Below, piece by piece: positions 1 to 64,000 of a DNA stretch of 64,000 nt (positions are counted from its first letter, which is position 1; each line of letters opens with the position of its first letter). Source of the stretch: Gemmiger sp. An120 (GTDB lineage Bacteria; Bacillota; Clostridia; Oscillospirales; Ruminococcaceae). The stretch spans positions 186,001-250,000 of the forward strand of contig NZ_NFLN01000003.1 in the NCBI RefSeq assembly GCF_002160955.1. The letters run 5' to 3'. The position numbers were made by a program, and so were the translations under genes. The notes below the pieces were generated by a model. That model was given only the letters and a program-made list of their open reading frames with translations, made no database searches and was not told the origin of the DNA.

Positions 1-1
1 T

Positions 2-1630
2 GCGTTTTGCGGTGCGCTGGCCCTGCTCTGGTGGATCTGCCGGGACCGGTGTTTTATCGGCTGGGACGAGTTCTCCCACTGGGGTCTGGCCCTCAAAGGC
101 GTACTGCTGGAGGACAAGCTTCCCTGCCTGACCAGCATTCATGAGGGATTCAAGGAGTACCCGCCGGCGGCTTCTCTGTTCCAGTATATCCTGCTCAAGG
201 CCTCCGGGCTGGGGCTGCGGGAAGATGCGGCGCTTTTTGCCCAGGACATTCTGGCACTGAGCTTCCTGTTCTACCCGCTTCACCGGCTGGAGGGACGGCG
301 CGGCTGGCAGACGCTGCCCGCCGCGGCGCTGGGATTGTTCTTTTTGCCGCTGGTCCTCTATATGAATTTCTACACCGAGAGCACGGTGGACGGCCTTCTG
401 GGTGTGCTGTGGGGCTTTCTGCCGCTGGTCTGGTTTCTGGGGCGGCGCGGCCGGCTGGAGCAGGCCCTGCTGGCGGTGGGCGCCGCCCAGCTCTGCCTGA
501 CCAAAAGCACCGGCCCGCTGCTGGCGGCGATGGCTTTCGCGGTGATGCTGCTGCCGGTGCGGGGCAGCGGGGTGCGGCTGACCGCCCGGCTGAAATCCCT
601 CTGGCCGGCTGCGGCGGCGGCGGTGTTCACGGCAGGCAGCTGGAAACTGCTGTTGATTCTGGCGCAGGTGCCCAAACGCTGGAGCCCCCAGGGCCTGACC
701 CTGGAAAGCCTGTGGGATCTGCTCATCCATCATCAGCCCGGCTGGCGTGTGCAGGTTATCCGCAGCTACGCGGCCAACCTGGCCGGAGACTGGAACTACG
801 GCGGTCTGCCCGGCCTGCATTTTCCCTATCTGGCGTTCTTTCTGATCGGCGCGGCGCTGACGGCCCTGGTGTGGAAGCTCTGTGCCCGGGCGGACCGTTC
901 CCCGCTGGTGACGGCCATGATCGGTATGGGCGTGTCGCTGGCCCTGTATGTGGGGTTCATCCTGATGGGGTATCTGTTCTGGTTTACCGAAACGGAGGCC
1001 CTGCTGCTGGCCTCTCTGTCCCGGTACCTGAACACCGGTGTAACCGCCTGCCTGCTGGTGCTGGCCGGGTTCGGGCTGACGGCTCTGGGCAATCTGCGGC
1101 TTCGCGGCGTGCTGGCCGGCACGGCAGCAACCGCCCTGCTCTGGGTGGTTCTGACCAGCCCCTGGCCGCTGGAGATTCTGGACAATATCGTGCATGCCCC
1201 TGATGAAGCCGCTCTTACTGTAAAGACCGTAGCCCCCTATCACGAGATTGCCGACCGGCTGCGCGAGTTGCCTGCCGAAGAAGACGGCCGGCTGCCGGTA
1301 TACCTGATCGCCCAGCAGGACGCGGGCCTGGCTTTCCTGCGTGCCAACTATGAACTGGCCCCGCTTTATCTGGACGAGCACGCCACCAGCATCGGCAGCC
1401 CCTACGGCGACGGAGACCTCTGGACACAGCCCTGTACGGCCGAGGAATGGGGGGAAGTGCTGGGCGAATCCTATCAATATGTGTATCTGTACAATGTGGA
1501 CAGCCAGTTTGCCGCTCAGTTCCTGCCGCTGTTTGGCGGGGACGCCAGCATCGCAAACGGCAATCTGCTGCAGGTGGAAACCACCGACGCGGGGGTTCAT
1601 CTGAAGGTGATCTCCACCGCGGAGGGCTGA
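2..1630 (+). CDS. Multi-pass membrane protein, C-terminal part (5' end outside window)
   Basis: The reading frame is open from base 2 of the window, so the gene starts upstream; 542 residues plus the stop are visible. The protein has many Leu/Ala/Val-rich membrane segments and an early WDEFSHWG motif, seen in clostridial membrane proteins that resemble GT-C glycosyltransferases; this family recollection is tentative. The last ~120 residues are hydrophilic and probably outside the membrane. It ends in TGA only about 25 bases before the ilv promoter and no terminator hairpin is visible between them. A minus-strand GtrB-like glycosyltransferase lies 10 kb away, but no functional link can be shown. 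The substrate is unknown. Confidence 0.6.
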   Translation, partial: AFCGALALLWWICRDRCFIGWDEFSHWGLALKGVLLEDKLPCLTSIHEGFKEYPPAASLFQYILLKASGLGLREDAALFAQDILALSFLFYPLHRLEGRRGWQTLPAAALGLFFLPLVLYMNFYTESTVDGLLGVLWGFLPLVWFLGRRGRLEQALLAVGAAQLCLTKSTGPLLAAMAFAVMLLPVRGSGVRLTARLKSLWPAAAAAVFTAGSWKLLLILAQVPKRWSPQGLTLESLWDLLIHHQPGWRVQVIRSYAANLAGDWNYGGLPGLHFPYLAFFLIGAALTALVWKLCARADRSPLVTAMIGMGVSLALYVGFILMGYLFWFTETEALLLASLSRYLNTGVTACLLVLAGFGLTALGNLRLRGVLAGTAATALLWVVLTSPWPLEILDNIVHAPDEAALTVKTVAPYHEIADRLRELPAEEDGRLPVYLIAQQDAGLAFLRANYELAPLYLDEHATSIGSPYGDGDLWTQPCTAEEWGEVLGESYQYVYLYNVDSQFAAQFLPLFGGDASIANGNLLQVETTDAGVHLKVISTAEG

Positions 1631-1655
1631 CACAAAAAAATCGCAAAATGCGCTC

Positions 1656-1684
1656 TTGACTTCTCTATCGGAGTTTAGTATAAT
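1656..1684 (+). promoter_or_regulatory. Sigma-A promoter of the ilv T-box leader
   Basis: TTGACT (1656-1661) and TATAAT (1679-1684) are separated by exactly 17 bases. This would start transcription near 1691, just ahead of the T-box stem I. Confidence 0.75.
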
Positions 1685-1689
1685 AAAGC

Positions 1690-1986
1690 AAATTATTTTT
1701 CAACCAACAAAAACGCGATGAAGGGAACAAGTAACGCCTGCCCACGGCCTCGAGAGAACTGCCGGCTGGTGCAAGGCAGCAGGCACAGCAGCGCGCGAAG
1801 TCATCCTGGAGCGGCCAACCGAACAGCCGGGTTTCCGGCCCAGTAGGCCTGGACGGAGCACCCGTTACCGTGCAAGGGCCCACCGGCCCGCTGAGCGGCC
1901 GCCTTTTGTGGCGGCAATGAGAGTGGTACCGCAGAGCGCTTTCGCAGCCTTTGTCTCTTAACAGGGACGAGGGCTGCGTTTTTTTA
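1690..1986 (+). promoter_or_regulatory. T-box riboswitch leader, probable tRNA-Val specificity
   Basis: The conserved T-box element GAGTGGTACCGCAG lies at 1921-1934. It is followed by a terminator hairpin, CGCAGCC (1943-1949) with GGCTGCG (1972-1978), and then a run of T. Upstream is a stem-I-like region with the AAGGGAACAAGTA side, an AGAGAAC turn and a distal stem. On the 3' side of stem I the sequence reads GAA-GTC-A (1797-1803), the usual context of a specifier codon, which makes GTC (valine) the likely codon at 1800-1802. Uncharged tRNA-Val would favour the antiterminator and switch on ilvBNCD. The T-box call is firm; the specifier assignment is by eye. Confidence 0.9.
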
Positions 1987-2054
1987 TCCGGCGGTGCCGT
2001 TCCGCAGCGGACGCGGCAGGGTTTTGGCGAGGGAGAAAGAGAGAAAGCGAGGGA

Positions 2055-3725
2055 ATGAGCATGAAACTATCCGGCGCAGACATCTTTGTGCAAGTGCTGC
2101 TGGAGCAGGGCGTGGACACCCTGTTCGGTTATCCGGGCGGCGCGGTGCTGAATCTGTACGACGCGCTGTACAAGGCCAGCGACAAGATCACCCACATCAT
2201 GACCGCCCACGAGCAGGGCGCGGCCCACGCGGCCGACGGCTATGCCCGGGCCACCGGCCGCACCGGCGTGGTGCTGGCCACCAGCGGCCCCGGCGCCACC
2301 AACCTGGTCACCGGCATTGCCACCGCCTATATGGACAGCATCCCCATGGTGGCCATTACCGGCAACGTGGGCAACAGCCTGATCGGCAAGGACAGCTTCC
2401 AGGAGGTGTACATCACCGGCATTACCATGCCCATCACCAAGCACAACTTTGTGGTGCGGCGGGTGGAGGACCTGGCCCACATTCTGCGGGAGGCGTTCCG
2501 CATTGCCCAGACCGGCCGCAAGGGCCCGGTGCTGGTGGACATTCCCAAGGACGTGACCGGCGCCATGACCGAATACACCCCCGCCCCGCCGGTGGAAATT
2601 CCGGCGCGGCAGGATTACGATCAGGCAGCGGTGCTGCACGCGGCACAGATCATCAACAGCGCCCAGCGTCCGCTGATCTACTTTGGCGGCGGCGTGCGGT
2701 CGGCCGGTGCGGGTGATGCGCTGCGCCAGCTGGTGCAGAAAGCCCAGATTCCCGCCACCTACACCCTGATGGCCGCCGGTGTGCTGGATTACGGCGACCC
2801 GCTGAATCTGGGCCTGCTGGGCATGCACGGCAGCTACACCACCAACAAGGCCGCCAGCAAGGCGGACGTGCTGATCGCGGTGGGCACCCGGTTCTCCGAC
2901 CGTGTGGCGCTGGATCCGGGCACCTTTGCCCAGGAGGCCACCATCATCCAGTTTGACATCGACGCCAGCGAGATCGGCAAGAACGTGGAGGTAGACTGCA
3001 GCGTGGTGGGCGACGCCAAGGTGGTGCTGGAGGCGCTTCTGCCCCACATCCAGCCCGCGGCCCATCCGGAATGGATGCGGCAGCTGCAGAGCTGGCAGTC
3101 CATCGACTACCGGCCCAAGGATCACACCGACCGGCTGACGCCCCATCAGGTGATCGGGGCGACCTGCGAACTGGCCGGGCCGGACGCGGTGTATGTGACC
3201 GACGTGGGCCAGCACCAGATGTGGGCCTGCCAGTACATCCGCCACGTGAAAGACCGGGCGTTCCTGACCAGCGGCGGTCTGGGCACCATGGGCTTCGGCT
3301 ACGGCGCGGCCCTGGGCGCACAGGCGGCGCTGGGCCGGGATCAGACGGTGGTCATGATGACCGGCGACGGCTCCTTCCACATGAACCTGAACGAAGCCTG
3401 CACCGCGGTCAGCTACGACCTGCCGGTGATCACCATTATCTTCAACAACCAGGTGCTGGGCATGGTTCGCCAGTGGCAGACCGCTTTCTACGGCAAGCGG
3501 TATTCCAGCACCGATCCCCACCGCAAGACCGATTACGTGAAGCTGGCGGAGGGCTTTGGTCTGAAGGGCTACCACTGCGAGACGGTGGAGGAATTCCGGG
3601 CCGCCTTTGCCGAGGCGCTGGCCTCCAAAAAGCCCGCCTGGATCGAGTGCCGCATCGACAAGGACGAAAAGGTGCTGCCCATGATCCCCGCCGCGGGCAA
3701 TGTGGACGACATCATGATGTCTTAA
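2055..3725 (+). CDS. ilvB: Acetolactate synthase, large (catalytic) subunit
   Basis: Thiamine-diphosphate enzyme that condenses two pyruvates to 2-acetolactate (valine/leucine branch) or pyruvate with 2-oxobutyrate (isoleucine branch). The 556-residue length is normal. The N-terminal domain has the FGYPGGAVL and AHEQGAAHAADGYAR motifs containing the catalytic Glu, and the C-terminal ThDP-binding GDGSFHMN...NN motif is intact. The ATG at 2055 follows a purine-rich GAGGGA stretch; an in-frame ATG at 2061 is an alternative start. It is the first gene after the T-box, and ilvN follows after 19 bases. Confidence 0.97.
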   Translation: MSMKLSGADIFVQVLLEQGVDTLFGYPGGAVLNLYDALYKASDKITHIMTAHEQGAAHAADGYARATGRTGVVLATSGPGATNLVTGIATAYMDSIPMVAITGNVGNSLIGKDSFQEVYITGITMPITKHNFVVRRVEDLAHILREAFRIAQTGRKGPVLVDIPKDVTGAMTEYTPAPPVEIPARQDYDQAAVLHAAQIINSAQRPLIYFGGGVRSAGAGDALRQLVQKAQIPATYTLMAAGVLDYGDPLNLGLLGMHGSYTTNKAASKADVLIAVGTRFSDRVALDPGTFAQEATIIQFDIDASEIGKNVEVDCSVVGDAKVVLEALLPHIQPAAHPEWMRQLQSWQSIDYRPKDHTDRLTPHQVIGATCELAGPDAVYVTDVGQHQMWACQYIRHVKDRAFLTSGGLGTMGFGYGAALGAQAALGRDQTVVMMTGDGSFHMNLNEACTAVSYDLPVITIIFNNQVLGMVRQWQTAFYGKRYSSTDPHRKTDYVKLAEGFGLKGYHCETVEEFRAAFAEALASKKPAWIECRIDKDEKVLPMIPAAGNVDDIMMS

Positions 3726-3744
3726 CGAGAGGGGGCGCAGCGAT

Positions 3745-4242
3745 ATGAACAAACAAGTCATCAGCGTGCTGGTGGACAACCATTCGGGCGTTCTGACCCG
3801 CATCTCCAGCCTGTTCGGGCGGCGGGGCTTCAACATCGACAGTCTGACCGTGTCCGCCACCAACGATCCGGCTGTCAGCCGCATCACCATCGTGGTGCAC
3901 GACGACGCCAAGGTTCTGCAGCAGATCGTGCTGCAGACCGCCCGCCTGGAGGAGACCCGCCACATCTTTGTGCTGGACCCGGCGGTAAGCCTGTTTCGGG
4001 AACTGCTGCTGCTGAAGGTGGAGGCCACCCAGGCCAACCGCAGCGAACTGCGGGAGATCGGCAGCATCTACAAGGCCAAGATCATCGACCTGTCCCCGGA
4101 GAGCCTGGTATTCGAGCTGACCGGCGAACCGGACAAGATCGACGCTTTCCTGAAAATGATGGAGGGCTTTACCATTCTGGAGATGTGCCGCACCGGCATC
4201 ACCGCCCTGGAGCGGGGCGGCGCCAGCGAACATCTGCTGTAA
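3745..4242 (+). CDS. ilvN: Acetolactate synthase, small (regulatory) subunit
   Basis: 165 residues, the standard length. An ACT domain fills the N-terminal half (SVLVDNHSGVLTRISSLFGRRGFNIDSLTV region) and the conserved small-subunit C-terminal domain follows. This subunit activates IlvB and confers feedback inhibition by valine. The ATG follows GAGAGGGGG. The gene lies between ilvB and ilvC in the T-box-controlled operon, so subunit stoichiometry is set by co-transcription. Confidence 0.96.
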   Translation: MNKQVISVLVDNHSGVLTRISSLFGRRGFNIDSLTVSATNDPAVSRITIVVHDDAKVLQQIVLQTARLEETRHIFVLDPAVSLFRELLLLKVEATQANRSELREIGSIYKAKIIDLSPESLVFELTGEPDKIDAFLKMMEGFTILEMCRTGITALERGGASEHLL

Positions 4243-4358
4243 GCATTTTGTATCCCCTCCCCGGCACAAACGGGGACCGAGATAGATGCCGGCCCGGGTG
4301 GGACCGGCCTGACCGCAACCAATTCTGAAACAAAATCCAATTTAAAGGAGTGTTCATC

Positions 4359-5369
4359 ATGATCAAGAAGTACTACGACAGCGACTGCAACCTGGGCCTG
4401 CTGGACGGCAAGACCGTAGCCGTGATCGGCTTTGGCAGCCAGGGCCATGCCCACGCCATGAACCTGGCCGAGAGCGGCGTCAACGTGGTGGTTGGCCTGC
4501 GCAAGGGCAGCGGTCACTGGGAAAAAGCCAGCCGTTTTGCCGACACCCGCCCCAACTTCAAGGTGATGGAGATTGAGGACGCGGCCAAGGCCGGCGACGT
4601 GGTGATGATGCTGGTGCCCGACGAACTGGCCGCCGACATCTACAACACCCAGGTTGCCCCTCATATGAAAGAGGGCAACATCCTGTGCTGGGCCCACGGT
4701 TTCAACATCCACTTCAACCTGGTCAAGCCCGCCGCCAACCTGGACGTGATCATGATCGCCCCCAAGGGCCCCGGCCACACCGTGCGCAGCCAGTACCTGG
4801 AGGGCAAGGGCGTGCCCAGCCTGATCGCCGTGGCCCAGGACTACAGCGGCCGCGCCAAGGATTACGCCCTGGCCTATGCCTGCGGCATCGGCGCGGGCCG
4901 TGCCGGTATCCTGGAGACCACCTTCCGTGAGGAGACCGAGACCGACCTGTTCGGCGAGCAGGCGGTTCTGTGCGGCGGCGTGTGCGAACTGATGCACGCC
5001 GGCTTCGACACCCTGGTGGCCGCCGGCTACGAGCCCGAGATGGCCTACTTCGAGTGCATCCACGAGATGAAGCTGATCGTTGACCTGATCAACGAGGGCG
5101 GCTTCGGCAAGATGCGGTACTCCATCTCCAACACCGCCGAGTACGGCGACTACCGCACCGGCAAGCGCCTGATCACCGAGGCCACCCGTGCCGAGATGCG
5201 CCAGGTTCTGACCGAGATCCAGGACGGCACCTTCGCCAGCGAGTTCATGCAGGAGATGAGCAGCGGCCGCCGGGCCAAGTTCCTGGCTACCCGCCGCCTG
5301 CAGGCTGAGCATCCGGTGGAGAAGGTGGGCGCCGAGCTGCGCCAGATGATGAGCTGGCTCAAGAAATAA
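4359..5369 (+). CDS. ilvC: Ketol-acid reductoisomerase (class I)
   Basis: Isomerises and reduces 2-acetolactate to 2,3-dihydroxyisovalerate with NAD(P)H and Mg2+. It has 336 residues, typical of the short class I form. The Rossmann motif [10 protein letters not shown] is near residue 25, followed by a cofactor-loop segment GLRKGSGHW; the ELPDE-type metal-binding region is represented by [12 protein letters not shown] and the C-terminal knot residues are present. The ATG at 4359 is preferred because AAAGGAG at 4344-4350 sits 8 bases upstream. A GTG at 4350 is in frame but overlaps that ribosome-binding site and would add three unlikely residues. The 116-base gap after ilvN carries GC-rich inverted sequence. 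Confidence 0.97.
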
Positions 5370-5435
5370 CCACCCAGTGCAACTACAGCGGGGCCGGATG
5401 CGGGATGCGTCCGGCCCCAAAATAAAAGGAGAGCG

Positions 5436-7100
5436 ATGACAATGCGCAGCGACAACGTTACCAAAGGGCCCGAGCGCGCGCCCAACCGCAGCCTGTTCTA
5501 CGCCATGGGCTTTACCCAGGAGGAACTGGAGCGGCCGCTGATCGGCGTGATCAGCGCCCACAGCGAGATCGTGCCCGGCCACATCCATCTGGACAAGATT
5601 GCCGACGCGGTCAAGGCCGGCGTGCGGATGGCGGGCGGCACCCCCATCCTGATCCCCGCCATCGGCGTGTGCGACGGTATCGCCATGGGCCATATCGGCA
5701 TGAAGTACAGCCTGGCCAGCCGCGAGCTGATCGCGGACAGCGTGGAGACCATGACCATGGCCCACCAGCTGGACGGTCTGGTGCTGGTGCCCAACTGCGA
5801 CAAGATCGTGCCCGGCATGCTGATGGGCGCGCTGCGGCTGAACGTGCCCACCGTGGTATGCAGCGGCGGCCCCATGCTGGCCGGCAGCTACGACGGCCAG
5901 GAGGTAAGCCTGTCCAAGATGTTTGAGGCGGTGGGCGCCTACAAAGCCGGCCTCATTGGCGAAGCCAAGCTGGACGAGTGCGAGCACGGCTGCTGCCCCG
6001 GCTGCGGCAGCTGCAGCGGCATGTACACCGCCAACAGCATGAACTGCCTGTGCGAGGCGGTGGGCATCGCTCTGCCCGGCAACGGCACCATTCCCGCGGT
6101 ACACGCCGGCCGCATTGCCCTGGCCAAGAAAGCCGGTATGGCCATCATGGAACTGGTGCGCCGGGACATCAAGGCCCGGGACATCGTGAATGAGAAGTCG
6201 CTGCGCAACGCCCTGGCCTGCGATATGGCGCTGGGCTGCTCCAGCAACAGCGTGCTGCATCTGCTGGCCATCGCCAAGGAAGCAGGCGTAGACCTGGATC
6301 TGGCCATGTTCAACGAGATGAGCGCCAAGGTGCCCAACCTGTGCCATCTGGCCCCGGCCGGCCCCACCCATATGCCCGATCTGTGGGCGGCGGGCGGCAT
6401 CCCCGCCGTGCAGGCCGAGCTGGCCAAGAAAGGCCTGCTGGATCTGAGCCTGCTGACCGCCACCGGCAAGACCCTGGGCGAAAACATCCAGGGCGCTTAC
6501 ATCAAGGACACCCGCGCCATCCGGCCCATTGACGATCCGTACAGCCCCACCGGCGGCATCCAGATCCTGTGGGGCAACCTGGCTCCCCAGGGCTGCGTGG
6601 TCAAGCGCAGCGCCGTGGCGCCGGAGATGCTCTGCCACACCGGCCCCGCCCGGGTGTTCAACAGCGAGGAAGAGGCCATTGCCAGCATCTACGCGGGCAA
6701 GATCGTGGACGGTGACGTGGTGGTCATCCGGTACGAAGGCCCCCGCGGCGGCCCGGGCATGCGGGAGATGCTGAACCCCACCAGCGCGCTGGCGGGCATG
6801 AAGCTGGACAAGACGGTGGCCCTGATCACCGACGGGCGGTTCTCGGGTGCTTCCCGCGGCGCGTCCATCGGCCATGTGGCCCCGGAGGCGGCCAACGGCG
6901 GCCCCATCGGCCTGGTGCAGGAGGGCGACTCCATCACCATTGACATCCCGAACGCCTCCATTACCCTGAACGTGAGCGACGAGGAACTGGCCGCCCGCAA
7001 GGCCGCCTATGTGGCCCCGGAACCCAACGTGAAGTCCGGCTGGCTGGCCCGGTACGCCAAGCTGGTCAGCGGCGCCAACCAGGGCGCGGTCATGCCCTGA
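5436..7100 (+). CDS. ilvD: Dihydroxy-acid dehydratase
   Basis: Fe-S enzyme that dehydrates 2,3-dihydroxy-acids to 2-oxo-acids, the step common to valine and isoleucine synthesis. It has 554 residues, the family norm. Cluster-ligand motifs NCDKIVPGM and [19 protein letters not shown] are present, as is the C-terminal GRFSGASRG motif. The ATG at 5436 follows AAAGGAG with good spacing; an ATG at 5442 is possible but less well spaced. It is the last gene of ilvBNCD. No ilvA, ilvE or leu gene is present in the window. Confidence 0.97.
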
Positions 7101-7116
7101 TTTTTCCTGTATAAAA

Positions 7117-7151
7117 GCAACGCCCCGGAACGATAGGTTCCGGGGCGTTGC
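7117..7151. terminator. Bidirectional terminator between ilvD and the TSCPD gene
   Basis: A perfect 14-bp stem (7117-7130 with 7138-7151), flanked by A-rich sequence on one side and TTTTGTTT on the other, separates two convergent operons. Confidence 0.85.
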
Positions 7152-7166
7152 TTTTGTTTGCTGTGC

Positions 7167-7433
7167 TCAGCCGTTCTTCTGCTGTTCCAGCGCCGCGCGC
7201 AGGGCGTGGGCGATCTGGTCCGGGCAGGAGGTGGACTTGCCGCCGCAGGTGATGCCCTCCATACGGGCAATGGCGTCCTCGGCCTTCTGGCCCCGCAGCA
7301 GCGAGCAGATGCCCTTCAGGTTGCCGTTGCAGCCGCCCACGACCTCCACGGCATGGATGGTGCCGTCGTCGTTGAGCTGTACGGTGGTGCTGCGGCTGCA
7401 GACGCCGCGATTCATCTGGGTATAGGTAGTCAT
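7167..7433 (-). CDS. TSCPD domain protein (TIGR03905-type)
   Basis: 88-residue protein containing the TSCPD signature (GKSTSCPDQIAHAL near residues 66-80) and further conserved Cys residues (GVCS, GGCNGN, GICSLL, ITCGG). The family is known as small standalone proteins and as a C-terminal domain of some ribonucleotide reductases; its function is unknown, with metal or Fe-S binding plausible from the Cys pattern. The ATG at 7433 is preferred because AAAGGAG lies 8 bases upstream; the frame extends further upstream but without a comparable site. It is the last gene of a minus-strand group after the PHP gene. Confidence 0.85.
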   Translation of the reverse strand: MTTYTQMNRGVCSRSTTVQLNDDGTIHAVEVVGGCNGNLKGICSLLRGQKAEDAIARMEGITCGGKSTSCPDQIAHALRAALEQQKNG

Positions 7434-7449
7434 AGTTTCTCTCTCCTTT

Positions 7450-8298
7450 TTATTTTTGCTCCTTGCGGGACCGGGCCAGCGCCTCGATCCGCCGGATGGT
7501 ATCTTCCGAAGTGGTGCCGCTGCCCATGGGGCGCAGGGTACCCGCGTACCGGCCATGGAAATCGGTACCGCCGGTGACCAGCAGCCCATACTTTTCCGCC
7601 AGCCGGTGCAGCTGTGCCCGGTCTTCGGGGGTGTTGCGGGGATGGTCGATCTCCACCCCGTCGATCTTGCCGGCGGCCGCCAGTTCCGCGGCCAGTTCCA
7701 TGCCGTTGTACACGCTGGGGTGGGCCAGCACCGCCACGCCGCCCGCAGCCCGGATCAGCGCCAGCACCCCCTCCACCGATTCGTACCGGCAGGAATTGTG
7801 GATCGGACCGTTCTTGCCGAACAGCTCCTGGTAGCGGGCCCCATAGATGCTGTCGGCCAGACCGGCCTCGCACATGGCGGCCATCAGATGGGCCTTGAAC
7901 GGGATGTCGCTTGCCTGCCACAGCGGTTCGGCCCAGGCGGGATCGAACCGGGGTTCCTCCCGGGCCAGATCGGCGGCGTTGCGGCGGCCTGCTTCCACCC
8001 GCTCGGCGGCCATGTGGTCGCAGTATCCGCGAAGCGGCGGGCAGGCGGTGTCCGGCCAGTAGCACAGGATGTGAGCCCGGCGGCCCCGCACGGTGTCCCG
8101 GGCGGAGAGCTCCACCGCCGGGATCAGCCGCACCCCCGCCTGTTCCGGATGGGCATAGGCATACTCCGCTGACCGCAGGGTATCGTGATCGGATACCGCC
8201 AGCCAGCCCAGCCCGGCGCGGGCCGCCAGCCGGGGCAGCTGCTCAATGGGGGTACTGCCGTCGGAAAAGGTGGAGTGGGTATGCAGGTCGCCGTTCAT
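7450..8298 (-). CDS. PHP domain phosphoesterase (TrpH/YciV-like)
   Basis: 282 residues. It has the PHP metal-binding pattern: DLHTHSTFSDG at residues 4-14, SDHDT near 36-40, a HPSVYNG motif and a terminal GTDFHG. Bacterial TrpH/YciV members act as 5'-3' nucleases or nucleotide phosphatases; the exact substrate here is not evident. The ATG follows AAAGGAGAAGCC. It lies 16 bases upstream of the TSCPD gene on the same strand and the two are probably co-transcribed. Confidence 0.85.
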   Translation of the reverse strand: MNGDLHTHSTFSDGSTPIEQLPRLAARAGLGWLAVSDHDTLRSAEYAYAHPEQAGVRLIPAVELSARDTVRGRRAHILCYWPDTACPPLRGYCDHMAAERVEAGRRNAADLAREEPRFDPAWAEPLWQASDIPFKAHLMAAMCEAGLADSIYGARYQELFGKNGPIHNSCRYESVEGVLALIRAAGGVAVLAHPSVYNGMELAAELAAAGKIDGVEIDHPRNTPEDRAQLHRLAEKYGLLVTGGTDFHGRYAGTLRPMGSGTTSEDTIRRIEALARSRKEQK

Positions 8299-8321
8299 GG
8301 CTTCTCCTTTCTGCGCACAAA

Positions 8322-8348
8322 GCGGCTTCGGCGGAGGGCCGAAGCCGC
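8322..8348 (-). terminator. Hairpin after the hydratase gene
   Basis: An 11-bp GC-rich stem (8322-8332 with 8338-8348) directly follows the hydratase stop on the minus strand. The trailing T-run is short (CTTTG), so termination may be partial. Confidence 0.5.
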
Positions 8349-8355
8349 GGAAAAC

Positions 8356-10626
8356 TCAATGCTTGTAGTAGTTGATCAGGCAGCCGTCCAGCAGGATCTG
8401 CCGCTCGTCCGCGGTGAGCGGGGCGATATGCAGGGTAAAGGCGCGGGGTTCGCTGCCCAGCACCCAGGCCGGGATGTCCTGAATCGCGCCGCTTTCCAGC
8501 GCCGCCCGGATACCGGGCACCAGCACCCAGTCGCCCAGGCCGAAGGGGGTGGGGCCCTCCAGCTGGAACGGCACCATGCCCCAGTTGATCAGGTTGGAGC
8601 GGTAGCGCTTGGTGGCGTACTCCACCGCGATGTTGGCCGCAGCCCCCAGCACCCGCTGGCAGCTGGCCGCCTGCTCCCGGGCGGAACCGTCGCCGGGCTT
8701 GACCGCGTAGATGGTGGAGCCGATGGCCAGGTCCTTCCAGGTCAGGTTCTCACAGCCGGGCACCGCCTGCACCTGCGCCAGCAGCGCGCCGTCCGCCTGA
8801 CCGGCTTTGCGGCCGGCTTCCAGGTCGCGGATCTCCTTGGCACGGCCTACGTAGGCGGGATCCTTGCGGCTCAGGGTGAACTCCGCCAGGCCCAGGGGGT
8901 TGGAACGGTAGCTGCTGGTCTCGCCGGAGGGGATCAGTTCGTCGGTGGTGGTCACCGGGTCGGTGATGTAGCTGGCCACCCGCAGCAGCAGGTTGTCCCC
9001 CATCGGGTCGATGGCGGGCCAGTCCTTGATGTTGGGCCCCAGGCGCAGGGCTTCGTCGCAGTTGCCCTTGCCGTAGCCGAAGTAGACCCGGGCGTCGTAG
9101 CTGGAGCGGTCAAATTCGTACTCCGGCACGTTGGGGGCGTAGTCGATGTCGGTGGCGGGGGTCAGGATACCGCCCGCCCGGGTGGTGGCGGCGATGGAGC
9201 GGGCGTCCATCAGGGCTACGCCCGCGATCTGGCCCGCGCCGGGCTTCGCGCCCTCGCGGCTGGGGAAGTTGCGGGTGGTGTGCCGGATGGACAGCGCCCC
9301 GTTGGCGGGCACGTCGCCCGCGCCGAAGCAGGGGCCGCAGAAGGCGGTGCGGATGGTGGCGCCGCTGGCCATCAGGTCGGTCAGGATGCCCAGACGGGAC
9401 AGCGCCATCATGGTGGGCTGGCTGCTGGGATAGACGCTCAGGGCGTATTCGCCGCAGCCGCCGGTGTGGCCTTTCAGGATCTGGGCGGCCTCGCAGATGT
9501 TGGAGTAGGTACCGCCGGCGCAGCCCGCGATGACACCCTGATCCACCCGCAGGCGGCCGTTCTCAATCTTGCTGACCAGGTCCAGATGCACCTTGTCGTT
9601 GCCGACCAGGGCGCGGCAGTCCTCCTCGCACTTGTGCAGGATGTCGGCCAGATTGGCGTTCAGTTCCTCAATGGTATAGACGTTGGAGGGGTGCATGGGC
9701 AGGGCGATCATCGGCCGCACCTTGTCCAGTTCCACCGTGACAACGCCGTCGTAGTAGGCCAGCTCCGCCGGGGCCAGCGGCTTGTAATCCGCCTCGCGGC
9801 CATGGACAGCCAGATACTTCCGGGTGGCCTCGTCGGTGACCCAGATGCTGGACAGGCAGGTGGTCTCGGTGGTCATCACGTCCACGCCGCTGCGGTATTC
9901 CAGCGGCAGGCTGGCCACGCCGGGGCCGATGAACTCCATGACCTTGTTCTTCACATAGCCGTTCTTGAACACCGCCCCGATGATGGCCAGGGCCACGTCC
10001 TGGGGGCCCACGCCGGGCACCGGCGCACCGGTCAGGTATACTGCCACCACGCCAGGACGGGCCACGTCGTAGGTGCGGCCCAGCAGCTGCTTGGCCAGCT
10101 CGCCGCCGCCCTCGCCGATAGCCATGGTGCCCAGCGCGCCGTAACGGGTGTGGCTGTCCGAGCCCAGGATCATCTTGCCGCAGCCCGCGTGCATCTCCCG
10201 CATATACTGGTGGATGACCGCCATGTGGGGCGGAACGTAGATGCCGCCGTACTTCTTGGCCGCGGACAGGCCGAACACATGGTCGTCCTCGTTGATGGTG
10301 CCGCCCACCGCGCACAGGCTGTTGTGGCAGTTGGTCAGCACATAGGGCATGGGGAACCGGATCATGCCGGAGGCACGGGCGGTCTGCACAATGCCCACAA
10401 AGGTGATGTCGTGGCTGGCCATGGCGTCAAACTTCAGCTTGAGCGCCTCGGCGTCGCCGCTGTGGTTGTGCGCCTGGAGAATGCCCCAGGCGATGGTGCC
10501 CTCCCGGGCTTTGTCCACCTGTTCGGCCGTAAAGCCCTGCGCGGCGAGCGCGGCGGCAGCCTGCTCGTCCGCCGGGACCCACTGGCCCCGGGCATAGTAC
10601 ATGCCGGTCTTGCTGCATTGGATCAT
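8356..10626 (-). CDS. Aconitase-family hydratase (YbhJ-like)
   Basis: 756 residues, similar in size to Escherichia coli YbhJ. Aconitase-superfamily features include [20 protein letters not shown] near residue 155 and Cys ligands for a [4Fe-4S] cluster in TTCLSSIW and CGPCFGAGD. The C-terminal swivel-like domain has [13 protein letters not shown]. The physiological substrate of YbhJ-type proteins is not established; a citrate-like hydroxy-acid would fit the superfamily. The ATG follows AGAGGGG. The neighbours (flavin reductase-like and PHP genes) do not reveal a pathway, and no leuCD or citrate synthase is nearby. Confidence 0.85.
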
Positions 10627-10737
10627 GGTCTTGCACCCCTCTGTCTTTATAAACTGCGCCTCCGCACCAGGCGGGCGGCGGCCAAAAACTATTTTTCAAT
10701 TATACCATATTCCCACGCAAAACGGAAACGCCGGGCC

Positions 10738-11316
10738 TTATTTTCTGCGGCGGGCCGGCTTTTTGCGCACGCTGTACCCGAAGGTGCCCAGCTGCTTGCC
10801 CAGGGCGTAGTAGGTGCCGTGCACATAGGCGGCCAGACCGGCTTTGTCCAGCCGCAGGCGGCCGGCCTCGTCCAGCAGATCCTCGTCCACGTCCACCGCC
10901 ACCACGTCCGCCAGGAACAGATCGTGGCTGCCCAGCGGAATGGTCTGGAACACGCGGCATTCCAGGTTCACCGGGCTTTCGGCCAGCACCGGAGCGCTCA
11001 CCGCGCTGCCGGGCACCGCGGTCAGGCCCATCTCCTTGAATTTATCCACATCCCGGCCGCTTTTCACGCCGCACCAGTCCACCGCACGCAGGATCTTCTG
11101 GGTGGGCAGATTGATGACGAACTCGCCGCTCTCGCTGATCAGGCCGTGGCTGTACCGCTCGGGCCGCACACTGATGCTCACCCGCACCGGGTCGCTGTTG
11201 ATGGTGCCCGCCCAGGCAATGGTGATCAGGTTGGGCTTTTCCATATTGCCGCAGCTTACCAGCACCGGCGGAACCGGCGCCAGCAGGTTGCCGGGTTTCC
11301 AGACTTGCTTGCTCAT
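10738..11316 (-). CDS. Flavin reductase-like (FMN-binding split-barrel) protein
   Basis: 192 residues with the flavin_reduct/flavoredoxin pattern: PVLVSCGN near residue 17, NLITIAWAGTINSDPVRVSISV, and FVINLP. Such proteins bind FMN and transfer electrons between NAD(P)H-derived flavin and partner enzymes. It has a Lys/Arg-rich tail (RKKPARRRK). The ATG follows GGAGAGGG, and its first bases overlap the TGA of the upstream glycosyltransferase by 4 bases (ATGA), so the two genes are translationally coupled despite unrelated apparent functions. Confidence 0.82.
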   Translation of the reverse strand: MSKQVWKPGNLLAPVPPVLVSCGNMEKPNLITIAWAGTINSDPVRVSISVRPERYSHGLISESGEFVINLPTQKILRAVDWCGVKSGRDVDKFKEMGLTAVPGSAVSAPVLAESPVNLECRVFQTIPLGSHDLFLADVVAVDVDEDLLDEAGRLRLDKAGLAAYVHGTYYALGKQLGTFGYSVRKKPARRRK

Positions 11317-12281
11317 TCTTCCCTCTCCTTTTCCCAGGTGCGCTCAGCCACACAGAACCGGGGCCGGGCCTTGGTTTCCATATAAATCTTGCCGATGTAC
11401 TCGCCGATCACGCCCAGGCAGAGCAGCTGGATACCGCCCATAAAGCATACGATGGCGGTGGTGCTGGCCCAGCCGGCCACGGTGGCGCCCAGCAGCGCTT
11501 CGACGACCGCCCAGACCACCCCGATAAAGCTTACGATGGACACCAGCAGTCCCAGCCCGGTGATCAGCCGGATGGGCTGCACCGACAGACTGGTAATGCC
11601 GTCAAAGGCCAGTGCCAGCATCTTGCGCAAAGGGTAATGGCTCTCGCCGGCGATGCGGCTGGCCCGGTCATAGAGCACGCTGGTGCTCTTGAAGCCCACC
11701 AGCGGCACCATGCCCCGCAAAAACAGGTTGACCTCCTTGTAGTGGGCCAGTTCATCCAGGGCGCGGCGGCTCAGCAGCCGGTAATCCGCGTGGTTGAACA
11801 CCACCTTGGCGCCCATGGCGTTCATGATGTGGTAAAAGCCCTCGGCGGTGGTGCGCTTGAACCAGGTATCGGTATCCCGCTTGGCGCGCACCCCGTACAC
11901 CACTTCGCACCCCTCGTGCCAGGCGTCCACCATGGCGTCCATGGCGTTGATGTCGTCCTGCCCGTCGCAGTCGATACTGATGGTGATGTCGCAGCGGGTG
12001 CGGGCTTCCATCAGCCCCGCCAGCAGCGCGTTCTGATGGCCCCGGTTGCGGCTGAGGCAGATGCCCTCAAAGCAGGGGTCCTCTTCGGCCAGCTTCTGAA
12101 TGATGGCCCAGGTGTTATCCTTGGACCCGTCGTTCACAAACAGCACCCGGCTGTCCGGGCTGATCTTGCCCTCACCGGCCAGCTGACGAAGCTTGTCCCG
12201 GAACATGCCGCTGGTGATGGGCAGCACCTCCTGCTCGTTGTAGCAGGGGATCACGATATACAGTACCGGTTGTTTTTCCAC
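11313..12281 (-). CDS. Family 2 glycosyltransferase, GtrB/Dpm1-like
   Basis: 322 residues. The N-terminal GT-A domain begins with VIPCYNEQEVL, contains FVNDGSKDNTW and an acidic metal/nucleotide site ISIDCDGQDD. Two C-terminal membrane segments (about residues 235-260 and 270-292) follow, as in polyprenyl-phosphate glycosyltransferases that charge a lipid carrier with a sugar for cell-envelope modification. The start is GTG at 12281, set by AGGAGG 7 bases upstream. It overlaps the flavin reductase-like gene by 4 bases. Confidence 0.88.
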   Translation of the reverse strand: MEKQPVLYIVIPCYNEQEVLPITSGMFRDKLRQLAGEGKISPDSRVLFVNDGSKDNTWAIIQKLAEEDPCFEGICLSRNRGHQNALLAGLMEARTRCDITISIDCDGQDDINAMDAMVDAWHEGCEVVYGVRAKRDTDTWFKRTTAEGFYHIMNAMGAKVVFNHADYRLLSRRALDELAHYKEVNLFLRGMVPLVGFKSTSVLYDRASRIAGESHYPLRKMLALAFDGITSLSVQPIRLITGLGLLVSIVSFIGVVWAVVEALLGATVAGWASTTAIVCFMGGIQLLCLGVIGEYIGKIYMETKARPRFCVAERTWEKEREE

Positions 12282-12302
12282 GATGGCGCCTCCTAATGTT
12301 CA

Positions 12303-13004
12303 TTATCGGTGGCAGGCAGCCCGCATGGCGGGCACATTCAGCAATTTGAAACTGCTTTTGTAGGTTTCCAGCAGGCCTTCCGCCTGCATCCGGGACAATT
12401 CCCGGGAAAGCGCACTGCGCTCGCAGTTCAGGTACTCCGCCAGCCCCGCCCGGGACAGGGAGATGGTAAAGGTATCCGCCCCGGCCCGGTGCGCCTCGTC
12501 CAGCAGGTAGGCGCAGAGTTTGGCCCGCAGGCTTTTCAGAATCAGCAGATCCACCCGGCGGTTCAGGGCAAAATACTTGTCCGAAATGGTGGTGACCAGA
12601 TTCTGCATCAGACGGCTGTGGCTGGCGTGCATCTTGGCGCAGGGGTGCAGGATCTTGGCGTAGGGTACAAACAGAATCACACAGTCGCTGCGGGCGGCAA
12701 TGGTCACCGGGCTTTTCACGCTGCTGCCGCTGAGCACGTCCCCGAACACCCCGCCCGGATCCATCCGGGTGATGGACACGCTGGTACCGTCGGGGGTGTT
12801 CTTCAGCGCCTCCACCCAGCCTTCCAGCACCAGGCCCACGTCCCGGGTCTCAAAGCCGGACAACAGCACCAGCTCCCCTTTGGAGAACCGGCGCAGACAG
12901 GGCGCAAAACAGGCCAGCACCTGGTCCAGTTCCTCATTGGAAAAGCCCTGGAACAGGGTGGTAGCCTGCAGAATGGGATAGTACGGGGTGAGGGTAGCGG
13001 GCAT
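12303..13004 (-). CDS. Crp/Fnr-family transcriptional regulator
   Basis: 233 residues: an N-terminal cyclic-nucleotide-binding-like beta-barrel (FSKGELVLLSG, GVFGDVLSG) and a C-terminal winged helix with LSRAGLAEYLNCERSALSRELSRM. Several Cys residues (CFAPC, SDCV, HPC) occur but no clear FNR-type four-Cys cluster. The start at 13004 follows GGAGAGGAG. The gene is divergent from the ABC transporter at 13131, with 126 bases between starts, and is the obvious candidate to control it. Confidence 0.87.
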   Translation of the reverse strand: MPATLTPYYPILQATTLFQGFSNEELDQVLACFAPCLRRFSKGELVLLSGFETRDVGLVLEGWVEALKNTPDGTSVSITRMDPGGVFGDVLSGSSVKSPVTIAARSDCVILFVPYAKILHPCAKMHASHSRLMQNLVTTISDKYFALNRRVDLLILKSLRAKLCAYLLDEAHRAGADTFTISLSRAGLAEYLNCERSALSRELSRMQAEGLLETYKSSFKLLNVPAMRAACHR

Positions 13005-13087
13005 GAGGGGTCTCCTCTCCTGCGGGGCATCGGTTGCCGCCGCAACTGCATTTTCCTTCTTATTATAGTAGAATATCCCCCAGAACG

Positions 13088-13108
13088 CAAACCCCCGGAT
13101 CGGGTTTG
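13088..13108. repeat. Inverted repeat in the leader of the ABC transporter
   Basis: CAAACCC (13088-13094) and GGGTTTG (13102-13108) form a 7-bp inverted repeat with a 7-base spacer, 22 bases before the lipoprotein start. It could be an operator for the divergent Crp-type regulator or an mRNA hairpin; the sequence alone cannot decide. Confidence 0.4.
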
Positions 13109-13130
13109 TGCAGACTGGAGGAATACTGCA

Positions 13131-14186
13131 ATGAAAAAGTTTCTTGCCTTGCTGCTGGCCCTTGTGCTGGTACTGAGTCTGGCTGCCTGCGGGCAGGTCG
13201 GGTCCGGCTCTTCCGTGCCGGAAAGTTCGTCCGCCGCGGCCGAGCCTACCCCCGCCCCGGAAAGCGAATCGGAAGCCGAGCCGGTTGAACCCGCCTCCTA
13301 TTCCATCGCCGGGCTGAAGGGCCCCACCACCATGGGCATGGTCAAGCTCATGGATGACGCGGAACAGGGCCTGTACGACAACACCTACACCGTGACCATG
13401 TACGGCGCGGCGGATGAGATCGTGCCGCTGCTGAGCAAGGGCGAGCTGGATATGGCCGCCGTGCCCGCCAACCTGGCCGCTACCCTGTACCAGAAACTGG
13501 AGGACAAGGTGCAGGTAGCCGCCGTCAACACCCTGGGTGTGCTGTATGTGGTGACCACCGGCAACGCGGAAGTGACCAGCGTGGCCGACCTGGCCGGCAA
13601 GACCGTTTACTCCACCGGCAAGGGCACCACCCCCGAGTATGCCCTGAACTACATTCTGACCCAGAACGGTCTGGACCCCGCCAAGGATCTGACCATTGAG
13701 TACAAGAGCGAAGCCACCGAGGTGCTGTCCGCCATGCAGACCGCCGGCGATGCGGTGGCCGTACTGCCGCAGCCCTATGTGACCACCGCCCAGATGCAGG
13801 TGGAGGGGCTCAAGGTGGCCCTGGACCTGACCGAGGAATGGAACAAGGTCAGCCCGGACAGCGCGCTGGTGACCGGCGTGCTGCTGGCCCGCACCGATGT
13901 GATCGAGGCCAATCCCGCCGCCTTTGACCAGTTCCTGGCCGACTACCAGGCCAGCATCGAGTGGGTGAACGCCAACACCGCCGACGCGGCCCAGCTGGTT
14001 GCCAAGTACGAGATCGTGCCCAAGGCCGAAGTGGCCGAAAAGGCTCTGCCCGCCTGCAACATCACCTGGCTGGCCGGCAGTGAGATGAAGGACAAGCTGT
14101 CCGGCTATCTGCAGACCCTGTACGATCAGGATCCGGCCTCCGTGGGCGGGGCCATGCCGGACGACGGCTTCTACTATGGTGCCTAA
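13131..14186 (+). CDS. ABC transporter substrate-binding lipoprotein (SsuA/NMT1-like)
   Basis: 351 residues. A lipoprotein signal ends in LSLAAC (Cys about residue 21), followed by a Ser/Glu/Pro-rich linker and a type II periplasmic-binding fold with motifs resembling nitrate/sulfonate/thiamine-precursor binders (DMAAVPANLAATLYQK, YSTGKGTTPEYALNYIL). The ligand cannot be assigned. The ATG follows CTGGAGGA. The permease start lies inside its 3' end (11-base overlap), giving a compact three-gene operon. Confidence 0.87.
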   Translation: MKKFLALLLALVLVLSLAACGQVGSGSSVPESSSAAAEPTPAPESESEAEPVEPASYSIAGLKGPTTMGMVKLMDDAEQGLYDNTYTVTMYGAADEIVPLLSKGELDMAAVPANLAATLYQKLEDKVQVAAVNTLGVLYVVTTGNAEVTSVADLAGKTVYSTGKGTTPEYALNYILTQNGLDPAKDLTIEYKSEATEVLSAMQTAGDAVAVLPQPYVTTAQMQVEGLKVALDLTEEWNKVSPDSALVTGVLLARTDVIEANPAAFDQFLADYQASIEWVNANTADAAQLVAKYEIVPKAEVAEKALPACNITWLAGSEMKDKLSGYLQTLYDQDPASVGGAMPDDGFYYGA

Positions 14187-14976
14187 GCCCGCAACCGCCC
14201 GGGTATCCCGGCTGCAGGCTGCCGCCGCCATCCTGTTCTGGGTGGCGGTGTGGCAGCTTGCGGCCTTTTTTGTTGGCCGGATGGGGCTGGGCTTTTTGCT
14301 GGCCGGCCCCCTCGAAACACTGCAGGTTCTGGCCGGGATGCTGCCGCAGGGGGCATTCTGGGGCCGGATCGGATTCAGCGCGGCGCGCATTCTGGGCGGT
14401 TTTGCGCTGGCGCTGGTATTCGGGTGCCTGCTGGCGGCGCTGAGCGCGGCACTGCCGCCGGTGTACATTCTGCTGCGGCCCCTGATGCAGTTTATCAAGG
14501 CAACGCCGGTGGCCAGCATCATCATCCTGGCCCTGCTGTGGGTGAGCAGCGCCAACCTGTCGGTGCTGATCAGCTTTCTGATGGTGCTGCCGGTGATCTA
14601 TGCGGCGGTGCTGGAGGGCATCCGCCGCACTGACCCCCAGCTGCTGGAGATGGCCCGTGTGTTCCGCCTGCCCTTCGGGCGTACCCTGCGGGCGATCTGG
14701 CTGCCCGGGGTCTGGCCCTATCTGCTGCAAAGCTGTGAGACGGGGCTGGGCCTGTGCTGGAAAAGCGGTGTGGCCGCCGAGGTGATCGGCCTGGCGGGCG
14801 GCAGCATCGGTGAAGCGCTGTACCAGGCCAAGATTTTTCTGCAGACCGGTGAGCTGTTCGCCTGGACGCTGGTGATCATTCTGGTAAGCGCTGTATTTGA
14901 GAAACTGGCGCTGGCCGCTTTGCGGCTGGCCGGGCGCCGGCTGGGAGGAGGTGCGCCGCTGTGTACGCGGAATTAA
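14176..14976 (+). CDS. ABC transporter permease (SsuC/ThiX-like)
   Basis: 266 residues with about six membrane segments and the EAA-type loop (RVFRLPFGRTLRAIWLPGVWPYLLQS) that docks on the ATPase. It starts at ATG 14176 inside the end of the binding-protein gene and has no good ribosome-binding site of its own, which implies translational coupling. It pairs with the flanking binding protein and ATPase as one importer. Confidence 0.87.
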   Translation: MVPKPATARVSRLQAAAAILFWVAVWQLAAFFVGRMGLGFLLAGPLETLQVLAGMLPQGAFWGRIGFSAARILGGFALALVFGCLLAALSAALPPVYILLRPLMQFIKATPVASIIILALLWVSSANLSVLISFLMVLPVIYAAVLEGIRRTDPQLLEMARVFRLPFGRTLRAIWLPGVWPYLLQSCETGLGLCWKSGVAAEVIGLAGGSIGEALYQAKIFLQTGELFAWTLVIILVSAVFEKLALAALRLAGRRLGGGAPLCTRN

Positions 14977-15530
14977 CCGATGTGACCAAGCGGTACGGCG
15001 GCGAAACCGTGCTGGAGAAGGTGAGCCGCCGTCTGGAGGGCACCACCGTATTGATGGGCCCCTCCGGCCGGGGAAAAACCACCCTGGCCCGGCTGCTGCT
15101 GGGGCTGGAAAAGCCGGACGAGGGCCGCGTGACGGTGACCGGGCGGCTGGCGGCGGTGTTTCAGGAAGACCGGCTCTGCCCGCAGCTGAGCGCTGTGGCC
15201 AACGTGGCGCTGGCGCTGCCCGGCCACGGCGAACAAACAGCCCGCCAGGCCCTGGAGGAACTGGGGCTTTCCGGCGAAGATCTGACCAAGCCCGCCGCCC
15301 TTTTGAGCGGCGGACAGCAGCGGCGGGCGGCCCTGGCCCGGGCCATGCTTGCCCCTGCGGAGGGGGTTGTTCTGGACGAACCGTTCAAAGGGCTGGACGA
15401 GGACACCGCCGCCCTGGCCATGGCCTGGACAAAGCGCAAAGCCGATGGCCGATGGCTGCTGCTGATCACCCACGATCCGGAGCAGGCGGCCTGGTTTGGC
15501 GGCAACCTGTGGCAGCTGGGCGCGCCGTAA
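14961..15530 (+). CDS. ABC transporter ATP-binding protein, short form
   Basis: 189 residues, clearly shorter than the usual 230-260. Walker A GPSGRGKTTL (~residue 34), signature LSGGQQRR and Walker B GVVLDEPFKGLD are all present, as is the switch His in LITHD. The missing length is at the C-terminus and between Walker A and Q-loop. The start is GTG at 14961, preceded by GGGAGGAGG and overlapping the permease by 16 bases. It should energise the upstream permease. Confidence 0.85.
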   Translation: MYAELTDVTKRYGGETVLEKVSRRLEGTTVLMGPSGRGKTTLARLLLGLEKPDEGRVTVTGRLAAVFQEDRLCPQLSAVANVALALPGHGEQTARQALEELGLSGEDLTKPAALLSGGQQRRAALARAMLAPAEGVVLDEPFKGLDEDTAALAMAWTKRKADGRWLLLITHDPEQAAWFGGNLWQLGAP

Positions 15531-15564
15531 GCGGCTTTTTTTTGCAAAAAAGCGTAAAAAACCG

Positions 15565-15593
15565 TTTACATTCCGCCTGTTTTTTCTTACAAT
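15565..15593 (+). promoter_or_regulatory. Promoter of the CofE-like gene
   Basis: TTTACA (15565-15570) and TACAAT (15588-15593) are 17 bases apart. A small inverted repeat (CTGCCGG...CCGGCAG, 15614-15637) follows in the leader. Confidence 0.6.
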
Positions 15594-15661
15594 GAAAAGT
15601 GTTGTGAAAAACTGCTGCCGGGCACAGGTTCCGGCAGACCCTATGTAAGGAGCGATAGAGT

Positions 15662-16861
15662 ATGGAACGTTTGGTGGGTACCGTATCCCGGGGCGTGCGC
15701 GCCCCCATCATCCGGCAGGGCGACGACATGGCCCGCATCGTGGTGGACAGCGTGCTGGCCGCCGCCGAGAGCGAGGGTTTCTCCCTGCGTGACCGGGACG
15801 TGATCGGCGTGACCGAGGCTGTGGTGGCCCGCAGCCAGGGCAACTACGCCACCGTGGACCAGATTGCCAAGGACGTGCGCGCCAAGCTGGGCGGCGGCAC
15901 CGTGGGCGTTCTGTTCCCGATTCTGAGCCGCAACCGGTTTGCCATCTGCCTGAAGGGCATTGCCAGCGGCTGCCGCAAGGTGGTGCTGATGCTCAGCTAT
16001 CCCTCCGATGAGGTGGGCAACCATCTGATCAGCGAGGACGACCTGGATGCCAGCGGCGTAAACCCCTGGAGCGACGTGCTCACCGAGGAGCGCTACCGGG
16101 AACTGTTCGGCTACAAGAAGCACACCTTTACCGGCGTGGACTATGTGGAATACTACCGCAGCGTGATCGAGGAGTGCGGGGCCGAATGCCAGGTGGTGTT
16201 CGCCAACAATCCCCGGGCCATCCTGGATTACACCGACACCGTGCTGGCCTGTGACATCCACACCCGCCGCCGCACCCAGCGGATCCTGAAGGCCGCGGGC
16301 GCCAAGACGGTGCTGTGCCTGGACGAGATCATGACCGCCAGCGTGGACGGCAGCGGCTACAACGACAAGTACGGCCTGCTGGGTTCCAACAAGGCCACCG
16401 AGCAGACCGTGAAGCTGTTCCCCATCCACTGCCAGGAGCTGGTGGACCGTATCCAGGCCGAACTGCTGGAAAAGACCGGCAAGCACGTGGAGGTCATGGT
16501 CTACGGCGACGGCGCTTTCAAGGATCCCATGGGCAAGATCTGGGAGCTGGCCGACCCCGTTGTCAGCCCGGCCTACACCGCCGGCCTGGAGGGTACCCCC
16601 AACGAACTGAAGCTGAAGTACCTGGCCGACAACGACTTTGCCGACCTGAGCGGCGAGGCCCTGAAGGCCGCCATCAGCAAGGCGATTGAGGAGAAGGACC
16701 GCAAGGCCGAGAGCCTGACCGGCAACATGGCCAGCCAAGGCACCACCCCCCGCCGCCTGACCGACCTGATCGGCAGCCTGTGCGATTTGACCAGCGGCAG
16801 CGGTGACAAGGGTACCCCCATCATCCTGGTGCAGGGCTACTTCGATAACTACACCAAGTAA
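15662..16861 (+). CDS. Coenzyme F420-0:L-glutamate ligase-like protein
   Basis: 399 residues resembling the CofE/FbiB ligase fold (F420_ligase family): N-terminal GVRAPIIRQGDD, DRDVIGVTEAVVARSQG, and the long central region with ACDIHTRRRTQR. Classical CofE adds glutamate to F420-0, but no F420 biosynthetic genes are visible and clostridia of this type are not known to make F420. The real acceptor is therefore unknown, and homologues in non-F420 Firmicutes are only annotated by similarity. The ATG at 15662 follows AAGGAGCGATAG. The gene is monocistronic, with its own promoter and terminator. Confidence 0.75.
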   Translation: MERLVGTVSRGVRAPIIRQGDDMARIVVDSVLAAAESEGFSLRDRDVIGVTEAVVARSQGNYATVDQIAKDVRAKLGGGTVGVLFPILSRNRFAICLKGIASGCRKVVLMLSYPSDEVGNHLISEDDLDASGVNPWSDVLTEERYRELFGYKKHTFTGVDYVEYYRSVIEECGAECQVVFANNPRAILDYTDTVLACDIHTRRRTQRILKAAGAKTVLCLDEIMTASVDGSGYNDKYGLLGSNKATEQTVKLFPIHCQELVDRIQAELLEKTGKHVEVMVYGDGAFKDPMGKIWELADPVVSPAYTAGLEGTPNELKLKYLADNDFADLSGEALKAAISKAIEEKDRKAESLTGNMASQGTTPRRLTDLIGSLCDLTSGSGDKGTPIILVQGYFDNYTK

Positions 16862-16880
16862 ACAGCGTTCCGCTTATCTG

Positions 16881-16920
16881 CGCGGGGCGGACGGTTTTGA
16901 AAGCCGTCCGCCCCGCGTTT
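16881..16920 (+). terminator. Terminator after the CofE-like gene
   Basis: A perfect 14-bp stem (16881-16894 with 16904-16917) is followed by TTTTCTTTT. Confidence 0.85.
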
Positions 16921-16928
16921 TCTTTTGC

Positions 16929-16957
16929 TTGACAGGGTTACTCTACTGTGTTAGACT
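16929..16957 (+). promoter_or_regulatory. Promoter of the BlaI/BlaR1-like pair
   Basis: TTGACA (16929-16934) and TAGACT (16952-16957) with a 17-base spacer. The spacer and -10 contain a 16-bp sequence related to the perfect inverted repeat at 16972-16987. Confidence 0.75.
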
Positions 16958-16971
16958 GAAAGCAGAAACGG

Positions 16972-16987
16972 CTCTAATCCATTAGAG
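16972..16987. promoter_or_regulatory. Candidate BlaI-type operator (perfect inverted repeat)
   Basis: CTCTAAT-CC-ATTAGAG is a perfect 7-bp inverted repeat that overlaps the ribosome-binding site of the repressor gene. A related copy (CTCTACTGTGTTAGAC, 11 of 16 identical) lies in the promoter at 16941-16956, centred 31 bp upstream, about three helical turns. This fits repressor autoregulation. Confidence 0.65.
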
Positions 16988-16999
16988 GAGGTGGTTTCT

Positions 17000-17374
17000 T
17001 TGGAGACACCCAAAATCTTTGAGAGCGAATACCGGTTTTGCCTGATTCTGTGGGCCCACGAACCGGTCAAAAGCAGCGAGCTGGTGGCCCTGTGCCGGGG
17101 GCAGCTGGGCTGGAAACCCACCACCACCTACACCGTGATCAAGCGGCTGGCCCAGCGGGGGGTACTGGTGAATGAAGACACGGTGGTGCGCAGCCTGGTG
17201 AGCAAGGACGAGGTGCAGGCCGCCGAGATTGACGAGATGGTGGAGAAGAAGTTTGAGGGGTCGCTGCCCGCGTTTCTGGCGGCCTTTACCCGGCACCGGA
17301 AGATGACCGACCGGGAAATCGACCAGGTACAGCGGATGATCGACGAGTACCGAAAGGAGAACAGCCATGAGTGA
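17000..17374 (+). CDS. BlaI/MecI/CopY-family repressor
   Basis: About 124 residues. Winged-helix features include YRFCLILWAHEPVKSSELV and the conserved KPTTTYTVIKRLAQRGVLV recognition region, followed by the C-terminal dimerisation helix bundle. The TTG at 17000 is chosen because AGGAGG (16986-16991) is 8 bases upstream; the in-frame GTG at 16991 lies inside that site. The stop overlaps the next gene start by 8 bases. Family members are cleaved or released when the partner M56 protease senses its signal. Confidence 0.88.
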   Translation: METPKIFESEYRFCLILWAHEPVKSSELVALCRGQLGWKPTTTYTVIKRLAQRGVLVNEDTVVRSLVSKDEVQAAEIDEMVEKKFEGSLPAFLAAFTRHRKMTDREIDQVQRMIDEYRKENSHE

Positions 17375-19862
17375 GGTGTTTCTGACCCTGTTCAACCGCA
17401 GCCTGACCGCCTGCTGGCTGATCGCGGTGGTGCTGGTGCTGCGGCTGGTGTTCCGCAAGGCGCCCCGATGGCCCCGGCTGCTGCTGTGGGCGGTGGTGGG
17501 GTTCCGGTTGCTGCCGTTCTCCATCCCCCACCCCTGGAGCCTGGTGCCCACCCGGGAGGTTCTGCCGGAAGAGATGCTCTACTCGTCCACGCCGCACATT
17601 GAAAGCGGTATCCCGGCGGTGGATGCGGCGGTGAATCCCGCCTTTACCGGGTCACTGGCTCCCAGCCCCGGGGCCAGTGTCAACCCGCTGCAGGTGCTCA
17701 CCTGGCTGGCCGGCTGGGTGTGGCTGATCGGGCTGGCGGGGATGCTGCTCTACGCGGCCATCAGCTGGCTGCGGCTGAAAGGGCGGCTGCGCACGGCGGT
17801 GCGGCTTCAGGACAATATCTGGCAGTCCGACCGGATCGCCGCCCCCTTTGTGCTGGGGCTTCTGCGGCCCCGGATTTACCTGCCCTTTTCCCTGCCGGAG
17901 AGCGCGCTGCCCTCGGTGATTGCCCACGAGCAGGCCCACATTGCCCGCAAAGACCACTGGTTCAAGCTGCTGGGATTCGCCTTTCTGGCGGTATACTGGT
18001 TCAATCCGGTGATCTGGCTGGCCTATATTCTGTTCTGCCGGGATATGGAAGCCGCCTGCGACGAGCGGGTAGTAAGCAAACTGGACCCGGCAGGCCGGGC
18101 GGACTATTCCCAGGCGCTGCTGGCCTGCAGTCTGCCCCGGCGGCGGGTGGCCCCCTGCCCCCTGGCCTTTGGCGAGGTGGGGGTAAAAAGCCGGGTAAAG
18201 GCGGTGCTTCGCTACAAAAAGCCGGCCGTCATCCTGCTGGTGCTGCTGATCTGTTCAGTCACCGCCGCCCTGACCTTCTTCGCCTATGACCAGCCGGATG
18301 AATCCCTGCAATGGGCCAAAAAGCTGCAGGCGGAAGATATAACCCGCCTGGAACTGGTGGTAATGCCCCAGGATACCGACAAGCAGTATAAGCTGCTGAA
18401 CGAGGAGGAAACCGGTCGGGCGGTGGAACTGATCAAACAGAGCCGGGGCCGCCGGCTGAGCCGCCATGAAGCCCTGGCGGGCGGCTGCATCACCTTCTAT
18501 GTGACCACCGCCGACGGGGTAACCCACACGATAGCCAACGAGGGCAACACCTATCTGACAATAGACGGGGCCTACTTTGACGCCGGATATGACTGGCTGG
18601 CCGGGTGGGAGAGCGACTGGGGCGAAGGGAACGCCGCCCTGCCGGAGGGCTTTTTTGAAAACAAGGCGCTGGCTCTGGAGGATCTGCCCCAGCCCTCCGC
18701 GGCGCTGAACACCGCTATCCAGGCGGCGGTGCTGGGCCAGGACGGGGCGCCGGTGCAGGCCCTTGTCACACGGGTGGAGAGCCACGCGGTACTGGACATG
18801 ACCCGTCAGAACGGGCAGACTCTGGTTTATGCTCTGGTGCGGGAGGAAACCTTTGATCTGACCGGCAGCGAGCCGGTAGCGGTAAGCGGCAGCGTCCTTC
18901 CCACCGCGCTGACCTTCTCCGGCGATGAAACCGCCGGGTATACTCTGCTGGACTACTGGACGGCACAAGACGGCAGCCTCTACACGGCCAGTATCCGGGA
19001 GACCTTTACCCCGCTGGCGGCCCAGCGGCTGTTTGCGGGGGATACGGTATACTCCCGCGAACTGCGCACCATCAATCTGCAAAAGGCACAGATCGCCTGG
19101 GAACAGGCCCACGCGGAGGAATCGGACGGCAGCGGCTTCCTTTCCAGCAGCGAGATCGGCGCCGTGCTGGAGGCCCGGCTGGTAAATGCCGGTGTATTGG
19201 AACCCGGGCAGATCGGCCGGGAACTGGTCTGGCGGGAGACGGAACTGCGCACCGAGGTGATCGCCGGGCAGGAATGCCTGGTGCTGCCCCTGTATTATGC
19301 AGACACGGCGGAAAACGGCGAACTGGCCGGCCAATGGTACGGAGATTTTGCCCTGTCCGGGAACCGGAACAACATATACCGGTATGACCCTGCGGGGACT
19401 TCCGAGGATACCATGTGGCTGGAGTTTATGCCGGCCGTTTCCGGGCCGCAGGCCACACCGGCCCCGGATACCGGTGCAGCGCAGGGGGCTGCCGTCCAGG
19501 CAGCCTTTGCAGACGAGGCCCTGCTGGCCAACCTGACCGATTACGACCAGTTTGCCGACTATCCCTCTGATTACCAGACGCAGCTGGTATTTACCGCCGA
19601 TGCACCGGTATCCGATTTCCGGTTTCTGGCCCTGACCCTGCGGGATGTGGGCGCGGACGGTACCATGTACTATGATACCGAAGATCTGTACACCACCGAT
19701 GCGCTGACCGAGGGCAAGCCGGTGGTGATCCGGATGACCTTTGCGGGCGACGTGCCCGACCGGGGCATTGCCTACACCGATGCAGACGGGATCACCCGCT
19801 ATTTTGCCATCACCACAAGCGGCGAGGACGGCTCGCTGCTGCTGATGGAATTCACCGTCTGA
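17367..19862 (+). CDS. BlaR1-like M56 family membrane metalloprotease/sensor
   Basis: 831 residues. The N-terminal half is a BlaR1/MecR1-type membrane protease with about five transmembrane segments; the zinc motif HEQAH is at residues 187-191, with DMEAACDERV supplying the downstream acidic ligand. The ~520-residue part after the last membrane helix (about residue 305) is extracytoplasmic but shows no penicillin-binding SxxK/KTG pattern that I can recognise, so the sensed signal is unlikely to be a beta-lactam. It is translationally coupled to the repressor gene. No obvious target such as a beta-lactamase is adjacent. Confidence 0.85.
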   Translation: MSEVFLTLFNRSLTACWLIAVVLVLRLVFRKAPRWPRLLLWAVVGFRLLPFSIPHPWSLVPTREVLPEEMLYSSTPHIESGIPAVDAAVNPAFTGSLAPSPGASVNPLQVLTWLAGWVWLIGLAGMLLYAAISWLRLKGRLRTAVRLQDNIWQSDRIAAPFVLGLLRPRIYLPFSLPESALPSVIAHEQAHIARKDHWFKLLGFAFLAVYWFNPVIWLAYILFCRDMEAACDERVVSKLDPAGRADYSQALLACSLPRRRVAPCPLAFGEVGVKSRVKAVLRYKKPAVILLVLLICSVTAALTFFAYDQPDESLQWAKKLQAEDITRLELVVMPQDTDKQYKLLNEEETGRAVELIKQSRGRRLSRHEALAGGCITFYVTTADGVTHTIANEGNTYLTIDGAYFDAGYDWLAGWESDWGEGNAALPEGFFENKALALEDLPQPSAALNTAIQAAVLGQDGAPVQALVTRVESHAVLDMTRQNGQTLVYALVREETFDLTGSEPVAVSGSVLPTALTFSGDETAGYTLLDYWTAQDGSLYTASIRETFTPLAAQRLFAGDTVYSRELRTINLQKAQIAWEQAHAEESDGSGFLSSSEIGAVLEARLVNAGVLEPGQIGRELVWRETELRTEVIAGQECLVLPLYYADTAENGELAGQWYGDFALSGNRNNIYRYDPAGTSEDTMWLEFMPAVSGPQATPAPDTGAAQGAAVQAAFADEALLANLTDYDQFADYPSDYQTQLVFTADAPVSDFRFLALTLRDVGADGTMYYDTEDLYTTDALTEGKPVVIRMTFAGDVPDRGIAYTDADGITRYFAITTSGEDGSLLLMEFTV

Positions 19863-19875
19863 CTATCTTTTTTGC

Positions 19876-19909
19876 GCCCGCCTTTGTAAATATCGGAGGC
19901 GGGCATTTT
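19876..19909 (+). terminator. Terminator after the BlaR1-like gene
   Basis: GCCCGCCT-type arm near 19876-19883 pairs with AGGCGGGC at 19897-19904, followed by ATTTTG. Confidence 0.6.
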
Positions 19910-19923
19910 GCTGCTTCCGACAC

Positions 19924-19960
19924 AACAAAACGGCATGACCGTTCCGGTCATGCCGTTTTT
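19924..19960. terminator. Terminator of pckG (convergent region)
   Basis: CGGCATGACC (19931-19940) pairs with GGTCATGCCG (19946-19955). The stem continues into an A-run on one side and TTTTT on the other, so it can act on both strands; pckG converges on it from the right. Confidence 0.8.
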
Positions 19961-19993
19961 GTTGCTTTATACGCGGCTTGCGCGGGCCTTAGC

Positions 19994-21772
19994 TTACTTG
20001 CTCAGGCGGGCACGCAGGTCGGCCAGCTGCTTGCGCAGCTCGGCGGGAACACGCTCGCCGATCTGGTCGTACAGCTCTTCCACGCCGTTGCAGTCTTCCA
20101 GCCACAGGTCCTTGTCCACGCTCAGCAGGTCCTTAACGGTATCCAGGGTGATGCCGTCCAGGCCGGTGATGTCGATGTCCTCAGCGTTGGGCAGGTAGCC
20201 GATCGGGGTCTCCACGGCGTCCACTTCGCCCTTGCAGCGCTTCAGCATCCACATCAGCACACGCATGTTGTCGCCGAAGCCCGGCCAGATGAAGTGGCCT
20301 TCGTCGTCGGTACGGAACCAGTTGACATGGAAGATCTTCGGGGCCTTGTCGCCCAGCTTCTCGCCCATCTCAATCCAGTGATTGAAGTAGTCGCCCATGT
20401 TGTAGCCGGTGAAGGGACGCATGGCCATCGGGTCACGACGGACAACGCCCACGGCGCCGGCAGCGGCAGCGGTGGTCTCAGAAGCCATCGCGGAGCCCAC
20501 GTACACGCCGTGGTTCCAGTCGAAGCTCTGGAACACCAGCGGAGCGGTCTTGGCGCGGCGGCCGCCGAACACCATAGCGGTGACAGGCACGCCGTTGGGG
20601 TTGTTGAACTCCTTGCTCAGGCAGGGGCAGTTCACAGCGGGAGCGGTGAAGCGGCTGTTGGGATGCGCCAGCTTGTTGCCCTCGGCAACCCACTCCTTGC
20701 CGTTGACCTTCTTGCCGGTCCACTCTTCGGCGTTCTCGGGCGGGTTCTTGTCCAGGCCTTCCCACCACACGGTGTTGTTGTCCAGGTTGTGGGCAACGTT
20801 GGTGAAGATGGTGTTCTTCATGGTGGTGTGCAGCGCGTTGGGGTTGGACTTCTCGTTGGTGCCGGGCGCCACGCCGAAGAAGCCGTTCTCCGGGTTGATG
20901 GCGTACAGGCGGCCGTCCTCACCGATGTGCATCCAGGCGATATCGTCGCCCACGGTCCACACCTTATAGCCCTGCTTGGCGTACACTTCGGGCGGGATCA
21001 GCATGGCCAGGTTGGTCTTGCCGCAGGCAGAGGGGAAGGCAGCGGTGATGTATTCCACATGGCCGGTGGGATCCTCAATGCCCAGGATCAGCATATGCTC
21101 AGCCATCCAGCCTTCCTTCAGGCCCTGGTAGCTGGCGATACGCAGCGCAAAGCACTTCTTGCCCAGCAGCACGTTGCCGCCGTAGCCGGAGTTGATGGAC
21201 CAGATGGTGTTCTCTTCGGGGAATTGCACGATGTAGCGGTTCTCCTCTTCCATCTTGGCCTTGGAGTGCAGGCCGCGGACGAAGTCGTTGGAATCGCCCA
21301 GCTGATCCAGAGCCTGCTTGCCCATACGGGTCATGATATCCATGTTCATAACCACGTAGATGGAGTCGGTCAGCTCAATGCCGACCTTGCTGAACGGGCT
21401 GCCGATGGGGCCCATGCAGTAGGGCAGCACGTACATGGTGCGGCCCTTCATGCAGCCGTCGTACATGGGGATCAGCTTGGCCTTCATCTCGCTGGTTTCC
21501 ATCCAGTTGTTGATGGGGGCGGCGTCCTCTTTCTTCTTGGTGCAGATGTAGGTGCGGCCTTCTACGCGGGCCACGTCGTTCACCGCGGTATGATGCAGCA
21601 CACAGCCGGGCAGCAGCTCCTCGTTCAGGGGCTGCATCTCGCCGGTCTTGAAGCTTTCCTCACGAAGAGCCTTCAGCTGCTCCTCGCTGCCGTCGATCCA
21701 GACGACCTTGTCGGGCTTGACCAGCGCGACCATTTCGTCCAGCCAGGTCAATACGTGCTTGTTGGTAGTCAT
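19994..21772 (-). CDS. pckG: Phosphoenolpyruvate carboxykinase (GTP)
   Basis: 592 residues, the usual size of GTP-dependent PEPCK (EC 4.1.1.32), not the ATP type. It carries the P-loop kinase motif FPSACGKTNLAML, the RRDPMAMRPF and GGRRAKTAPLVF segments, and an N-terminal VWIDGSEEQ. It interconverts oxaloacetate and PEP with GTP/GDP; in fermentative anaerobes it may run toward oxaloacetate. It is transcribed alone from its own promoter and converges with the BlaR1-like gene. Confidence 0.96.
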   Translation of the reverse strand: MTTNKHVLTWLDEMVALVKPDKVVWIDGSEEQLKALREESFKTGEMQPLNEELLPGCVLHHTAVNDVARVEGRTYICTKKKEDAAPINNWMETSEMKAKLIPMYDGCMKGRTMYVLPYCMGPIGSPFSKVGIELTDSIYVVMNMDIMTRMGKQALDQLGDSNDFVRGLHSKAKMEEENRYIVQFPEENTIWSINSGYGGNVLLGKKCFALRIASYQGLKEGWMAEHMLILGIEDPTGHVEYITAAFPSACGKTNLAMLIPPEVYAKQGYKVWTVGDDIAWMHIGEDGRLYAINPENGFFGVAPGTNEKSNPNALHTTMKNTIFTNVAHNLDNNTVWWEGLDKNPPENAEEWTGKKVNGKEWVAEGNKLAHPNSRFTAPAVNCPCLSKEFNNPNGVPVTAMVFGGRRAKTAPLVFQSFDWNHGVYVGSAMASETTAAAAGAVGVVRRDPMAMRPFTGYNMGDYFNHWIEMGEKLGDKAPKIFHVNWFRTDDEGHFIWPGFGDNMRVLMWMLKRCKGEVDAVETPIGYLPNAEDIDITGLDGITLDTVKDLLSVDKDLWLEDCNGVEELYDQIGERVPAELRKQLADLRARLSK

Positions 21773-21844
21773 TAACTGTCACCTATCCTCTCCGTCGAAT
21801 TTCTCATCGCAATGTCTGCGCGGAAAAACTCGCCATTTGATGTT

Positions 21845-21873
21845 ATTGTATCACTTTGTTAAATACTATTCAA
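21845..21873 (-). promoter_or_regulatory. Promoter of pckG
   Basis: On the minus strand TTGAAT (complement of 21868-21873) and TACAAT (complement of 21845-21850) are 17 bases apart in an AT-rich stretch, leaving a leader of about 65 bases. Confidence 0.65.
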
Positions 21874-21972
21874 TATTCAGAAACCGGTTCAAGGACAAAA
21901 ATGCAAATTTTGGCGCAAAGTTTACATCTTGTTCACGAATCCGTCTTTCGCTGGAAAACGACTGTCCGGCTT

Positions 21973-23151
21973 TTACAGGATCACCGGTTTCTGGGTCAGG
22001 GCCTGCCCCATCCCGGCGGGCCGTGCACGGCAGAGGGAAGCAAAATCCGCCGCGGCACACTCTGCCTTTCCCACGGCCGCGCAGTCCTCGCTTTGCCGCA
22101 TCAGCCGGGCCAGGGACACACCGCAGGGCAGCTGTGCGCTGCCGCACAGTTCCAGGGCCGGCCGGCGGGCAGCCAGCACGTGCAGATAGGGCGGCAGACC
22201 GGGCAGCGCGCCCTCCCGGTAATCCAGCGCCGCGTCCAGCGCCAGGCGGCGCAGCCGGGCGTGGGCATAGCGGCGGGTCTTGGCCGTGTCGTACAGCGCC
22301 CGGGCGGTGGGGGCGGTGCGCACCGCGTCCGCCAGCCGGTGCTGCAGCCCCTCGTTCACCCCGCGGATACGGGCCAGCTGCTCCGGCGTCAGGGCGCGCA
22401 GGCGGCTGAGCAGCGCCAGGTCAAAGGCCCGGGCGCTGGTCAAAAGTCCGGCGGCCGCCGCCTGCTCATACAGCGCAAAGGCAGCGGGCGGCACCAGGCC
22501 CCGGGCCCCCTCGATCCCCCGCAGGGCGATGCGGCGGCGGATCCAGCTGGCGCTGGCAAATCCGCCGGTCTCCCCCTCCTGGCCGTGGGCGGCCCCCCGG
22601 CGGGGAACCGGCAGCGGGGTCAGGGCGGCGCGCTGGGCCAGGATGGCTTTGCAGTACTCCACCCCCAGGTTGTTGTTGGGCCCGGCCAGCAGCGCCCCTG
22701 CACCGGGGCGGATGCTCTCCGCGGCGGCGGCCCGGGCGGCGGCGTAGGGGGCGCCCCCCGCCAGCTGCTGCCGCAGCGCGGCGGCGTAGGGCTGCCCCAG
22801 CAGCAGACGCGCCGTATCCAGCAGGGCGTCCTTATCCGCCGTCTCGGCCCCGAACGCCAGGGTATCCACGCAGCCCAGCGCGTTCAGCAGCCCCACCCCG
22901 GCGGCGGCAAAGCCCTCGGCGCTGCGGCAGGCATAAGGCGCGGGCAGAGCGATCACCAGATCCGCCCCGGCCTCCAGCGCGGCCTGCGCCCGCACCAGCG
23001 GCGGCAGAATGGGTATCCCGCCCCGCTGCACCGCCCAGCTGCTCATACAGATCACAATCCGGTCAAAGCCCTGCTGCCGCAGCTGCCCGATCTGCCAGGC
23101 GTGCCCGGCATGAAAGGGATCGTATTCGGCAATGATGCCCGCAACGCGCAT
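21973..23151 (-). CDS. tmcAL: tRNA(Met) cytidine acetate ligase (TmcAL/YlbM-like)
   Basis: 392 residues. The N-terminal nucleotidyltransferase-like domain starts with VAGIIAEYDPFHAGHAWQI (family consensus EYNPFHNGH). The middle region has CMSSWAVQRGG and GADLVIALP, and the C-terminus carries a helical tRNA-binding-like domain. In Firmicutes TmcAL uses acetate and ATP to form N4-acetylcytidine at the wobble base of elongator tRNA-Met. The ATG at 23151 follows AAGGAGG. It is divergent from acetate kinase, another acetate-using enzyme, which may be coincidence. Confidence 0.88.
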   Translation of the reverse strand: MRVAGIIAEYDPFHAGHAWQIGQLRQQGFDRIVICMSSWAVQRGGIPILPPLVRAQAALEAGADLVIALPAPYACRSAEGFAAAGVGLLNALGCVDTLAFGAETADKDALLDTARLLLGQPYAAALRQQLAGGAPYAAARAAAAESIRPGAGALLAGPNNNLGVEYCKAILAQRAALTPLPVPRRGAAHGQEGETGGFASASWIRRRIALRGIEGARGLVPPAAFALYEQAAAAGLLTSARAFDLALLSRLRALTPEQLARIRGVNEGLQHRLADAVRTAPTARALYDTAKTRRYAHARLRRLALDAALDYREGALPGLPPYLHVLAARRPALELCGSAQLPCGVSLARLMRQSEDCAAVGKAECAAADFASLCRARPAGMGQALTQKPVIL

Positions 23152-23191
23152 ATCCGCGCCTCCTTTTGTCGGCTTTTGGCCGGTTTTTGCC

Positions 23192-23220
23192 TTGAAAAAG
23201 CGATGCGTCCATTATATAAT
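23192..23220 (+). promoter_or_regulatory. Promoter of ackA
   Basis: TTGAAA (23192-23197) and TATAAT (23215-23220) with 17-base spacing lie between the divergent tmcAL and ackA genes. Confidence 0.75.
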
Positions 23221-23312
23221 AGTTTTGTCGCAAAGTAAAATCAGGATTCGGGCGGGAGAAATCTGCTTCCGCCCTTATATCCGTGACAAAAAACATCGGG
23301 AGGAGTTCGACA

Positions 23313-24512
23313 ATGAAGATTCTGGTGATCAACTGCGGTTCTTCTTCTCTGAAGTATCAGCTGATCGACATGGAGGGTGAAACCGTTCTGTGCAAGGGAC
23401 TGTGCGAGCGCATCGGCATCGAGGGCAGCAAGATCACCCATCAGGCCAACGGCGGCAAGTGGAGCGTGGAGGTTCCCTTCCCCACCCACACCGAGGCCTT
23501 TATGAAGGTTGTGGAGATGATGACCACCGGCGAGGGCGCCGTGGTTGCCGACAAGAGCGAGATCGGCGCCATCGGCCATCGCGTGGTGCAGGGCGCGGAG
23601 TTCTTTACCAAGAGCGAGATCGTGACCGACGCCATCATCGACAAGATCGAAGAGATCGCCCCGCTGGCTCCGGTGCACAACATGGCCCATGTGCAGGGTC
23701 TGCGCAGCGCCAAGAAGGTGTTTGGCGAGCAGGTGCCCAACGTGGTTGTGTTTGACACCACCTTCCACCAGACCATGCCTCCCAAGGCCTATATGTACGG
23801 CGTGCCCTACGAGATGTACGAGAAGTACGCCATCCGCCGGTACGGCGCCCACGGCACCAGCCATCGCTATGTGAGCATGGCCGCCGCCAAGTTCCTGGGC
23901 AAGGATCCTTCCGAGCTGAAGATGGTCACCTGCCATCTGGGCAACGGCTCCTCCATCACCGCTGTGGACGGCGGCAAGTGCGTGGACACCAGCATGGGCC
24001 TGACCCCGCTGGCCGGTGTGCTGATGGGCACCCGCTGCGGCGACGTGGATCCCAGCGTGGTGACCTACATGGAGCAGAAGCTGGGCATCCATGGCCAGGA
24101 GATGGCCGACTACCTGAACAAGAAGAGCGGCCTGCTGGGCGTGAGCGGCGTTTCCAGCGATATGCGTGACGTGACCACCGCTGCCGAGAACGGCAACGAG
24201 CGTGCGCAGCTGGCCACCGACATGCTGAAGTACCAGATCAAGAAGTACATCGGCGCTTATGCTGCCGCTATGGGCGGTCTGGACTGCGTGGTCTTCACCG
24301 GCGGTATCGGCGAGAACGACAACAACGTGCGCCGCGATGTCTGCGCCGGGATGGAGTTCCTGGGCATGAAGCTGGATCCCGAGAAGAACAACCTGCGCGG
24401 TCAGGACATCATCGACATGTCCGCTGCCGACAGCAAGGTGAAGATCCTGATGGTCTGCACCAACGAGGAACTGATGATCGCCCGCGACACCCTGGCTCTG
24501 GTTCAGGGCTGA
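23313..24512 (+). CDS. ackA: Acetate kinase
   Basis: 399 residues, the family standard. The ASKHA-fold motifs are present: MKILVINCGSSSLKYQL at the N-terminus, NVVVFDTTFHQTMP, GAHGTSHRYV, CHLGNGSS, and FTGGIGEN near the C-terminus. It transfers phosphate between acetyl-phosphate and ADP, giving ATP during acetate-forming fermentation. The ATG at 23313 is chosen over the upstream in-frame start at 23283 because GGGAGGAG is correctly spaced and the N-terminus then matches the family. No pta is adjacent. Confidence 0.97.
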   Translation: MKILVINCGSSSLKYQLIDMEGETVLCKGLCERIGIEGSKITHQANGGKWSVEVPFPTHTEAFMKVVEMMTTGEGAVVADKSEIGAIGHRVVQGAEFFTKSEIVTDAIIDKIEEIAPLAPVHNMAHVQGLRSAKKVFGEQVPNVVVFDTTFHQTMPPKAYMYGVPYEMYEKYAIRRYGAHGTSHRYVSMAAAKFLGKDPSELKMVTCHLGNGSSITAVDGGKCVDTSMGLTPLAGVLMGTRCGDVDPSVVTYMEQKLGIHGQEMADYLNKKSGLLGVSGVSSDMRDVTTAAENGNERAQLATDMLKYQIKKYIGAYAAAMGGLDCVVFTGGIGENDNNVRRDVCAGMEFLGMKLDPEKNNLRGQDIIDMSAADSKVKILMVCTNEELMIARDTLALVQG

Positions 24513-24542
24513 TTGCCGGTTCGATAAACAGCACAAAACAAG

Positions 24543-24578
24543 CAGGCGCTCCGGTCAAAGGCCGGGGCGCCTGTTTTT
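24543..24578 (+). terminator. Terminator of ackA
   Basis: A 12-bp stem (24543-24554 with 24562-24573, one G-U) is followed by TTTTT. Confidence 0.8.
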
Positions 24579-24593
24579 ATATCTTACAGCAGA

Positions 24594-24630
24594 AAACGGG
24601 GCGTACCGCTTTTGACGGTACGCCCCGTTT
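24594..24630 (-). terminator. Terminator of the liv operon
   Basis: A perfect 15-bp stem (24594-24608 with 24616-24630) lies just past livF and is followed by TTTTC on the minus strand. Confidence 0.8.
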
Positions 24631-24641
24631 GTTGTTTTGGC

Positions 24642-25343
24642 TTATGCGCCCAGGTACGCTTTGCGCACCGAGTCGTTGTTGAGCAGTTCGGCGGCGCTGC
24701 CCTGCATAATGATCCGGCCGGTTTCCAGCACGTAGGCGCGCTGAGCCACCGACAGGGCCATCTGGGCATTCTGTTCCACCAGCAGGATGGTCATGCCGCG
24801 CTTGTTCAGCTCGGTGATGATCTCGAAGATCTCCTTGACCAGCAGCGGGGACAGGCCCATGGAGGGCTCGTCCAGCAGCAGCACCTTGGCGCCGGACATC
24901 ATGGCACGGCCCATGGCCAGCATCTGCTGCTCGCCGCCGGAGAGGGTGCCGGCCATCTGGCGGCGGCGCTCTTTCAGGCGGGGGAACCACTGGAACACTT
25001 CCTGCATGTTGGGGGCGACGGAAGAGGCGGGCTGGGTGTAGGCGCCCATCTCCAGATTCTCCTCCACGCTCATGGCCAGGAACACCCGGCGGCCTTCCGG
25101 CACATGGGCCAGGCCCTTGGCCACGATCTTGTGGGGAGCCACGCTCTTGATGCTCTCCCCTTTCAGGATCACGTCGCCGGTCTTGGTGCGAAGCAGGCCG
25201 GAGATGGTTTTCAGAATGGTGCTCTTGCCCGCGCCGTTGGCGCCGATCAGGGTAACGATCTCGCCCTCGTTCACTTCAAAGGAAACGTCCTTGATGGCGT
25301 GGATGTTGCCGTAATACACATTGATGTTATCAACCTTCAGCAT
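24642..25343 (-). CDS. livF: Branched-chain amino acid ABC transporter, ATPase LivF
   Basis: 233 residues, the usual LivF size. Walker A GANGAGKSTIL, signature LSGGEQQML and Walker B VLLLDEPSMGLSP are intact. Together with LivG it energises the LivHM permease. It is the last gene of the liv operon, 4 bases after livG, and a strong terminator follows. Confidence 0.95.
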   Translation of the reverse strand: MLKVDNINVYYGNIHAIKDVSFEVNEGEIVTLIGANGAGKSTILKTISGLLRTKTGDVILKGESIKSVAPHKIVAKGLAHVPEGRRVFLAMSVEENLEMGAYTQPASSVAPNMQEVFQWFPRLKERRRQMAGTLSGGEQQMLAMGRAMMSGAKVLLLDEPSMGLSPLLVKEIFEIITELNKRGMTILLVEQNAQMALSVAQRAYVLETGRIIMQGSAAELLNNDSVRKAYLGA

Positions 25344-25347
25344 GCTC

Positions 25348-26184
25348 TCACGCCTCCTTCTTGCCCAGATAGGCCTCGATCACGACGGGGTCGTTCCGGA
25401 TCTCGTCGGGGGTGCCCTTGGCGATGATCTTGCCGTAGTTCAGCACCGCGATGCCCTCGCAGATGCCCATGACCAGGTTCATGTCATGCTCGATCAGCAT
25501 AATGGCGATCTGGAAGGTGTCCCGGATCTTGCTGATGTTCTGCATCAGTTCGGCAGTCTCGGAGGGGTTCATGCCGGCGGCCGGCTCGTCCAGCAGCAGC
25601 AGCTTGGGCTCGCTGGCCAGGGCACGGATGATCTCCAGACGGCGCTGGGCACCGTAGGGCAGGCTGCCGGCCTTGACCTCGGCCAGATCCTGCATGCCGA
25701 AGATGCTCAGCAGGTCCAGAGCCTTTTCCTGCGCGGCTTTCTCCTCTTTCCAGTAGGTGGGCAGCCGCAGCACGGCGGCGGGCAGGCGGCAGTTCAGGGA
25801 CTTGTGCATGCCGATCTTTACGTTGTCGGCCACCGACAGTTCCTTGAACAGACGGATGTTCTGGAAGGTACGGGCAATGCCCATCTGGTTGACCTGGTAC
25901 ACCTTTTTGCCCTTGGTGTCCACCCCGTCCAGCAGGATGGAGCCGCGGGTGGGCTGGTACACGTTGGTCAGCAGATTGAACACGGTGGTTTTGCCCGCGC
26001 CGTTGGGGCCGATCAGGCCGGCAATCTCGGTGCGGCCGATGGCCAGGTTAAAGTCGTCCACAGCGGTCAGACCGCCGAAATCCACGCCCAGGTGGCGGGC
26101 GTCCAGAATGGGCATTTTGTCAATGTCCCGCTCAGGCACCATGCCGCTGCCCGGCACGGGGATCAGTTTTGTCTTGCTGCTCAT
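25348..26184 (-). CDS. livG: Branched-chain amino acid ABC transporter, ATPase LivG
   Basis: 278 residues. Walker A GPNGAGKTTVFNLL, signature LPYGAQRRLEI and Walker B LLLDEPAAGMNP are present. LivG members carry a longer variable helical segment between Walker A and signature, visible here as MHKSLNCRLPAAVLRLPTYWKEE region. The start overlaps the livM stop by 4 bases. It has a slightly extended N-terminus before the usual ILDARHLGVDFGGL core. Confidence 0.95.
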   Translation of the reverse strand: MSSKTKLIPVPGSGMVPERDIDKMPILDARHLGVDFGGLTAVDDFNLAIGRTEIAGLIGPNGAGKTTVFNLLTNVYQPTRGSILLDGVDTKGKKVYQVNQMGIARTFQNIRLFKELSVADNVKIGMHKSLNCRLPAAVLRLPTYWKEEKAAQEKALDLLSIFGMQDLAEVKAGSLPYGAQRRLEIIRALASEPKLLLLDEPAAGMNPSETAELMQNISKIRDTFQIAIMLIEHDMNLVMGICEGIAVLNYGKIIAKGTPDEIRNDPVVIEAYLGKKEA

Positions 26185-27230
26185 TCGCCCTTACCCCCTT
26201 TCGCCTGGGCGGCGGTCTTGCGGCCGCCGCGGTTGAGCAGTTTCTCCAGAATACGGCTCATGGAGAAGTCATACTGGCCCATCAGGCCGGAGGGCTTGAA
26301 GATCATAACCACGATCAGCGCCAGCGAGTAGGCCACCATGCGGTAGTCCTCAAAGGCACGCAGCGCCTCGGGCAGGATGGTCAGCACGGAGGCGGACAGC
26401 ACAGAACCAACCATGGAGCCCAGGCCGCCCAGCACCACGTTGACCAGGATCTCGATGGACTTCATGAAGCCGAAATCCTTGGGAACCAGAGAGCCGATAT
26501 GGCCCGCGTACAGGCAGCCCGCCACACCGGCGAAGAAAGCCGACAGGGAGAAGGCCATAACCTTGTAGTAGGTGGTGTTGATGCCGCTGGATTCGGCGGC
26601 GATCTCGTTTTCCCGGATGGCCAGGATGGCGCGGCCGTGATGAGACTTCATCACCATATGGATCACCAGGCAGGTGACCACCACGCAGGCCAGCACCAGA
26701 TAGAAATTGGTAAAGGAGGGGATCCGCTTCAGGCCGGAGATACCGCCGGTGAACTCAAAGCCCAGCACATCGTCGATGTTCTGGATAATGACGCGGATGA
26801 CCTCGCCGAAGCCCAGGGTGATGATGGCCAGATAGTCGCCCCGCAGGCGCAGGGCCGGAATACCGATCAGCACGCCGAAAACCGCCGCCACCACGCCGGA
26901 CAGCACCAGCGCCGCCAGGATGGCCAGCGCGTAGAGCGGGCCGCTCAGATCGGAGGCGTTGACGCTCTTAAGGAAGATACCGCCGGTGTAGGCGCCCACC
27001 GCCATGAAGCCTGCATGGCCCAGAGGCAGCTGGCCCAGGTAGCCGGTGGCCACGTTCAGGGAAACAGCCAGGATGATGTTGATGCCGGCCAGGGAGAGCA
27101 CGGTGCTGCTGTAGCCGTCGATCATACCGCCCTGCATCAGGCCGTAGAACAGGCCGAACAGTGCCAGAACCAGCACTGTGTTGATCAGATACCGAACCGG
27201 CATGGGGATCGTTTTGCGTTTTTCGATCAT
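26181..27230 (-). CDS. livM: Branched-chain amino acid ABC transporter, permease LivM
   Basis: 349 residues with about 9-10 membrane segments and the LivM signature region (GYLGQLPLGHAGFMAVGAY, LRGDYLAIITLGFGEVIRV). The ATG at 27230 follows AAGGGGGT. The frame is open 25 codons further upstream, overlapping livH, but without a ribosome-binding site. The C-terminus is basic (NRGGRKTAAQAKGGKGE). It forms the heteromeric pore with LivH. Confidence 0.94.
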   Translation of the reverse strand: MIEKRKTIPMPVRYLINTVLVLALFGLFYGLMQGGMIDGYSSTVLSLAGINIILAVSLNVATGYLGQLPLGHAGFMAVGAYTGGIFLKSVNASDLSGPLYALAILAALVLSGVVAAVFGVLIGIPALRLRGDYLAIITLGFGEVIRVIIQNIDDVLGFEFTGGISGLKRIPSFTNFYLVLACVVVTCLVIHMVMKSHHGRAILAIRENEIAAESSGINTTYYKVMAFSLSAFFAGVAGCLYAGHIGSLVPKDFGFMKSIEILVNVVLGGLGSMVGSVLSASVLTILPEALRAFEDYRMVAYSLALIVVMIFKPSGLMGQYDFSMSRILEKLLNRGGRKTAAQAKGGKGE

Positions 27231-27243
27231 GTTACCAACCCCC

Positions 27244-28128
27244 TTACACTTTCTCGGTGATCTTGCGGCCCAGGATGCCGGTGGGTTTGACCAGCAGCAC
27301 CACAATCAGCACCGCAAACACCACGCCATCCTTCCAGGTGGACAGGCCCACGGCGGTGACCAGGGCCTCCAGCAGGCCGATCACAAAGCCGCCGATCATC
27401 GCGCCCGGGATGGAGCCGATACCGCCCAGCACCGCCGCCACGAAGGCTTTCAGGCCCAGCATGGAGCCCATGGTGGGGCTGGCCTGGCCATAGGCGCAGA
27501 TGTACAGCACCGAACCGATACCGGCCAGCGCCGAGCCAACAGCAAAGGTAAAGGAAATGGTGCGGTTCAGGCTGATGCCCATCAGCTGGGCCGCGCCCAT
27601 ATCCTCGGACACCGCGCGCATGGCTTTGCCCAGTTTGGTCTTCTGCACCAGGAAGGTCAGCACGACCATGGACGCCACCGATACCAGAATGGTGACCACC
27701 GAAACATAGCTCAGGTACACGCCGCCGATCTGAACGCCGCCGTCAATAAAGCTGGGCACGTTCTTGGCGCCGGCGCCGAATACCAGCTGCGCACCGTTTT
27801 CCAGCAGAAAAGAGACGCCGATGGCGGTGATCAGCAGCGACAGGCGGGGGGCCGAACGCAGCGGGGTGTAGGCGATTTTTTCGATCAGGGCGCCCAACAG
27901 GGTGCAGGCGATAACGGCCAGCAGCACCGCTGCCAGCGGGGGCAGGCTGAAGCTGGTCATGGCGTAGAACACCACATACGCGCCGATCATGATGATGTCG
28001 CCGTGGGCAAAGTTCAGCAGCAGGATGATGCCGTACACCATGCTGTACCCCAGCGCGACCAGGGCGTAGATGGAGCCGGACTGCAACCCGTTGACCAGCT
28101 GGCTGATGATTTGGGAAATCAGTGACAT
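27244..28128 (-). CDS. livH: Branched-chain amino acid ABC transporter, permease LivH
   Basis: 294 residues with eight or so membrane helices and LivH motifs (QLVNGLQSGSIYALVALGYSMVYGI, NFAHGDIIMIGAY, GLKAFVAAVLGGIGSIPGA). It starts 125 bases after the livJ stop, across a strong hairpin, so the permease/ATPase genes are expected at lower level than the binding protein. Confidence 0.95.
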   Translation of the reverse strand: MSLISQIISQLVNGLQSGSIYALVALGYSMVYGIILLLNFAHGDIIMIGAYVVFYAMTSFSLPPLAAVLLAVIACTLLGALIEKIAYTPLRSAPRLSLLITAIGVSFLLENGAQLVFGAGAKNVPSFIDGGVQIGGVYLSYVSVVTILVSVASMVVLTFLVQKTKLGKAMRAVSEDMGAAQLMGISLNRTISFTFAVGSALAGIGSVLYICAYGQASPTMGSMLGLKAFVAAVLGGIGSIPGAMIGGFVIGLLEALVTAVGLSTWKDGVVFAVLIVVLLVKPTGILGRKITEKV

Positions 28129-28196
28129 AGCGGTCAGATCCTTTCCGGTTCAGATAGAGATGTCGGTAATACCGCACCAGCGGCAGGATGTGAAAA

Positions 28197-28229
28197 ATCG
28201 TGCAGGGGGGATGGCCCCCCCTGCACGAT
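28197..28229 (-). terminator. Intercistronic hairpin between livJ and livH (attenuating terminator)
   Basis: A perfect 14-bp stem (28197-28210 with 28216-28229), followed on the minus strand by TTTTTCA. Its position between the binding-protein gene and the permease genes suggests partial termination or 3'-end protection of the livJ message. Confidence 0.7.
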
Positions 28230-28253
28230 CGATAAGACTTACGGGAACCTGGA

Positions 28254-29426
28254 TCAGAAGTTCTCCACGAAGACTTCCTCGCCACCCTGGATCTGCAGGA
28301 TGGAAGCGGACTTGATGGGGTTGTTCTGGTCGTCGAAGCTGAAGGTGCCGGTGACGCCCTCCAGGCCGTTGGTGGCCTTCATGGCGTCGATCACAGCCTG
28401 CTTATACTCGTCGGAGCCAGCCTCCAGGCCCTGCTCCTCCGCGCTCTTGAGAGCATTGCACATCAGCAGCGCAGCGTCGTAGCCCAGAGCCTCAAACATC
28501 TGCTTGGGAGCCTCGCCGTACTCGGCGGCGTACGCCTCTTCGAACTCAGCGTTGGAGCCCAGCGCGTAGCCGGAGCAGAAGTAGGAGCCTTCCAGATCCT
28601 CAGCGGAAGCGTAAGCGCTGACGCCGGACCAGCCGTCGCCGCCCAGGAAACCGGCGGTGATGCCCTGCTGACGGGCCTGGGTCACGATCAGGCCCACGTC
28701 CTCCAGGTAGTTGGGGCACATGATATACTCGGCGCCGGAAGCCTTGATGTTGGTCAGCTGCGCCTTGAAGTCCTTGTCGCCGGTAGCGTAGCCTTCCACG
28801 GTGCACTCAATACCCAGCTCTTTGCACTTGGCAGCGAACGCATCGCCTACGCCCTTGGCATAGTCGTTGCCGCTGTCATACAGCACGGCGCACTTGGTGG
28901 CGCCCAGCTTCTGGGCATATTCGGCCATCTTCTCGCCCTGGAACGGGTCGATGAAGCAGGCGCGGAACACGTTGGTGCGGATATCACTGTTCTCGTCGGT
29001 GGGGTCCAGCACGGTGACGCTGGCCGCGGTGGCGGAAGCGGTGATCTGAGGCATATTGTCCTCATAGGTCTTGTCGGCTACGGCCAGGGTGGTGTTGGTA
29101 AGCACCGCGCCGATCACAGCGGTGACCCCGTCGCTCTTCATACGCTCGTAGGCGTTGACCGCGTCGGCGGTGGCGCCCTTATCGTCGTACTCTACAACCT
29201 CGATCTGCTTGCCGTTGATGCCGCCCTCTTCGTTCAGCTGCTTGATGTACAGCTTGGCACCCTGGCTGACAGCAATGCCGTACTGGGAAGAGTCGCCGGT
29301 GGTGTTGGCAATAACGCCTACCTTAATGGTATTCCCATCGGACGCATTTCCGTTGGAACCATTGCCGCAGGCAGCCAGACTCAGCGCCATGGCAGCCGCA
29401 AGCACAAAGCACAAGATCTTTTTCAT
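28254..29426 (-). CDS. livJ: Branched-chain amino acid-binding lipoprotein (LivJ/LivK)
   Basis: 390 residues. A lipoprotein signal (MKKILCFVLAAAMALSLAAC) precedes a type I periplasmic-binding fold with IKVGVIANTTGDSSQYG, GAKLYIKQLNEEGGINGK and EVVEYDDKG motifs typical of Leu/Ile/Val binders. It is the first gene of the liv operon; the ATG follows a GGAGGG-type site. Ligand preference among branched-chain or related amino acids cannot be read from sequence. Its proximity to ilvBNCD (21 kb) is not an operon link. Confidence 0.92.
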   Translation of the reverse strand: MKKILCFVLAAAMALSLAACGNGSNGNASDGNTIKVGVIANTTGDSSQYGIAVSQGAKLYIKQLNEEGGINGKQIEVVEYDDKGATADAVNAYERMKSDGVTAVIGAVLTNTTLAVADKTYEDNMPQITASATAASVTVLDPTDENSDIRTNVFRACFIDPFQGEKMAEYAQKLGATKCAVLYDSGNDYAKGVGDAFAAKCKELGIECTVEGYATGDKDFKAQLTNIKASGAEYIMCPNYLEDVGLIVTQARQQGITAGFLGGDGWSGVSAYASAEDLEGSYFCSGYALGSNAEFEEAYAAEYGEAPKQMFEALGYDAALLMCNALKSAEEQGLEAGSDEYKQAVIDAMKATNGLEGVTGTFSFDDQNNPIKSASILQIQGGEEVFVENF

Positions 29427-29491
29427 ATCTTTCCCTCCTGATTCTTCATACGAAAAAGCGGTTTCAGCACTTTTTCACTATGATACCATAA

Positions 29492-29521
29492 ATTATACTT
29501 CCGCAAAGCAGGCAATGGCAA
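29492..29521 (-). promoter_or_regulatory. Promoter of the liv operon
   Basis: On the minus strand TTGCCA (complement of 29516-29521) and TATAAT (complement of 29492-29497) are 18 bases apart. An 11-bp sequence TATGATACCAT just downstream of the -10 (29479-29489) recurs at 29661-29671 upstream of the divergent YerC-like gene. Confidence 0.6.
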
Positions 29522-29714
29522 TGCATTATTTTTACATAGTTTTTGTCATTCCAAACCTTTTTGTGGGGAACTTGTACAAAATTCGGTCACAGTTTCTTGG
29601 CAGAATCTTCACAACTCCCGAACCCCGGCAGCGGTAAAGAGGTTGCTTTTTGTTCGTTTGTATGATACCATTGTAGCCGGCTAAAGCGTGCAACAAGAAA
29701 GAGAGGCGAAAAGA

Positions 29715-30032
29715 ATGGCGGCAAACGACCGGCTGCACAATCCCACAACGGACAAGCTGTTTGAAACGATCCTGGCCCTGCGCAGTGTGGAAGAATGTTA
29801 TATGTTTTTTGAGGACCTGTGCACGGTGAAGGAACTGGGCGATATGACCCAGCGGCTGAAGGCGGCCCGGATGCTGCTGGATGGCAAGACCTACGAGCAG
29901 ATCGTGCGCAGCGTGGAGATCAGCACCGCCACGATCAGCCGGATCAACCGGTGCATCCAGTACGGTACCGGCGGCTATGAACTGATGCTGGGCCGCATTG
30001 ACGGCAAGGAAGACCAGCAGGCCGAGGCCTGA
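29715..30032 (+). CDS. YerC/YecD-type TrpR-superfamily DNA-binding protein
   Basis: 105 residues. The helical TrpR-like fold is recognisable: FFEDLCTVKELGDMTQRLKAARMLLDG, then the helix-turn-helix TYEQIVRSVEISTATISRINRCIQYG. The family is uncharacterised but widespread in Firmicutes and presumed to be a small regulator. The ATG at 29715 is preferred over an in-frame GTG at 29688, because AAGAGAGG precedes it. It is divergent from liv, with shared 11-bp motifs in the intergenic region. Confidence 0.85.
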   Translation: MAANDRLHNPTTDKLFETILALRSVEECYMFFEDLCTVKELGDMTQRLKAARMLLDGKTYEQIVRSVEISTATISRINRCIQYGTGGYELMLGRIDGKEDQQAEA

Positions 30033-30048
30033 TTCCCCGTTTCCGGCA

Positions 30049-30080
30049 AAAAAGGGCGCCCCCGACAGGGCGCCCTTTTT
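30049..30080. terminator. Bidirectional terminator between the YerC-like gene and xpt
   Basis: AAAAAGGGCGCCC (30049-30061) and GGGCGCCCTTTTT (30068-30080) form a perfect stem with A/T flanks serving both converging genes. Confidence 0.9.
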
Positions 30081-30121
30081 GTATTTCTATACAATATTAA
30101 ATAGGCAGGAATCCGGCCGTC

Positions 30122-30700
30122 TTACTGCGGACGGAATTCCAGCGAGCCGTCGTCGCCCATGCCGTCCACGATGGCCAGGCTGGTGACCCGGTAGCCCGCA
30201 GCCCGCAGCGCAGCGCCGCCCGGCTGGAAACCCTTTTCGATGGCGATGCCGATGCCGCCCACCTGGGCGCCCGCCTGCTTGCAGATGTCCAGCAGGCCGT
30301 TCATGGCCTTGCCCACCGCCAGGAAGTCGTCCACAATCAGCACCTTGTCCTGCGGGCCCAGGAACTTGCGGGCCAGGGTGATGTCGTAGTCGCGCCCGTA
30401 GGTATAGGAGTGCACCACCGAGGTAAACACTTCCCCATCCAGGTTCTTGCTTTTGGCCTTTTTGGCAAAGACCACCGGCACATGGAAATACCGGGCGGTC
30501 ATGCAGGCGATGGCAATGCCGGACGCCTCGATGGTCAGGATCTTATTGATGCCCTCGTCCTTGTACAGACGGTAGAACTCCTTGCCGATCTCGTCCAGGA
30601 GCTCCACATCGAGCTGATGATTCAGAAAACAGTCCACCTTCAGGATGTTGCCGGGGCGGACCTGACCCTGCTCCCGGATGCGCTGTTCCAGCAATTCCAT
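30122..30700 (-). CDS. xpt: Xanthine phosphoribosyltransferase
   Basis: 192 residues, the normal Xpt length. The PRPP-binding motif VLIVDDFLAVGKA is present, with the N-terminal VDCFLNHQLD segment typical of Xpt. It converts xanthine and PRPP to XMP in purine salvage. It is transcribed alone from a promoter about 40-65 bases upstream; I see no purine riboswitch in its short leader, unlike Bacillus xpt-pbuX, and no pbuX follows. Confidence 0.94.
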   Translation of the reverse strand: MELLEQRIREQGQVRPGNILKVDCFLNHQLDVELLDEIGKEFYRLYKDEGINKILTIEASGIAIACMTARYFHVPVVFAKKAKSKNLDGEVFTSVVHSYTYGRDYDITLARKFLGPQDKVLIVDDFLAVGKAMNGLLDICKQAGAQVGGIGIAIEKGFQPGGAALRAAGYRVTSLAIVDGMGDDGSLEFRPQ

Positions 30701-30736
30701 ACTGACGCCTCACTTTTACAGAATTTGATTAGACCT

Positions 30737-30765
30737 ATTATGCCAAAAAACGCCGCGGTTTGCAA
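30737..30765 (-). promoter_or_regulatory. Promoter of xpt
   Basis: On the minus strand TTGCAA (complement of 30760-30765) and CATAAT (complement of 30737-30742) are separated by 17 bases. Confidence 0.6.
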
Positions 30766-30803
30766 TTCCTTTTTCACAAAAACTTTACAGAAATGCTGTT
30801 TTC

Positions 30804-30845
30804 ACCGAGAACGGCCGGGCCAAAACTGGCCCGGCCGTTCTCGGT
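30804..30845. terminator. Perfect 18-bp hairpin after the URO-D operon
   Basis: Arms 30804-30821 and 30828-30845 are perfectly complementary, with a 6-base loop. There is no T-run directly after it on the minus strand (GAAAAC follows), so it may protect a 3' end or terminate in another way. Confidence 0.65.
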
Positions 30846-30871
30846 TCGAGTGCCGGAAAGCACAGCGAGGG

Positions 30872-32050
30872 CTACCGCCCGGCCGTTCTTCCGTTCAGGG
30901 GATGTCGTTTTACATATTCGCCCAGGGCGATCACCTTGCGGATATCGCCGTTGGCGGGCAGGATATCGCCCACATTCAGAATTACCCGGCCATGGAATGC
31001 CCGCAGAATGCGGTCGGCCAGGGCAAACAGCTCCTCTTCACCGGTGCCGTCGCAGAACAGCGCGGAGGGAACCCCCACAAAAGCGGTCTGTTCCGGGGCC
31101 AGCGAGGCCGCCAGCTCCTCCGGTTCATAGTCGAACATAGGGGCGGGGGTGCAGCCGTCCAGAATATGGAATCCGGTCTGCGCCATAAGCGGCAGCAGGG
31201 TGTGCAGGTTGCCGTCCAGATGGGTGGATACAAACTTGTTTGCCCGGCCCAGGATCTCCCCCGCCTGCTTGTAGAACGGGATGCACCACTGCCGGTACAT
31301 GGTGGGCGAAAAGAGGGTGGAATCCGCATGGTCGCAGATCAGCACCAGGCTGCAAGAAGAGGCAGCCGCCAGTTCCATCAGTTCTTTGTCCTTGCGGGTC
31401 TGAACCTCGAGAAAATGTTCACACAGTTCCGGCTCGTCTTCCAGCAGGAACACCGTCTGGGCAAAGCCCAGGTATTCATGCAGCAGCTTGCCGAACGGGG
31501 AACGGTTGACCACAATATCCGCCTGGCCCATCTCACCGATGCCGTCCAGCACCCGGCGAATATTCTCATCCAGCAGGGTATAGCGTTCGGCGTCCACCAG
31601 GCTTTCCAGCACCGGAAGATCCTCCGGGCCGTCCATCCAGTAGTCCAGCGAAGCCCAGCTGCCGTCCGCCGCCAGCTGCCAGTGCCGGGTCAGCGAACCG
31701 GCGGGGCCGCTCCACACCTGGGTCATCCGGTCCCCCTCCACAGTGGTGTCCAGCCGGGTACCGGGGGCATAGTCCACCCGGTACCAGTCCCGGATATGGC
31801 AATGGATGCCCCAGCCGTAGCGGCGGTGGAAATCCAGCAGGGACAGATCCCGGAACTCCGGGTCCAGATGCTCCTGATGTTCGTGCCGGATGGAATCCTC
31901 CTCCGGGATGAACACGCCGGGGCCGTATTTCAGCGGCTCCCCCGGCCCCCGGTGGTTGCCCAGATACCAGTCGGTAATGTCCGGGCAGAAATACAGCCGG
32001 TCGGTGGGTTCGCCCCGTGCAATGGCAAAAAACAGTTCGCGGTCGGTCAT
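30872..32050 (-). CDS. URO-D superfamily protein (third gene of operon)
   Basis: 392 residues resembling the uroporphyrinogen-decarboxylase/MtaA-like TIM-barrel superfamily: LFFAIARGEPTDRLYFCPD, LGFAQTVFLLEDEPELCEHFLE, LICDHADSTLFSPTMYRQWCIPFY, FVSTHLDGNLHTLLPL and GCTPAPMFDYEPEEL. The HLDGN and HxDx-type residues may bind a metal or substrate, as in cobalamin-methyltransferase relatives. No heme genes are near, so true HemE activity is unlikely. The ATG at 32050 follows AAAGGAGG; it overlaps the preceding stop by 4 bases. Confidence 0.72.
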   Translation of the reverse strand: MTDRELFFAIARGEPTDRLYFCPDITDWYLGNHRGPGEPLKYGPGVFIPEEDSIRHEHQEHLDPEFRDLSLLDFHRRYGWGIHCHIRDWYRVDYAPGTRLDTTVEGDRMTQVWSGPAGSLTRHWQLAADGSWASLDYWMDGPEDLPVLESLVDAERYTLLDENIRRVLDGIGEMGQADIVVNRSPFGKLLHEYLGFAQTVFLLEDEPELCEHFLEVQTRKDKELMELAAASSCSLVLICDHADSTLFSPTMYRQWCIPFYKQAGEILGRANKFVSTHLDGNLHTLLPLMAQTGFHILDGCTPAPMFDYEPEELAASLAPEQTAFVGVPSALFCDGTGEEELFALADRILRAFHGRVILNVGDILPANGDIRKVIALGEYVKRHPLNGRTAGR

Positions 32051-32976
32051 GCAAAGGCCTCCTTTTCTGCCTGCGTCAGCGGGCATACGCGTATGGTCAT
32101 GGAAAAGCTCTGCTCCTGCCCCGGTTCCAGCACCGGGCAGCAGCCCTGCCGGCGTGCACAGTCCACCGAATCGTACCAGCCGGTCGAGGGTTCCAGCGCA
32201 CAGTTGTACTCACCCTTGAACCCGCCTGCCGTGACCCAGAAGCCCAGATACGGCAGCTGGGCGGGATCGTAGGTCAGGACCACCGCCATGCCCTCGGCGG
32301 GATATTCCAATGCGCAGCGGCCTTGCCGGACCCGGCCCAGCAGCCAGAATTTCTCTGCGGTGGGCGGTACAGGTTCAGGCACATGCTCCAGCAGAGACGT
32401 GCGGCGCAGGCGGGTGCCCTCCGGCCCCAGGCGGGGGTTGGCGCAGGTACACAGTGCCCCGTTCCCGTCGCTTTCGGGCAGCCGTACCCGCAGGTCCGGG
32501 CTGTAGCGGAACAGTCCGTGGAAGGTCCACAGACAAGGGAACGCATACCGCCCTGTATTGCGGATACGCCAGTGCAGATGCAGGCAATCCCTTTTCAGGC
32601 GCAGGGTCTTTTCATACTGGTACGGCAGCAGCCGGCTTTCCATAAACAGGGTCAGGGCATCCCCGTCCTGCCGCCACTCCATGGGGGTGGACCAGATTTC
32701 CCCATGATCCGGATACACCACCGGGCCGTCCGGCAGTTCCACGGTTTCCCGCAGCAGGGTGGGGAAACCGTCGTCCAGGCCGCAGGTGTCGTGTTCTTCA
32801 AAAGCATCGCCGGGCCGGGGTGTGCGACAGGCCGTGCCGGACACAAACACCGGCTGAAATCCGCCTGACGGGCCGTGAAACAGCCGGTCGATCCGTCCGC
32901 CGCGCCCGGGGCGCACATGAACACACAGATCGCCGCCCCGCAGCACCAGGACCGGCCCATTCCGGGTTACTTCCAT
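32047..32976 (-). CDS. Aldose 1-epimerase-like (galactose mutarotase-fold) protein
   Basis: 309 residues. LRGGDLCVHVRPGRGGRIDRL at the N-terminus, DDGFPTLLRETVELPDG, PDHGEIWSTPMEW with the mutarotase-like His, and TGWYDSVDCA near the C-terminus suggest the beta-sandwich mutarotase superfamily. It would act on, or just bind, a sugar. The start at 32976 overlaps the preceding gene by 10 bases and lacks a strong ribosome-binding site, so it is probably translationally coupled. The reading frame extends upstream, but only as an antisense-like shadow. Confidence 0.7.
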   Translation of the reverse strand: MEVTRNGPVLVLRGGDLCVHVRPGRGGRIDRLFHGPSGGFQPVFVSGTACRTPRPGDAFEEHDTCGLDDGFPTLLRETVELPDGPVVYPDHGEIWSTPMEWRQDGDALTLFMESRLLPYQYEKTLRLKRDCLHLHWRIRNTGRYAFPCLWTFHGLFRYSPDLRVRLPESDGNGALCTCANPRLGPEGTRLRRTSLLEHVPEPVPPTAEKFWLLGRVRQGRCALEYPAEGMAVVLTYDPAQLPYLGFWVTAGGFKGEYNCALEPSTGWYDSVDCARRQGCCPVLEPGQEQSFSMTIRVCPLTQAEKEAFA

Positions 32977-34058
32977 TTCAGCAGCCGTTTCAGGATTGCC
33001 TGCTGCTCCTCCTCGTCGTCGGTGGCGATGCACAGGTAGATTCCCTCGGGAGAAACCGCGTCCATAAAGGGCTCCAGTTCCGACACCTTCAGGTCCACCA
33101 CCACGCCCTTGCCGGCGTTCTGGATCTTCTGGATCAGCGGTACCCACTGCAGGATCGGCTCGTCTTCCGCGACGCCCTGCACCCACTGGATGCCGGCCAG
33201 TTCCGGAATCGCCAGGAAATCATCCAGATGACGGGCCACGCCCTTGCCGTCCATATGCAGCACATTGTGGCGGGCCACCTTGACCTCCCGCTGCAGGACC
33301 GGCAGCACAAACTCCCGGAACTGCTCCCGGCTGAGCATGGAGGACAGATCCATGCCCGGAATATGGAAAGACTCATAAGATGGGATGTTGATCCAGGTGA
33401 CCGACGGCTGGTCATGGGCGCGCAGCTTGTCGTTGAAATAGTGGAATACCCGCTCAAAATCCAGGCTGCACTGCTCGATAAAGGCCTTGGCTTCCTCCGG
33501 CTCGTCGTACAGATCCATACACAGCGCCTCGGTGCCCCGGATGGCGTCGGCGCAGTCCGGGCCGTGGTGGATATCGGTATAGCCGGTGATGAACAGGCCC
33601 TTGCCCTTTTCCAGGGCGATGTCAGTCATTTCGTCCAGTTTCTTGAAGTAGGGATTGCGCGGATCAAACCGGTAGCGGGGCGCTTCGCTGTAGTCGTGCA
33701 GGGTATGGCGGGCCCAGGTGGTCACATCGCCGAACTCCACTTCGCCCCCCAGCATGCAGGGATACACATTGGGGCCCAGATTGGGCCAGTACACCGGAAA
33801 ACTTTCGCCCAGGAATTTCTTGCCCCGGATGCTGTTCAGGTATTTGTCCACCTGGTATTCCGCATCGAACCAGCGGTCTTTCAGGGTGGGCCAGCGGTCA
33901 GCCCGGTCCACGGTGTTGTACTCGGCATTGTGGGCGGAGAAACGCACCGGTACCCGGTCCAGCACCTCGTGATTGTACCAGGCATAGACCCGCTCCATGC
34001 AGGCCTCAAAATCCGGTTTGGTCTCCAGCTCAACGGAATAGGGGAATTTCATGCTCAT
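32967..34058 (-). CDS. URO-D superfamily protein (first gene of operon)
   Basis: 363 residues of the uroporphyrinogen-decarboxylase-like superfamily, distinct from the paralogue at 30872. Visible motifs are RVPVRFSAHNAEY, YWPNLGPNVYPCMLGGEVEFG, GLFITGYTDIHHGPDCADAIRG and a central HNVLHMDGKGVARHLDDFL. The conserved HxDG could form an active-site metal ligand. The ATG at 34058 follows GGAGG with 8-base spacing. It opens a three-gene overlapping operon divergent from an AraC regulator, a pattern typical of catabolic loci for unusual sugars or methylated compounds. Confidence 0.72.
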   Translation of the reverse strand: MSMKFPYSVELETKPDFEACMERVYAWYNHEVLDRVPVRFSAHNAEYNTVDRADRWPTLKDRWFDAEYQVDKYLNSIRGKKFLGESFPVYWPNLGPNVYPCMLGGEVEFGDVTTWARHTLHDYSEAPRYRFDPRNPYFKKLDEMTDIALEKGKGLFITGYTDIHHGPDCADAIRGTEALCMDLYDEPEEAKAFIEQCSLDFERVFHYFNDKLRAHDQPSVTWINIPSYESFHIPGMDLSSMLSREQFREFVLPVLQREVKVARHNVLHMDGKGVARHLDDFLAIPELAGIQWVQGVAEDEPILQWVPLIQKIQNAGKGVVVDLKVSELEPFMDAVSPEGIYLCIATDDEEEQQAILKRLLKWK

Positions 34059-34219
34059 CTGTCATACCTCCAGAGGATCCGGCGGACGGGCCGGACGGGC
34101 TTGCTGTAAACTGCGTTTTTATTTCAAAAAACTGCTCTTATTTCAACCGGCCGATAGAGAGCGGCCGAAGAATTTGCTATACTATAAAAATAAATCACTG
34201 CTCAAAAGGGGGGATCGGC

Positions 34220-35062
34220 TTGAAGCCGCATGATATCGGGACTTTGCCCGGTTCTGTACTGTACGCACACATTCCCAGCGCAGCCGGCAAGGAACTGGCC
34301 TTTTATCCGGTATATCTGGGCCACTATATGTGTGACACCAGCTACTGCGTGGACCGGCGTACCTTTGACTGTTTTATGCTGATGTATATCACCCACGGAA
34401 CCGGGTATGTGGAGACCGAAGGCCGCCGCCGTACCCTGCAGGAGGGGGATATCGTGGTGCTGGACTGCTACGCGCCGCACCGCTATGCCGCCACCGGAGA
34501 CGGCTGGGAGATCGAGTGGATCCATTTTGACGGACCGATGGCCCGCCATTACTATGAACTGGCCGCCAAAAACGGCTGTGTACTGCGTATGGCAGGGCAT
34601 TATGCCGCCACCCACAGCCTGCGCAAGCTGCTGACCCTGTACAAAGACCGGGTGCCTGCGCCGGAACTGCGTCTTTCCAAATACATTACCGATCTGCTTA
34701 CCGACGTGATCCTCTGTGCCGAGGAAAGCCGCGGCCAGGCGCAGCAGTCGGCTGTTGTGGAGGAGTCCATCCGCTATATCAGCGATCATCTGGACCGGGA
34801 CATTTCGGTGGAGCTGCTGGCCCGGCAGGCCATGCTCAGCCCCTTTTACTTTTCCCGCCTGTTCAAGCGGGAGACCGGTTTCACGCCGCACCGCTATCTG
34901 GTCATGGTGCGTCTGGATTATTCCCGGTATCTGCTGCGTTCCAGCCCGCTCACCGTCAAGGAGGTGGCGTTCCGGTGCGGATTCAACAGCGAAAGCCATT
35001 TCTGCACCTGTTTCCGCCAGCAGCTGGGCATGACGCCGCAGGAATATCGGGACGAACAGTAA
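34220..35062 (+). CDS. AraC-family transcriptional regulator
   Basis: 280 residues with an N-terminal cupin sensor (MYITHGTGYVETEGRRRTLQEGDIVVLDC... HRYAA) and two C-terminal helix-turn-helix motifs (ISVELLARQAMLSPFYFSRLFKRETG and TVKEVAFRCGFNSESHFCTCFRQQLG). The start is TTG at 34220 after AAAAGGGGGG; the nearby ATG at 34229 is out of frame. It is divergent from the URO-D operon (161 bases between starts), which it probably activates in response to a small effector such as a sugar. Confidence 0.9.
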   Translation: MKPHDIGTLPGSVLYAHIPSAAGKELAFYPVYLGHYMCDTSYCVDRRTFDCFMLMYITHGTGYVETEGRRRTLQEGDIVVLDCYAPHRYAATGDGWEIEWIHFDGPMARHYYELAAKNGCVLRMAGHYAATHSLRKLLTLYKDRVPAPELRLSKYITDLLTDVILCAEESRGQAQQSAVVEESIRYISDHLDRDISVELLARQAMLSPFYFSRLFKRETGFTPHRYLVMVRLDYSRYLLRSSPLTVKEVAFRCGFNSESHFCTCFRQQLGMTPQEYRDEQ

Positions 35063-35078
35063 CACAGGGCACAGCAAA

Positions 35079-35104
35079 GGGGACGCGCCGCCGGGCGCGT
35101 CCCC
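35079..35104. terminator. Hairpin between convergent AraC gene and binding-protein gene
   Basis: An 11-bp stem (35079-35089 with 35094-35104) is followed on the plus strand by TCCTGTTTTC. Confidence 0.65.
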
Positions 35105-35141
35105 TCCTGTTTTCTGTGCAGGCCGGCCCTGTTGGTGGGAG

Positions 35142-36194
35142 TTATTCGGCGTAGGAGCCCATGACTTCCACGTAGTTCTCGGGGGTTACGACCACGGCGT
35201 CCACCGCGGTCTCCATGGGAGGCTCTTCACCGTTGATCAGCTGCAGCAGGACCTCGATGGAGCCAGCGCCCACGTCCTGAGAAGAGAAGTAAGCAGAAGC
35301 CTTCATGCAGGAGAAGTCCTTCTTGAACTCATCCTTGGCCATGTAGCCGCCCAGACCCACAACGCAGGCGTCCTTGTCCAGGCCGGCGCTCTCCAGCGCA
35401 CGGGCCGCGCCGATGCAGCATTCTTCGTTGGCACCGGTGACCAGCCAGGTCTTGATTTCAGGATGCGCGGTAATCACAGCGGCCGCCTGGGTGTTGCCCT
35501 TTTCGGTGGTGCCGTCGTTGTCCGCGTAGAAGATCTTGCTCTCGTCCCATTCAGGGCACAGTTCCAGGAACTTGTCCACTTCGCCTTCGGCGCGGGGCAC
35601 GCAGCTGGACACGGTGTCGATGGTCATAATCAGCAGGCCCACATCTTCCTTGCCCACCAGATCGTTCTCAATGGCGTAGTTGGCCAGCCACTCGCCGTTG
35701 GCCTGGCCGATGGCGTAAGCGTTGATGCCCACCCAGGGCACCAGCTTTTCGCCGTCCGCTTCCAGCGCGTCGTCAGCGGCCACGACCGGGATGCCGGCGC
35801 CGCTCAGCTTGTCCACAACGGCCTGGGACATGGTCTGGTCGGGGGTGCAGGTGACCACGCCGGCCGCCTTGCTGGCGATGGCGTTGTCGATGGCTTTCAG
35901 GTACTTCTCGGGATCCAGGCCCACGTCCACGTAGTTGAACTCGTAGCCTGCGGCCTCGGCAGCCTCCTTGGCAGCGGCGCCCTCATCCAGGAATCAGGTC
36001 TGATCGCCGGATTTGTAGATGCCGTAGATCACGCCCTTGCTGTCGCCGGTGGTGCCGCCGGTACTGCTGGCCGTGGAAGACGGCTCGCTGGAACCGCCTG
36101 CGGCGGGCTGGCTGGTAGACTCGCCGGTGCTGCAGCCGGCCATCAGACCCAGACAAAGCGCCAGCGCCGAGATCAATGCGATTGCTTTTTTCAT
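35142..36194 (-). pseudogene. Sugar ABC transporter substrate-binding lipoprotein, interrupted by in-frame TGA
   Basis: The frame reads through 350 codons except for one TGA (minus strand, 35994-35996). Upstream is a lipoprotein signal (MKKAIALISALALCLGLMAGC), a Ser/Thr/Gly linker and GVIYGIYKSGDQT; then TGA; then FLDEGAAAKEAAEAAGY and a complete ribose/arabinose-type binding domain ending NYVEVMGSYAE. A Trp (TGG) at this place would differ by one base. Other genes in the window use TGA as stop, so recoding is unlikely. Either a nonsense mutation or a sequencing error. No permease or ATPase genes adjoin it. The start follows AAGGAGG. Confidence 0.8.
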
Positions 36195-36395
36195 CTGTGT
36201 TTCCTCCTTTTAAAACGGCCGGATGTGTTCGTTCCGCCCGCATGTTTTAGGCCTTATGCACAGTTTTATTAAGTGAGCGCCACTTGTTTTGTGCAATTCC
36301 ATCATACCCAATTTCACGGCGGATTTCCAGCCCACTTTGTTCCCGAATCCTGCCCTGTCGTTTAACAAAACTGCTCTGTTCAGCTGGCAGAAAAA

Positions 36396-36429
36396 GCGCG
36401 GGCCTGACAATCATTCGGTCGGCCCGCGC
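36396..36429 (-). terminator. Terminator of the second AraC gene
   Basis: GCGCGGGCC (36396-36404) pairs with GGCCCGCGC (36421-36429); on the minus strand TTTTTCTG follows directly. Confidence 0.8.
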
Positions 36430-36436
36430 AGTCATT

Positions 36437-37336
36437 TTATTCGATTGGCGTTGTTTGGTCCGGAGCGCATACCCCCCGCGGCGGCAGTCCCAGCCGCTTG
36501 CGATACTGGGTAGGGGTGCAGCCATACTCCGCTTTGAACCGGCGCAGAAAGTAGCTTTTTTCCTTGAATCCCAAAGACTGGCTGATGTCCTGTACCGGGC
36601 GGTCGGTATGTTCCAGCGCCCAAAGAGCCTGTTCCATCCGGATGTGGTACAGCTTGTGGCTGAAGGTCTCCCCCGTGACCCGCCGGAAATAAGCGGACAG
36701 ATAGCTGGGGTTGTAGTTGAAACGGCGGGCCAGTTCCTCCAGGGTCACCGTGTCGTAATGGTCCCCCATATACTTGAGCATCTGGCCGAAGGCGTTCTGG
36801 CGCAGCATGGTGGAACGGCTTACCGCCAGGTGGTCCCGGAATCCCCGCTGCAGCAGGGTGAACAGCTGCACCGTGCCGCAGTGCAGCAGCTTGCCGGTAA
36901 AGCCATCCCCCAGCAGAAGCTCCCGGCAGAGGGCCAGCAGGCATTCCCACACCGGTTCGTCCGGCCGATAGTCAAAGCAGAGGAATTCCTCCTCCGGATC
37001 GGGCAGCCGCATCAGGTCGTACAGGATGCGGCAATCCGCCAGCTGGCTGAAGAACAGCCCGTCAAAAAAGGATTCCGGATACCGCACCGCCAGCGCCCGG
37101 CCGCTCTCCACCCGGCAGCCCGCCCGGCTGCGCAGCAGCAGCACACTGCCCGCGCACAGCGGCACCCGCCGCCCGTCCCGCAGGCTGAGCACCGCCCGCT
37201 CCGGCGCAAACAACAGCTGCAGATGGGCCCCCGGATGTTCCCCCGGGGCGCAGACCGCCAGCTGTACCCCGCCGGCCTGAGCAGGCCCGCCGGACAGCCC
37301 CTCCAGCACCGGAGCCCAATCCGCTTTGGTCGCCAT
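36437..37336 (-). CDS. AraC-family transcriptional regulator
   Basis: 299 residues. The C-terminal AraC DNA-binding domain has VTLEELARRFNYNPSYLSAYFRRVTGE and PVQDISQSLGFKEKSYFLRRFKAEYG. The N-terminal ~190 residues are a poorly conserved sensor region with CAGSVLLLRSRAGCRVESG, cupin-like. The ATG at 37336 follows AAGGAGGAATCGTC; longer open frame upstream is unsupported. It is divergent from the flavoprotein gene at 37572, its likely target. Confidence 0.88.
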   Translation of the reverse strand: MATKADWAPVLEGLSGGPAQAGGVQLAVCAPGEHPGAHLQLLFAPERAVLSLRDGRRVPLCAGSVLLLRSRAGCRVESGRALAVRYPESFFDGLFFSQLADCRILYDLMRLPDPEEEFLCFDYRPDEPVWECLLALCRELLLGDGFTGKLLHCGTVQLFTLLQRGFRDHLAVSRSTMLRQNAFGQMLKYMGDHYDTVTLEELARRFNYNPSYLSAYFRRVTGETFSHKLYHIRMEQALWALEHTDRPVQDISQSLGFKEKSYFLRRFKAEYGCTPTQYRKRLGLPPRGVCAPDQTTPIE

Positions 37337-37571
37337 GACGATTCCTCCTTGCCTGGTGTCTTTTCTTACAGTATAGTACCTGTCAGCCGCCAGGAAAAGC
37401 CAAAAATAAACCACTTTTGACACAAGCTGCGTCAATTGTGAGCGGCCCGGTTTCCGTGATAATCTTTTAACGCAGACCGCACAATCCGTGCCGCGGCGCG
37501 GGTTGTGAAACAAGCGGCGGAAACGGGCCCTTTCCGCTGCCGCGCAAGATTCGCAAGGAGGAACAACAAGC

Positions 37572-39482
37572 ATGAAAACCACTGGCAAAAAGCTGCTGGC
37601 TCTGCTTCTGAGCGTTCTGATGCTGGCCGCCGTTCTGTGCGGCTGCGGCGGGCAGAACAGCTCAAGCAGCCCGGCTTCCGACTGTTCCGCCGCCGGCCCT
37701 GTCGACGGCACCTATACCGGCACCGCCGAGGGATTCGGCGGTGAAGTCAGCGTCACCGTGACCATCGAGGGCGGCGCAATCACCGCCGTGGACGCGGCCG
37801 GCGACAGCGAGACCGCCACCATCGGCGGCGCCGCCCTGCCGGAACTGGCCCAGGCGATTCTGGATGCCCAGAGCCCGGACATTGACGGGGTGGCGGGTGC
37901 CACCGTGACCAGCACGGCGGTGATGGCCGCCGCCAAGGACGCCCTGACCCAGGCCGGGATGTCCTTTGAGGAGACGGCCGAGCCCACCGGCGAGGATGAG
38001 GAAGTTACCACCGACGTACTGGTGATCGGCATGGGCGCTTCCGGCACCATGGCCGCCCTGAGCGCCGCTGAGGCGGGCGCGCAGGTACTGGGTGTGGAAA
38101 GCACCGGCGTACTGGGCGGCATGGGCAACGCGGCCCAGGGCATGTTCGCCATCGGCACTTCCCTGCAGGAAGAGCGCTACGGCGATGACCTGGGTTCCGA
38201 CGAGGAATACTGGTACGAAAAGATCATGGACCAGGGCAATCAGCTGGCCAATGCCCAGCTGGTGCGCACCTTTGTGAGTGAAGCCAAAAACACCGTGGAA
38301 TACCTGCTGGACAAGGGCGTGAACGTGTATCTGTCCAAGACCGCCCAGCAGATCGCCCACTTTGACGAGACCATCATCTACCACCGCTGGAACAACGCCG
38401 ATCCCTTCACCTACCTGGGCCAGTCCCTGGAGGAGAACGGGGTTGAGATCCGGTACAACACCACCGCCACCAGCCTGCTCACCGATGACAGCGGCGCTGT
38501 GACCGGTGCGGTGTGCACCAAGGAGGACGGCAGCACCCTGACCGTCCATGCCGGGTCGGTGATCGTGGCCACCGGCAGCTTTGCGGGAAATGAGGAAATG
38601 ATGCGGGAAACCCTGGGCGACAAGGTGTATGACACCGTGAGCGTTATCGGCGGCAACGACGGTTCCGGCCTGCAGATGATGTACGATGTGGGCGCCGCCA
38701 AAGGCAAGCTGCTGACCATGAACCATGGCGTGGGTACCAAGACGGCCGACATCACCAGCGAACAGCTGACCCTGAACACCCCGGTTCTGTGGGTGAACCA
38801 GCTGGGCCAGCGGTTTATGAACGAAGACCTGCTGAAGGATACCGTGGAGTTCTCCAGCGCGGTGCTGGCCCAGGGCGGCTACGCCTTTACCATTGTGGAC
38901 CAGGCCACCGTGGACCGCTGGACCGACATGACCCAGGAGAACACCGGCACCTGGGTGCACTACTGGGATCGTTTCGGCATTGTGGACGAGAACGGGGATC
39001 CCACCGTCTACCATGCCCCCATTGATCCGGAGGTGTTCGCCGCCGACTTTGAGGCGCTGACCGCCAGCGGGGACGGCAAGGTATGCCAGACCCTGGACGA
39101 GGCGGCCGAGTTCATCGGCTGCGACCCGGACACTCTGAAAGAGACGGTGGAGCGCTACAACACCTATGTGGAGACCGGCGTGGATGAGGAATTCTTCAAG
39201 AGCGCCGAGAGCCTGGTGTACGCGGCGAGCGAAGCGCCCTACTACGTGACCAAGGGCTACAACGCCGTGCTGGGCGCGCTGGGCGGCGTGGACGTGACCA
39301 GCGAGCTGCAGGTGGTGGACGAGAACATGCAGCCCATCACCGGCCTGTACGCCACCGGCAACAACTGCAGCGGCATAAGCGTGGCCGCCTACGTAAACGT
39401 GGAAGGCGTGGGCCTGGGCTTTGCCCTGACCTCCGGCCGTCTGGCCGGCACCCATGCGGCCGAAGCGGCACTGGCCGGCTGA
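37572..39482 (+). CDS. Extracellular flavoprotein reductase with one FMN-binding domain
   Basis: 636 residues. A lipoprotein signal (Cys in AVLCGCGG) is followed by an FMN-binding domain whose D105-G-V-A-G-A-T111 matches the ApbE flavinylation motif, so FMN should be covalently bound to T111. The rest is a fumarate reductase/flavocytochrome-c-like FAD domain: DVLVIGMGASGTMAALSAAEAGA, VIVATGSFAG, and a C-terminal GLYATGNNCSGISVAAYVNVEG. Such proteins reduce unsaturated acids outside the membrane with electrons from a membrane flavin shuttle. The substrate is unknown. No apbE is present in the window. Confidence 0.88.
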   Translation: MKTTGKKLLALLLSVLMLAAVLCGCGGQNSSSSPASDCSAAGPVDGTYTGTAEGFGGEVSVTVTIEGGAITAVDAAGDSETATIGGAALPELAQAILDAQSPDIDGVAGATVTSTAVMAAAKDALTQAGMSFEETAEPTGEDEEVTTDVLVIGMGASGTMAALSAAEAGAQVLGVESTGVLGGMGNAAQGMFAIGTSLQEERYGDDLGSDEEYWYEKIMDQGNQLANAQLVRTFVSEAKNTVEYLLDKGVNVYLSKTAQQIAHFDETIIYHRWNNADPFTYLGQSLEENGVEIRYNTTATSLLTDDSGAVTGAVCTKEDGSTLTVHAGSVIVATGSFAGNEEMMRETLGDKVYDTVSVIGGNDGSGLQMMYDVGAAKGKLLTMNHGVGTKTADITSEQLTLNTPVLWVNQLGQRFMNEDLLKDTVEFSSAVLAQGGYAFTIVDQATVDRWTDMTQENTGTWVHYWDRFGIVDENGDPTVYHAPIDPEVFAADFEALTASGDGKVCQTLDEAAEFIGCDPDTLKETVERYNTYVETGVDEEFFKSAESLVYAASEAPYYVTKGYNAVLGALGGVDVTSELQVVDENMQPITGLYATGNNCSGISVAAYVNVEGVGLGFALTSGRLAGTHAAEAALAG

Positions 39483-39510
39483 ACCGCGCAATTTTTCTGA
39501 ATCCGATCTG

Positions 39511-39546
39511 GCGAGGGGCTTCGCACCGTGGTGCGGGGCCCCTCGC
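39511..39546 (+). terminator. Hairpin after the flavoprotein gene
   Basis: GCGAGGGGC (39511-39519) pairs with GCCCCTCGC (39538-39546), with an internal second stem; CTCTGTTTATTTTG follows. Confidence 0.7.
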
Positions 39547-39599
39547 TCTGTTTATTTTGCATCCTGCCCGTTGAGAAGATTTTGCAAGAGGCATATAAC

Positions 39600-39624
39600 A
39601 AGCATCGTTATTATAAGAATGCTT
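39600..39624. promoter_or_regulatory. Candidate MarR operator (25-bp near-perfect palindrome)
   Basis: AAGCATCGTTAT-T-ATAAGAATGCTT has 10 of 12 symmetric base pairs around one central base and lies 17 bases before the MarR start, overlapping an AT-rich -10-like TTATAAG. This is typical placement for MarR autorepression. Confidence 0.6.
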
Positions 39625-39641
39625 AGTATTTGGAGGCAGCC

Positions 39642-40063
39642 ATGAATTCGCTCCATCATCTGTGGATGAAGACCTACCTGCAGCTGAACCGCATGGTTCT
39701 GGACCGGGCAGCGGCGCTGGGCCTGTCCCCCGGCAGCCAAAAATTCTGGAATTTCTGGCCTCGCAGGGGGAGCATGAGCAGAAAGCCATTGCCGACTACT
39801 GCGAGATTGAACCCGCCACGGTGGGCAGCATCCTCACCCGCATGGAGGCCGCGGGCCTGGTAACCCGGCGCAACCGGCCGGGCAATCGGCGTTCCCTGTA
39901 TGTATCGCTGACCCCGCGGGGGCAGGAACTGGCCGGGGCGCTGAACGGCGTTTTTGCCGAGGCGGAGGCGCAGATCACCGCCGGCCTGACCGCCGAGGAG
40001 CGGCAGACGCTGACAGGGCTGCTGGAAAAATGCCTGCAAAACGGGAAAGGAAGTTTGGAATGA
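39642..40063 (+). pseudogene. MarR-family regulator with one-base frameshift
   Basis: The N-terminus is read from ATG 39642 (after TGGAGG) as MNSLHHLWMKTYLQLNRMVL...GLSPG, but the conserved continuation PKILEFLASQGEHEQKAIADYCEIE and the winged helix (PATVGSILTRMEAAGLVTRR, NRRSLYVSLTPRG) lie in another frame that runs to 40063. The switch is needed near 39733, where GGCAGCC would read correctly as GGCCAGCC, so one C appears deleted. No convincing slippery heptamer is present. The stop overlaps the next gene by 4 bases. Mutation, polymorphism or sequencing error are all possible. Confidence 0.75.
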
Positions 40064-40755
40064 AATATAGCGCAATCACACTGCTGAAAAAGGTTCTGGT
40101 CTATTGTGCCGGGCTGTTCATCATGGCGATGGGGGTATCCTTCTCCGGCACCGCCGATCTGGGGATGTCGCCGGTAAACTCCATCCCCTACGTGCTCAGC
40201 GAGATTTTTACCTTTCTGTCCATGGGCACCTGGATCATTGTAATTTTTTCGCTGTATATCCTGATCCAGTTTCTGATTCTGGGCCGGGATCTGCAGCCCG
40301 CCCGGGTGCTGCAGCTGATCTGCACCACCCTGTTCGGCTATTTTACCGACTTCACCAACTTTCTGGCCGACCGCTTTCTGCCGGATCCAGCCTCGCTGTC
40401 CCTCTCCCCTGCTGGGATCTACGGGGTGCGGCTGCTGTACCTGGCAATCAGCATGGCGCTGATTGCACTGGGCATCCTGCTGTATCTGGCCCCCTGCCTG
40501 ATTTCGCTGCCCGGCGAGGGCATCATGCAGGTGATTGCGGACAAGCTGCATCTGCCGCTGCACACCGTCAAGATGTGCTTTGACATCACCGTGTCCCTGA
40601 TTGCGCTGGCCATCTCGCTGGCCTACTTCCGGCAGTTCCACGGCATCCGGGAGGGCACCGTGATCGCGGCGTTCGGCGTGGGCAAGATCCTGGGCCTGTA
40701 CGAGCCGCTGAAGCCCCGCGTGCACCGGTTCATGTACGGGTGGGAAGCCGCGTAA
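40060..40755 (+). CDS. YczE/YitT-like multi-pass membrane protein
   Basis: 231 residues with about five to six membrane segments and the YczE/YyaS-like opening GLFIMAMGVSFSGTADLGMSPVNSIPYVLS. A later LPGEGIMQVIADKLHLPLHTVKMCFDI and GTVIAAFGVGKILG are characteristic. The function of the family is unknown. The ATG at 40060 overlaps the MarR stop (ATGA) and follows AAAGGAAG. It is co-transcribed with, and probably regulated by, the (broken) MarR gene. Confidence 0.8.
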   Translation: MKYSAITLLKKVLVYCAGLFIMAMGVSFSGTADLGMSPVNSIPYVLSEIFTFLSMGTWIIVIFSLYILIQFLILGRDLQPARVLQLICTTLFGYFTDFTNFLADRFLPDPASLSLSPAGIYGVRLLYLAISMALIALGILLYLAPCLISLPGEGIMQVIADKLHLPLHTVKMCFDITVSLIALAISLAYFRQFHGIREGTVIAAFGVGKILGLYEPLKPRVHRFMYGWEAA

Positions 40756-40773
40756 TCCACCTTTGTATACAGC

Positions 40774-40805
40774 AATCCCCCGGCAGGCTGCCGGGGGATT
40801 TTTTC
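40774..40805 (+). terminator. Terminator after the YczE-like gene
   Basis: A perfect 12-bp stem (40774-40785 with 40789-40800) is followed by TTTTTC. Confidence 0.9.
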
Positions 40806-40871
40806 GGTTCAGGTTGTGTGCAGAACGGGAATATCGCTCCGGCCGCTTACTGAGTCCAAGGTTGCACATAA

Positions 40872-40903
40872 AAGCCGGGCAGTGCCTTTGCACTGCCCGG
40901 CTT
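40872..40903 (-). terminator. Terminator of the double-flavin reductase gene
   Basis: A perfect 14-bp stem (40872-40885 with 40890-40903), followed by TTTTAT on the minus strand. Confidence 0.8.
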
Positions 40904-40958
40904 CTGCTTGGTCGGCCCGTGTATTGGGCGGGTCACACCACTTAGGGAAAGAGAGGGG

Positions 40959-43304
40959 TTACTCCTTTACCGCCTCGGCCACCACCTGGCCTGCCAGACG
41001 GCCGGAGGTATAGGCCCAGCCCTGGGCAGCGCCGCCGTAGGTCACGTAGGCTTTCGCCTCGGAGAACAGCACGCCCATGGAGTCGGTGCCCACTGCGTAC
41101 AAACCGCCCATCGGGGTCTCGCCGTCCGCCAGCAGCACCTGGAAATCGGTGTTGATATCCAGGCCGCCGCAGGTGGAGTAGCAGTAGGAAGAGCCTACGA
41201 TGCCGTAGTAGGGGCCACCTTCCACCGCCGCCAGATACTGCGCATCCTTGCCGAACGATTCATCCACGCCGGTGGCGCAGTAGCTGTTGTACTCTTCTAC
41301 AGTAGCTTCCAGGACTTCCGGATCGAAGCCCATCTTTTCCGCCAGTTCCGCAATGGTGTCCGCCTTGTACACGTAGCCCGCGTCAATGGCTGCCTGCAGA
41401 ATTTCCTCGGTCTCCGGCAGGGGAACCCCGGCCGGGATGCTGCTGCCATACCCCAGATAGTTGGTAGAGGGGCCGTAGGGCACTTCATCAAAACCGTTGG
41501 AAATCAGATCCTGAATCTGCTCGTTGCCCCAGATGCTGTAGAAGTGGGGGCCGGAGATCCAGGGGTTGAACATGGACAGGGCAGTCTCGCTGGTAAAGCG
41601 CTTTCCGTCCGCGCCCACGGCCAGCGTGTTGGAAGAAATGGCCATGTTCAGGGGAATATCCGCCACCGACCAAACCGCGGGACGGCCGGTGGAGCTGCTG
41701 ATCTGCCCCTCGATGGGCACAGCCTCGTAGCCGGACAGGAAGCCGTCCACACCGCCTACATGCACCATGGGCGGCACGCTGATGTTGTAGGTGCCGGCGC
41801 CATCGTCAATGGCCGCCTGGATCATTTTGCCGTCGTTCTGCTGCATGCCGAACTGCTTCCAGGCACCCTTCAGGGGATAGTACTCGTTGGACAGGTAGGT
41901 CTCTTCCATCTCGGCGCTGCCGGCGTAGCCACCGGTGGCCAGGACCACTGCCTTGGCGTTGATCACATACTCGGTGCCGTCGGCCGTGCTGCGGGCCAGC
42001 ACGCCGGTGACCTGGTTGGTGGCCTCGTCATAGATCAGGTCATAGGCCTCGGTCTCCAGCATGTAGCTGCCGCCCATCTCTTCGAAGTGCCCGATTACCG
42101 AGTCAAAGAAGCTCTCGGTCAAGGCCTTGGCGCCGGTGTGGGGGGTAAACGCCGCCCAGCTGTTGCCGGCAAAACCAATGGCCGGATCAAAAGAGAAACC
42201 ATACTGGGTCAGCCAGTCATCGGTATAGCCGCTCTCGTCGATCATGATGCGGATCATTTCAGGCTTGGCGGTCTGCACACCATCAATGGTGGTATAGGCC
42301 AGCCAGTCTTCGTACAGGGCCTCGGCGTCGATCAGATCGGCCCCGGCGGGCTTGGTCTCGGTCTCACCGGTGACCGGGTTGGGCCAATCGGCGATTTCGG
42401 CTTCCACCTGGCTGGGCACATTGATGGCCATGGGGCCGCTGGTCAGCTCCGAGGTGCCGCCGTATTTGCCGGCCTTGTCAATCGCCAGCACCGAAGCACC
42501 GTTTTCCGCTGCGCTCAGCGCCGCCGCCACGCCGGAACCGCCCATACCTACCACCAGCACATCGGTGTCCAGGGTAATGGTCTCGGTGCTCTTGGCCGGA
42601 GCCGTCTGGAACGCGCTGATGGCGGAGGCATCGCTGTCGCCGGCCTCCAGCGCCTGGGTCAGGGCATCCGTAATCGCCTGCTTGACGCCGTTGCTGCTGG
42701 CAGTTGCGCCGGTAATGGCATCCACAGCCACCGACTGATTCTCCAGGATACGGGGCAGCATCAGATCCACCACCGACTGCAGAATCGAGGGTTTTTCCGA
42801 CGTGTTTACCTGATCCACCTGGATGTCCAGGATCTCATTTTCGCTGACAGTCACATTGACGGTAATCGGCTCGCTGACCCGGAAGCCGGTTCCCTGGCCG
42901 GTATAGGTGCCGGAAGCCATCTTCACAGAGGCAGGCTCCGCCTGGGTGCCGGAAGCCTGGGCCAGACAGTCCTTGGCGGCTGCAAGTACCGCGTCGCTGG
43001 AAAAGGTGGCGCCGGCAATGCCGTCCACTTCACAGCTCTGCGCTTCCAGAATCGCGCCGGGCAGCTGCTCGATCGCCTTGCTTCCCACGCCCTCGGTTTC
43101 GTTTTCGCCCACGGCTTTCACATCGGTAATGCTGTCGGCATCGACCGTCATGGTAACCGTGACAGAGCCGCCGTATCCCTGTGCGGTGGCCTCATAGGTG
43201 CCTGCTGTGTACTTGCCCGCACTGCCGGATGCCGCTGTGTTGGAGCACCCGCTCAGCAGCAGCGCACCTGCCAGCACACAGGCAAGAATGCTGTTCTTCT
43301 TCAT
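40959..43304 (-). CDS. Extracellular flavoprotein reductase with two FMN-binding domains
   Basis: 781 residues. The lipoprotein signal ends LAGALLLSGC. Two successive FMN-binding domains follow, with ApbE-type motifs D94-G-I-A-G-A-T100 and D195-A-I-T-G-A-T201, then a flavocytochrome-c-like FAD domain (DVLVVGMGGSGVAAALSAAENGA, AVVLATGGYAG, GLYAVGTDSMGV). It should carry two covalent FMN and one FAD, forming an electron wire to an extracellular acceptor. The ATG at 43304 follows AGGAGGAG; the open frame upstream is not used. A LysR gene lies just upstream on the same strand. Confidence 0.88.
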   Translation of the reverse strand: MKKNSILACVLAGALLLSGCSNTAASGSAGKYTAGTYEATAQGYGGSVTVTMTVDADSITDVKAVGENETEGVGSKAIEQLPGAILEAQSCEVDGIAGATFSSDAVLAAAKDCLAQASGTQAEPASVKMASGTYTGQGTGFRVSEPITVNVTVSENEILDIQVDQVNTSEKPSILQSVVDLMLPRILENQSVAVDAITGATASSNGVKQAITDALTQALEAGDSDASAISAFQTAPAKSTETITLDTDVLVVGMGGSGVAAALSAAENGASVLAIDKAGKYGGTSELTSGPMAINVPSQVEAEIADWPNPVTGETETKPAGADLIDAEALYEDWLAYTTIDGVQTAKPEMIRIMIDESGYTDDWLTQYGFSFDPAIGFAGNSWAAFTPHTGAKALTESFFDSVIGHFEEMGGSYMLETEAYDLIYDEATNQVTGVLARSTADGTEYVINAKAVVLATGGYAGSAEMEETYLSNEYYPLKGAWKQFGMQQNDGKMIQAAIDDGAGTYNISVPPMVHVGGVDGFLSGYEAVPIEGQISSSTGRPAVWSVADIPLNMAISSNTLAVGADGKRFTSETALSMFNPWISGPHFYSIWGNEQIQDLISNGFDEVPYGPSTNYLGYGSSIPAGVPLPETEEILQAAIDAGYVYKADTIAELAEKMGFDPEVLEATVEEYNSYCATGVDESFGKDAQYLAAVEGGPYYGIVGSSYCYSTCGGLDINTDFQVLLADGETPMGGLYAVGTDSMGVLFSEAKAYVTYGGAAQGWAYTSGRLAGQVVAEAVKE

Positions 43305-43415
43305 CTTTTCTCCTCCTGGGTATGCTGAATGCTTATATCCACACAGGCCGTGTGCACCCGTCCCGTATGTGTTAAACATTTACCACACTCAGTATATCGG
43401 AGCGATCCCACAAAT

Positions 43416-44306
43416 TCAAATAACGGAATTCGATGGATCCATCACTAAAAATGAAAGCAGTTCCTCCGCCAGCCTTTTCTCCCGTTCGCCCCGGTTCCAG
43501 AACAGGGCCACCTGCTCCCGGTTGGTTCCGCAGATGTCCACATAGCGTATGCCCTCCCGGATGCGGCAGGCACTTTCCAGGCACAGGGACACGCCAAACC
43601 CGGCCGCCACCATGGTTTCTACGCTGCCGGCTTCTTCCGCATAGCAATAAACCCGGATCGGATGGCCGCTGTCAGCCCAGCGCATCAGATGATCCCGTTT
43701 ATCGCTGCCGCTCAGCAGGATAACAGGCTCCCTGGCCACTTCCTCCATTGTGACCGACTCCCGCCCGGCCAGCGGATGGTTTTCCGGCACCATAAGCCGA
43801 ACCCCTTCTTCCCGGATAACCTGCCAGTCCAGCCAACCGGACAGCAATTTCATAGCCGGGGAAAGGATGCCCACCACACAGTCCAGATCCTTATTGCGCA
43901 AAGCATCCAGCAAGCGGGCCGCGATGTCCTGAAAAACCAGCACCCGCAGATCCGGTTTTTCCTTATGCAGCTGCCGCAGGCCGGATACCAGTTCCCGATG
44001 CAGCAGGCTTCCGTGACAGCCCAGCCGCACCGTACGCTCGTAGCCGGAGGCAATGGTCTGCACCAACGCTGTGGAGTCGGTCACCTGGCGCAGAATGCGC
44101 TCTGCCTCCTGGCGGAATACCCGCCCCTCCGCCGTCAGGGTCATGGTGCGGCCGCCCCGTTCAAACAAGGTAACGCCCAGTTCCTTTTCCAACGCGGCAA
44201 TCTGCTGGGACATGGCTGACTGCACAATATAGCACTCCCGTGCGGCGGTGGTGAAACTCAGATTACGGGCGGCCGAAAGAAAGTATTTCAGCTGACGCAG
44301 TTCCAT
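43416..44306 (-). CDS. LysR-family transcriptional regulator
   Basis: 296 residues. N-terminal winged helix MELRQLKYFLSAARNLSFTTAARECYIVQSAMSQQIAALEKELG and a type II periplasmic-binding-like effector domain. The ATG at 44306 follows GAAAGGGAGAG. It sits 111 bases upstream of the two-FMN reductase on the same strand and probably responds to that enzyme's substrate. Confidence 0.9.
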   Translation of the reverse strand: MELRQLKYFLSAARNLSFTTAARECYIVQSAMSQQIAALEKELGVTLFERGGRTMTLTAEGRVFRQEAERILRQVTDSTALVQTIASGYERTVRLGCHGSLLHRELVSGLRQLHKEKPDLRVLVFQDIAARLLDALRNKDLDCVVGILSPAMKLLSGWLDWQVIREEGVRLMVPENHPLAGRESVTMEEVAREPVILLSGSDKRDHLMRWADSGHPIRVYCYAEEAGSVETMVAAGFGVSLCLESACRIREGIRYVDICGTNREQVALFWNRGEREKRLAEELLSFLVMDPSNSVI

Positions 44307-44385
44307 ACGATCTCTCCCTTTCTTCTTTTCACCTGCATTATAAAGGTTTGCCACACTTTACGCAAGAATCCATAATATAGAAAAA

Positions 44386-44411
44386 CCGGGGCCTCCACAG
44401 GGAGGCCCCGG
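44386..44411 (-). terminator. Terminator of the small membrane protein gene
   Basis: CCGGGGCCTCC (44386-44396) with GGAGGCCCCGG (44401-44411); on the minus strand TTTTTCTAT follows. Confidence 0.85.
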
Positions 44412-44442
44412 CCGGGGAGATAAAACAGGGCGGCCGCCCGGA

Positions 44443-44769
44443 TCAGCGCAACTGTGCCCAGTCGCGACGGATGAACAGCCAGGTGATTACCGGCACCAGC
44501 AGGCTGCCGATCAGGGACATCACAATGGAGGCCAGCAGATTGCCGGAGGACAGGCTGCCGGTAACCGCCACCAGGAAGGACAGCACATAGCAGCAGCACA
44601 TCAGGATATAGCCGGCCTTTTTCTGGGCGAACAGCAGAATGGCCAGCCCGGCCAGAGACACCAGGGCGATAATGACCGAGGGGATACGGCCCTGCGTGGC
44701 ATTCAGAACCGTGGTGGCGGCGCAGAGCACCAGAGCAAACCAGAGCCAGATTTTGGAAGAACGCTTCAT
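44443..44769 (-). CDS. Small membrane protein of unknown function
   Basis: 108 residues, mostly four hydrophobic segments (IWLWFALVLCAATTVL, VIIALVSLAGLAILLF, GYILMCCCYVLSFLVAV, LLASIVMSLIGSLLVPVITWLFI). It has a basic N-terminus and an RRDWAQLR tail. I do not recognise a named family. The ATG follows AAAGGAG. It is a single-gene unit with its own strong promoter flanked by inverted repeats and a good terminator, so it is a deliberate regulated gene rather than a chance frame. Confidence 0.75.
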   Translation of the reverse strand: MKRSSKIWLWFALVLCAATTVLNATQGRIPSVIIALVSLAGLAILLFAQKKAGYILMCCCYVLSFLVAVTGSLSSGNLLASIVMSLIGSLLVPVITWLFIRRDWAQLR

Positions 44770-44820
44770 TGTTGTTTTCTCCTTTTGTGCAGGCCGGGCG
44801 GTTGACCCGGCGGGTTATTT

Positions 44821-44863
44821 ACTTGACTTGATCAAGTATAAAGCGAAAGGTTGACAAAGTCAA
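44821..44863 (-). promoter_or_regulatory. Promoter of the small membrane protein gene with two dyad operators
   Basis: On the minus strand TTGACT (complement of 44858-44863) and TATACT (complement of 44835-44840) are 17 bases apart. The -35 lies in an inverted repeat TTGAC-AAA-GTCAA (44851-44863), and the -10/start region overlaps the perfect palindrome ACTTGATCAAGT (44826-44837). This arrangement suggests control by a MarR-like dimer; the regulator is not adjacent. Confidence 0.6.
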
Positions 44864-45065
44864 GTATTATTTTTGATTTTCACAATTTCTTCTTTTTTCG
44901 CTGGTGTACCCAGTTTTTGGCAAAGGCCGCAAACCCGGCGGCCAAACCGACCGGGCAAAGAGGCGTCCTGCAGAAATTCGCCTGTTTTTCGTAACTTCAA
45001 GGCTTGCGCTCAATTTCCGGCTGCGCTAAACTCTTCTTATAGATGAGAGTTTCGGGAGGTGCCGC

Positions 45066-45911
45066 ATGAAAGAAGACCTGCTCGCCATTGGAAAAATGGC
45101 AAAACTGAACCGGATTTCCATCACCACACTGCGCCTGTACGATGAAAAAGGATTGCTCAAGCCCCGTTATGTGGATCCGGATACCGGTTATCGCTATTAC
45201 AGCATCGACCAGAACGCCCGGCTGGACATGATCGCCTATATGAAAGAGTTGGGTATGAGCCTTTCGGAGATCGGGCAGGCGCTGCAAAAGGAGGACATCA
45301 CCCTGATTGAGGAACTGCTGGCCCGGAAAAATGAGCAGCTGCACCAGCAGATGCGTCAGCTGAAAGCCCGTCATGATGCGGTGGAACGGGCAATCCAGTC
45401 TATCGAGCGGTACCGCAAATCCCCCGCCACAGGTACCTTGTCGCTGGAGTACATCGACCGCCGCTACGCCTGGGGCATCCCCTGCCCGGAAAACTTCTAC
45501 AGCAGCGGCATCCGCAGCTACGAGACCTCGCTGCAGGCGCTGCGCCACACCCTGGCGCAGCAGGGGCTGGAGCAGATCCATTCCTACAATATCGGCACCA
45601 CCATCGGGCGGGAAGACTTTCTGGCCGAGCGGTTTGTGCCCGGGCAGATCTTTCTGTTTGCCGGCCGGGATCTGCCGCTTCGGGACGGCGCGCCCCGGAT
45701 TGTGGACAGCGGCATGTACGCCTGCATATACCTGGACAACTACGATGATGAAATTCCCTGTGCCCGGATGCTGCTGGACTATTGCCGCCGCAACAATTAC
45801 AGGGTATCCGGCGACTATATCTGTGAGGTTATGACCGGTTTTCACGTGTTTGACAACGATCCCCGCAGCATGTTCCTGCGGCTGCAGGTACCGGTGGCAT
45901 TTGTCAAATAA
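45066..45911 (+). CDS. MerR-family regulator with effector-binding domain (BmrR/BltR-like)
   Basis: 281 residues. The N-terminal MerR helix-turn-helix has LLAIGKMAKLNRISITTLRLYDEKGLLKP and VDPDTGYRYYSIDQ, then a coiled-coil dimerisation helix. The C-terminal half is a GyrI-like ligand-binding domain (YAWGIPCPENFYSS... GRDLPLR). It is probably an activator that untwists a long-spacer promoter; exactly such a promoter lies 42 bases after its stop. The ATG follows GGGAGGTGCCGC. Confidence 0.9.
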   Translation: MKEDLLAIGKMAKLNRISITTLRLYDEKGLLKPRYVDPDTGYRYYSIDQNARLDMIAYMKELGMSLSEIGQALQKEDITLIEELLARKNEQLHQQMRQLKARHDAVERAIQSIERYRKSPATGTLSLEYIDRRYAWGIPCPENFYSSGIRSYETSLQALRHTLAQQGLEQIHSYNIGTTIGREDFLAERFVPGQIFLFAGRDLPLRDGAPRIVDSGMYACIYLDNYDDEIPCARMLLDYCRRNNYRVSGDYICEVMTGFHVFDNDPRSMFLRLQVPVAFVK

Positions 45912-45952
45912 AGACGTTTGAGAAAATATTGTGAATTTTTTCACGGAATCTG

Positions 45953-45983
45953 TTGACTCTCCTGCGGCTGCAGGGTTTAGACT
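45953..45983 (+). promoter_or_regulatory. MerR-type promoter (19-bp spacer with central dyad)
   Basis: TTGACT (45953-45958) and TAGACT (45978-45983) are 19 bases apart, the hallmark of MerR-controlled promoters. The spacer contains CCTGC-GGCT-GCAGG, and the overall pattern TTGACTCTCC...GGGTTTAGACT resembles known MerR-family multidrug-regulator operators. Confidence 0.8.
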
Positions 45984-46040
45984 GAAAGCAACGAGGGGGC
46001 GCTCAGCGCCCAGCCCGCGCAAAACCGCGGGCCAGCCAAA

Positions 46041-48659
46041 TCAGACAGCCGGAAAAGGAGGCAGTTTTCCATGGAAAAGATCAAGGTCGTTCAGTACGGG
46101 TGCGGCAAGATGGCCAAATATACCCTGCGGTATCTGTATGAACATGGTGCGCAGATTGTGGGCGCCATCGACGTAAATCCCGAGGTTGTGGGAATGGATG
46201 TGGGCGATTTTGCCGGGCTGGGTGTCAAGACCGGCATCCTGATCTCCAACGACGCCGACCGGGTGCTGGACGAATGTGACGCGGACGTGGCCATTGTGAC
46301 CCTGTTCAGCTTTATCGGGGACATCTATGACCATGTGGAGAAATGCGTGTCCCGCGGTATCAACGTAATTACCACCTGCGAGGAGGCCATCTATCCCTGG
46401 ACCACCGCCGCCGCACAGATCAACCGTCTGGACGCGCTGGCCAAAGAGACCGGCTGCACCATCACCGGCTCCGGCATGCAGGACATTTTCTGGATCAACA
46501 TGGTGGCTATGGTGGCCAGCGGCTGCCACAAGCTCACCCGCATCCAGGGCGCCTACAGCTACAACGTGGAGGACTACGGCCTGGCACTGGCCAAGGCCCA
46601 CGGCTGCGGCCTGACCAAAGAGGAGTTTGAGGCGCAGATCGCCCATCCCGCCGCTTTTGAGCCCTCCTACGCCTGGAACGCCAGCGAAGCCATCTGCAAC
46701 AAACTGGGTCTGACCATCAAGTCCATCACCCAGAAGCACGTTCCCTGCGTAGCCGACCACGATATGTACAGCGCCACCCTGGGCGAAACCATTCCGGCCG
46801 GCAACTGCATCGGCATGTCCGCTGTGGTAACCATTGAAACGATGCAGGGTATCACCATCGAGGAAGAGACCATCGGCAAGGTTTACGGCCCGGACGACGG
46901 CGATATGTGCGACTGGAAACTCTCCGGCGAACCGGACACCGAGTTCCATGTGGTCAAACCCGCCACCGTGGAGCACACCTGCGCCACCATCGTGAACCGC
47001 ATTCCTTCCCTGCTGAACGCTCCCGCCGGATACGTGACCTGCGACCAGCTGGAGCCGCACTGCTATCTGACCTACCCGATGGAATACCACGTATAATCTG
47101 ACAAAAGCGCCCCCGTCCGGAAAATACCGGGCGGGGGCGCCTCTGTTTGCAAAGCAAAGAACAAAGCCCCGTGCAGATTGCACAGGGCTTTGTTTTGGTG
47201 GAGTACGGGACCGGGAATCCGAACCGAAGGCTGCGAAAATATCGGACAGACTCACAGTCTGGCTGCCGTTCTTGTAGTTGTAGGTGAAGACCAGCTTGTC
47301 ATCGAACACGTAGATGGAGTTGAGGAAGATGTCGATGATCTTCCGCTGGTAGGCTTTGTCGTTCGGGTCGCCATAGCGGAACCGGGAGATCCACTCTATA
47401 ATATCCTCCCGGCTGTACTGTGGGTGTTCCAGTTCTGCCTGCAGGATGCTGGCTTTCACATTGTCACGCAGCTGCTCCAATTCCTCCAGTCGCTGGCGGG
47501 TACTGCTGGTGAAGATACCCTGCTGGATGGCATTGAGCATATTCTCGATGCCCCGTTCGGTGTCGGCCAGCTGACGGCGGAGCAAGGGCAGGGAGTTGTC
47601 CTCGGTATTTTGCAGGGCCACCAGTTCGTCTGCGATCTGGGAAATGAGGTCATCCTGGAACACTCGCTGGATAGTGTACATCACAGCGATATGCTCGATC
47701 CAGTCTTTTTTCACGGCCTTTTTGTGGCAGCCCTGCCGCCGCTTGGCTGCTCCGCATTTGTAATAGCGGTGGATGGTGCCGTTGCGGCCTTTCCCGCTTT
47801 CTCCGATCATCATCCGGCCGCAGTGCCCACAGAACAGCTTGGTCGTCAACAGGTATTCTTCTTCGGCCTTTGCCCTGGCGGGAGCCCTTTGGTTCTTTTT
47901 CATTCGTTCCTGCACCCTTTCAAACAACTCTTTAGGGACGATGGCGGGGATTGCATCAGGAATCACTACGTCCTTGTACCGGTATTCGCCAATGTACTTT
48001 CTGTTTTTCAGCAGACGATTAAAGCTGTTCATGCGAAATTCATGGCCCTTTCTGGTCAGCAGATGGCGCTCGTTGAGGGTCTCGATGATTTCCCGCACTG
48101 TTTCGCCGTCTGCGTATCGCTGGAAAATCTCCCGCACCACCGGTGCAGTCAGCGGGTCGATTCGCAAGCGGTGGTCTTCCCCTAAGCGATATCCAAGAGG
48201 AATGCTGCCACCATTGTTCTTACCCTTGAGTGCATTTTCACGCAGCCCTCGATTGATCTTCTGGGCCAGTTCCGCCGAGTAGTATTCCGCCATGCCCTCC
48301 AGCATAGACTCCAGAATAATGCCCTCCGGGCCGTCGGAAATCTGCTCCGTCGCAGAGATGACCCGCACCCCGTTTTTCTTCAGCTGGGATTTGTAGTGGG
48401 CGCTGTCGTATCGGTTGCGGGCGAAGCGGTCCAGCTTCCACACCAGTACCGTGTCGAACAGCCCTTTGGCGCTGTCCCGTATCATCCGTTGGAACTCCGG
48501 GCGGTTGTCCGTCTTGGCGGACAGGGCCCGGTCGATGTAGCTTTGCAATACCAGGATGCCGTTCCGCTCGGCGTATTCCTTGCATTCCCGCAGCTGTCCC
48601 TCGATGCTTTCCTCTCGCTGGTTGTCGCTGCTGTATCGGGCATAAATGACTGCTTTCAT
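46041..48659 (-). CDS. Large serine recombinase; recognisable part ends near 47226, frame open to 46041
   Basis: Recognisable residues 1-478 (48659 down to about 47226): catalytic resolvase domain with Ser in IYARYSS (S10/S11) and [16 protein letters not shown], the recombinase domain, a zinc ribbon (FCGHCGRMM...[13 protein letters not shown]) and a coiled coil. It should catalyse site-specific integration or excision. After FGSD the frame has no stop and continues for another ~395 codons antisense to the dehydrogenase gene at 46071-47096. The native C-terminus is thus apparently lost or fused at the junction. The ATG at 48659 is preferred over 48665, because AGGAGG abuts the latter. Confidence 0.8.
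46071..47096 (+). CDS. NAD(P)-dependent dehydrogenase of the 2,4-diaminopentanoate dehydrogenase family
   Basis: 341 residues. The N-terminal Rossmann motif is [17 protein letters not shown], followed by [15 protein letters not shown] and EEAIYPW. It belongs to the dihydrodipicolinate reductase-like clan that includes 2,4-diaminopentanoate dehydrogenase of anaerobic ornithine degradation. No other ornithine-degradation genes (ora/ort/orr) are present, so the substrate is unproven. The ATG follows AAAAGGAGG. It is the only gene downstream of the MerR-type promoter and is therefore probably inducible by the MerR ligand. Confidence 0.75.
47107..47140 (+). terminator. Terminator of the dehydrogenase gene
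   Basis: A 14-bp stem (47107-47120 with 47127-47140, one G-U) follows the stop; the trailing sequence CTCTGTTTG is only moderately T-rich. Confidence 0.7.
47160..47225 (-). other. tRNA 3'-end-like scrap with terminator hairpin at island edge
   Basis: On the minus strand the recombinase frame runs into GGTTCGGATTCC...TACTCCACCA (47196-47225). This resembles a T-loop, acceptor strand and CCA end, followed by a stem AACAAAGCCC...GGGCTTTGTT (47160-47194) like a tRNA terminator. The T-arm does not fold with canonical spacing (2-4 extra bases), so it is not an intact tRNA. It shares TGGTGGAG with the intact tRNA-Ala end at 52368 and may mark one edge of the inserted DNA. Confidence 0.4.
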
Positions 48660-48900
48660 TGGCATTCCTCCTTCTGGTCACTTGCGGGGTTTGGGGCGCC
48701 GCCCCAAGGTTTGCGTTTGGTGGATATCCAAACGCTATGCTTGCAAAATCAGTCGCGGCAGATAGGGCGGCTTTTCAGCTCAACACAGTACCACAGGAAA
48801 CCACTGAAAGCTATCACCAATCTGCACAACCTTTTCTGCCGAATCTATGCAAAAGAGTACCGGCTGGGAAGGAAGACCCTTCCCAGCACGGCGGGAGTTC

Positions 48901-49158
48901 TCAACCCTGCTGCTCCCGTTCTGCACGCCACTGTTTCAGAGCGGCTTGTCCTTCGTCGCTGGCAAAGTAGGCTCGCATCTGCGGCAGCAATGCGCGGGCC
49001 AGACTTTCCACCGCCGTTTTGGGCAATCGCTCTGACTGGTTTGTCTTGATGACCTCGGTGGCAGGCACCCCTCCTTTCCTGTAAGCATATTCTTCTTTCC
49101 CAGTCGGTACAGGTGGGTGGTAAGCGATAGCTTGCCACCCCCTATAGTCCCCCTCCAC
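48901..49158 (-). CDS. Small mobile-element-associated protein of unknown function
   Basis: About 85 residues; the convincing part is YAYRKGGVPATEVIKTNQSERLPKTAVESLARALLPQMRAYFASDEGQAALKQW, which has the helical, charged look of small proteins often found beside clostridial serine recombinases. The start is uncertain: GTG at 49158 is weakly supported. It is on the same strand as the recombinase and upstream of it (about 240 bases, containing two short hairpins near 48692-48734). Confidence 0.5.
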   Translation of the reverse strand: MEGDYRGWQAIAYHPPVPTGKEEYAYRKGGVPATEVIKTNQSERLPKTAVESLARALLPQMRAYFASDEGQAALKQWRAEREQQG

Positions 49159-49311
49159 AAGACTGTTTGACCAGAAAATTCATGTTCCCAGCATAGCATC
49201 CGGGAATTGCAATTTCAAGGCTTTTTGGGTATACTGTAAGTAATCATATTTTTGCTAAATCATAATTCCCATAAAATTGCAGCATACAGGAGAAGATACG
49301 CAGGAGGATAC

Positions 49312-50337
49312 ATGGAAGGATACGCCTTTGTAACCAAAGAACCGCTTCTGGGGCCTGTTGTTCTGGCCCTTCGGGTGGATGTACCGGGCCGGAAAGAACA
49401 GCTTTGGCTGGGAGAAGAACAGGATGTGGAGGCTGCCCTGCGGGGTAAAGAGCGTCCGCTGTTTCTGGCCCAAACCCGCCCGCTGGGGGCCTTTTGGTGT
49501 GAGTTCGGGCAGACAGCCGCCGAGGGCTGGACGGAGGCCATTTGGGCCCTTTCCGACGCCCTGACGGCGAAGAAACGTTCCCAGCGGGAAGAACGGGAGC
49601 AGGCCGCCGCCCAGCTTCTTTCCCAGCAGGCAGAGGGCAACGGCACCAATGCTGCCGCCTGGTATGCGGCCATTCAGATCTGGGAGATGTATCTGCGCTG
49701 CCGCCGGGGCCGGGACAGCCAGCAGGCGGCCCAGGCTCTGCGGAACTATGCCCAGCTGCTAACACTGCCCTTCGGCCAGTACACCCCGGAGATGGTCCAC
49801 TGGCTCCGGGACAAGCCGGTGATCCCCGTCTGGAACGACCGGCGGGACGGAAAGCTGGAGGTGTGGTATCCCCAGGGGCAAACGCCCTTTGAGTGCGCCG
49901 TGGTGAAGGACTCCCTGCGGCCTGCCCTCATCTATTACCGCCAGCGCATTCTGGACGCCGGGCTGCTCATGCGCCGGTGCAGTCAGTGCGGACGCATCTT
50001 CTTCGGCCCGGACGCCCGCAGCACCCTGTGCAGCGACCGCTGCCGTAAAGCCAGCCGAAAAGCCGCCAAGCGCCAGTTCGACGGCCGGGCCAAGGGCAAG
50101 GACTACGAGCAGGCCTACGACCGGGAGTACATGTTCTGGTACAACCGCATCACCAAACTAAAAAAGGCCGGCGCACCACCCGAACAGATCGGGCGGGCGC
50201 AGGCCGCATTAAAGGAGTTTCGCAAAGAGGCGCTGATTCGTAAACAGCAGGTCAAGGAGAAAAAGCTGCCCGCCACCCAGTTCATTAGCTGGATGATCGG
50301 GCAGGAGGCGGTGATTGAGGGAATTTGCGGAGAATGA
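49312..50337 (+). CDS. Zinc-finger-like protein of unknown function in the island
   Basis: 341 residues. A treble-clef-like Cys set C223-x2-C226-x13-C240-x3-C244 (CSQCGRIFFG...LCSDRC) is followed by a strongly basic helical region (RKASRKAAKRQFDGRAKGKDYEQ), suggesting nucleic-acid binding. The N-terminal 200 residues are helical, with no motif I can name; similar proteins occur in clostridial mobile DNA. The ATG at 49312 follows AGGAGGATAC; the open frame 20 codons upstream is not preferred. It is transcribed opposite to its neighbours. Confidence 0.7.
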   Translation: MEGYAFVTKEPLLGPVVLALRVDVPGRKEQLWLGEEQDVEAALRGKERPLFLAQTRPLGAFWCEFGQTAAEGWTEAIWALSDALTAKKRSQREEREQAAAQLLSQQAEGNGTNAAAWYAAIQIWEMYLRCRRGRDSQQAAQALRNYAQLLTLPFGQYTPEMVHWLRDKPVIPVWNDRRDGKLEVWYPQGQTPFECAVVKDSLRPALIYYRQRILDAGLLMRRCSQCGRIFFGPDARSTLCSDRCRKASRKAAKRQFDGRAKGKDYEQAYDREYMFWYNRITKLKKAGAPPEQIGRAQAALKEFRKEALIRKQQVKEKKLPATQFISWMIGQEAVIEGICGE

Positions 50338-50463
50338 AGAGGAGGTGGCAATCCATGTGGATTGCCACCTCCTTTTCAACGCGCTAAGTTTGTTTATCTG
50401 GATTGCCAGTGGGCACTCCTTTTAAGAAGCCGTTCGTATTGTGCCTGACACGAGTACAAACAA

Positions 50464-52158
50464 TTAGCCAAGTAACTGCCGAATCTTATCCATTAGTAGG
50501 GCCTTACGCTTTTCATAAAATTCTCCAAAATGTTCCAGTTCAAGCGAAACGCCGTCAGGAATAAGCGCCTCTTTGCGGAACACAGCCTTTTGCTCATCAT
50601 TCATATCGTTGTAGTAATCCACAAGCCGCATGTCATTTTTGCTGGCATTTTGCCTGCCTTCAAGAAGATGCAGATTGGGCAGACGGTTGCGATTGCTTCT
50701 CCATTTGTTCCACTCTTCCATCGGGACAGAAACCGGATTTGTTCTGTTGAATCTTTCATCGGGATGTAAATGATCCTGTTCGTATTTGTAATTTTTATTG
50801 ATCCAATCTAATCCCAGGAAATACAATACCTCTCCTGCCACACGGCTTCCTTTTTCGGCATTGAGGATATCGTCTATTTTCCCATCGGTCACACGGAGGT
50901 CGCTTATTTGATTCTCCATCATATCAACAGTTATTTCGTAGTTGTAGCTGTTGATACTACTCTTCATCTGCTGCAATTTGCTGGTGGTGCCGGATTGGAA
51001 ATAGGTGAACAAAACCGCCCGGACTAAATAGGCCCGGATGCCTTCCAGATTCTTTTCATATTCCGGGTTGTAGTATATGAAATAAATGATAGGCAACAAC
51101 ACGTTCCAGCTGTTGGCAAAGCGGCTGACCTCGATTTTCATGCTCTTTAACACAGTTTCCAGGTTTCGGAGCGCCTTTTTAAATTCCTGCCAGTGATTCT
51201 TTAAATCTTCCGCTATCTGTTTGTTGATGTTGGATTTCACAACGTCACCGTACAGCATGAGGGCGGCCCGTACAATAAAATCCGTTCCAAACCCGGCATA
51301 AGGACCTTCCAGAACCTTTCCGAATTCAGTCTTTGCACTTGGCCAGTAGGCTTCCAAAATCGACATGGTGATCTCGTGCTTTTTCAATGCTTTACCGCCG
51401 CTGTTAAAGCGGACAAACATCTCCAACGCATCGTCTTGTTTCATATCTTTAATCTTTGTATAGCGAATCAGTTTTTCTACAAAAATTTTACGGTATAACT
51501 GGTTCAGTATGCCGCGTGCATACTCTTTGCTTTCCGGCGGCACATTGACGATTGCTTTTTCGATGGCCTGTTCCCTTGTGCTGTCCTCTCGGAATTGCGG
51601 GCCTAAAATGTTTTTGACTTCAAATTGAGTCGGGCTCAATTTTCCAATTCTTTCGGCAAACCGGATATCAAATTTCTTGCTGTTGTACTCTTCTTCATCC
51701 ACAGCCAGTCTGTTTTTATTCAGCTCGATGAGAAGTTTGACTACGGTGCCTCCGGCTATCTTCTTTCTTGCGTGTTTCTGCCGGATATACGCCTGACCGT
51801 AAAGCGATAAAAACAGCGATGTCAGCCGCTGCTGGCCATCCAGAACAGCTGTGTCGGTCAAATTTACATTGATACTGCTCAATTCGTAGTTCACGCTATC
51901 GGCCTGTTTTCTGCTGTCGAAAGTGACTTCCGACAAAAAATTGCAGAAATATGTATCCCAACTCACATTGTCGTCATCCACATGCCAAAACAAAAAGGTC
52001 GCAATCGGATAATCAAGCAGGATAGAATCCCAGAGTTTTTCTATCTGCTCCATGCTCCAAACATACTGCCTTTGAAATGCAGGCATAACATATTTTCCGT
52101 TTTTGATATTCTCAAGCGCCTCATAGATTGTGATACTGTCGTCAATCAAAACACTCAT
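50464..52158 (-). CDS. DUF262 / GmrSD-like putative restriction (defence) protein
   Basis: 564 residues. The N-terminal DUF262 (ParB/Srx-like NTPase-nuclease) domain has VMPAFQRQYVW near residue 24 and the signature DGQQRLTSLF from D107. The C-terminal region carries an HNH-like DUF1524 pattern with QDHLHPDERF (D462-H463-L-H465) and LPNLHLLEGRQNASKN. Such DUF262+DUF1524 proteins include GmrSD and related type IV restriction enzymes that cut modified phage DNA. The gene is visibly AT-richer than its surroundings, consistent with recent acquisition. No partner gene or methylase is adjacent. The ATG follows GAGAGG. Confidence 0.82.
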   Translation of the reverse strand: MSVLIDDSITIYEALENIKNGKYVMPAFQRQYVWSMEQIEKLWDSILLDYPIATFLFWHVDDDNVSWDTYFCNFLSEVTFDSRKQADSVNYELSSINVNLTDTAVLDGQQRLTSLFLSLYGQAYIRQKHARKKIAGGTVVKLLIELNKNRLAVDEEEYNSKKFDIRFAERIGKLSPTQFEVKNILGPQFREDSTREQAIEKAIVNVPPESKEYARGILNQLYRKIFVEKLIRYTKIKDMKQDDALEMFVRFNSGGKALKKHEITMSILEAYWPSAKTEFGKVLEGPYAGFGTDFIVRAALMLYGDVVKSNINKQIAEDLKNHWQEFKKALRNLETVLKSMKIEVSRFANSWNVLLPIIYFIYYNPEYEKNLEGIRAYLVRAVLFTYFQSGTTSKLQQMKSSINSYNYEITVDMMENQISDLRVTDGKIDDILNAEKGSRVAGEVLYFLGLDWINKNYKYEQDHLHPDERFNRTNPVSVPMEEWNKWRSNRNRLPNLHLLEGRQNASKNDMRLVDYYNDMNDEQKAVFRKEALIPDGVSLELEHFGEFYEKRKALLMDKIRQLLG

Positions 52159-52265
52159 GGCTTACCTCTCCGCTCTGTATACCTGTTATTTTCAAGATAT
52201 CTGGCCATTTTCTTTTATTGTACAGTCGTTCCATAGTTTTGTCTATGGACAGCTTAATCTACAGC

Positions 52266-52298
52266 AAAAAGACGCCTTTTTATCAAAAGCGTCTTTTT
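52266..52298. terminator. Hairpin upstream of the DUF262 gene
   Basis: AAAAAGACGC (52266-52275) and GCGTCTTTTT (52289-52298) form a stem with A and T flanks. It can terminate the minus-strand tRNA transcript or transcription entering from the island. Confidence 0.7.
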
Positions 52299-52317
52299 TG
52301 TTTATTCCGTATAAACA

Positions 52318-52361
52318 ACAAATCCGAACCCATCGCCAATCGGCACAAGGTTCGGATTTGT
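52318..52361 (-). terminator. Hairpin directly after tRNA-Ala
   Basis: A 13-bp inverted repeat (52318-52330 with 52349-52361) starts 6 bases past the CCA end and is followed on the minus strand by TTGTTGTTTAT. Confidence 0.6.
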
Positions 52362-52367
52362 CTGTCG

Positions 52368-52443
<76 letters not shown>

Positions 52444-52476
52444 ATATTCAAGGCCCTGTCTCAAGGCCGTTTCGTT

Positions 52477-52505
52477 ATTATAGCAAAGAACAAAAGCATT
52501 GTCAA
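52477..52505 (-). promoter_or_regulatory. Promoter of tRNA-Ala
   Basis: On the minus strand TTGACA (complement of 52500-52505) and TATAAT (complement of 52477-52482) with a 17-base spacer: a perfect consensus promoter. Confidence 0.85.
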
Positions 52506-52560
52506 GTACTCAACCGAAGAAAAAAGGAAATGTGTAACTTGACGAAAAAATTCAAAGCTC

Positions 52561-52589
52561 TTGTTTCACATTTCAATTAGGTTTATAAT
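52561..52589 (+). promoter_or_regulatory. Promoter of the V/A-ATPase operon
   Basis: TTGTTT (52561-52566) and TATAAT (52584-52589) are 17 bases apart, giving a leader of roughly 110 bases before the first gene. A second AT-rich stretch (TATATACTATAAATAAG, about 52613-52630) follows. Confidence 0.6.
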
Positions 52590-52704
52590 GAAGCTGATTT
52601 GGCCTTCGCTGCTTATATACTATAAATAAGTAAGATGAGGCGCTGAACCATAAATCGCAACGGCAGGCGTTGTTCCTGTGTTTTTTGGAAGGAGATGTTT
52701 TACT

Positions 52705-53031
52705 ATGAATGGCACAAATGAATTGCTGCGCGCCATTTTAAAGATCGACGAGGAGGAGCGAGCACGCACCCAGGCCACCGAGGAGTATCGCCAAAAAGCG
52801 CAGGCCGATAAGGCCGCTAAGGCAAAGCAGATGGAAGAGCAGGCCATGGAAGACATGCGCCATGATGTGGACGAGTTCGCCCAGGCCGAGAAGGCCCGTG
52901 CCGAAGGTGAGCTTGCCGCCCAGGCAAAGCGCAAGCAGCAGATCCTGGACCAGCTGGACCAGCAGCTGCAGAAAAACAAAGACGCCTGGGTCGACACCAT
53001 CCTGACCCGGGTGTTGGGCGGGGGGCAGTAA
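52705..53031 (+). CDS. V/A-type ATPase subunit G/H (peripheral stalk coiled coil)
   Basis: 108 residues, almost entirely charged helix (EEERARTQATEEYRQKAQADKAAKAKQMEEQ...), consistent with the G (also called H) subunit that pairs with subunit E to form the peripheral stalk. The start at 52705 follows GGAAGGAG; an upstream in-frame start would include that site. It is the first gene of the ATPase operon and is adjacent to subunit C, with a 1-base gap. Confidence 0.75.
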   Translation: MNGTNELLRAILKIDEEERARTQATEEYRQKAQADKAAKAKQMEEQAMEDMRHDVDEFAQAEKARAEGELAAQAKRKQQILDQLDQQLQKNKDAWVDTILTRVLGGGQ

Positions 53032-53032
53032 C

Positions 53033-54091
53033 ATGGGCAACACCCAGGCGTCCAACGCCATTTTGGCAAAGGCGCGGGCGATGTATGGCCGCCGGCTCAC
53101 GGCGCGGAACTATCAGGAGCTTCTGAACTGCCGTGACCTGCCGGATCTGATCAGCTACCTCAAGACCCGCACCTCTTACTCCGAGGCGCTGCAGGCAGCC
53201 AATCCGGCCACCACCCACCGTGCTCAGCTGGAGACGCTTCTGCGGCTCAATCTTTTTGAGCAGTATGCCTCTCTGTGCCGGTACGAAATGAACATCGGCC
53301 ACGACTTTTACCGTTACTTTATCATCCGCAGCGAGGTGCAGGCCATCACCACGCGCCTTCAGGAGCTTCACGCGCCGGACGGCGATGTGTCCATCTACAC
53401 CATGCCGGATTTCATCAAAAAGCATTCCTGCCTGAATCTGAATGCCATGTCCATGGCTACCAGCTTCAAAATGCTGGTGCTGGCGTTGGAGGGAACCCCC
53501 TATGCCAAGGTCCTTCAGCCCTTTGCCGATGATCCGGACTTTGCGCTGGAGAACAGCGGCCTGCTGGAACTGGAAGCGGCTCTGGACAGTTTTGTGAACG
53601 GCCAGGTGGAGCAGATCGCTTCCACCAAGCTTTCGGGCAAGAGCAAAGAGGAAATGCTGTATTTGCTGCGCCGGCAGAGCGACCTGCGGGCCATCGCAGA
53701 TATCTACCGCCTCAAGAGCGTGCTCCGCGCTGACCGGGCCTTTATCAAAAAGCGGGTCAGCCTGAGCGTTTCCAACATGACTCCCCGTCAGTTGGACAAC
53801 CTTATGGATGCCCAGGACGCACAGGATGTCATTCACCGGCTGGTGAACACGCCCTATGCTTCGGAGTTTTACGGTGCGAGTTTCGACTACATCGAAGAAG
53901 GCGTGCGCAAGATCGACTATCGCTGGCATCTGAAAAAGCTGCGCTTTTCCACCAACCCCAGCGTGGTGTTGTTCTGTTATATCTTTTTGGCCGAAAACGA
54001 GCTTACCAACATCGTACATATCATCGAGGGCGTGCGTTACGGCCTTGCCCCGGACGATATCGCCACCCTGCTGGTAGGCGTGGGCGATTAA
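53033..54091 (+). CDS. ntpC: V/A-type ATPase subunit C (d-like)
   Basis: 352 residues, the usual size. All-helical V-ATPase subunit C/AC39 pattern: AILAKARAMYGRRLT, YQELLNCRDLPDLISYLKTRTSY, and the C-terminal FCYIFLAENELTNIVHIIEGVRYG. It couples the central shaft (D/F) to the membrane K ring. The start is 1 base after the preceding stop, in an operon with all other subunits. Confidence 0.92.
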   Translation: MGNTQASNAILAKARAMYGRRLTARNYQELLNCRDLPDLISYLKTRTSYSEALQAANPATTHRAQLETLLRLNLFEQYASLCRYEMNIGHDFYRYFIIRSEVQAITTRLQELHAPDGDVSIYTMPDFIKKHSCLNLNAMSMATSFKMLVLALEGTPYAKVLQPFADDPDFALENSGLLELEAALDSFVNGQVEQIASTKLSGKSKEEMLYLLRRQSDLRAIADIYRLKSVLRADRAFIKKRVSLSVSNMTPRQLDNLMDAQDAQDVIHRLVNTPYASEFYGASFDYIEEGVRKIDYRWHLKKLRFSTNPSVVLFCYIFLAENELTNIVHIIEGVRYGLAPDDIATLLVGVGD

Positions 54092-54103
54092 GGGGGTGCC
54101 GCA

Positions 54104-55069
54104 ATGTTTTTTGACCCCAAAATGCAGCTTGTCTGGGTGGACGGCCCCCTGGAAAAGCTGGACGCATTCATCGAAAACTGCTGTGTGGACGGCAAGCGGG
54201 TGCATCCCGCCCGGGCGCTGGATCACATGAGTGCTTCGGCGGGCTACGCCGCGCTGAACGAGGAAAATCCCTGGGGCCCGCTGGTGGAGCAGATCGAAGC
54301 TTTGGACAAAGGGTTTGAGATCCCGGTGGTGGAACCCACTTTGGCCGACGGACGAGCCCAGGGCACGCGGGATTACCTGGCGGACCTGCAGGCGCGGCTG
54401 GAGACCCACCGCAAGGACCGGGATCTGCTGGAAAAGCAGCTGGAGATCTGCACAAAAGGCGCCGAGTCCTTCGCCCATTTCTCCACGCTGGATGTTCCGG
54501 TGGAACTGACGCAGCAGTGCGAATATGTGAAGATCCGGTTCGGCCGCCTGCCCAAGCGCGGGTATGCGATGCTGCAGAAGGATTTCACTTCCGACCCCTG
54601 CATCTTGTTCGTTCCTTGCAGCGAAGATGACAAAGCTCTCTGGGGCGTTTACTTCGCTCCGAAGAAAGATGCTGCCCGGGTGGACGGGATCTTCTCAGAG
54701 GCGTTCTTTGAGCGCATTCGCCTTCCCGGCGCGGCGGGCACCCCGGAGCAGATCGTGAAAAATCTGCAAAAGAACATCGATATTCTGAACAGCGAGATCG
54801 CCGAGGTGAACGGGCAGATGGCCCGGCTTTGGAACGAGGAAAAATGGAAGGTCGCCGGCATCTACGCTTCGGTGTGCAGCCTTGCCCGGCTGTTTGAGCT
54901 TCGCCGCTGCGCTGCGGTGCGGGGCGCGCATTTCTTCTACTGCGTGTGGGTGGCGCAGCCGGATATTCCGGCATTCACCGAAAGCTGTGCCAGTGTGGGC
55001 GGGCTGAACATCGCTCAGGACATGGTGCTGCCGATGCGCCGCTGGAAACAGGAAAACCCCGAGCAGTGA
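54104..55069 (+). CDS. Second, membrane-less subunit I paralogue (I') of the V/A-type ATPase
   Basis: 321 residues, homologous throughout to the cytosolic half of the next gene. Parallel motifs include DGPLEKLDAFIENCCVDG/DGLLKNLDSVIYNCCLDG, HMSASAGYAAL/HMSGSLGYITL, EYVKIRFGRLPKRGYA/EYIKVRFGFLPKASYA and WGVYFAPKKDA/WGIYFTPLRNA. A coiled coil lies at about residues 90-125. It ends before any transmembrane segment. Normal bacterial operons encode one subunit I of ~600-670 residues with a membrane domain. Here an extra soluble copy may bind stalk (E/G) subunits. The ATG follows AAGGGGGTG. Confidence 0.85.
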   Translation: MFFDPKMQLVWVDGPLEKLDAFIENCCVDGKRVHPARALDHMSASAGYAALNEENPWGPLVEQIEALDKGFEIPVVEPTLADGRAQGTRDYLADLQARLETHRKDRDLLEKQLEICTKGAESFAHFSTLDVPVELTQQCEYVKIRFGRLPKRGYAMLQKDFTSDPCILFVPCSEDDKALWGVYFAPKKDAARVDGIFSEAFFERIRLPGAAGTPEQIVKNLQKNIDILNSEIAEVNGQMARLWNEEKWKVAGIYASVCSLARLFELRRCAAVRGAHFFYCVWVAQPDIPAFTESCASVGGLNIAQDMVLPMRRWKQENPEQ

Positions 55070-55151
55070 AACTGACCGCCCAAAGCCGCCGGCGCGGCGG
55101 CGGTCAACGTGATCGAAGGTCGGTATGACCCGAAAGGAAGATGAGGATACA

Positions 55152-57104
55152 TTGGCCATTGAAAAAATGAAACTGGTGCGGGTGGACGGCCTGCTTAAAA
55201 ATCTGGACAGCGTGATCTATAACTGCTGCCTGGATGGCAACTTCCATCCCGAACCGGCGGTTCAGCACATGTCCGGCTCCCTGGGCTATATCACTCTCAG
55301 TGAGGATAACCCTTACACTTCCCATGTGCAGAAAATGGAGGAGCTGTACCAGCTGGTAGGGGAGAGCACCCCCCCGCTGAAAGCACAGACCATCCGAGGC
55401 ATCCAGCCGGAGGATAAGGATAAGATCCAGGAACTGGCAGACCGCTTGGCCCAGCTGCAGAGCGAGAAAGCGGATCTGGAAAAACAAAAGAGCGAACTGG
55501 AAGAGAAAAAAGCGCAGTTCAGCCATTTCACCGGCCTGGACATGCCCTTTGACGAAATTATCAAGGGCGAATACATCAAAGTGCGTTTTGGTTTTCTGCC
55601 CAAAGCCAGCTATGCCCGTATGATGGTGGCTTATGCCGAGAATCCCCACGTCCTCTTCGTCACATGCAGCGAGGACAAGGGCGGTTACTGGGGCATCTAT
55701 TTTACTCCGCTGCGCAACGCCGACGAGATCGACGGCATCTTCGCCACCCTGTTCTTTGAGCGGCTGCATCTGCCCGAGGCTTCCGGTACGCCGGAGTCCA
55801 TCGTAAAGCAGCTGGGCGAAGAGATCAACGACTGCCAGAAAAAGATCGAGCAGAAGGAAGAAGAGATCACCCGCTGCTGGGCCGAGCAGAAAGAAGGCTG
55901 CAGCGAGATCTATCAGCAGCTGAAGTTGCACGAAGAGGCATTTGACCTGCGTCACTATGCTGCCTACCGCGACAATTACTTCTTCCTGGTGGGCTGGGTG
56001 CCCGCCGCCAAGGCCGATGCTTTTGCCGAAAAGGTCAAGCAGATCCGCCATATGCGTGTGACCATTTCCGACCCGGAAGAAGTGGAGAATGCCACCCCGC
56101 CCACCAAGCTGAAGAACCCCTGGTTTGTCAAGCCCTTCGAGTTCTTCGTGGATATGTACGGCCTGCCCAGCTACGGCGAGATGGACATCACTGCCTTTGT
56201 GGCCATCACCTTCACGGTGCTGTTCGGCATCATGTTCGGTGACCTGGGCCAGGGTGCTGTGCTGGCTGTGGGTGGTTTCATCCTGTGGAAATGGAAGAAG
56301 ATGGCCCTTGCCCGGCTCATCGTGCCCTGCGGCATTTCCAGCATGGTGTTCGGCTTCATGTTCGGCTCCGTGTTTGGCTTTGAAGAGGCGCTGGAGCCTG
56401 TCTATGAGGCTCTGGGCATGTCCGGCAAACCCATCAGCAATTGGCCCGGTGCTCCCACCACAGTGCTGGACACCGCCGCCATCAACCCCATTCTGGTCTG
56501 CGCCATCTTCATCGGTGTGGCGCTGGTGCTGGCGGCCATGGTGCTGCACATCATTGCTGCCTTGCACAAGGGCCAGTGGGGCGAAGCCATCTTCTCCAAC
56601 AACGGCCTGGTGGGCATCCTGGTCTACTGCGGTGGTGTTTCCTTCGTCAGTGATTTCATGAGCGGCCCCCACTTCCTTCCCTCGGGCGTTGCCTTTGCCC
56701 TGATCGGCGGCGGTTTGGTACTGCTGTTCTTCAAGGAGATCCTGATCGGCCTTGTGGATCATCATCCCAACTGGAAGCCCGAAAGCTGGGCGGATTACTG
56801 TATGCAGAACATCTTTGAACTGCTGGAGTATGTGCTGAGCTATTTCAGCAACACTGTTTCCTTCCTGCGCGTGGGCGCCTTCGTGTTTGTGCACGCGGCC
56901 ATGATGATGGCCATTTTCAGCCTGGCGGGCGATCCGGTGAATCCTGTGGTCGTGATCCTGGGCAACGCCCTTATCATCGCGCTGGAGGGCCTGCTTTCCG
57001 GCATTCAGGGCCTGCGTCTGGAGTTCTATGAGATGTTCAGCCGCTGCTACGAGGGCGGTGGCCATCCCTTCAAGGGCGTGAGCCTTACCGACAAGGCTGC
57101 CTGA
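55152..57104 (+). CDS. ntpI: V/A-type ATPase subunit I (full length, membrane)
   Basis: About 650 residues: an N-terminal cytosolic domain with long coiled coil (KDKIQELADRLAQLQSEKADLEKQ), then from about residue 335 a membrane domain with seven or eight helices, including FGIMFGDLGQGAVLAVGG and SFLRVGAFVFVHAAM, where Arg of SFLRV is the essential stator residue facing the K ring. TTG 55152 is chosen because the product then begins MAIEKMKLVRVDG, as in the family, with GAGG 5 bases upstream. ATG 55125 is an alternative, adding nine residues. Confidence 0.92.
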   Translation: MAIEKMKLVRVDGLLKNLDSVIYNCCLDGNFHPEPAVQHMSGSLGYITLSEDNPYTSHVQKMEELYQLVGESTPPLKAQTIRGIQPEDKDKIQELADRLAQLQSEKADLEKQKSELEEKKAQFSHFTGLDMPFDEIIKGEYIKVRFGFLPKASYARMMVAYAENPHVLFVTCSEDKGGYWGIYFTPLRNADEIDGIFATLFFERLHLPEASGTPESIVKQLGEEINDCQKKIEQKEEEITRCWAEQKEGCSEIYQQLKLHEEAFDLRHYAAYRDNYFFLVGWVPAAKADAFAEKVKQIRHMRVTISDPEEVENATPPTKLKNPWFVKPFEFFVDMYGLPSYGEMDITAFVAITFTVLFGIMFGDLGQGAVLAVGGFILWKWKKMALARLIVPCGISSMVFGFMFGSVFGFEEALEPVYEALGMSGKPISNWPGAPTTVLDTAAINPILVCAIFIGVALVLAAMVLHIIAALHKGQWGEAIFSNNGLVGILVYCGGVSFVSDFMSGPHFLPSGVAFALIGGGLVLLFFKEILIGLVDHHPNWKPESWADYCMQNIFELLEYVLSYFSNTVSFLRVGAFVFVHAAMMMAIFSLAGDPVNPVVVILGNALIIALEGLLSGIQGLRLEFYEMFSRCYEGGGHPFKGVSLTDKAA

Positions 57105-57199
57105 CGCTTTTCTTCAGCCAGAACAGGGCGCCGGAGTTTTCCAATGTGTTACCCTGTTTTCAATACACAAGACATTAAATTGATTTGGAGGACCTAACC

Positions 57200-57655
57200 A
57201 TGAATACTTTTCTGACCATCTGCCTGATCGTTCTGCCCCTGAGCCTGCTCATGGGCTTTGCCGCCTACCTGGCCCGTCAGTCTGCCAAGGGCATGCCTGT
57301 CAAGCGCACCCTCAGCCTGAACATCACCGCCTTTGTGGTGGTCCTGCTGCTGTCCGCCTGCTTTGCCTTCGCCGCAAGCGCTGAGAGCGAGGCCACCACC
57401 GCTGTTATGACCGCTGCTGAGCGCGCTGCCAGCAACGAGAGCATGGGTCTGGGCCTGATCGCCGCCGCTCTGGTTACCGGTCTTGCCGGCATTGGCGGCG
57501 GTATGGCTGTGGCTGCTGGCGCTCCTGCCGCTATCGCCGCTGCTTCCGAGGACCCCAAGAGCTTCGGTAAGAGCCTGATCTTCGTGGCTCTGGGCGAATC
57601 CATCGCTCTGTACGGCGTTGTTATCTCCATCCTGATCCTGAACAAACTGGTATAA
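57200..57655 (+). CDS. ntpK: V/A-type ATPase subunit K (ring proteolipid)
   Basis: 151 residues forming four helices (two hairpins). The second hairpin is a typical c-subunit (GLAGIGGGMAVAAGAPAAIAAASEDP and FVALGESIALYG, ion-binding Glu E133). The first hairpin lacks an equivalent carboxylate and is more divergent. E-S...Y resembles Na+-binding c-subunits, but the Gln expected in the preceding helix (xGIGQG) is Gly here, so H+ versus Na+ specificity is unclear. The ATG follows TTGGAGG. Confidence 0.92.
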   Translation: MNTFLTICLIVLPLSLLMGFAAYLARQSAKGMPVKRTLSLNITAFVVVLLLSACFAFAASAESEATTAVMTAAERAASNESMGLGLIAAALVTGLAGIGGGMAVAAGAPAAIAAASEDPKSFGKSLIFVALGESIALYGVVISILILNKLV

Positions 57656-57668
57656 AGGGGGCGCAGCA

Positions 57669-57977
57669 ATGCGTTTCTTTCTGATCAGCGACAACACCGA
57701 CACCCAGACCGGCATGCGGCTGGCGGGCATCGAAGGCGTGGTGGCCCACACCGCCGAGGAAGTGACCAACGCTTTTGAGCTTGCCCTTGCCCAGCCGGAT
57801 ATCGGCATGATCCTGGTGACGGAAAAGATCGCCGACGATTTCACCGAGATCGTCAACGACGCGAAGAAGGACCAGGAGGGCCCGCTGGTGCTGGCCATCC
57901 CGGACCGGCACGGTTCGGCCCTTGGCCGTGACCGCATCACCCGCTATGTGCGCGAAGCCATCGGCGTTAAGATTTGA
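57669..57977 (+). CDS. ntpG: V/A-type ATPase subunit F
   Basis: 102 residues with the CheY-like subunit F fold: MRFFLISDNTDTQTGMRLAGIEGVV, IGMILVTEKIADDF, PLVLAIPDRHGS. It binds subunit D in the rotating central shaft and can modulate ATPase activity. The ATG follows AAAGGGGGCGCAGC, 13 bases after subunit K. Confidence 0.93.
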   Translation: MRFFLISDNTDTQTGMRLAGIEGVVAHTAEEVTNAFELALAQPDIGMILVTEKIADDFTEIVNDAKKDQEGPLVLAIPDRHGSALGRDRITRYVREAIGVKI

Positions 57978-57987
57978 GGTGCAGCAA

Positions 57988-58572
57988 ATGATTGAAGAAA
58001 ACGAGCGCGCGGCAAAATTCATGCAGGCCATCCAGCGGGATGGCGAAAAGCGCCGTACCGCCATCATCCAGGCCATCGACGAGGAGATCGCCGCGGAGCT
58101 GGAAAAAGTGAAGACCGCCGCCGAGGCCAAAGCGCGGCAGATGGGGGACTATGAGAAAGTCCGCCTGCAGGAAGAGACCAACCGCAAGCTGTCTCACAGT
58201 GTGGTGGAGACCGGCGCTGAGCTGGCTGCCCGCCGCAGCGAGATCGCTCAGGAGGTGTTTGACGCCTGCGAAGAGCGGCTTGCCGCCTTTACCGCAAAAC
58301 CGGAATATGCCGACTATCTGAAAAAGAGCGCTGATGCGCTGCTGGCACTGCTTCACGCGGACAAGGCCGTGTTCTATGCACGTCCGCAGGACGTGGAGGC
58401 TGCCAAGTCGGCTGTTCCCGCCGGCTGCGAAGTGACCGCCGACACCACCATCCGTCTGGGCGGCCTGCGCGCCAAATGCGGCGCGGTGGAGGCGGACGAC
58501 ACGTTGGATATGAAGCTGGAAGCCCAGAAAGACTGGTTCCTGCAGAATTCCGGCATGTCCATCGCCCTTTAA
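57988..58572 (+). CDS. ntpE: V/A-type ATPase subunit E
   Basis: 194 residues: an N-terminal long amphipathic helix (EENERAAKFMQAIQRDGEKRRTAIIQAIDEEIAAELEKV) and a globular C-terminal domain, as in stalk subunit E, partner of G. The ATG at 57988 follows GAGGTGCAGCAA; an upstream in-frame start at 57922 would lie within the F gene and is unlikely. Confidence 0.9.
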   Translation: MIEENERAAKFMQAIQRDGEKRRTAIIQAIDEEIAAELEKVKTAAEAKARQMGDYEKVRLQEETNRKLSHSVVETGAELAARRSEIAQEVFDACEERLAAFTAKPEYADYLKKSADALLALLHADKAVFYARPQDVEAAKSAVPAGCEVTADTTIRLGGLRAKCGAVEADDTLDMKLEAQKDWFLQNSGMSIAL

Positions 58573-58596
58573 TTTCGAAAACCGAGGTGAACCGAA

Positions 58597-60354
<1,758 letters not shown>

Positions 60355-60381
60355 CAAGGGAAAGGAGCGAAAGAGAGACAT

Positions 60382-61791
60382 ATGATCCTTGAACATGTTG
60401 GCTTAAGCCAGATCAACGGCTCGCTGGTGGTCCTGGACGGCGTGCAGAACGCCTCCTATGACGAGATGGTGGTGATGAAGCTCACCGACGGCACCCAGCG
60501 TGTGGGCCGTATCGTGATGATCGAGGGTGACAAGTGCGTCATCCAGGTGTTTGAAGGCACCACCGGCTTTTCGCTGGACAACACCCGCACCACCCTTTCC
60601 GGCCATCCTATGATGGTGGACCTGAGCCCGGAAATCCTGGGCCGCACCCTGGACGGCCTGGGCCGCCCCATCGACGGCCTGGGTGAGATTTATCCTGAGT
60701 TCCGCCGCGATGTGAACGGCTCGCCCATCAACCCGGTGAGCCGCGTCTATCCCCGGAACTACATCCGCACCGGTATTTCTTCCATCGATGCGCTGGCCAC
60801 CCTGATCCGCGGCCAGAAGCTGCCCATCTTCTCCGGCTCCGGTATGAAGCACAACGAGCTGGCGGTGCAGATCGTGAAGCAGGCGGACGTTTCCGATGGC
60901 GAGGACTTCGCCATCGTGTTCGCCGCCATGGGTGTGAAGAACGACGTTGCTGACTACTTCAAAAAGAGCTTTGAGGCCGCCAACGTTATGGACCGTGTGG
61001 TCATGCTGCTGAACCTGGCCAACGACCCCATCGTCGAGCGTATCATCACCCCCCGTGCGGCCCTGACCATCGCTGAGTACCTGGCCTTTGACCTGGGCAA
61101 GAACATCCTGGTCATCCTCACCGATATGACCAGCTACTGCGAAGCTCTGCGTGAATTCTCCTCCTCCAAGGGCGAGATCCCCGGCCGTAAGGGCTACCCC
61201 GGCTACCTCTACTCCGACCTGGCGTCGCTGTATGAGCGCGCCGGCATCATCGAGGGCCGCAAGGGTTCTGTGACGCAGATCCCCATTCTGACCATGCCCG
61301 GCGACGACATTACCCATCCCATCCCCGACCTGACCGGCTACATCACCGAGGGCCAGATCGTTCTGGACCGCGGCATGGATGCCACCGGTGTTTATCCGCC
61401 GGTGAGCGTGCTGCCCAGCCTGTCCCGTCTGATGAAGGACGGCATCGGTGCCGGCTACACCCGCGAGGATCACAACCCGCTGGCAAACCAGCTTTTCGCC
61501 ACCTATGCCCGCGTGCAGGACGCCAAGGCTCTGGCCAGCGTTATCGGCGAAGAGGAACTTTCTGCCAGTGACAAGCGGGTCATGGAGTTTGGCCGTGCCT
61601 TTGAACAGAAGTTCGTGGGTCAGGGCAACACCAACCGTTCCATCGAGGAGACGCTGGACCTGGGCTGGGAGCTGTTGTCTATGCTGCCCCGCGAGGAGCT
61701 GGACCGTGTGGACCAGGTCATGCTGGACCACTACTACAAGCCGCAGGTAAACAATGCCCATCGTGACCTCGGCACGATCCTCAAAAAGTGA
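60382..61791 (+). CDS. ntpB: V/A-type ATPase non-catalytic subunit B
   Basis: 469 residues. [15 protein letters not shown] and [17 protein letters not shown] (degenerate P-loop, as expected for B), and the conserved [37 protein letters not shown]. It alternates with subunit A in the hexameric head. The ATG follows GAAAGAGAG. Confidence 0.97.
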
Positions 61792-61816
61792 GCCTTAACA
61801 GAGAGGAGGCTGCCGT

Positions 61817-62425
61817 ATGGCACAGGTTTTTCCCACAAAATCGAACCTGATGGCGCAAAAGCGCAGCCTTGCGCTTGCCAGCCAGGGCTATGACCTGATG
61901 GACCGCAAGCGGAACATCCTCGTGCGGGAAATGATGCAGCTGATCGACCGGGCGGCGGTCATCCAGGACGAGATCGCCACCGCCTACTCTACGGCTTATA
62001 AGGCTTTGCAGCGTGCAAACATCACTTTGGGCGTGGTGGGTGAGTTCGCAAAGACAGTGCCGGTGGAGACCGGCCTCAAGCTGGACTACCGCAGCGTCAT
62101 GGGCGTGGAGCTTCCCATTGTTAAAATGGAGGAAAGCGCCCCCGGCCTTTACTATGGGCTGGATTCCACCAACAGCCAGTTGGATGACGTGTATCTGAAA
62201 TTCTGCGAGGTTAAGCGCCTCACAGTGGAACTGGCTGAGGTGGAGAGCAGTGTCTATCGCCTGGCTGTGGCCATTCAGAAGACCCAGAAGCGCGCCAACG
62301 CCCTGAACAACATCATGATCCCCCAGTTCACCGCCACCATCAAGTACATCACCGAGGTGCTGGAAGAAAAGGAACGGGAGGATTTCTCCCGCCTGAAGGT
62401 CATCAAAAAGCAGCGGGACGGTTGA
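61817..62425 (+). CDS. ntpD: V/A-type ATPase subunit D (central shaft)
   Basis: 202 residues, mostly long antiparallel coiled coil: MAQVFPTKSNLMAQKRSLALASQGYDLMDRKRNILVREMM and the C-terminal helix KRANALNNIMIPQFTATIKYITEVLEEKEREDFSRLKVIK. It is the rotor axle inside A3B3, paired with F. It is the last gene of the ten-gene operon and a strong terminator follows. Confidence 0.95.
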   Translation: MAQVFPTKSNLMAQKRSLALASQGYDLMDRKRNILVREMMQLIDRAAVIQDEIATAYSTAYKALQRANITLGVVGEFAKTVPVETGLKLDYRSVMGVELPIVKMEESAPGLYYGLDSTNSQLDDVYLKFCEVKRLTVELAEVESSVYRLAVAIQKTQKRANALNNIMIPQFTATIKYITEVLEEKEREDFSRLKVIKKQRDG

Positions 62426-62449
62426 ACCGCCACTGCAAAACTGAAAAGC

Positions 62450-62486
62450 AAAATCCCCTTTGCGGAATTGAAGCAAAGGGGATTTT
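62450..62486. terminator. Bidirectional terminator after the ATPase operon
   Basis: A perfect 14-bp stem (62450-62463 with 62473-62486) is followed by TTTTTTC and separates the operon from the convergent DUF1266 gene. Confidence 0.9.
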
Positions 62487-62501
62487 TTCTTTGTTTTCCT
62501 G

Positions 62502-63341
62502 TCACAGAGTGAAGCCCAGTTTGCGCCGAGCAGGCCAGGGGAAATCGCGCCACTGGCCGCCGGAACCGTCGGCTTTGCCCATCAGCAGGGAAGTGGTAGC
62601 GTCGGCAAGATAGCCCAGATATCCTGCGGCGGGGCTGTTGCAGAGCATCTTCCACATCAAACCGCCGAAAAGGTAGGACTGGGCGAATTCCCGCCAGCCT
62701 CCCAGGTCCTGGGCAGCACGCTGGGCCAGGTCCCACAAAATGCCTTGGGCCTCCTCTGGGGTGATCCAGCCCAGATAGCTGCCCCAGCGGGCCAGCATGG
62801 CGGCGCGGCCTGTGTCCCATCCGGCCATAAAAGCAGGAGTGTACCGGACTTTGTAGTGCTGGGCAAAAGCCCAGGCACGGATCACTCCATCCCGATCGTC
62901 CTCGTCTTCGTCACCGGTCATCAGTTCCTCCGGCGAATCTGCTTCGCAGTAGAAACGGTACCGCTCGGTGTATCCTGCCTGGCTCAGATAGCGGATGGTC
63001 TCCAGCAGTTCGCCCCGCCCGTCAATGCCCCAGGAGCGGCGTACCACCGAGAGGGCCTGCTGTTCCAGCACGGGAATGTGTTCCTCCACGTCCAGACCGT
63101 CCAGGCTGTGATCGTTCAGGGTGGACACGATGCCCGAAAGAAGGATGCCGAACCGGCCCCAAAGCTCCGGATCCCGGCCATATTCCGTTGGTGCGGGCTC
63201 GGGCAGAGCTTCCAAACGGGCCATGGTCTCGTCCAGCAGAACGTAAAGTGTGTCGTCAGTCTCATCTTCTTCATCCAATCCGGGCCCTTCCTCTTCATTT
63301 TCCATGGCAAGGGTCTCCAGAGCAGCTGCCAGCACACCCAT
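62502..63341 (-). CDS. DUF1266 domain protein
   Basis: 279 residues. The C-terminal half shows the DUF1266 pattern: VIRAWAFAQHYKVRYTPAFMAGWDTGRAAMLARWGSYLGWITPEEAQ and a Trp/Phe-rich end. The N-terminal ~60 residues are acidic and low complexity (NEEEGPGLDEEDETDD). The function of the family is unknown. The start is uncertain: ATG 63341 lies 2 bases after the upstream stop without a strong site, and ATG 63305 is possible. It is the last of a minus-strand cluster. Confidence 0.75.
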   Translation of the reverse strand: MGVLAAALETLAMENEEEGPGLDEEDETDDTLYVLLDETMARLEALPEPAPTEYGRDPELWGRFGILLSGIVSTLNDHSLDGLDVEEHIPVLEQQALSVVRRSWGIDGRGELLETIRYLSQAGYTERYRFYCEADSPEELMTGDEDEDDRDGVIRAWAFAQHYKVRYTPAFMAGWDTGRAAMLARWGSYLGWITPEEAQGILWDLAQRAAQDLGGWREFAQSYLFGGLMWKMLCNSPAAGYLGYLADATTSLLMGKADGSGGQWRDFPWPARRKLGFTL

Positions 63342-63343
63342 GT

Positions 63344-63679
63344 TTAATCTTCGCCGAACAGCTGGTTCATCACAGCTTCGGTGCTGACGGAGGCGGCTTC
63401 GGCCACCCGCTGATTTATCATCAGATGCAACTGTTCCTGGTCCGCCGCCATCTGAGCCATAGTCTGGGCGTCAAACACCTGCCCCAGAATTTCCACCTGC
63501 CGCCGGGCATTGGCTGCCGGTTGTTCCGCTTCCAATGCGGCGTTGTTCTGCGGCGAGGCATCCGGTTCAGGAGAAAGGGATGCGGCCAGAGCTTCGCTTT
63601 TTTCCTCCGCTTTATGCAGACTTTCAAGGGCTTGCGCCTGTGCTGCCTTCGCGCGGTTCATGATCTCATTGATGTCCAT
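63344..63679 (-). CDS. Small hydrophilic protein of unknown function
   Basis: 111 residues, helical and Ala/Glu/Gln-rich (MDINEIMNRAKAAQAQALESLHKAEEKSE...), with NARRQVEILGQVFDAQTMAQMAADQEQLHLMINQRVAEA in the middle. I do not recognise a family. The ATG at 63679 is preferred, because AAGGAGG abuts the in-frame ATG at 63685. It is translationally coupled on both sides: 14-base overlap with the upstream small membrane gene and a 2-base gap to DUF1266. Confidence 0.65.
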   Translation of the reverse strand: MDINEIMNRAKAAQAQALESLHKAEEKSEALAASLSPEPDASPQNNAALEAEQPAANARRQVEILGQVFDAQTMAQMAADQEQLHLMINQRVAEAASVSTEAVMNQLFGED

Positions 63680-63851
63680 TGCCATCCTCCTTTTCGTCAG
63701 GCAAGGTGTGCCAGACTGGCGGCTGCCTGTGTCGGAACAAAAAACGCTTTGTTCGTTCTAGCAGAAATTCCACAAATCGGAACCAAAGCTGGCCGAATAT
63801 CGTCACCGCCACGAGCAGGCCCAACATCCAGAAAATCTCATCCCATGGCAT
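63666..63851 (-). CDS. Small single-pass membrane protein
   Basis: About 61 residues: MPWDEIFWMLGLLVAVTIFGQLWFRFV forms one membrane helix, followed by a basic cytosolic tail (LLERTKRFLFRHRQPP). The start at 63851 follows GAGG; the frame is open upstream to 63872, but that part overlaps the preceding gene. Function unknown; it is part of the DUF1266 cluster. Confidence 0.55.
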   Translation of the reverse strand: MPWDEIFWMLGLLVAVTIFGQLWFRFVEFLLERTKRFLFRHRQPPVWHTLPDEKEDGNGHQ

Positions 63852-63858
63852 CACTGCC

Positions 63859-64000
63859 TCATTTCTTGGCAAAGCGGTTCATGAAGAAATCCGTGAAGGC
63901 TGCCAGCTCCTCATCCTGAGAAACATATACATACAAACTTTCGCCTTCCAGCCAGTCGTAGGCGTTGATGGCGATGTATGCCTGTAAAGCGTTTGCGCAA
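63859..64000 (-). CDS. C-terminal end of a gene running off the window
   Basis: The minus-strand frame is open from the window edge to TGA at 63859-63861, giving about 46 residues (NALQAYIAINAYDWLEGESL... ELAAFTDFFMNRFAKK). It overlaps or abuts the small membrane gene and is probably the upstream member of the same cluster. Too little is visible to name it. Confidence 0.5.
   Translation of the reverse strand, partial: CANALQAYIAINAYDWLEGESLYVYVSQDEELAAFTDFFMNRFAKK

Follow-up and report, generated by a model that had tools for sequence, protein, structure and literature searches.

The window analyzed here, a 64,000-nucleotide stretch of the genome of Gemmiger sp. An120, carries a complete V/A-type ATPase operon on the + strand (~52678-62425). 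Its gene order is G-C-I'-I-K-F-E-A-B-D, where I' encodes a soluble counterpart of half of subunit I. The features of the operon, with the evidence for each, are listed below.

52678..53031, + strand: subunit G-like coiled-coil open reading frame (place before C, homology to the same frame in relatives)
53033..54091, + strand: subunit C, homologue of eukaryotic d (PF01992, 4.9e-58)
54104..55069, + strand: I', soluble half of subunit I, 321 aa, ATG start (homology to I, orthologues, purifying selection, model)
55073..55106, + strand: candidate GC-rich RNA hairpin in the I'-I gap (folds of single sequences, no shuffled controls)
55152..57104, + strand: subunit I, 650 aa, TTG start (PF01496, 9.5e-30; start conserved in the relatives read)
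57200..57655, + strand: subunit K, rotor ring proteolipid, 151 aa (PF00137, 2e-13)
57669..57977, + strand: subunit F (PF01990, 7.1e-22)
57988..58572, + strand: subunit E (PF01991, 4.5e-10; start placed by alignment with relatives)
58597..60354, + strand: subunit A, catalytic (PF00006, 6e-73; NCBIfam PRK04192.1 above cut-off)
60382..61791, + strand: subunit B (PF00006, 6.6e-76; NCBIfam PRK04196.1 above cut-off)
61817..62425, + strand: subunit D, rotor shaft (PF01813, 2.8e-55)

The subunit G-like frame starts with GTG as listed, has an in-frame ATG 27 nt downstream, and matched no curated family in Pfam or NCBIfam. The mechanical open reading frame of subunit E begins at TTG 57922, and several relatives align from the methionine at 57988. 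For subunit I, the mechanical ATG at 55125 would give a protein of 659 residues and the TTG at 55152 gives one of 650. The ATG is probably not the true start, because the relatives that we read share a TTG or GTG start, which here is 55152, and because loci L039-L043 and L048 list no in-frame ATG upstream of the shared start; the length of 650 residues in the initial annotation was therefore right. At the group-A loci read, the start codon of I is TTG or GTG and that of I' is ATG, the exceptions for I' being G018 (GTG) and G380 (TTG). A second ATP-synthase alpha/beta-type gene pair lies on another contig of the same genome and presumably belongs to an F-type enzyme. A tRNA gene (52371-52443, - strand) lies immediately before the operon in the opposite orientation and was the only match in an Rfam scan of positions 50000-64000.

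The hairpin between I' and I is absent from the list of + strand terminators and could set the I':I ratio. Other I'-I hairpins were predicted in several Fournierella-group loci (L034, L036, L037), but we rejected the hairpin as a general feature, as G025 and G137 have an I'-I gap of a mere 12 nt, without a hairpin. A separate I' promoter was also rejected, as the interval between C and I contains no promoter-like site on the + strand. One terminator-like match (54917-54929, + strand, 5 pairs) falls inside I'; the 4 promoter-like and 11 terminator-like matches of the region are not above those in shuffles (3.5 and 9.5, respectively).

The I' protein and its predicted fold

In a BLASTP alignment of 295 columns that includes 3 gaps, I' and the adjoining subunit I are 39% identical (56% positives). 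The match (E 5e-67) is far beyond chance and is collinear over I' residues 6-298. The C-terminal end of I' (residue 321) corresponds to the linker preceding the membrane half of I. I' is thus without the C-terminal multi-helix membrane domain that faces the rotor ring, and the next open reading frame is a separate, complete I. The initial annotation had described the 321-residue product at 54104 as a collinear match to the cytosolic half of its neighbor, ending before the membrane domain and encoded between C and I; the alignment bears out the first two statements, and the Pfam matches of the neighboring genes place I' between C and I. We ruled out that I' is a broken subunit I, as a complete I follows directly and I' is intact in relatives. 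In genome G021 (L045), subunit I is split into overlapping frames of 331 aa (cytosolic) and 376 aa (membrane half), through either a real split or a sequencing frameshift, and the region read contains no complete I; G021 was left out of the I' counts and yet is included among the 24 halves of the 119-row tree discussed below.

Family models barely register I'. It had no significant Pfam match, including to PF01496, and its matches to the NCBIfam subunit I models (PRK05771) were weak, with the best at 7.2e-8 and 31.5 bits compared to a cut-off of 670. A sequence search of the PDB with I' matched no V-ATPase chain, subunit C included. As it missed the subunit I chains as well, the lack of a subunit C match carries little weight.

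An AlphaFold2 model of I' built from 12 sequences was of moderate confidence (pLDDT 72, pTM 0.54). Its predicted order of elements is lobe, coil, distal lobe, coil, lobe, which is that of the collar domain of I, and a model of the I half (pLDDT 73) is arranged almost identically. The coils and proximal lobe were better modeled, and the distal lobe was low in both models (block means of 46-63 in I'). Thermus subunit I (6r0z_N) was the best PDB match to the I' model (Foldseek E 1.4e-13), and superposition by VIA-align gave a Z score of 15.9 and an rmsd of 5.4 over 294 residues, compared to Z scores of up to 9.3 for unrelated coiled-coil chains; further matches included eukaryotic subunit a and the cytosolic domain 3rrk. 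I' is predicted to take the two-lobed coiled-coil collar fold, and in element order its model resembles Thermus 6r0z/6qum chain N, the 3rrk crystal structure, and eukaryotic a-NT. Unlike the cytosolic domain of subunit I, however, I' stands alone as a protein: its chain stops short of the membrane domain, and its operon also encodes a complete I.

We also compared eight I' rows with positions that are invariant in nine group I rows and conserved at 80% or more in 34 other I rows. At the 21 such positions in the distal lobe, I' had the same residue invariantly at 14, as the majority at 5, and a different residue at 2. In the proximal lobe, the corresponding numbers were 5, 4, and 3 for 12 positions of the N-terminal part, compared to 1, 0, and 1 for 2 positions of the C-terminal part. 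The positions kept in I' may represent the fold core rather than a stalk-binding surface.

Distribution and selection in the family

Of 396 sampled family genomes, 16 carry I', at a total of 17 loci that matched a profile of I' (A1) with scores of 483-633 bits and have open frames of 321-365 aa; the next-best match, at 295 bits, was a complete I. Among the 190 family genomes that gave any match, 174 had none of the I' type, and no I' match of the family search contained a stop. The carriers belong to five genera of the Gemmiger/Fournierella group (g1, 3 genomes; g58, 5; g20, 1; g25, 5; g18, 2), across which I' orthologues are 46-100% identical, and named contigs with I' are from uncultured Gemmiger sp. 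(2) and Candidatus Fournierella (4). In the regions read, I' lies between C and I at 13 of the 17 loci, the window included. At the other four (G153, G318, G221, G305), I directly follows I' and the C side falls outside the region read. Three of the four genomes of the window's own genus carry I', and the fourth, which is 75% complete, gave no match of any kind.

One relative in an I'-bearing genus has no I'. In G134, C directly precedes I, and this genome is of the same genus as G018 and G258, which carry I'. In trees, I of G134 groups with I of G018 and G258, and therefore I' was probably lost in G134. Elsewhere in the 59-row tree, I and I' branch alike, as expected for joint vertical descent.

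Several other loci depart from the common arrangement. G127, a g1 bin, contains a second V/A-ATPase operon of g25 type (L043, G127:C84) whose I' is very near that of G305 in the tree; this operon is probably contamination of the metagenome bin. In genus g54 (L069, L070, L071), the single I scores 290-295 bits with the I' profile, compared to 226-254 bits for I of the I'-bearing genera, and groups with G520 near I' with moderate support in the 59-row tree. Extra copies of the distal lobe occur within subunit I of G033 (L046, 919 aa), G062 (L051, 737 aa), and G132 (L018/L047, 806 aa), all in the same family. These copies are in the cytosolic half in G033 and G062, and G033 and G132 have a further match within the membrane half. 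In these proteins the extra lobes sit inside I, whereas I' is a free protein with both lobes.

Selection on I' was assessed from Nei-Gojobori counts using our own script. Between the window and five relatives, dN/dS was 0.047, 0.075, 0.093, 0.099, and 0.219 for I' and 0.050, 0.054, 0.069, 0.076, and 0.123 for I of the same relatives, with I' evolving faster in four of the five pairs. Synonymous change was saturated between G018 and G258. In all four further pairs with unsaturated dS, I' was again faster (0.13-0.21 compared to 0.04-0.06); these pairs are G137/G207 (0.128 for I' and 0.038 for I) and three pairs from the other lineages discussed below (0.212, 0.195, and 0.142 for the half-I gene and 0.055, 0.061, and 0.045 for I). 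I' is under purifying selection and is less constrained than I in most pairs. The initial annotation had held that I' is not decaying, and had named absence from close relatives or relaxed selection as signs of a transient duplicate. The frame is intact in relatives, I' is present in most of the genomes examined from its own genus, and dN/dS values of 0.05-0.22, well under 1, point to purifying rather than relaxed selection. Judged from these comparisons, I' is not a transient duplicate and is a selected copy that has been kept long.

Half-I genes in other lineages

Open reading frames of half-I type also directly precede I outside the Gemmiger/Fournierella group, with lengths of 312-353 aa and, in G816, 378 aa measured from stop to stop. 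The carriers are G520 (family f24), G913 and G816 (family f71), and 8 of 39 genomes of genus g244 (G715, G1411, G1410, G1420, G1390, G1407, G1389, G1419); G891, also of family f71, has no half-I gene. C was read before the half-I gene in G520, G715, G1411, G1389, G1419, G1407, G913, and G816. The eight half-I proteins measured are 32-54% identical to I of their own operons (for G715 and G1411 over the aligning part only) and end 2-25 residues past the aligned part, at or near the domain linker. In the g244 search, the match in G1407 was the only one reported to contain stops (one TGA and one TAA). The open frame of G1407 (312 aa) starts just inside this match, and the stops therefore lie upstream of the frame.

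These counts depend on how the searches were made. Three of the searches were limited to matches at E 1e-45, 1e-45, and 1e-40, respectively, and overlooked divergent half-I genes; that of G715 came to light only when its region was read, and that of G816 only when its region was fetched. The class sample gave a match in 72 of 196 genomes, where open frames of less than 450 aa were those of G000, G913, and G942, the last of which was dropped as a contig end cuts the frame. Cut frames of G1240, G1251, and G1395 were dropped as well, and G1304 (355 aa frame) stands outside the counts. Rows for trees were chosen from the available loci and do not comprise all loci.

Multiple results argue against a single origin of the half-I genes. 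First, trees of 119, 59, and 49 cytosolic halves needed 5, 4, and 5 label changes, respectively, where the 119-row tree includes the split subunit of G021. Second, half-I rows formed one group in 0% of 200 bootstrap trees for both the 59-row and 49-row sets. Third, a single clade of all 23 half-I rows, a group fixed by gene architecture, was rejected by the AU test (p 2.6e-5). Finally, AU tests of pairwise groups, which were picked after seeing the trees, rejected clades joining the Fournierella-group I' with that of G520 (6.9e-5), of G1389/G1419 (2.6e-8), or of G913/G816 (1.4e-79), and a clade joining G520 with G1389/G1419 (7.7e-47). Because the trees reject one I' clade, half-I genes either arose at least four times or were homogenized with their neighbors. 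The plain reading of these phylogenies is that half-I genes had separate origins in different lineages, although whole-length gene conversion between tandem copies is possible and could mimic this pattern. In five windows along the copies of G520, G1389, G1419, and G913, each copy was in every case closer to the I encoded beside it than to any I' of group A, a result that argues against patchy gene conversion but not against conversion of the whole length. The origin of the G715-type g244 copies and of the G1407 copy, which lie on long branches, is unsure.

The presence of half-I genes at a like position in other lineages makes a function in the complex more likely, and suggests that such pumps have acquired an additional part, either stalk-holding or regulatory, on more than one occasion.

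Possible roles of I'

The collar of A-type enzymes, which touches both EG stalks, is formed solely by the cytosolic domain of I (PMC6131620), and this domain likewise makes up the collar in the known two-stalk enzymes (PMC6131620, PMC5758568). For a conserved free collar module encoded in the operon, the simplest reading is an additional collar or stator subunit that would bind the feet of the EG stalks. We favor this reading and give it about an even chance: I' would be a soluble paralogue of the stalk-docking (collar) domain, kept as an extra, anchor-free subunit of the V/A-ATPase. Its gene would have arisen when either the 5' half of ntpI or the entire gene was duplicated in tandem, in the latter case with subsequent loss of the membrane half. 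The lobes of I' would bind the EG feet, like the cytosolic domain of I, and I' would join the stator collar beside I and C. Docking in such a collar would be divided between an anchored module and a free one, much as eukaryotic V-ATPases divide this task between subunit a and the free subunits C and H. A search of open-licence PMC titles and abstracts found no description of a duplicated or soluble subunit I.

The main rival to an extra subunit is a role in assembly or regulation, which we consider possible but doubtful. As a factor that is not a permanent subunit, I' would bind the EG feet or C on free V1 or on intermediates and, by blocking their access to I, silence the pump or time its assembly. 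A protein that retains the collar sequence without the membrane anchor suits this role, and so do the patchy presence and faster evolution of I'; the ATG start of I', compared to TTG or GTG for I, could also place I' in excess. The Pfam search, however, revealed no added sensor domain in I', the gene sits among structural genes, and conservation spans the full length of the collar domain.

If I' is an additional subunit, a more far-reaching version, which we regard as rather unlikely, is that several bacterial lineages independently evolved a free collar subunit that docks one more EG stalk, at the third A/B pair, making a three-stalk machine. Eukaryotic V-ATPase has three stalks, and its free subunits C and H share the collar job with subunit a (PMC6131620). 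I' resembles subunits C (Vma5) and H in being soluble, and these subunits dock stalks together with subunit a, but the likeness is one of analogy and not of membership. The I' model matched a subunit C structure weakly (1u7l, Foldseek E 2.4e-4, TM 0.29), which may reflect only the coiled-coil dumbbell. Against a changed stalk number, the genome gave a single match to the E family (PF01991, at a threshold of E 0.1) and the operon has one copy of G; the rest of the gene set shows no sign of such a change.

I' might instead pair with I through its coiled coils and brace a two-stalk collar, with neither a third stalk nor regulation. The long coiled-coil pair is kept in both predicted models, but the two proteins share least in their coil segments (1/44 and 3/54 columns invariant and shared), and we judge bracing to be improbable. 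Least probable is a nearly neutral by-product of frequent partial duplication of ntpI that is later lost, with recurrence reflecting mutation bias: tandem duplication of the 5' gene half yields exactly such an arrangement, and the patchy distribution and the lack of I' in G134 agree with it, but five genera retain I', at identities as low as 46%, with dN/dS far below 1 and open frames throughout the family matches.

An asymmetry has been noted for two-stalk enzymes. In Thermus, the asymmetric stalk pair is said to likely contribute to the instability of one rotational state (PMC5758568), and the Enterococcus enzyme is described as having asymmetric dual stalks (PMC10382590). Electron microscopy of the V-type ATPase stator of Caloramator fervidus, an organism placed under Clostridia in one source (PMC2359735), is cited among the first sightings of peripheral stalks in a review (PMC6131620).

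The difference between the two peripheral stalks of the prokaryotic V/A-ATPases studied and the three of the eukaryotic enzymes poses an evolutionary question. A natural bacterial operon that encodes a further docking module lacking an anchor, known here from separate lineages but missing in a close relative (G134), offers a direct comparison of stator architecture, assembly, and regulation. The third-stalk reading, if true, would be a parallel to eukaryotic V-ATPase, in which free subunit C docks the third stalk.
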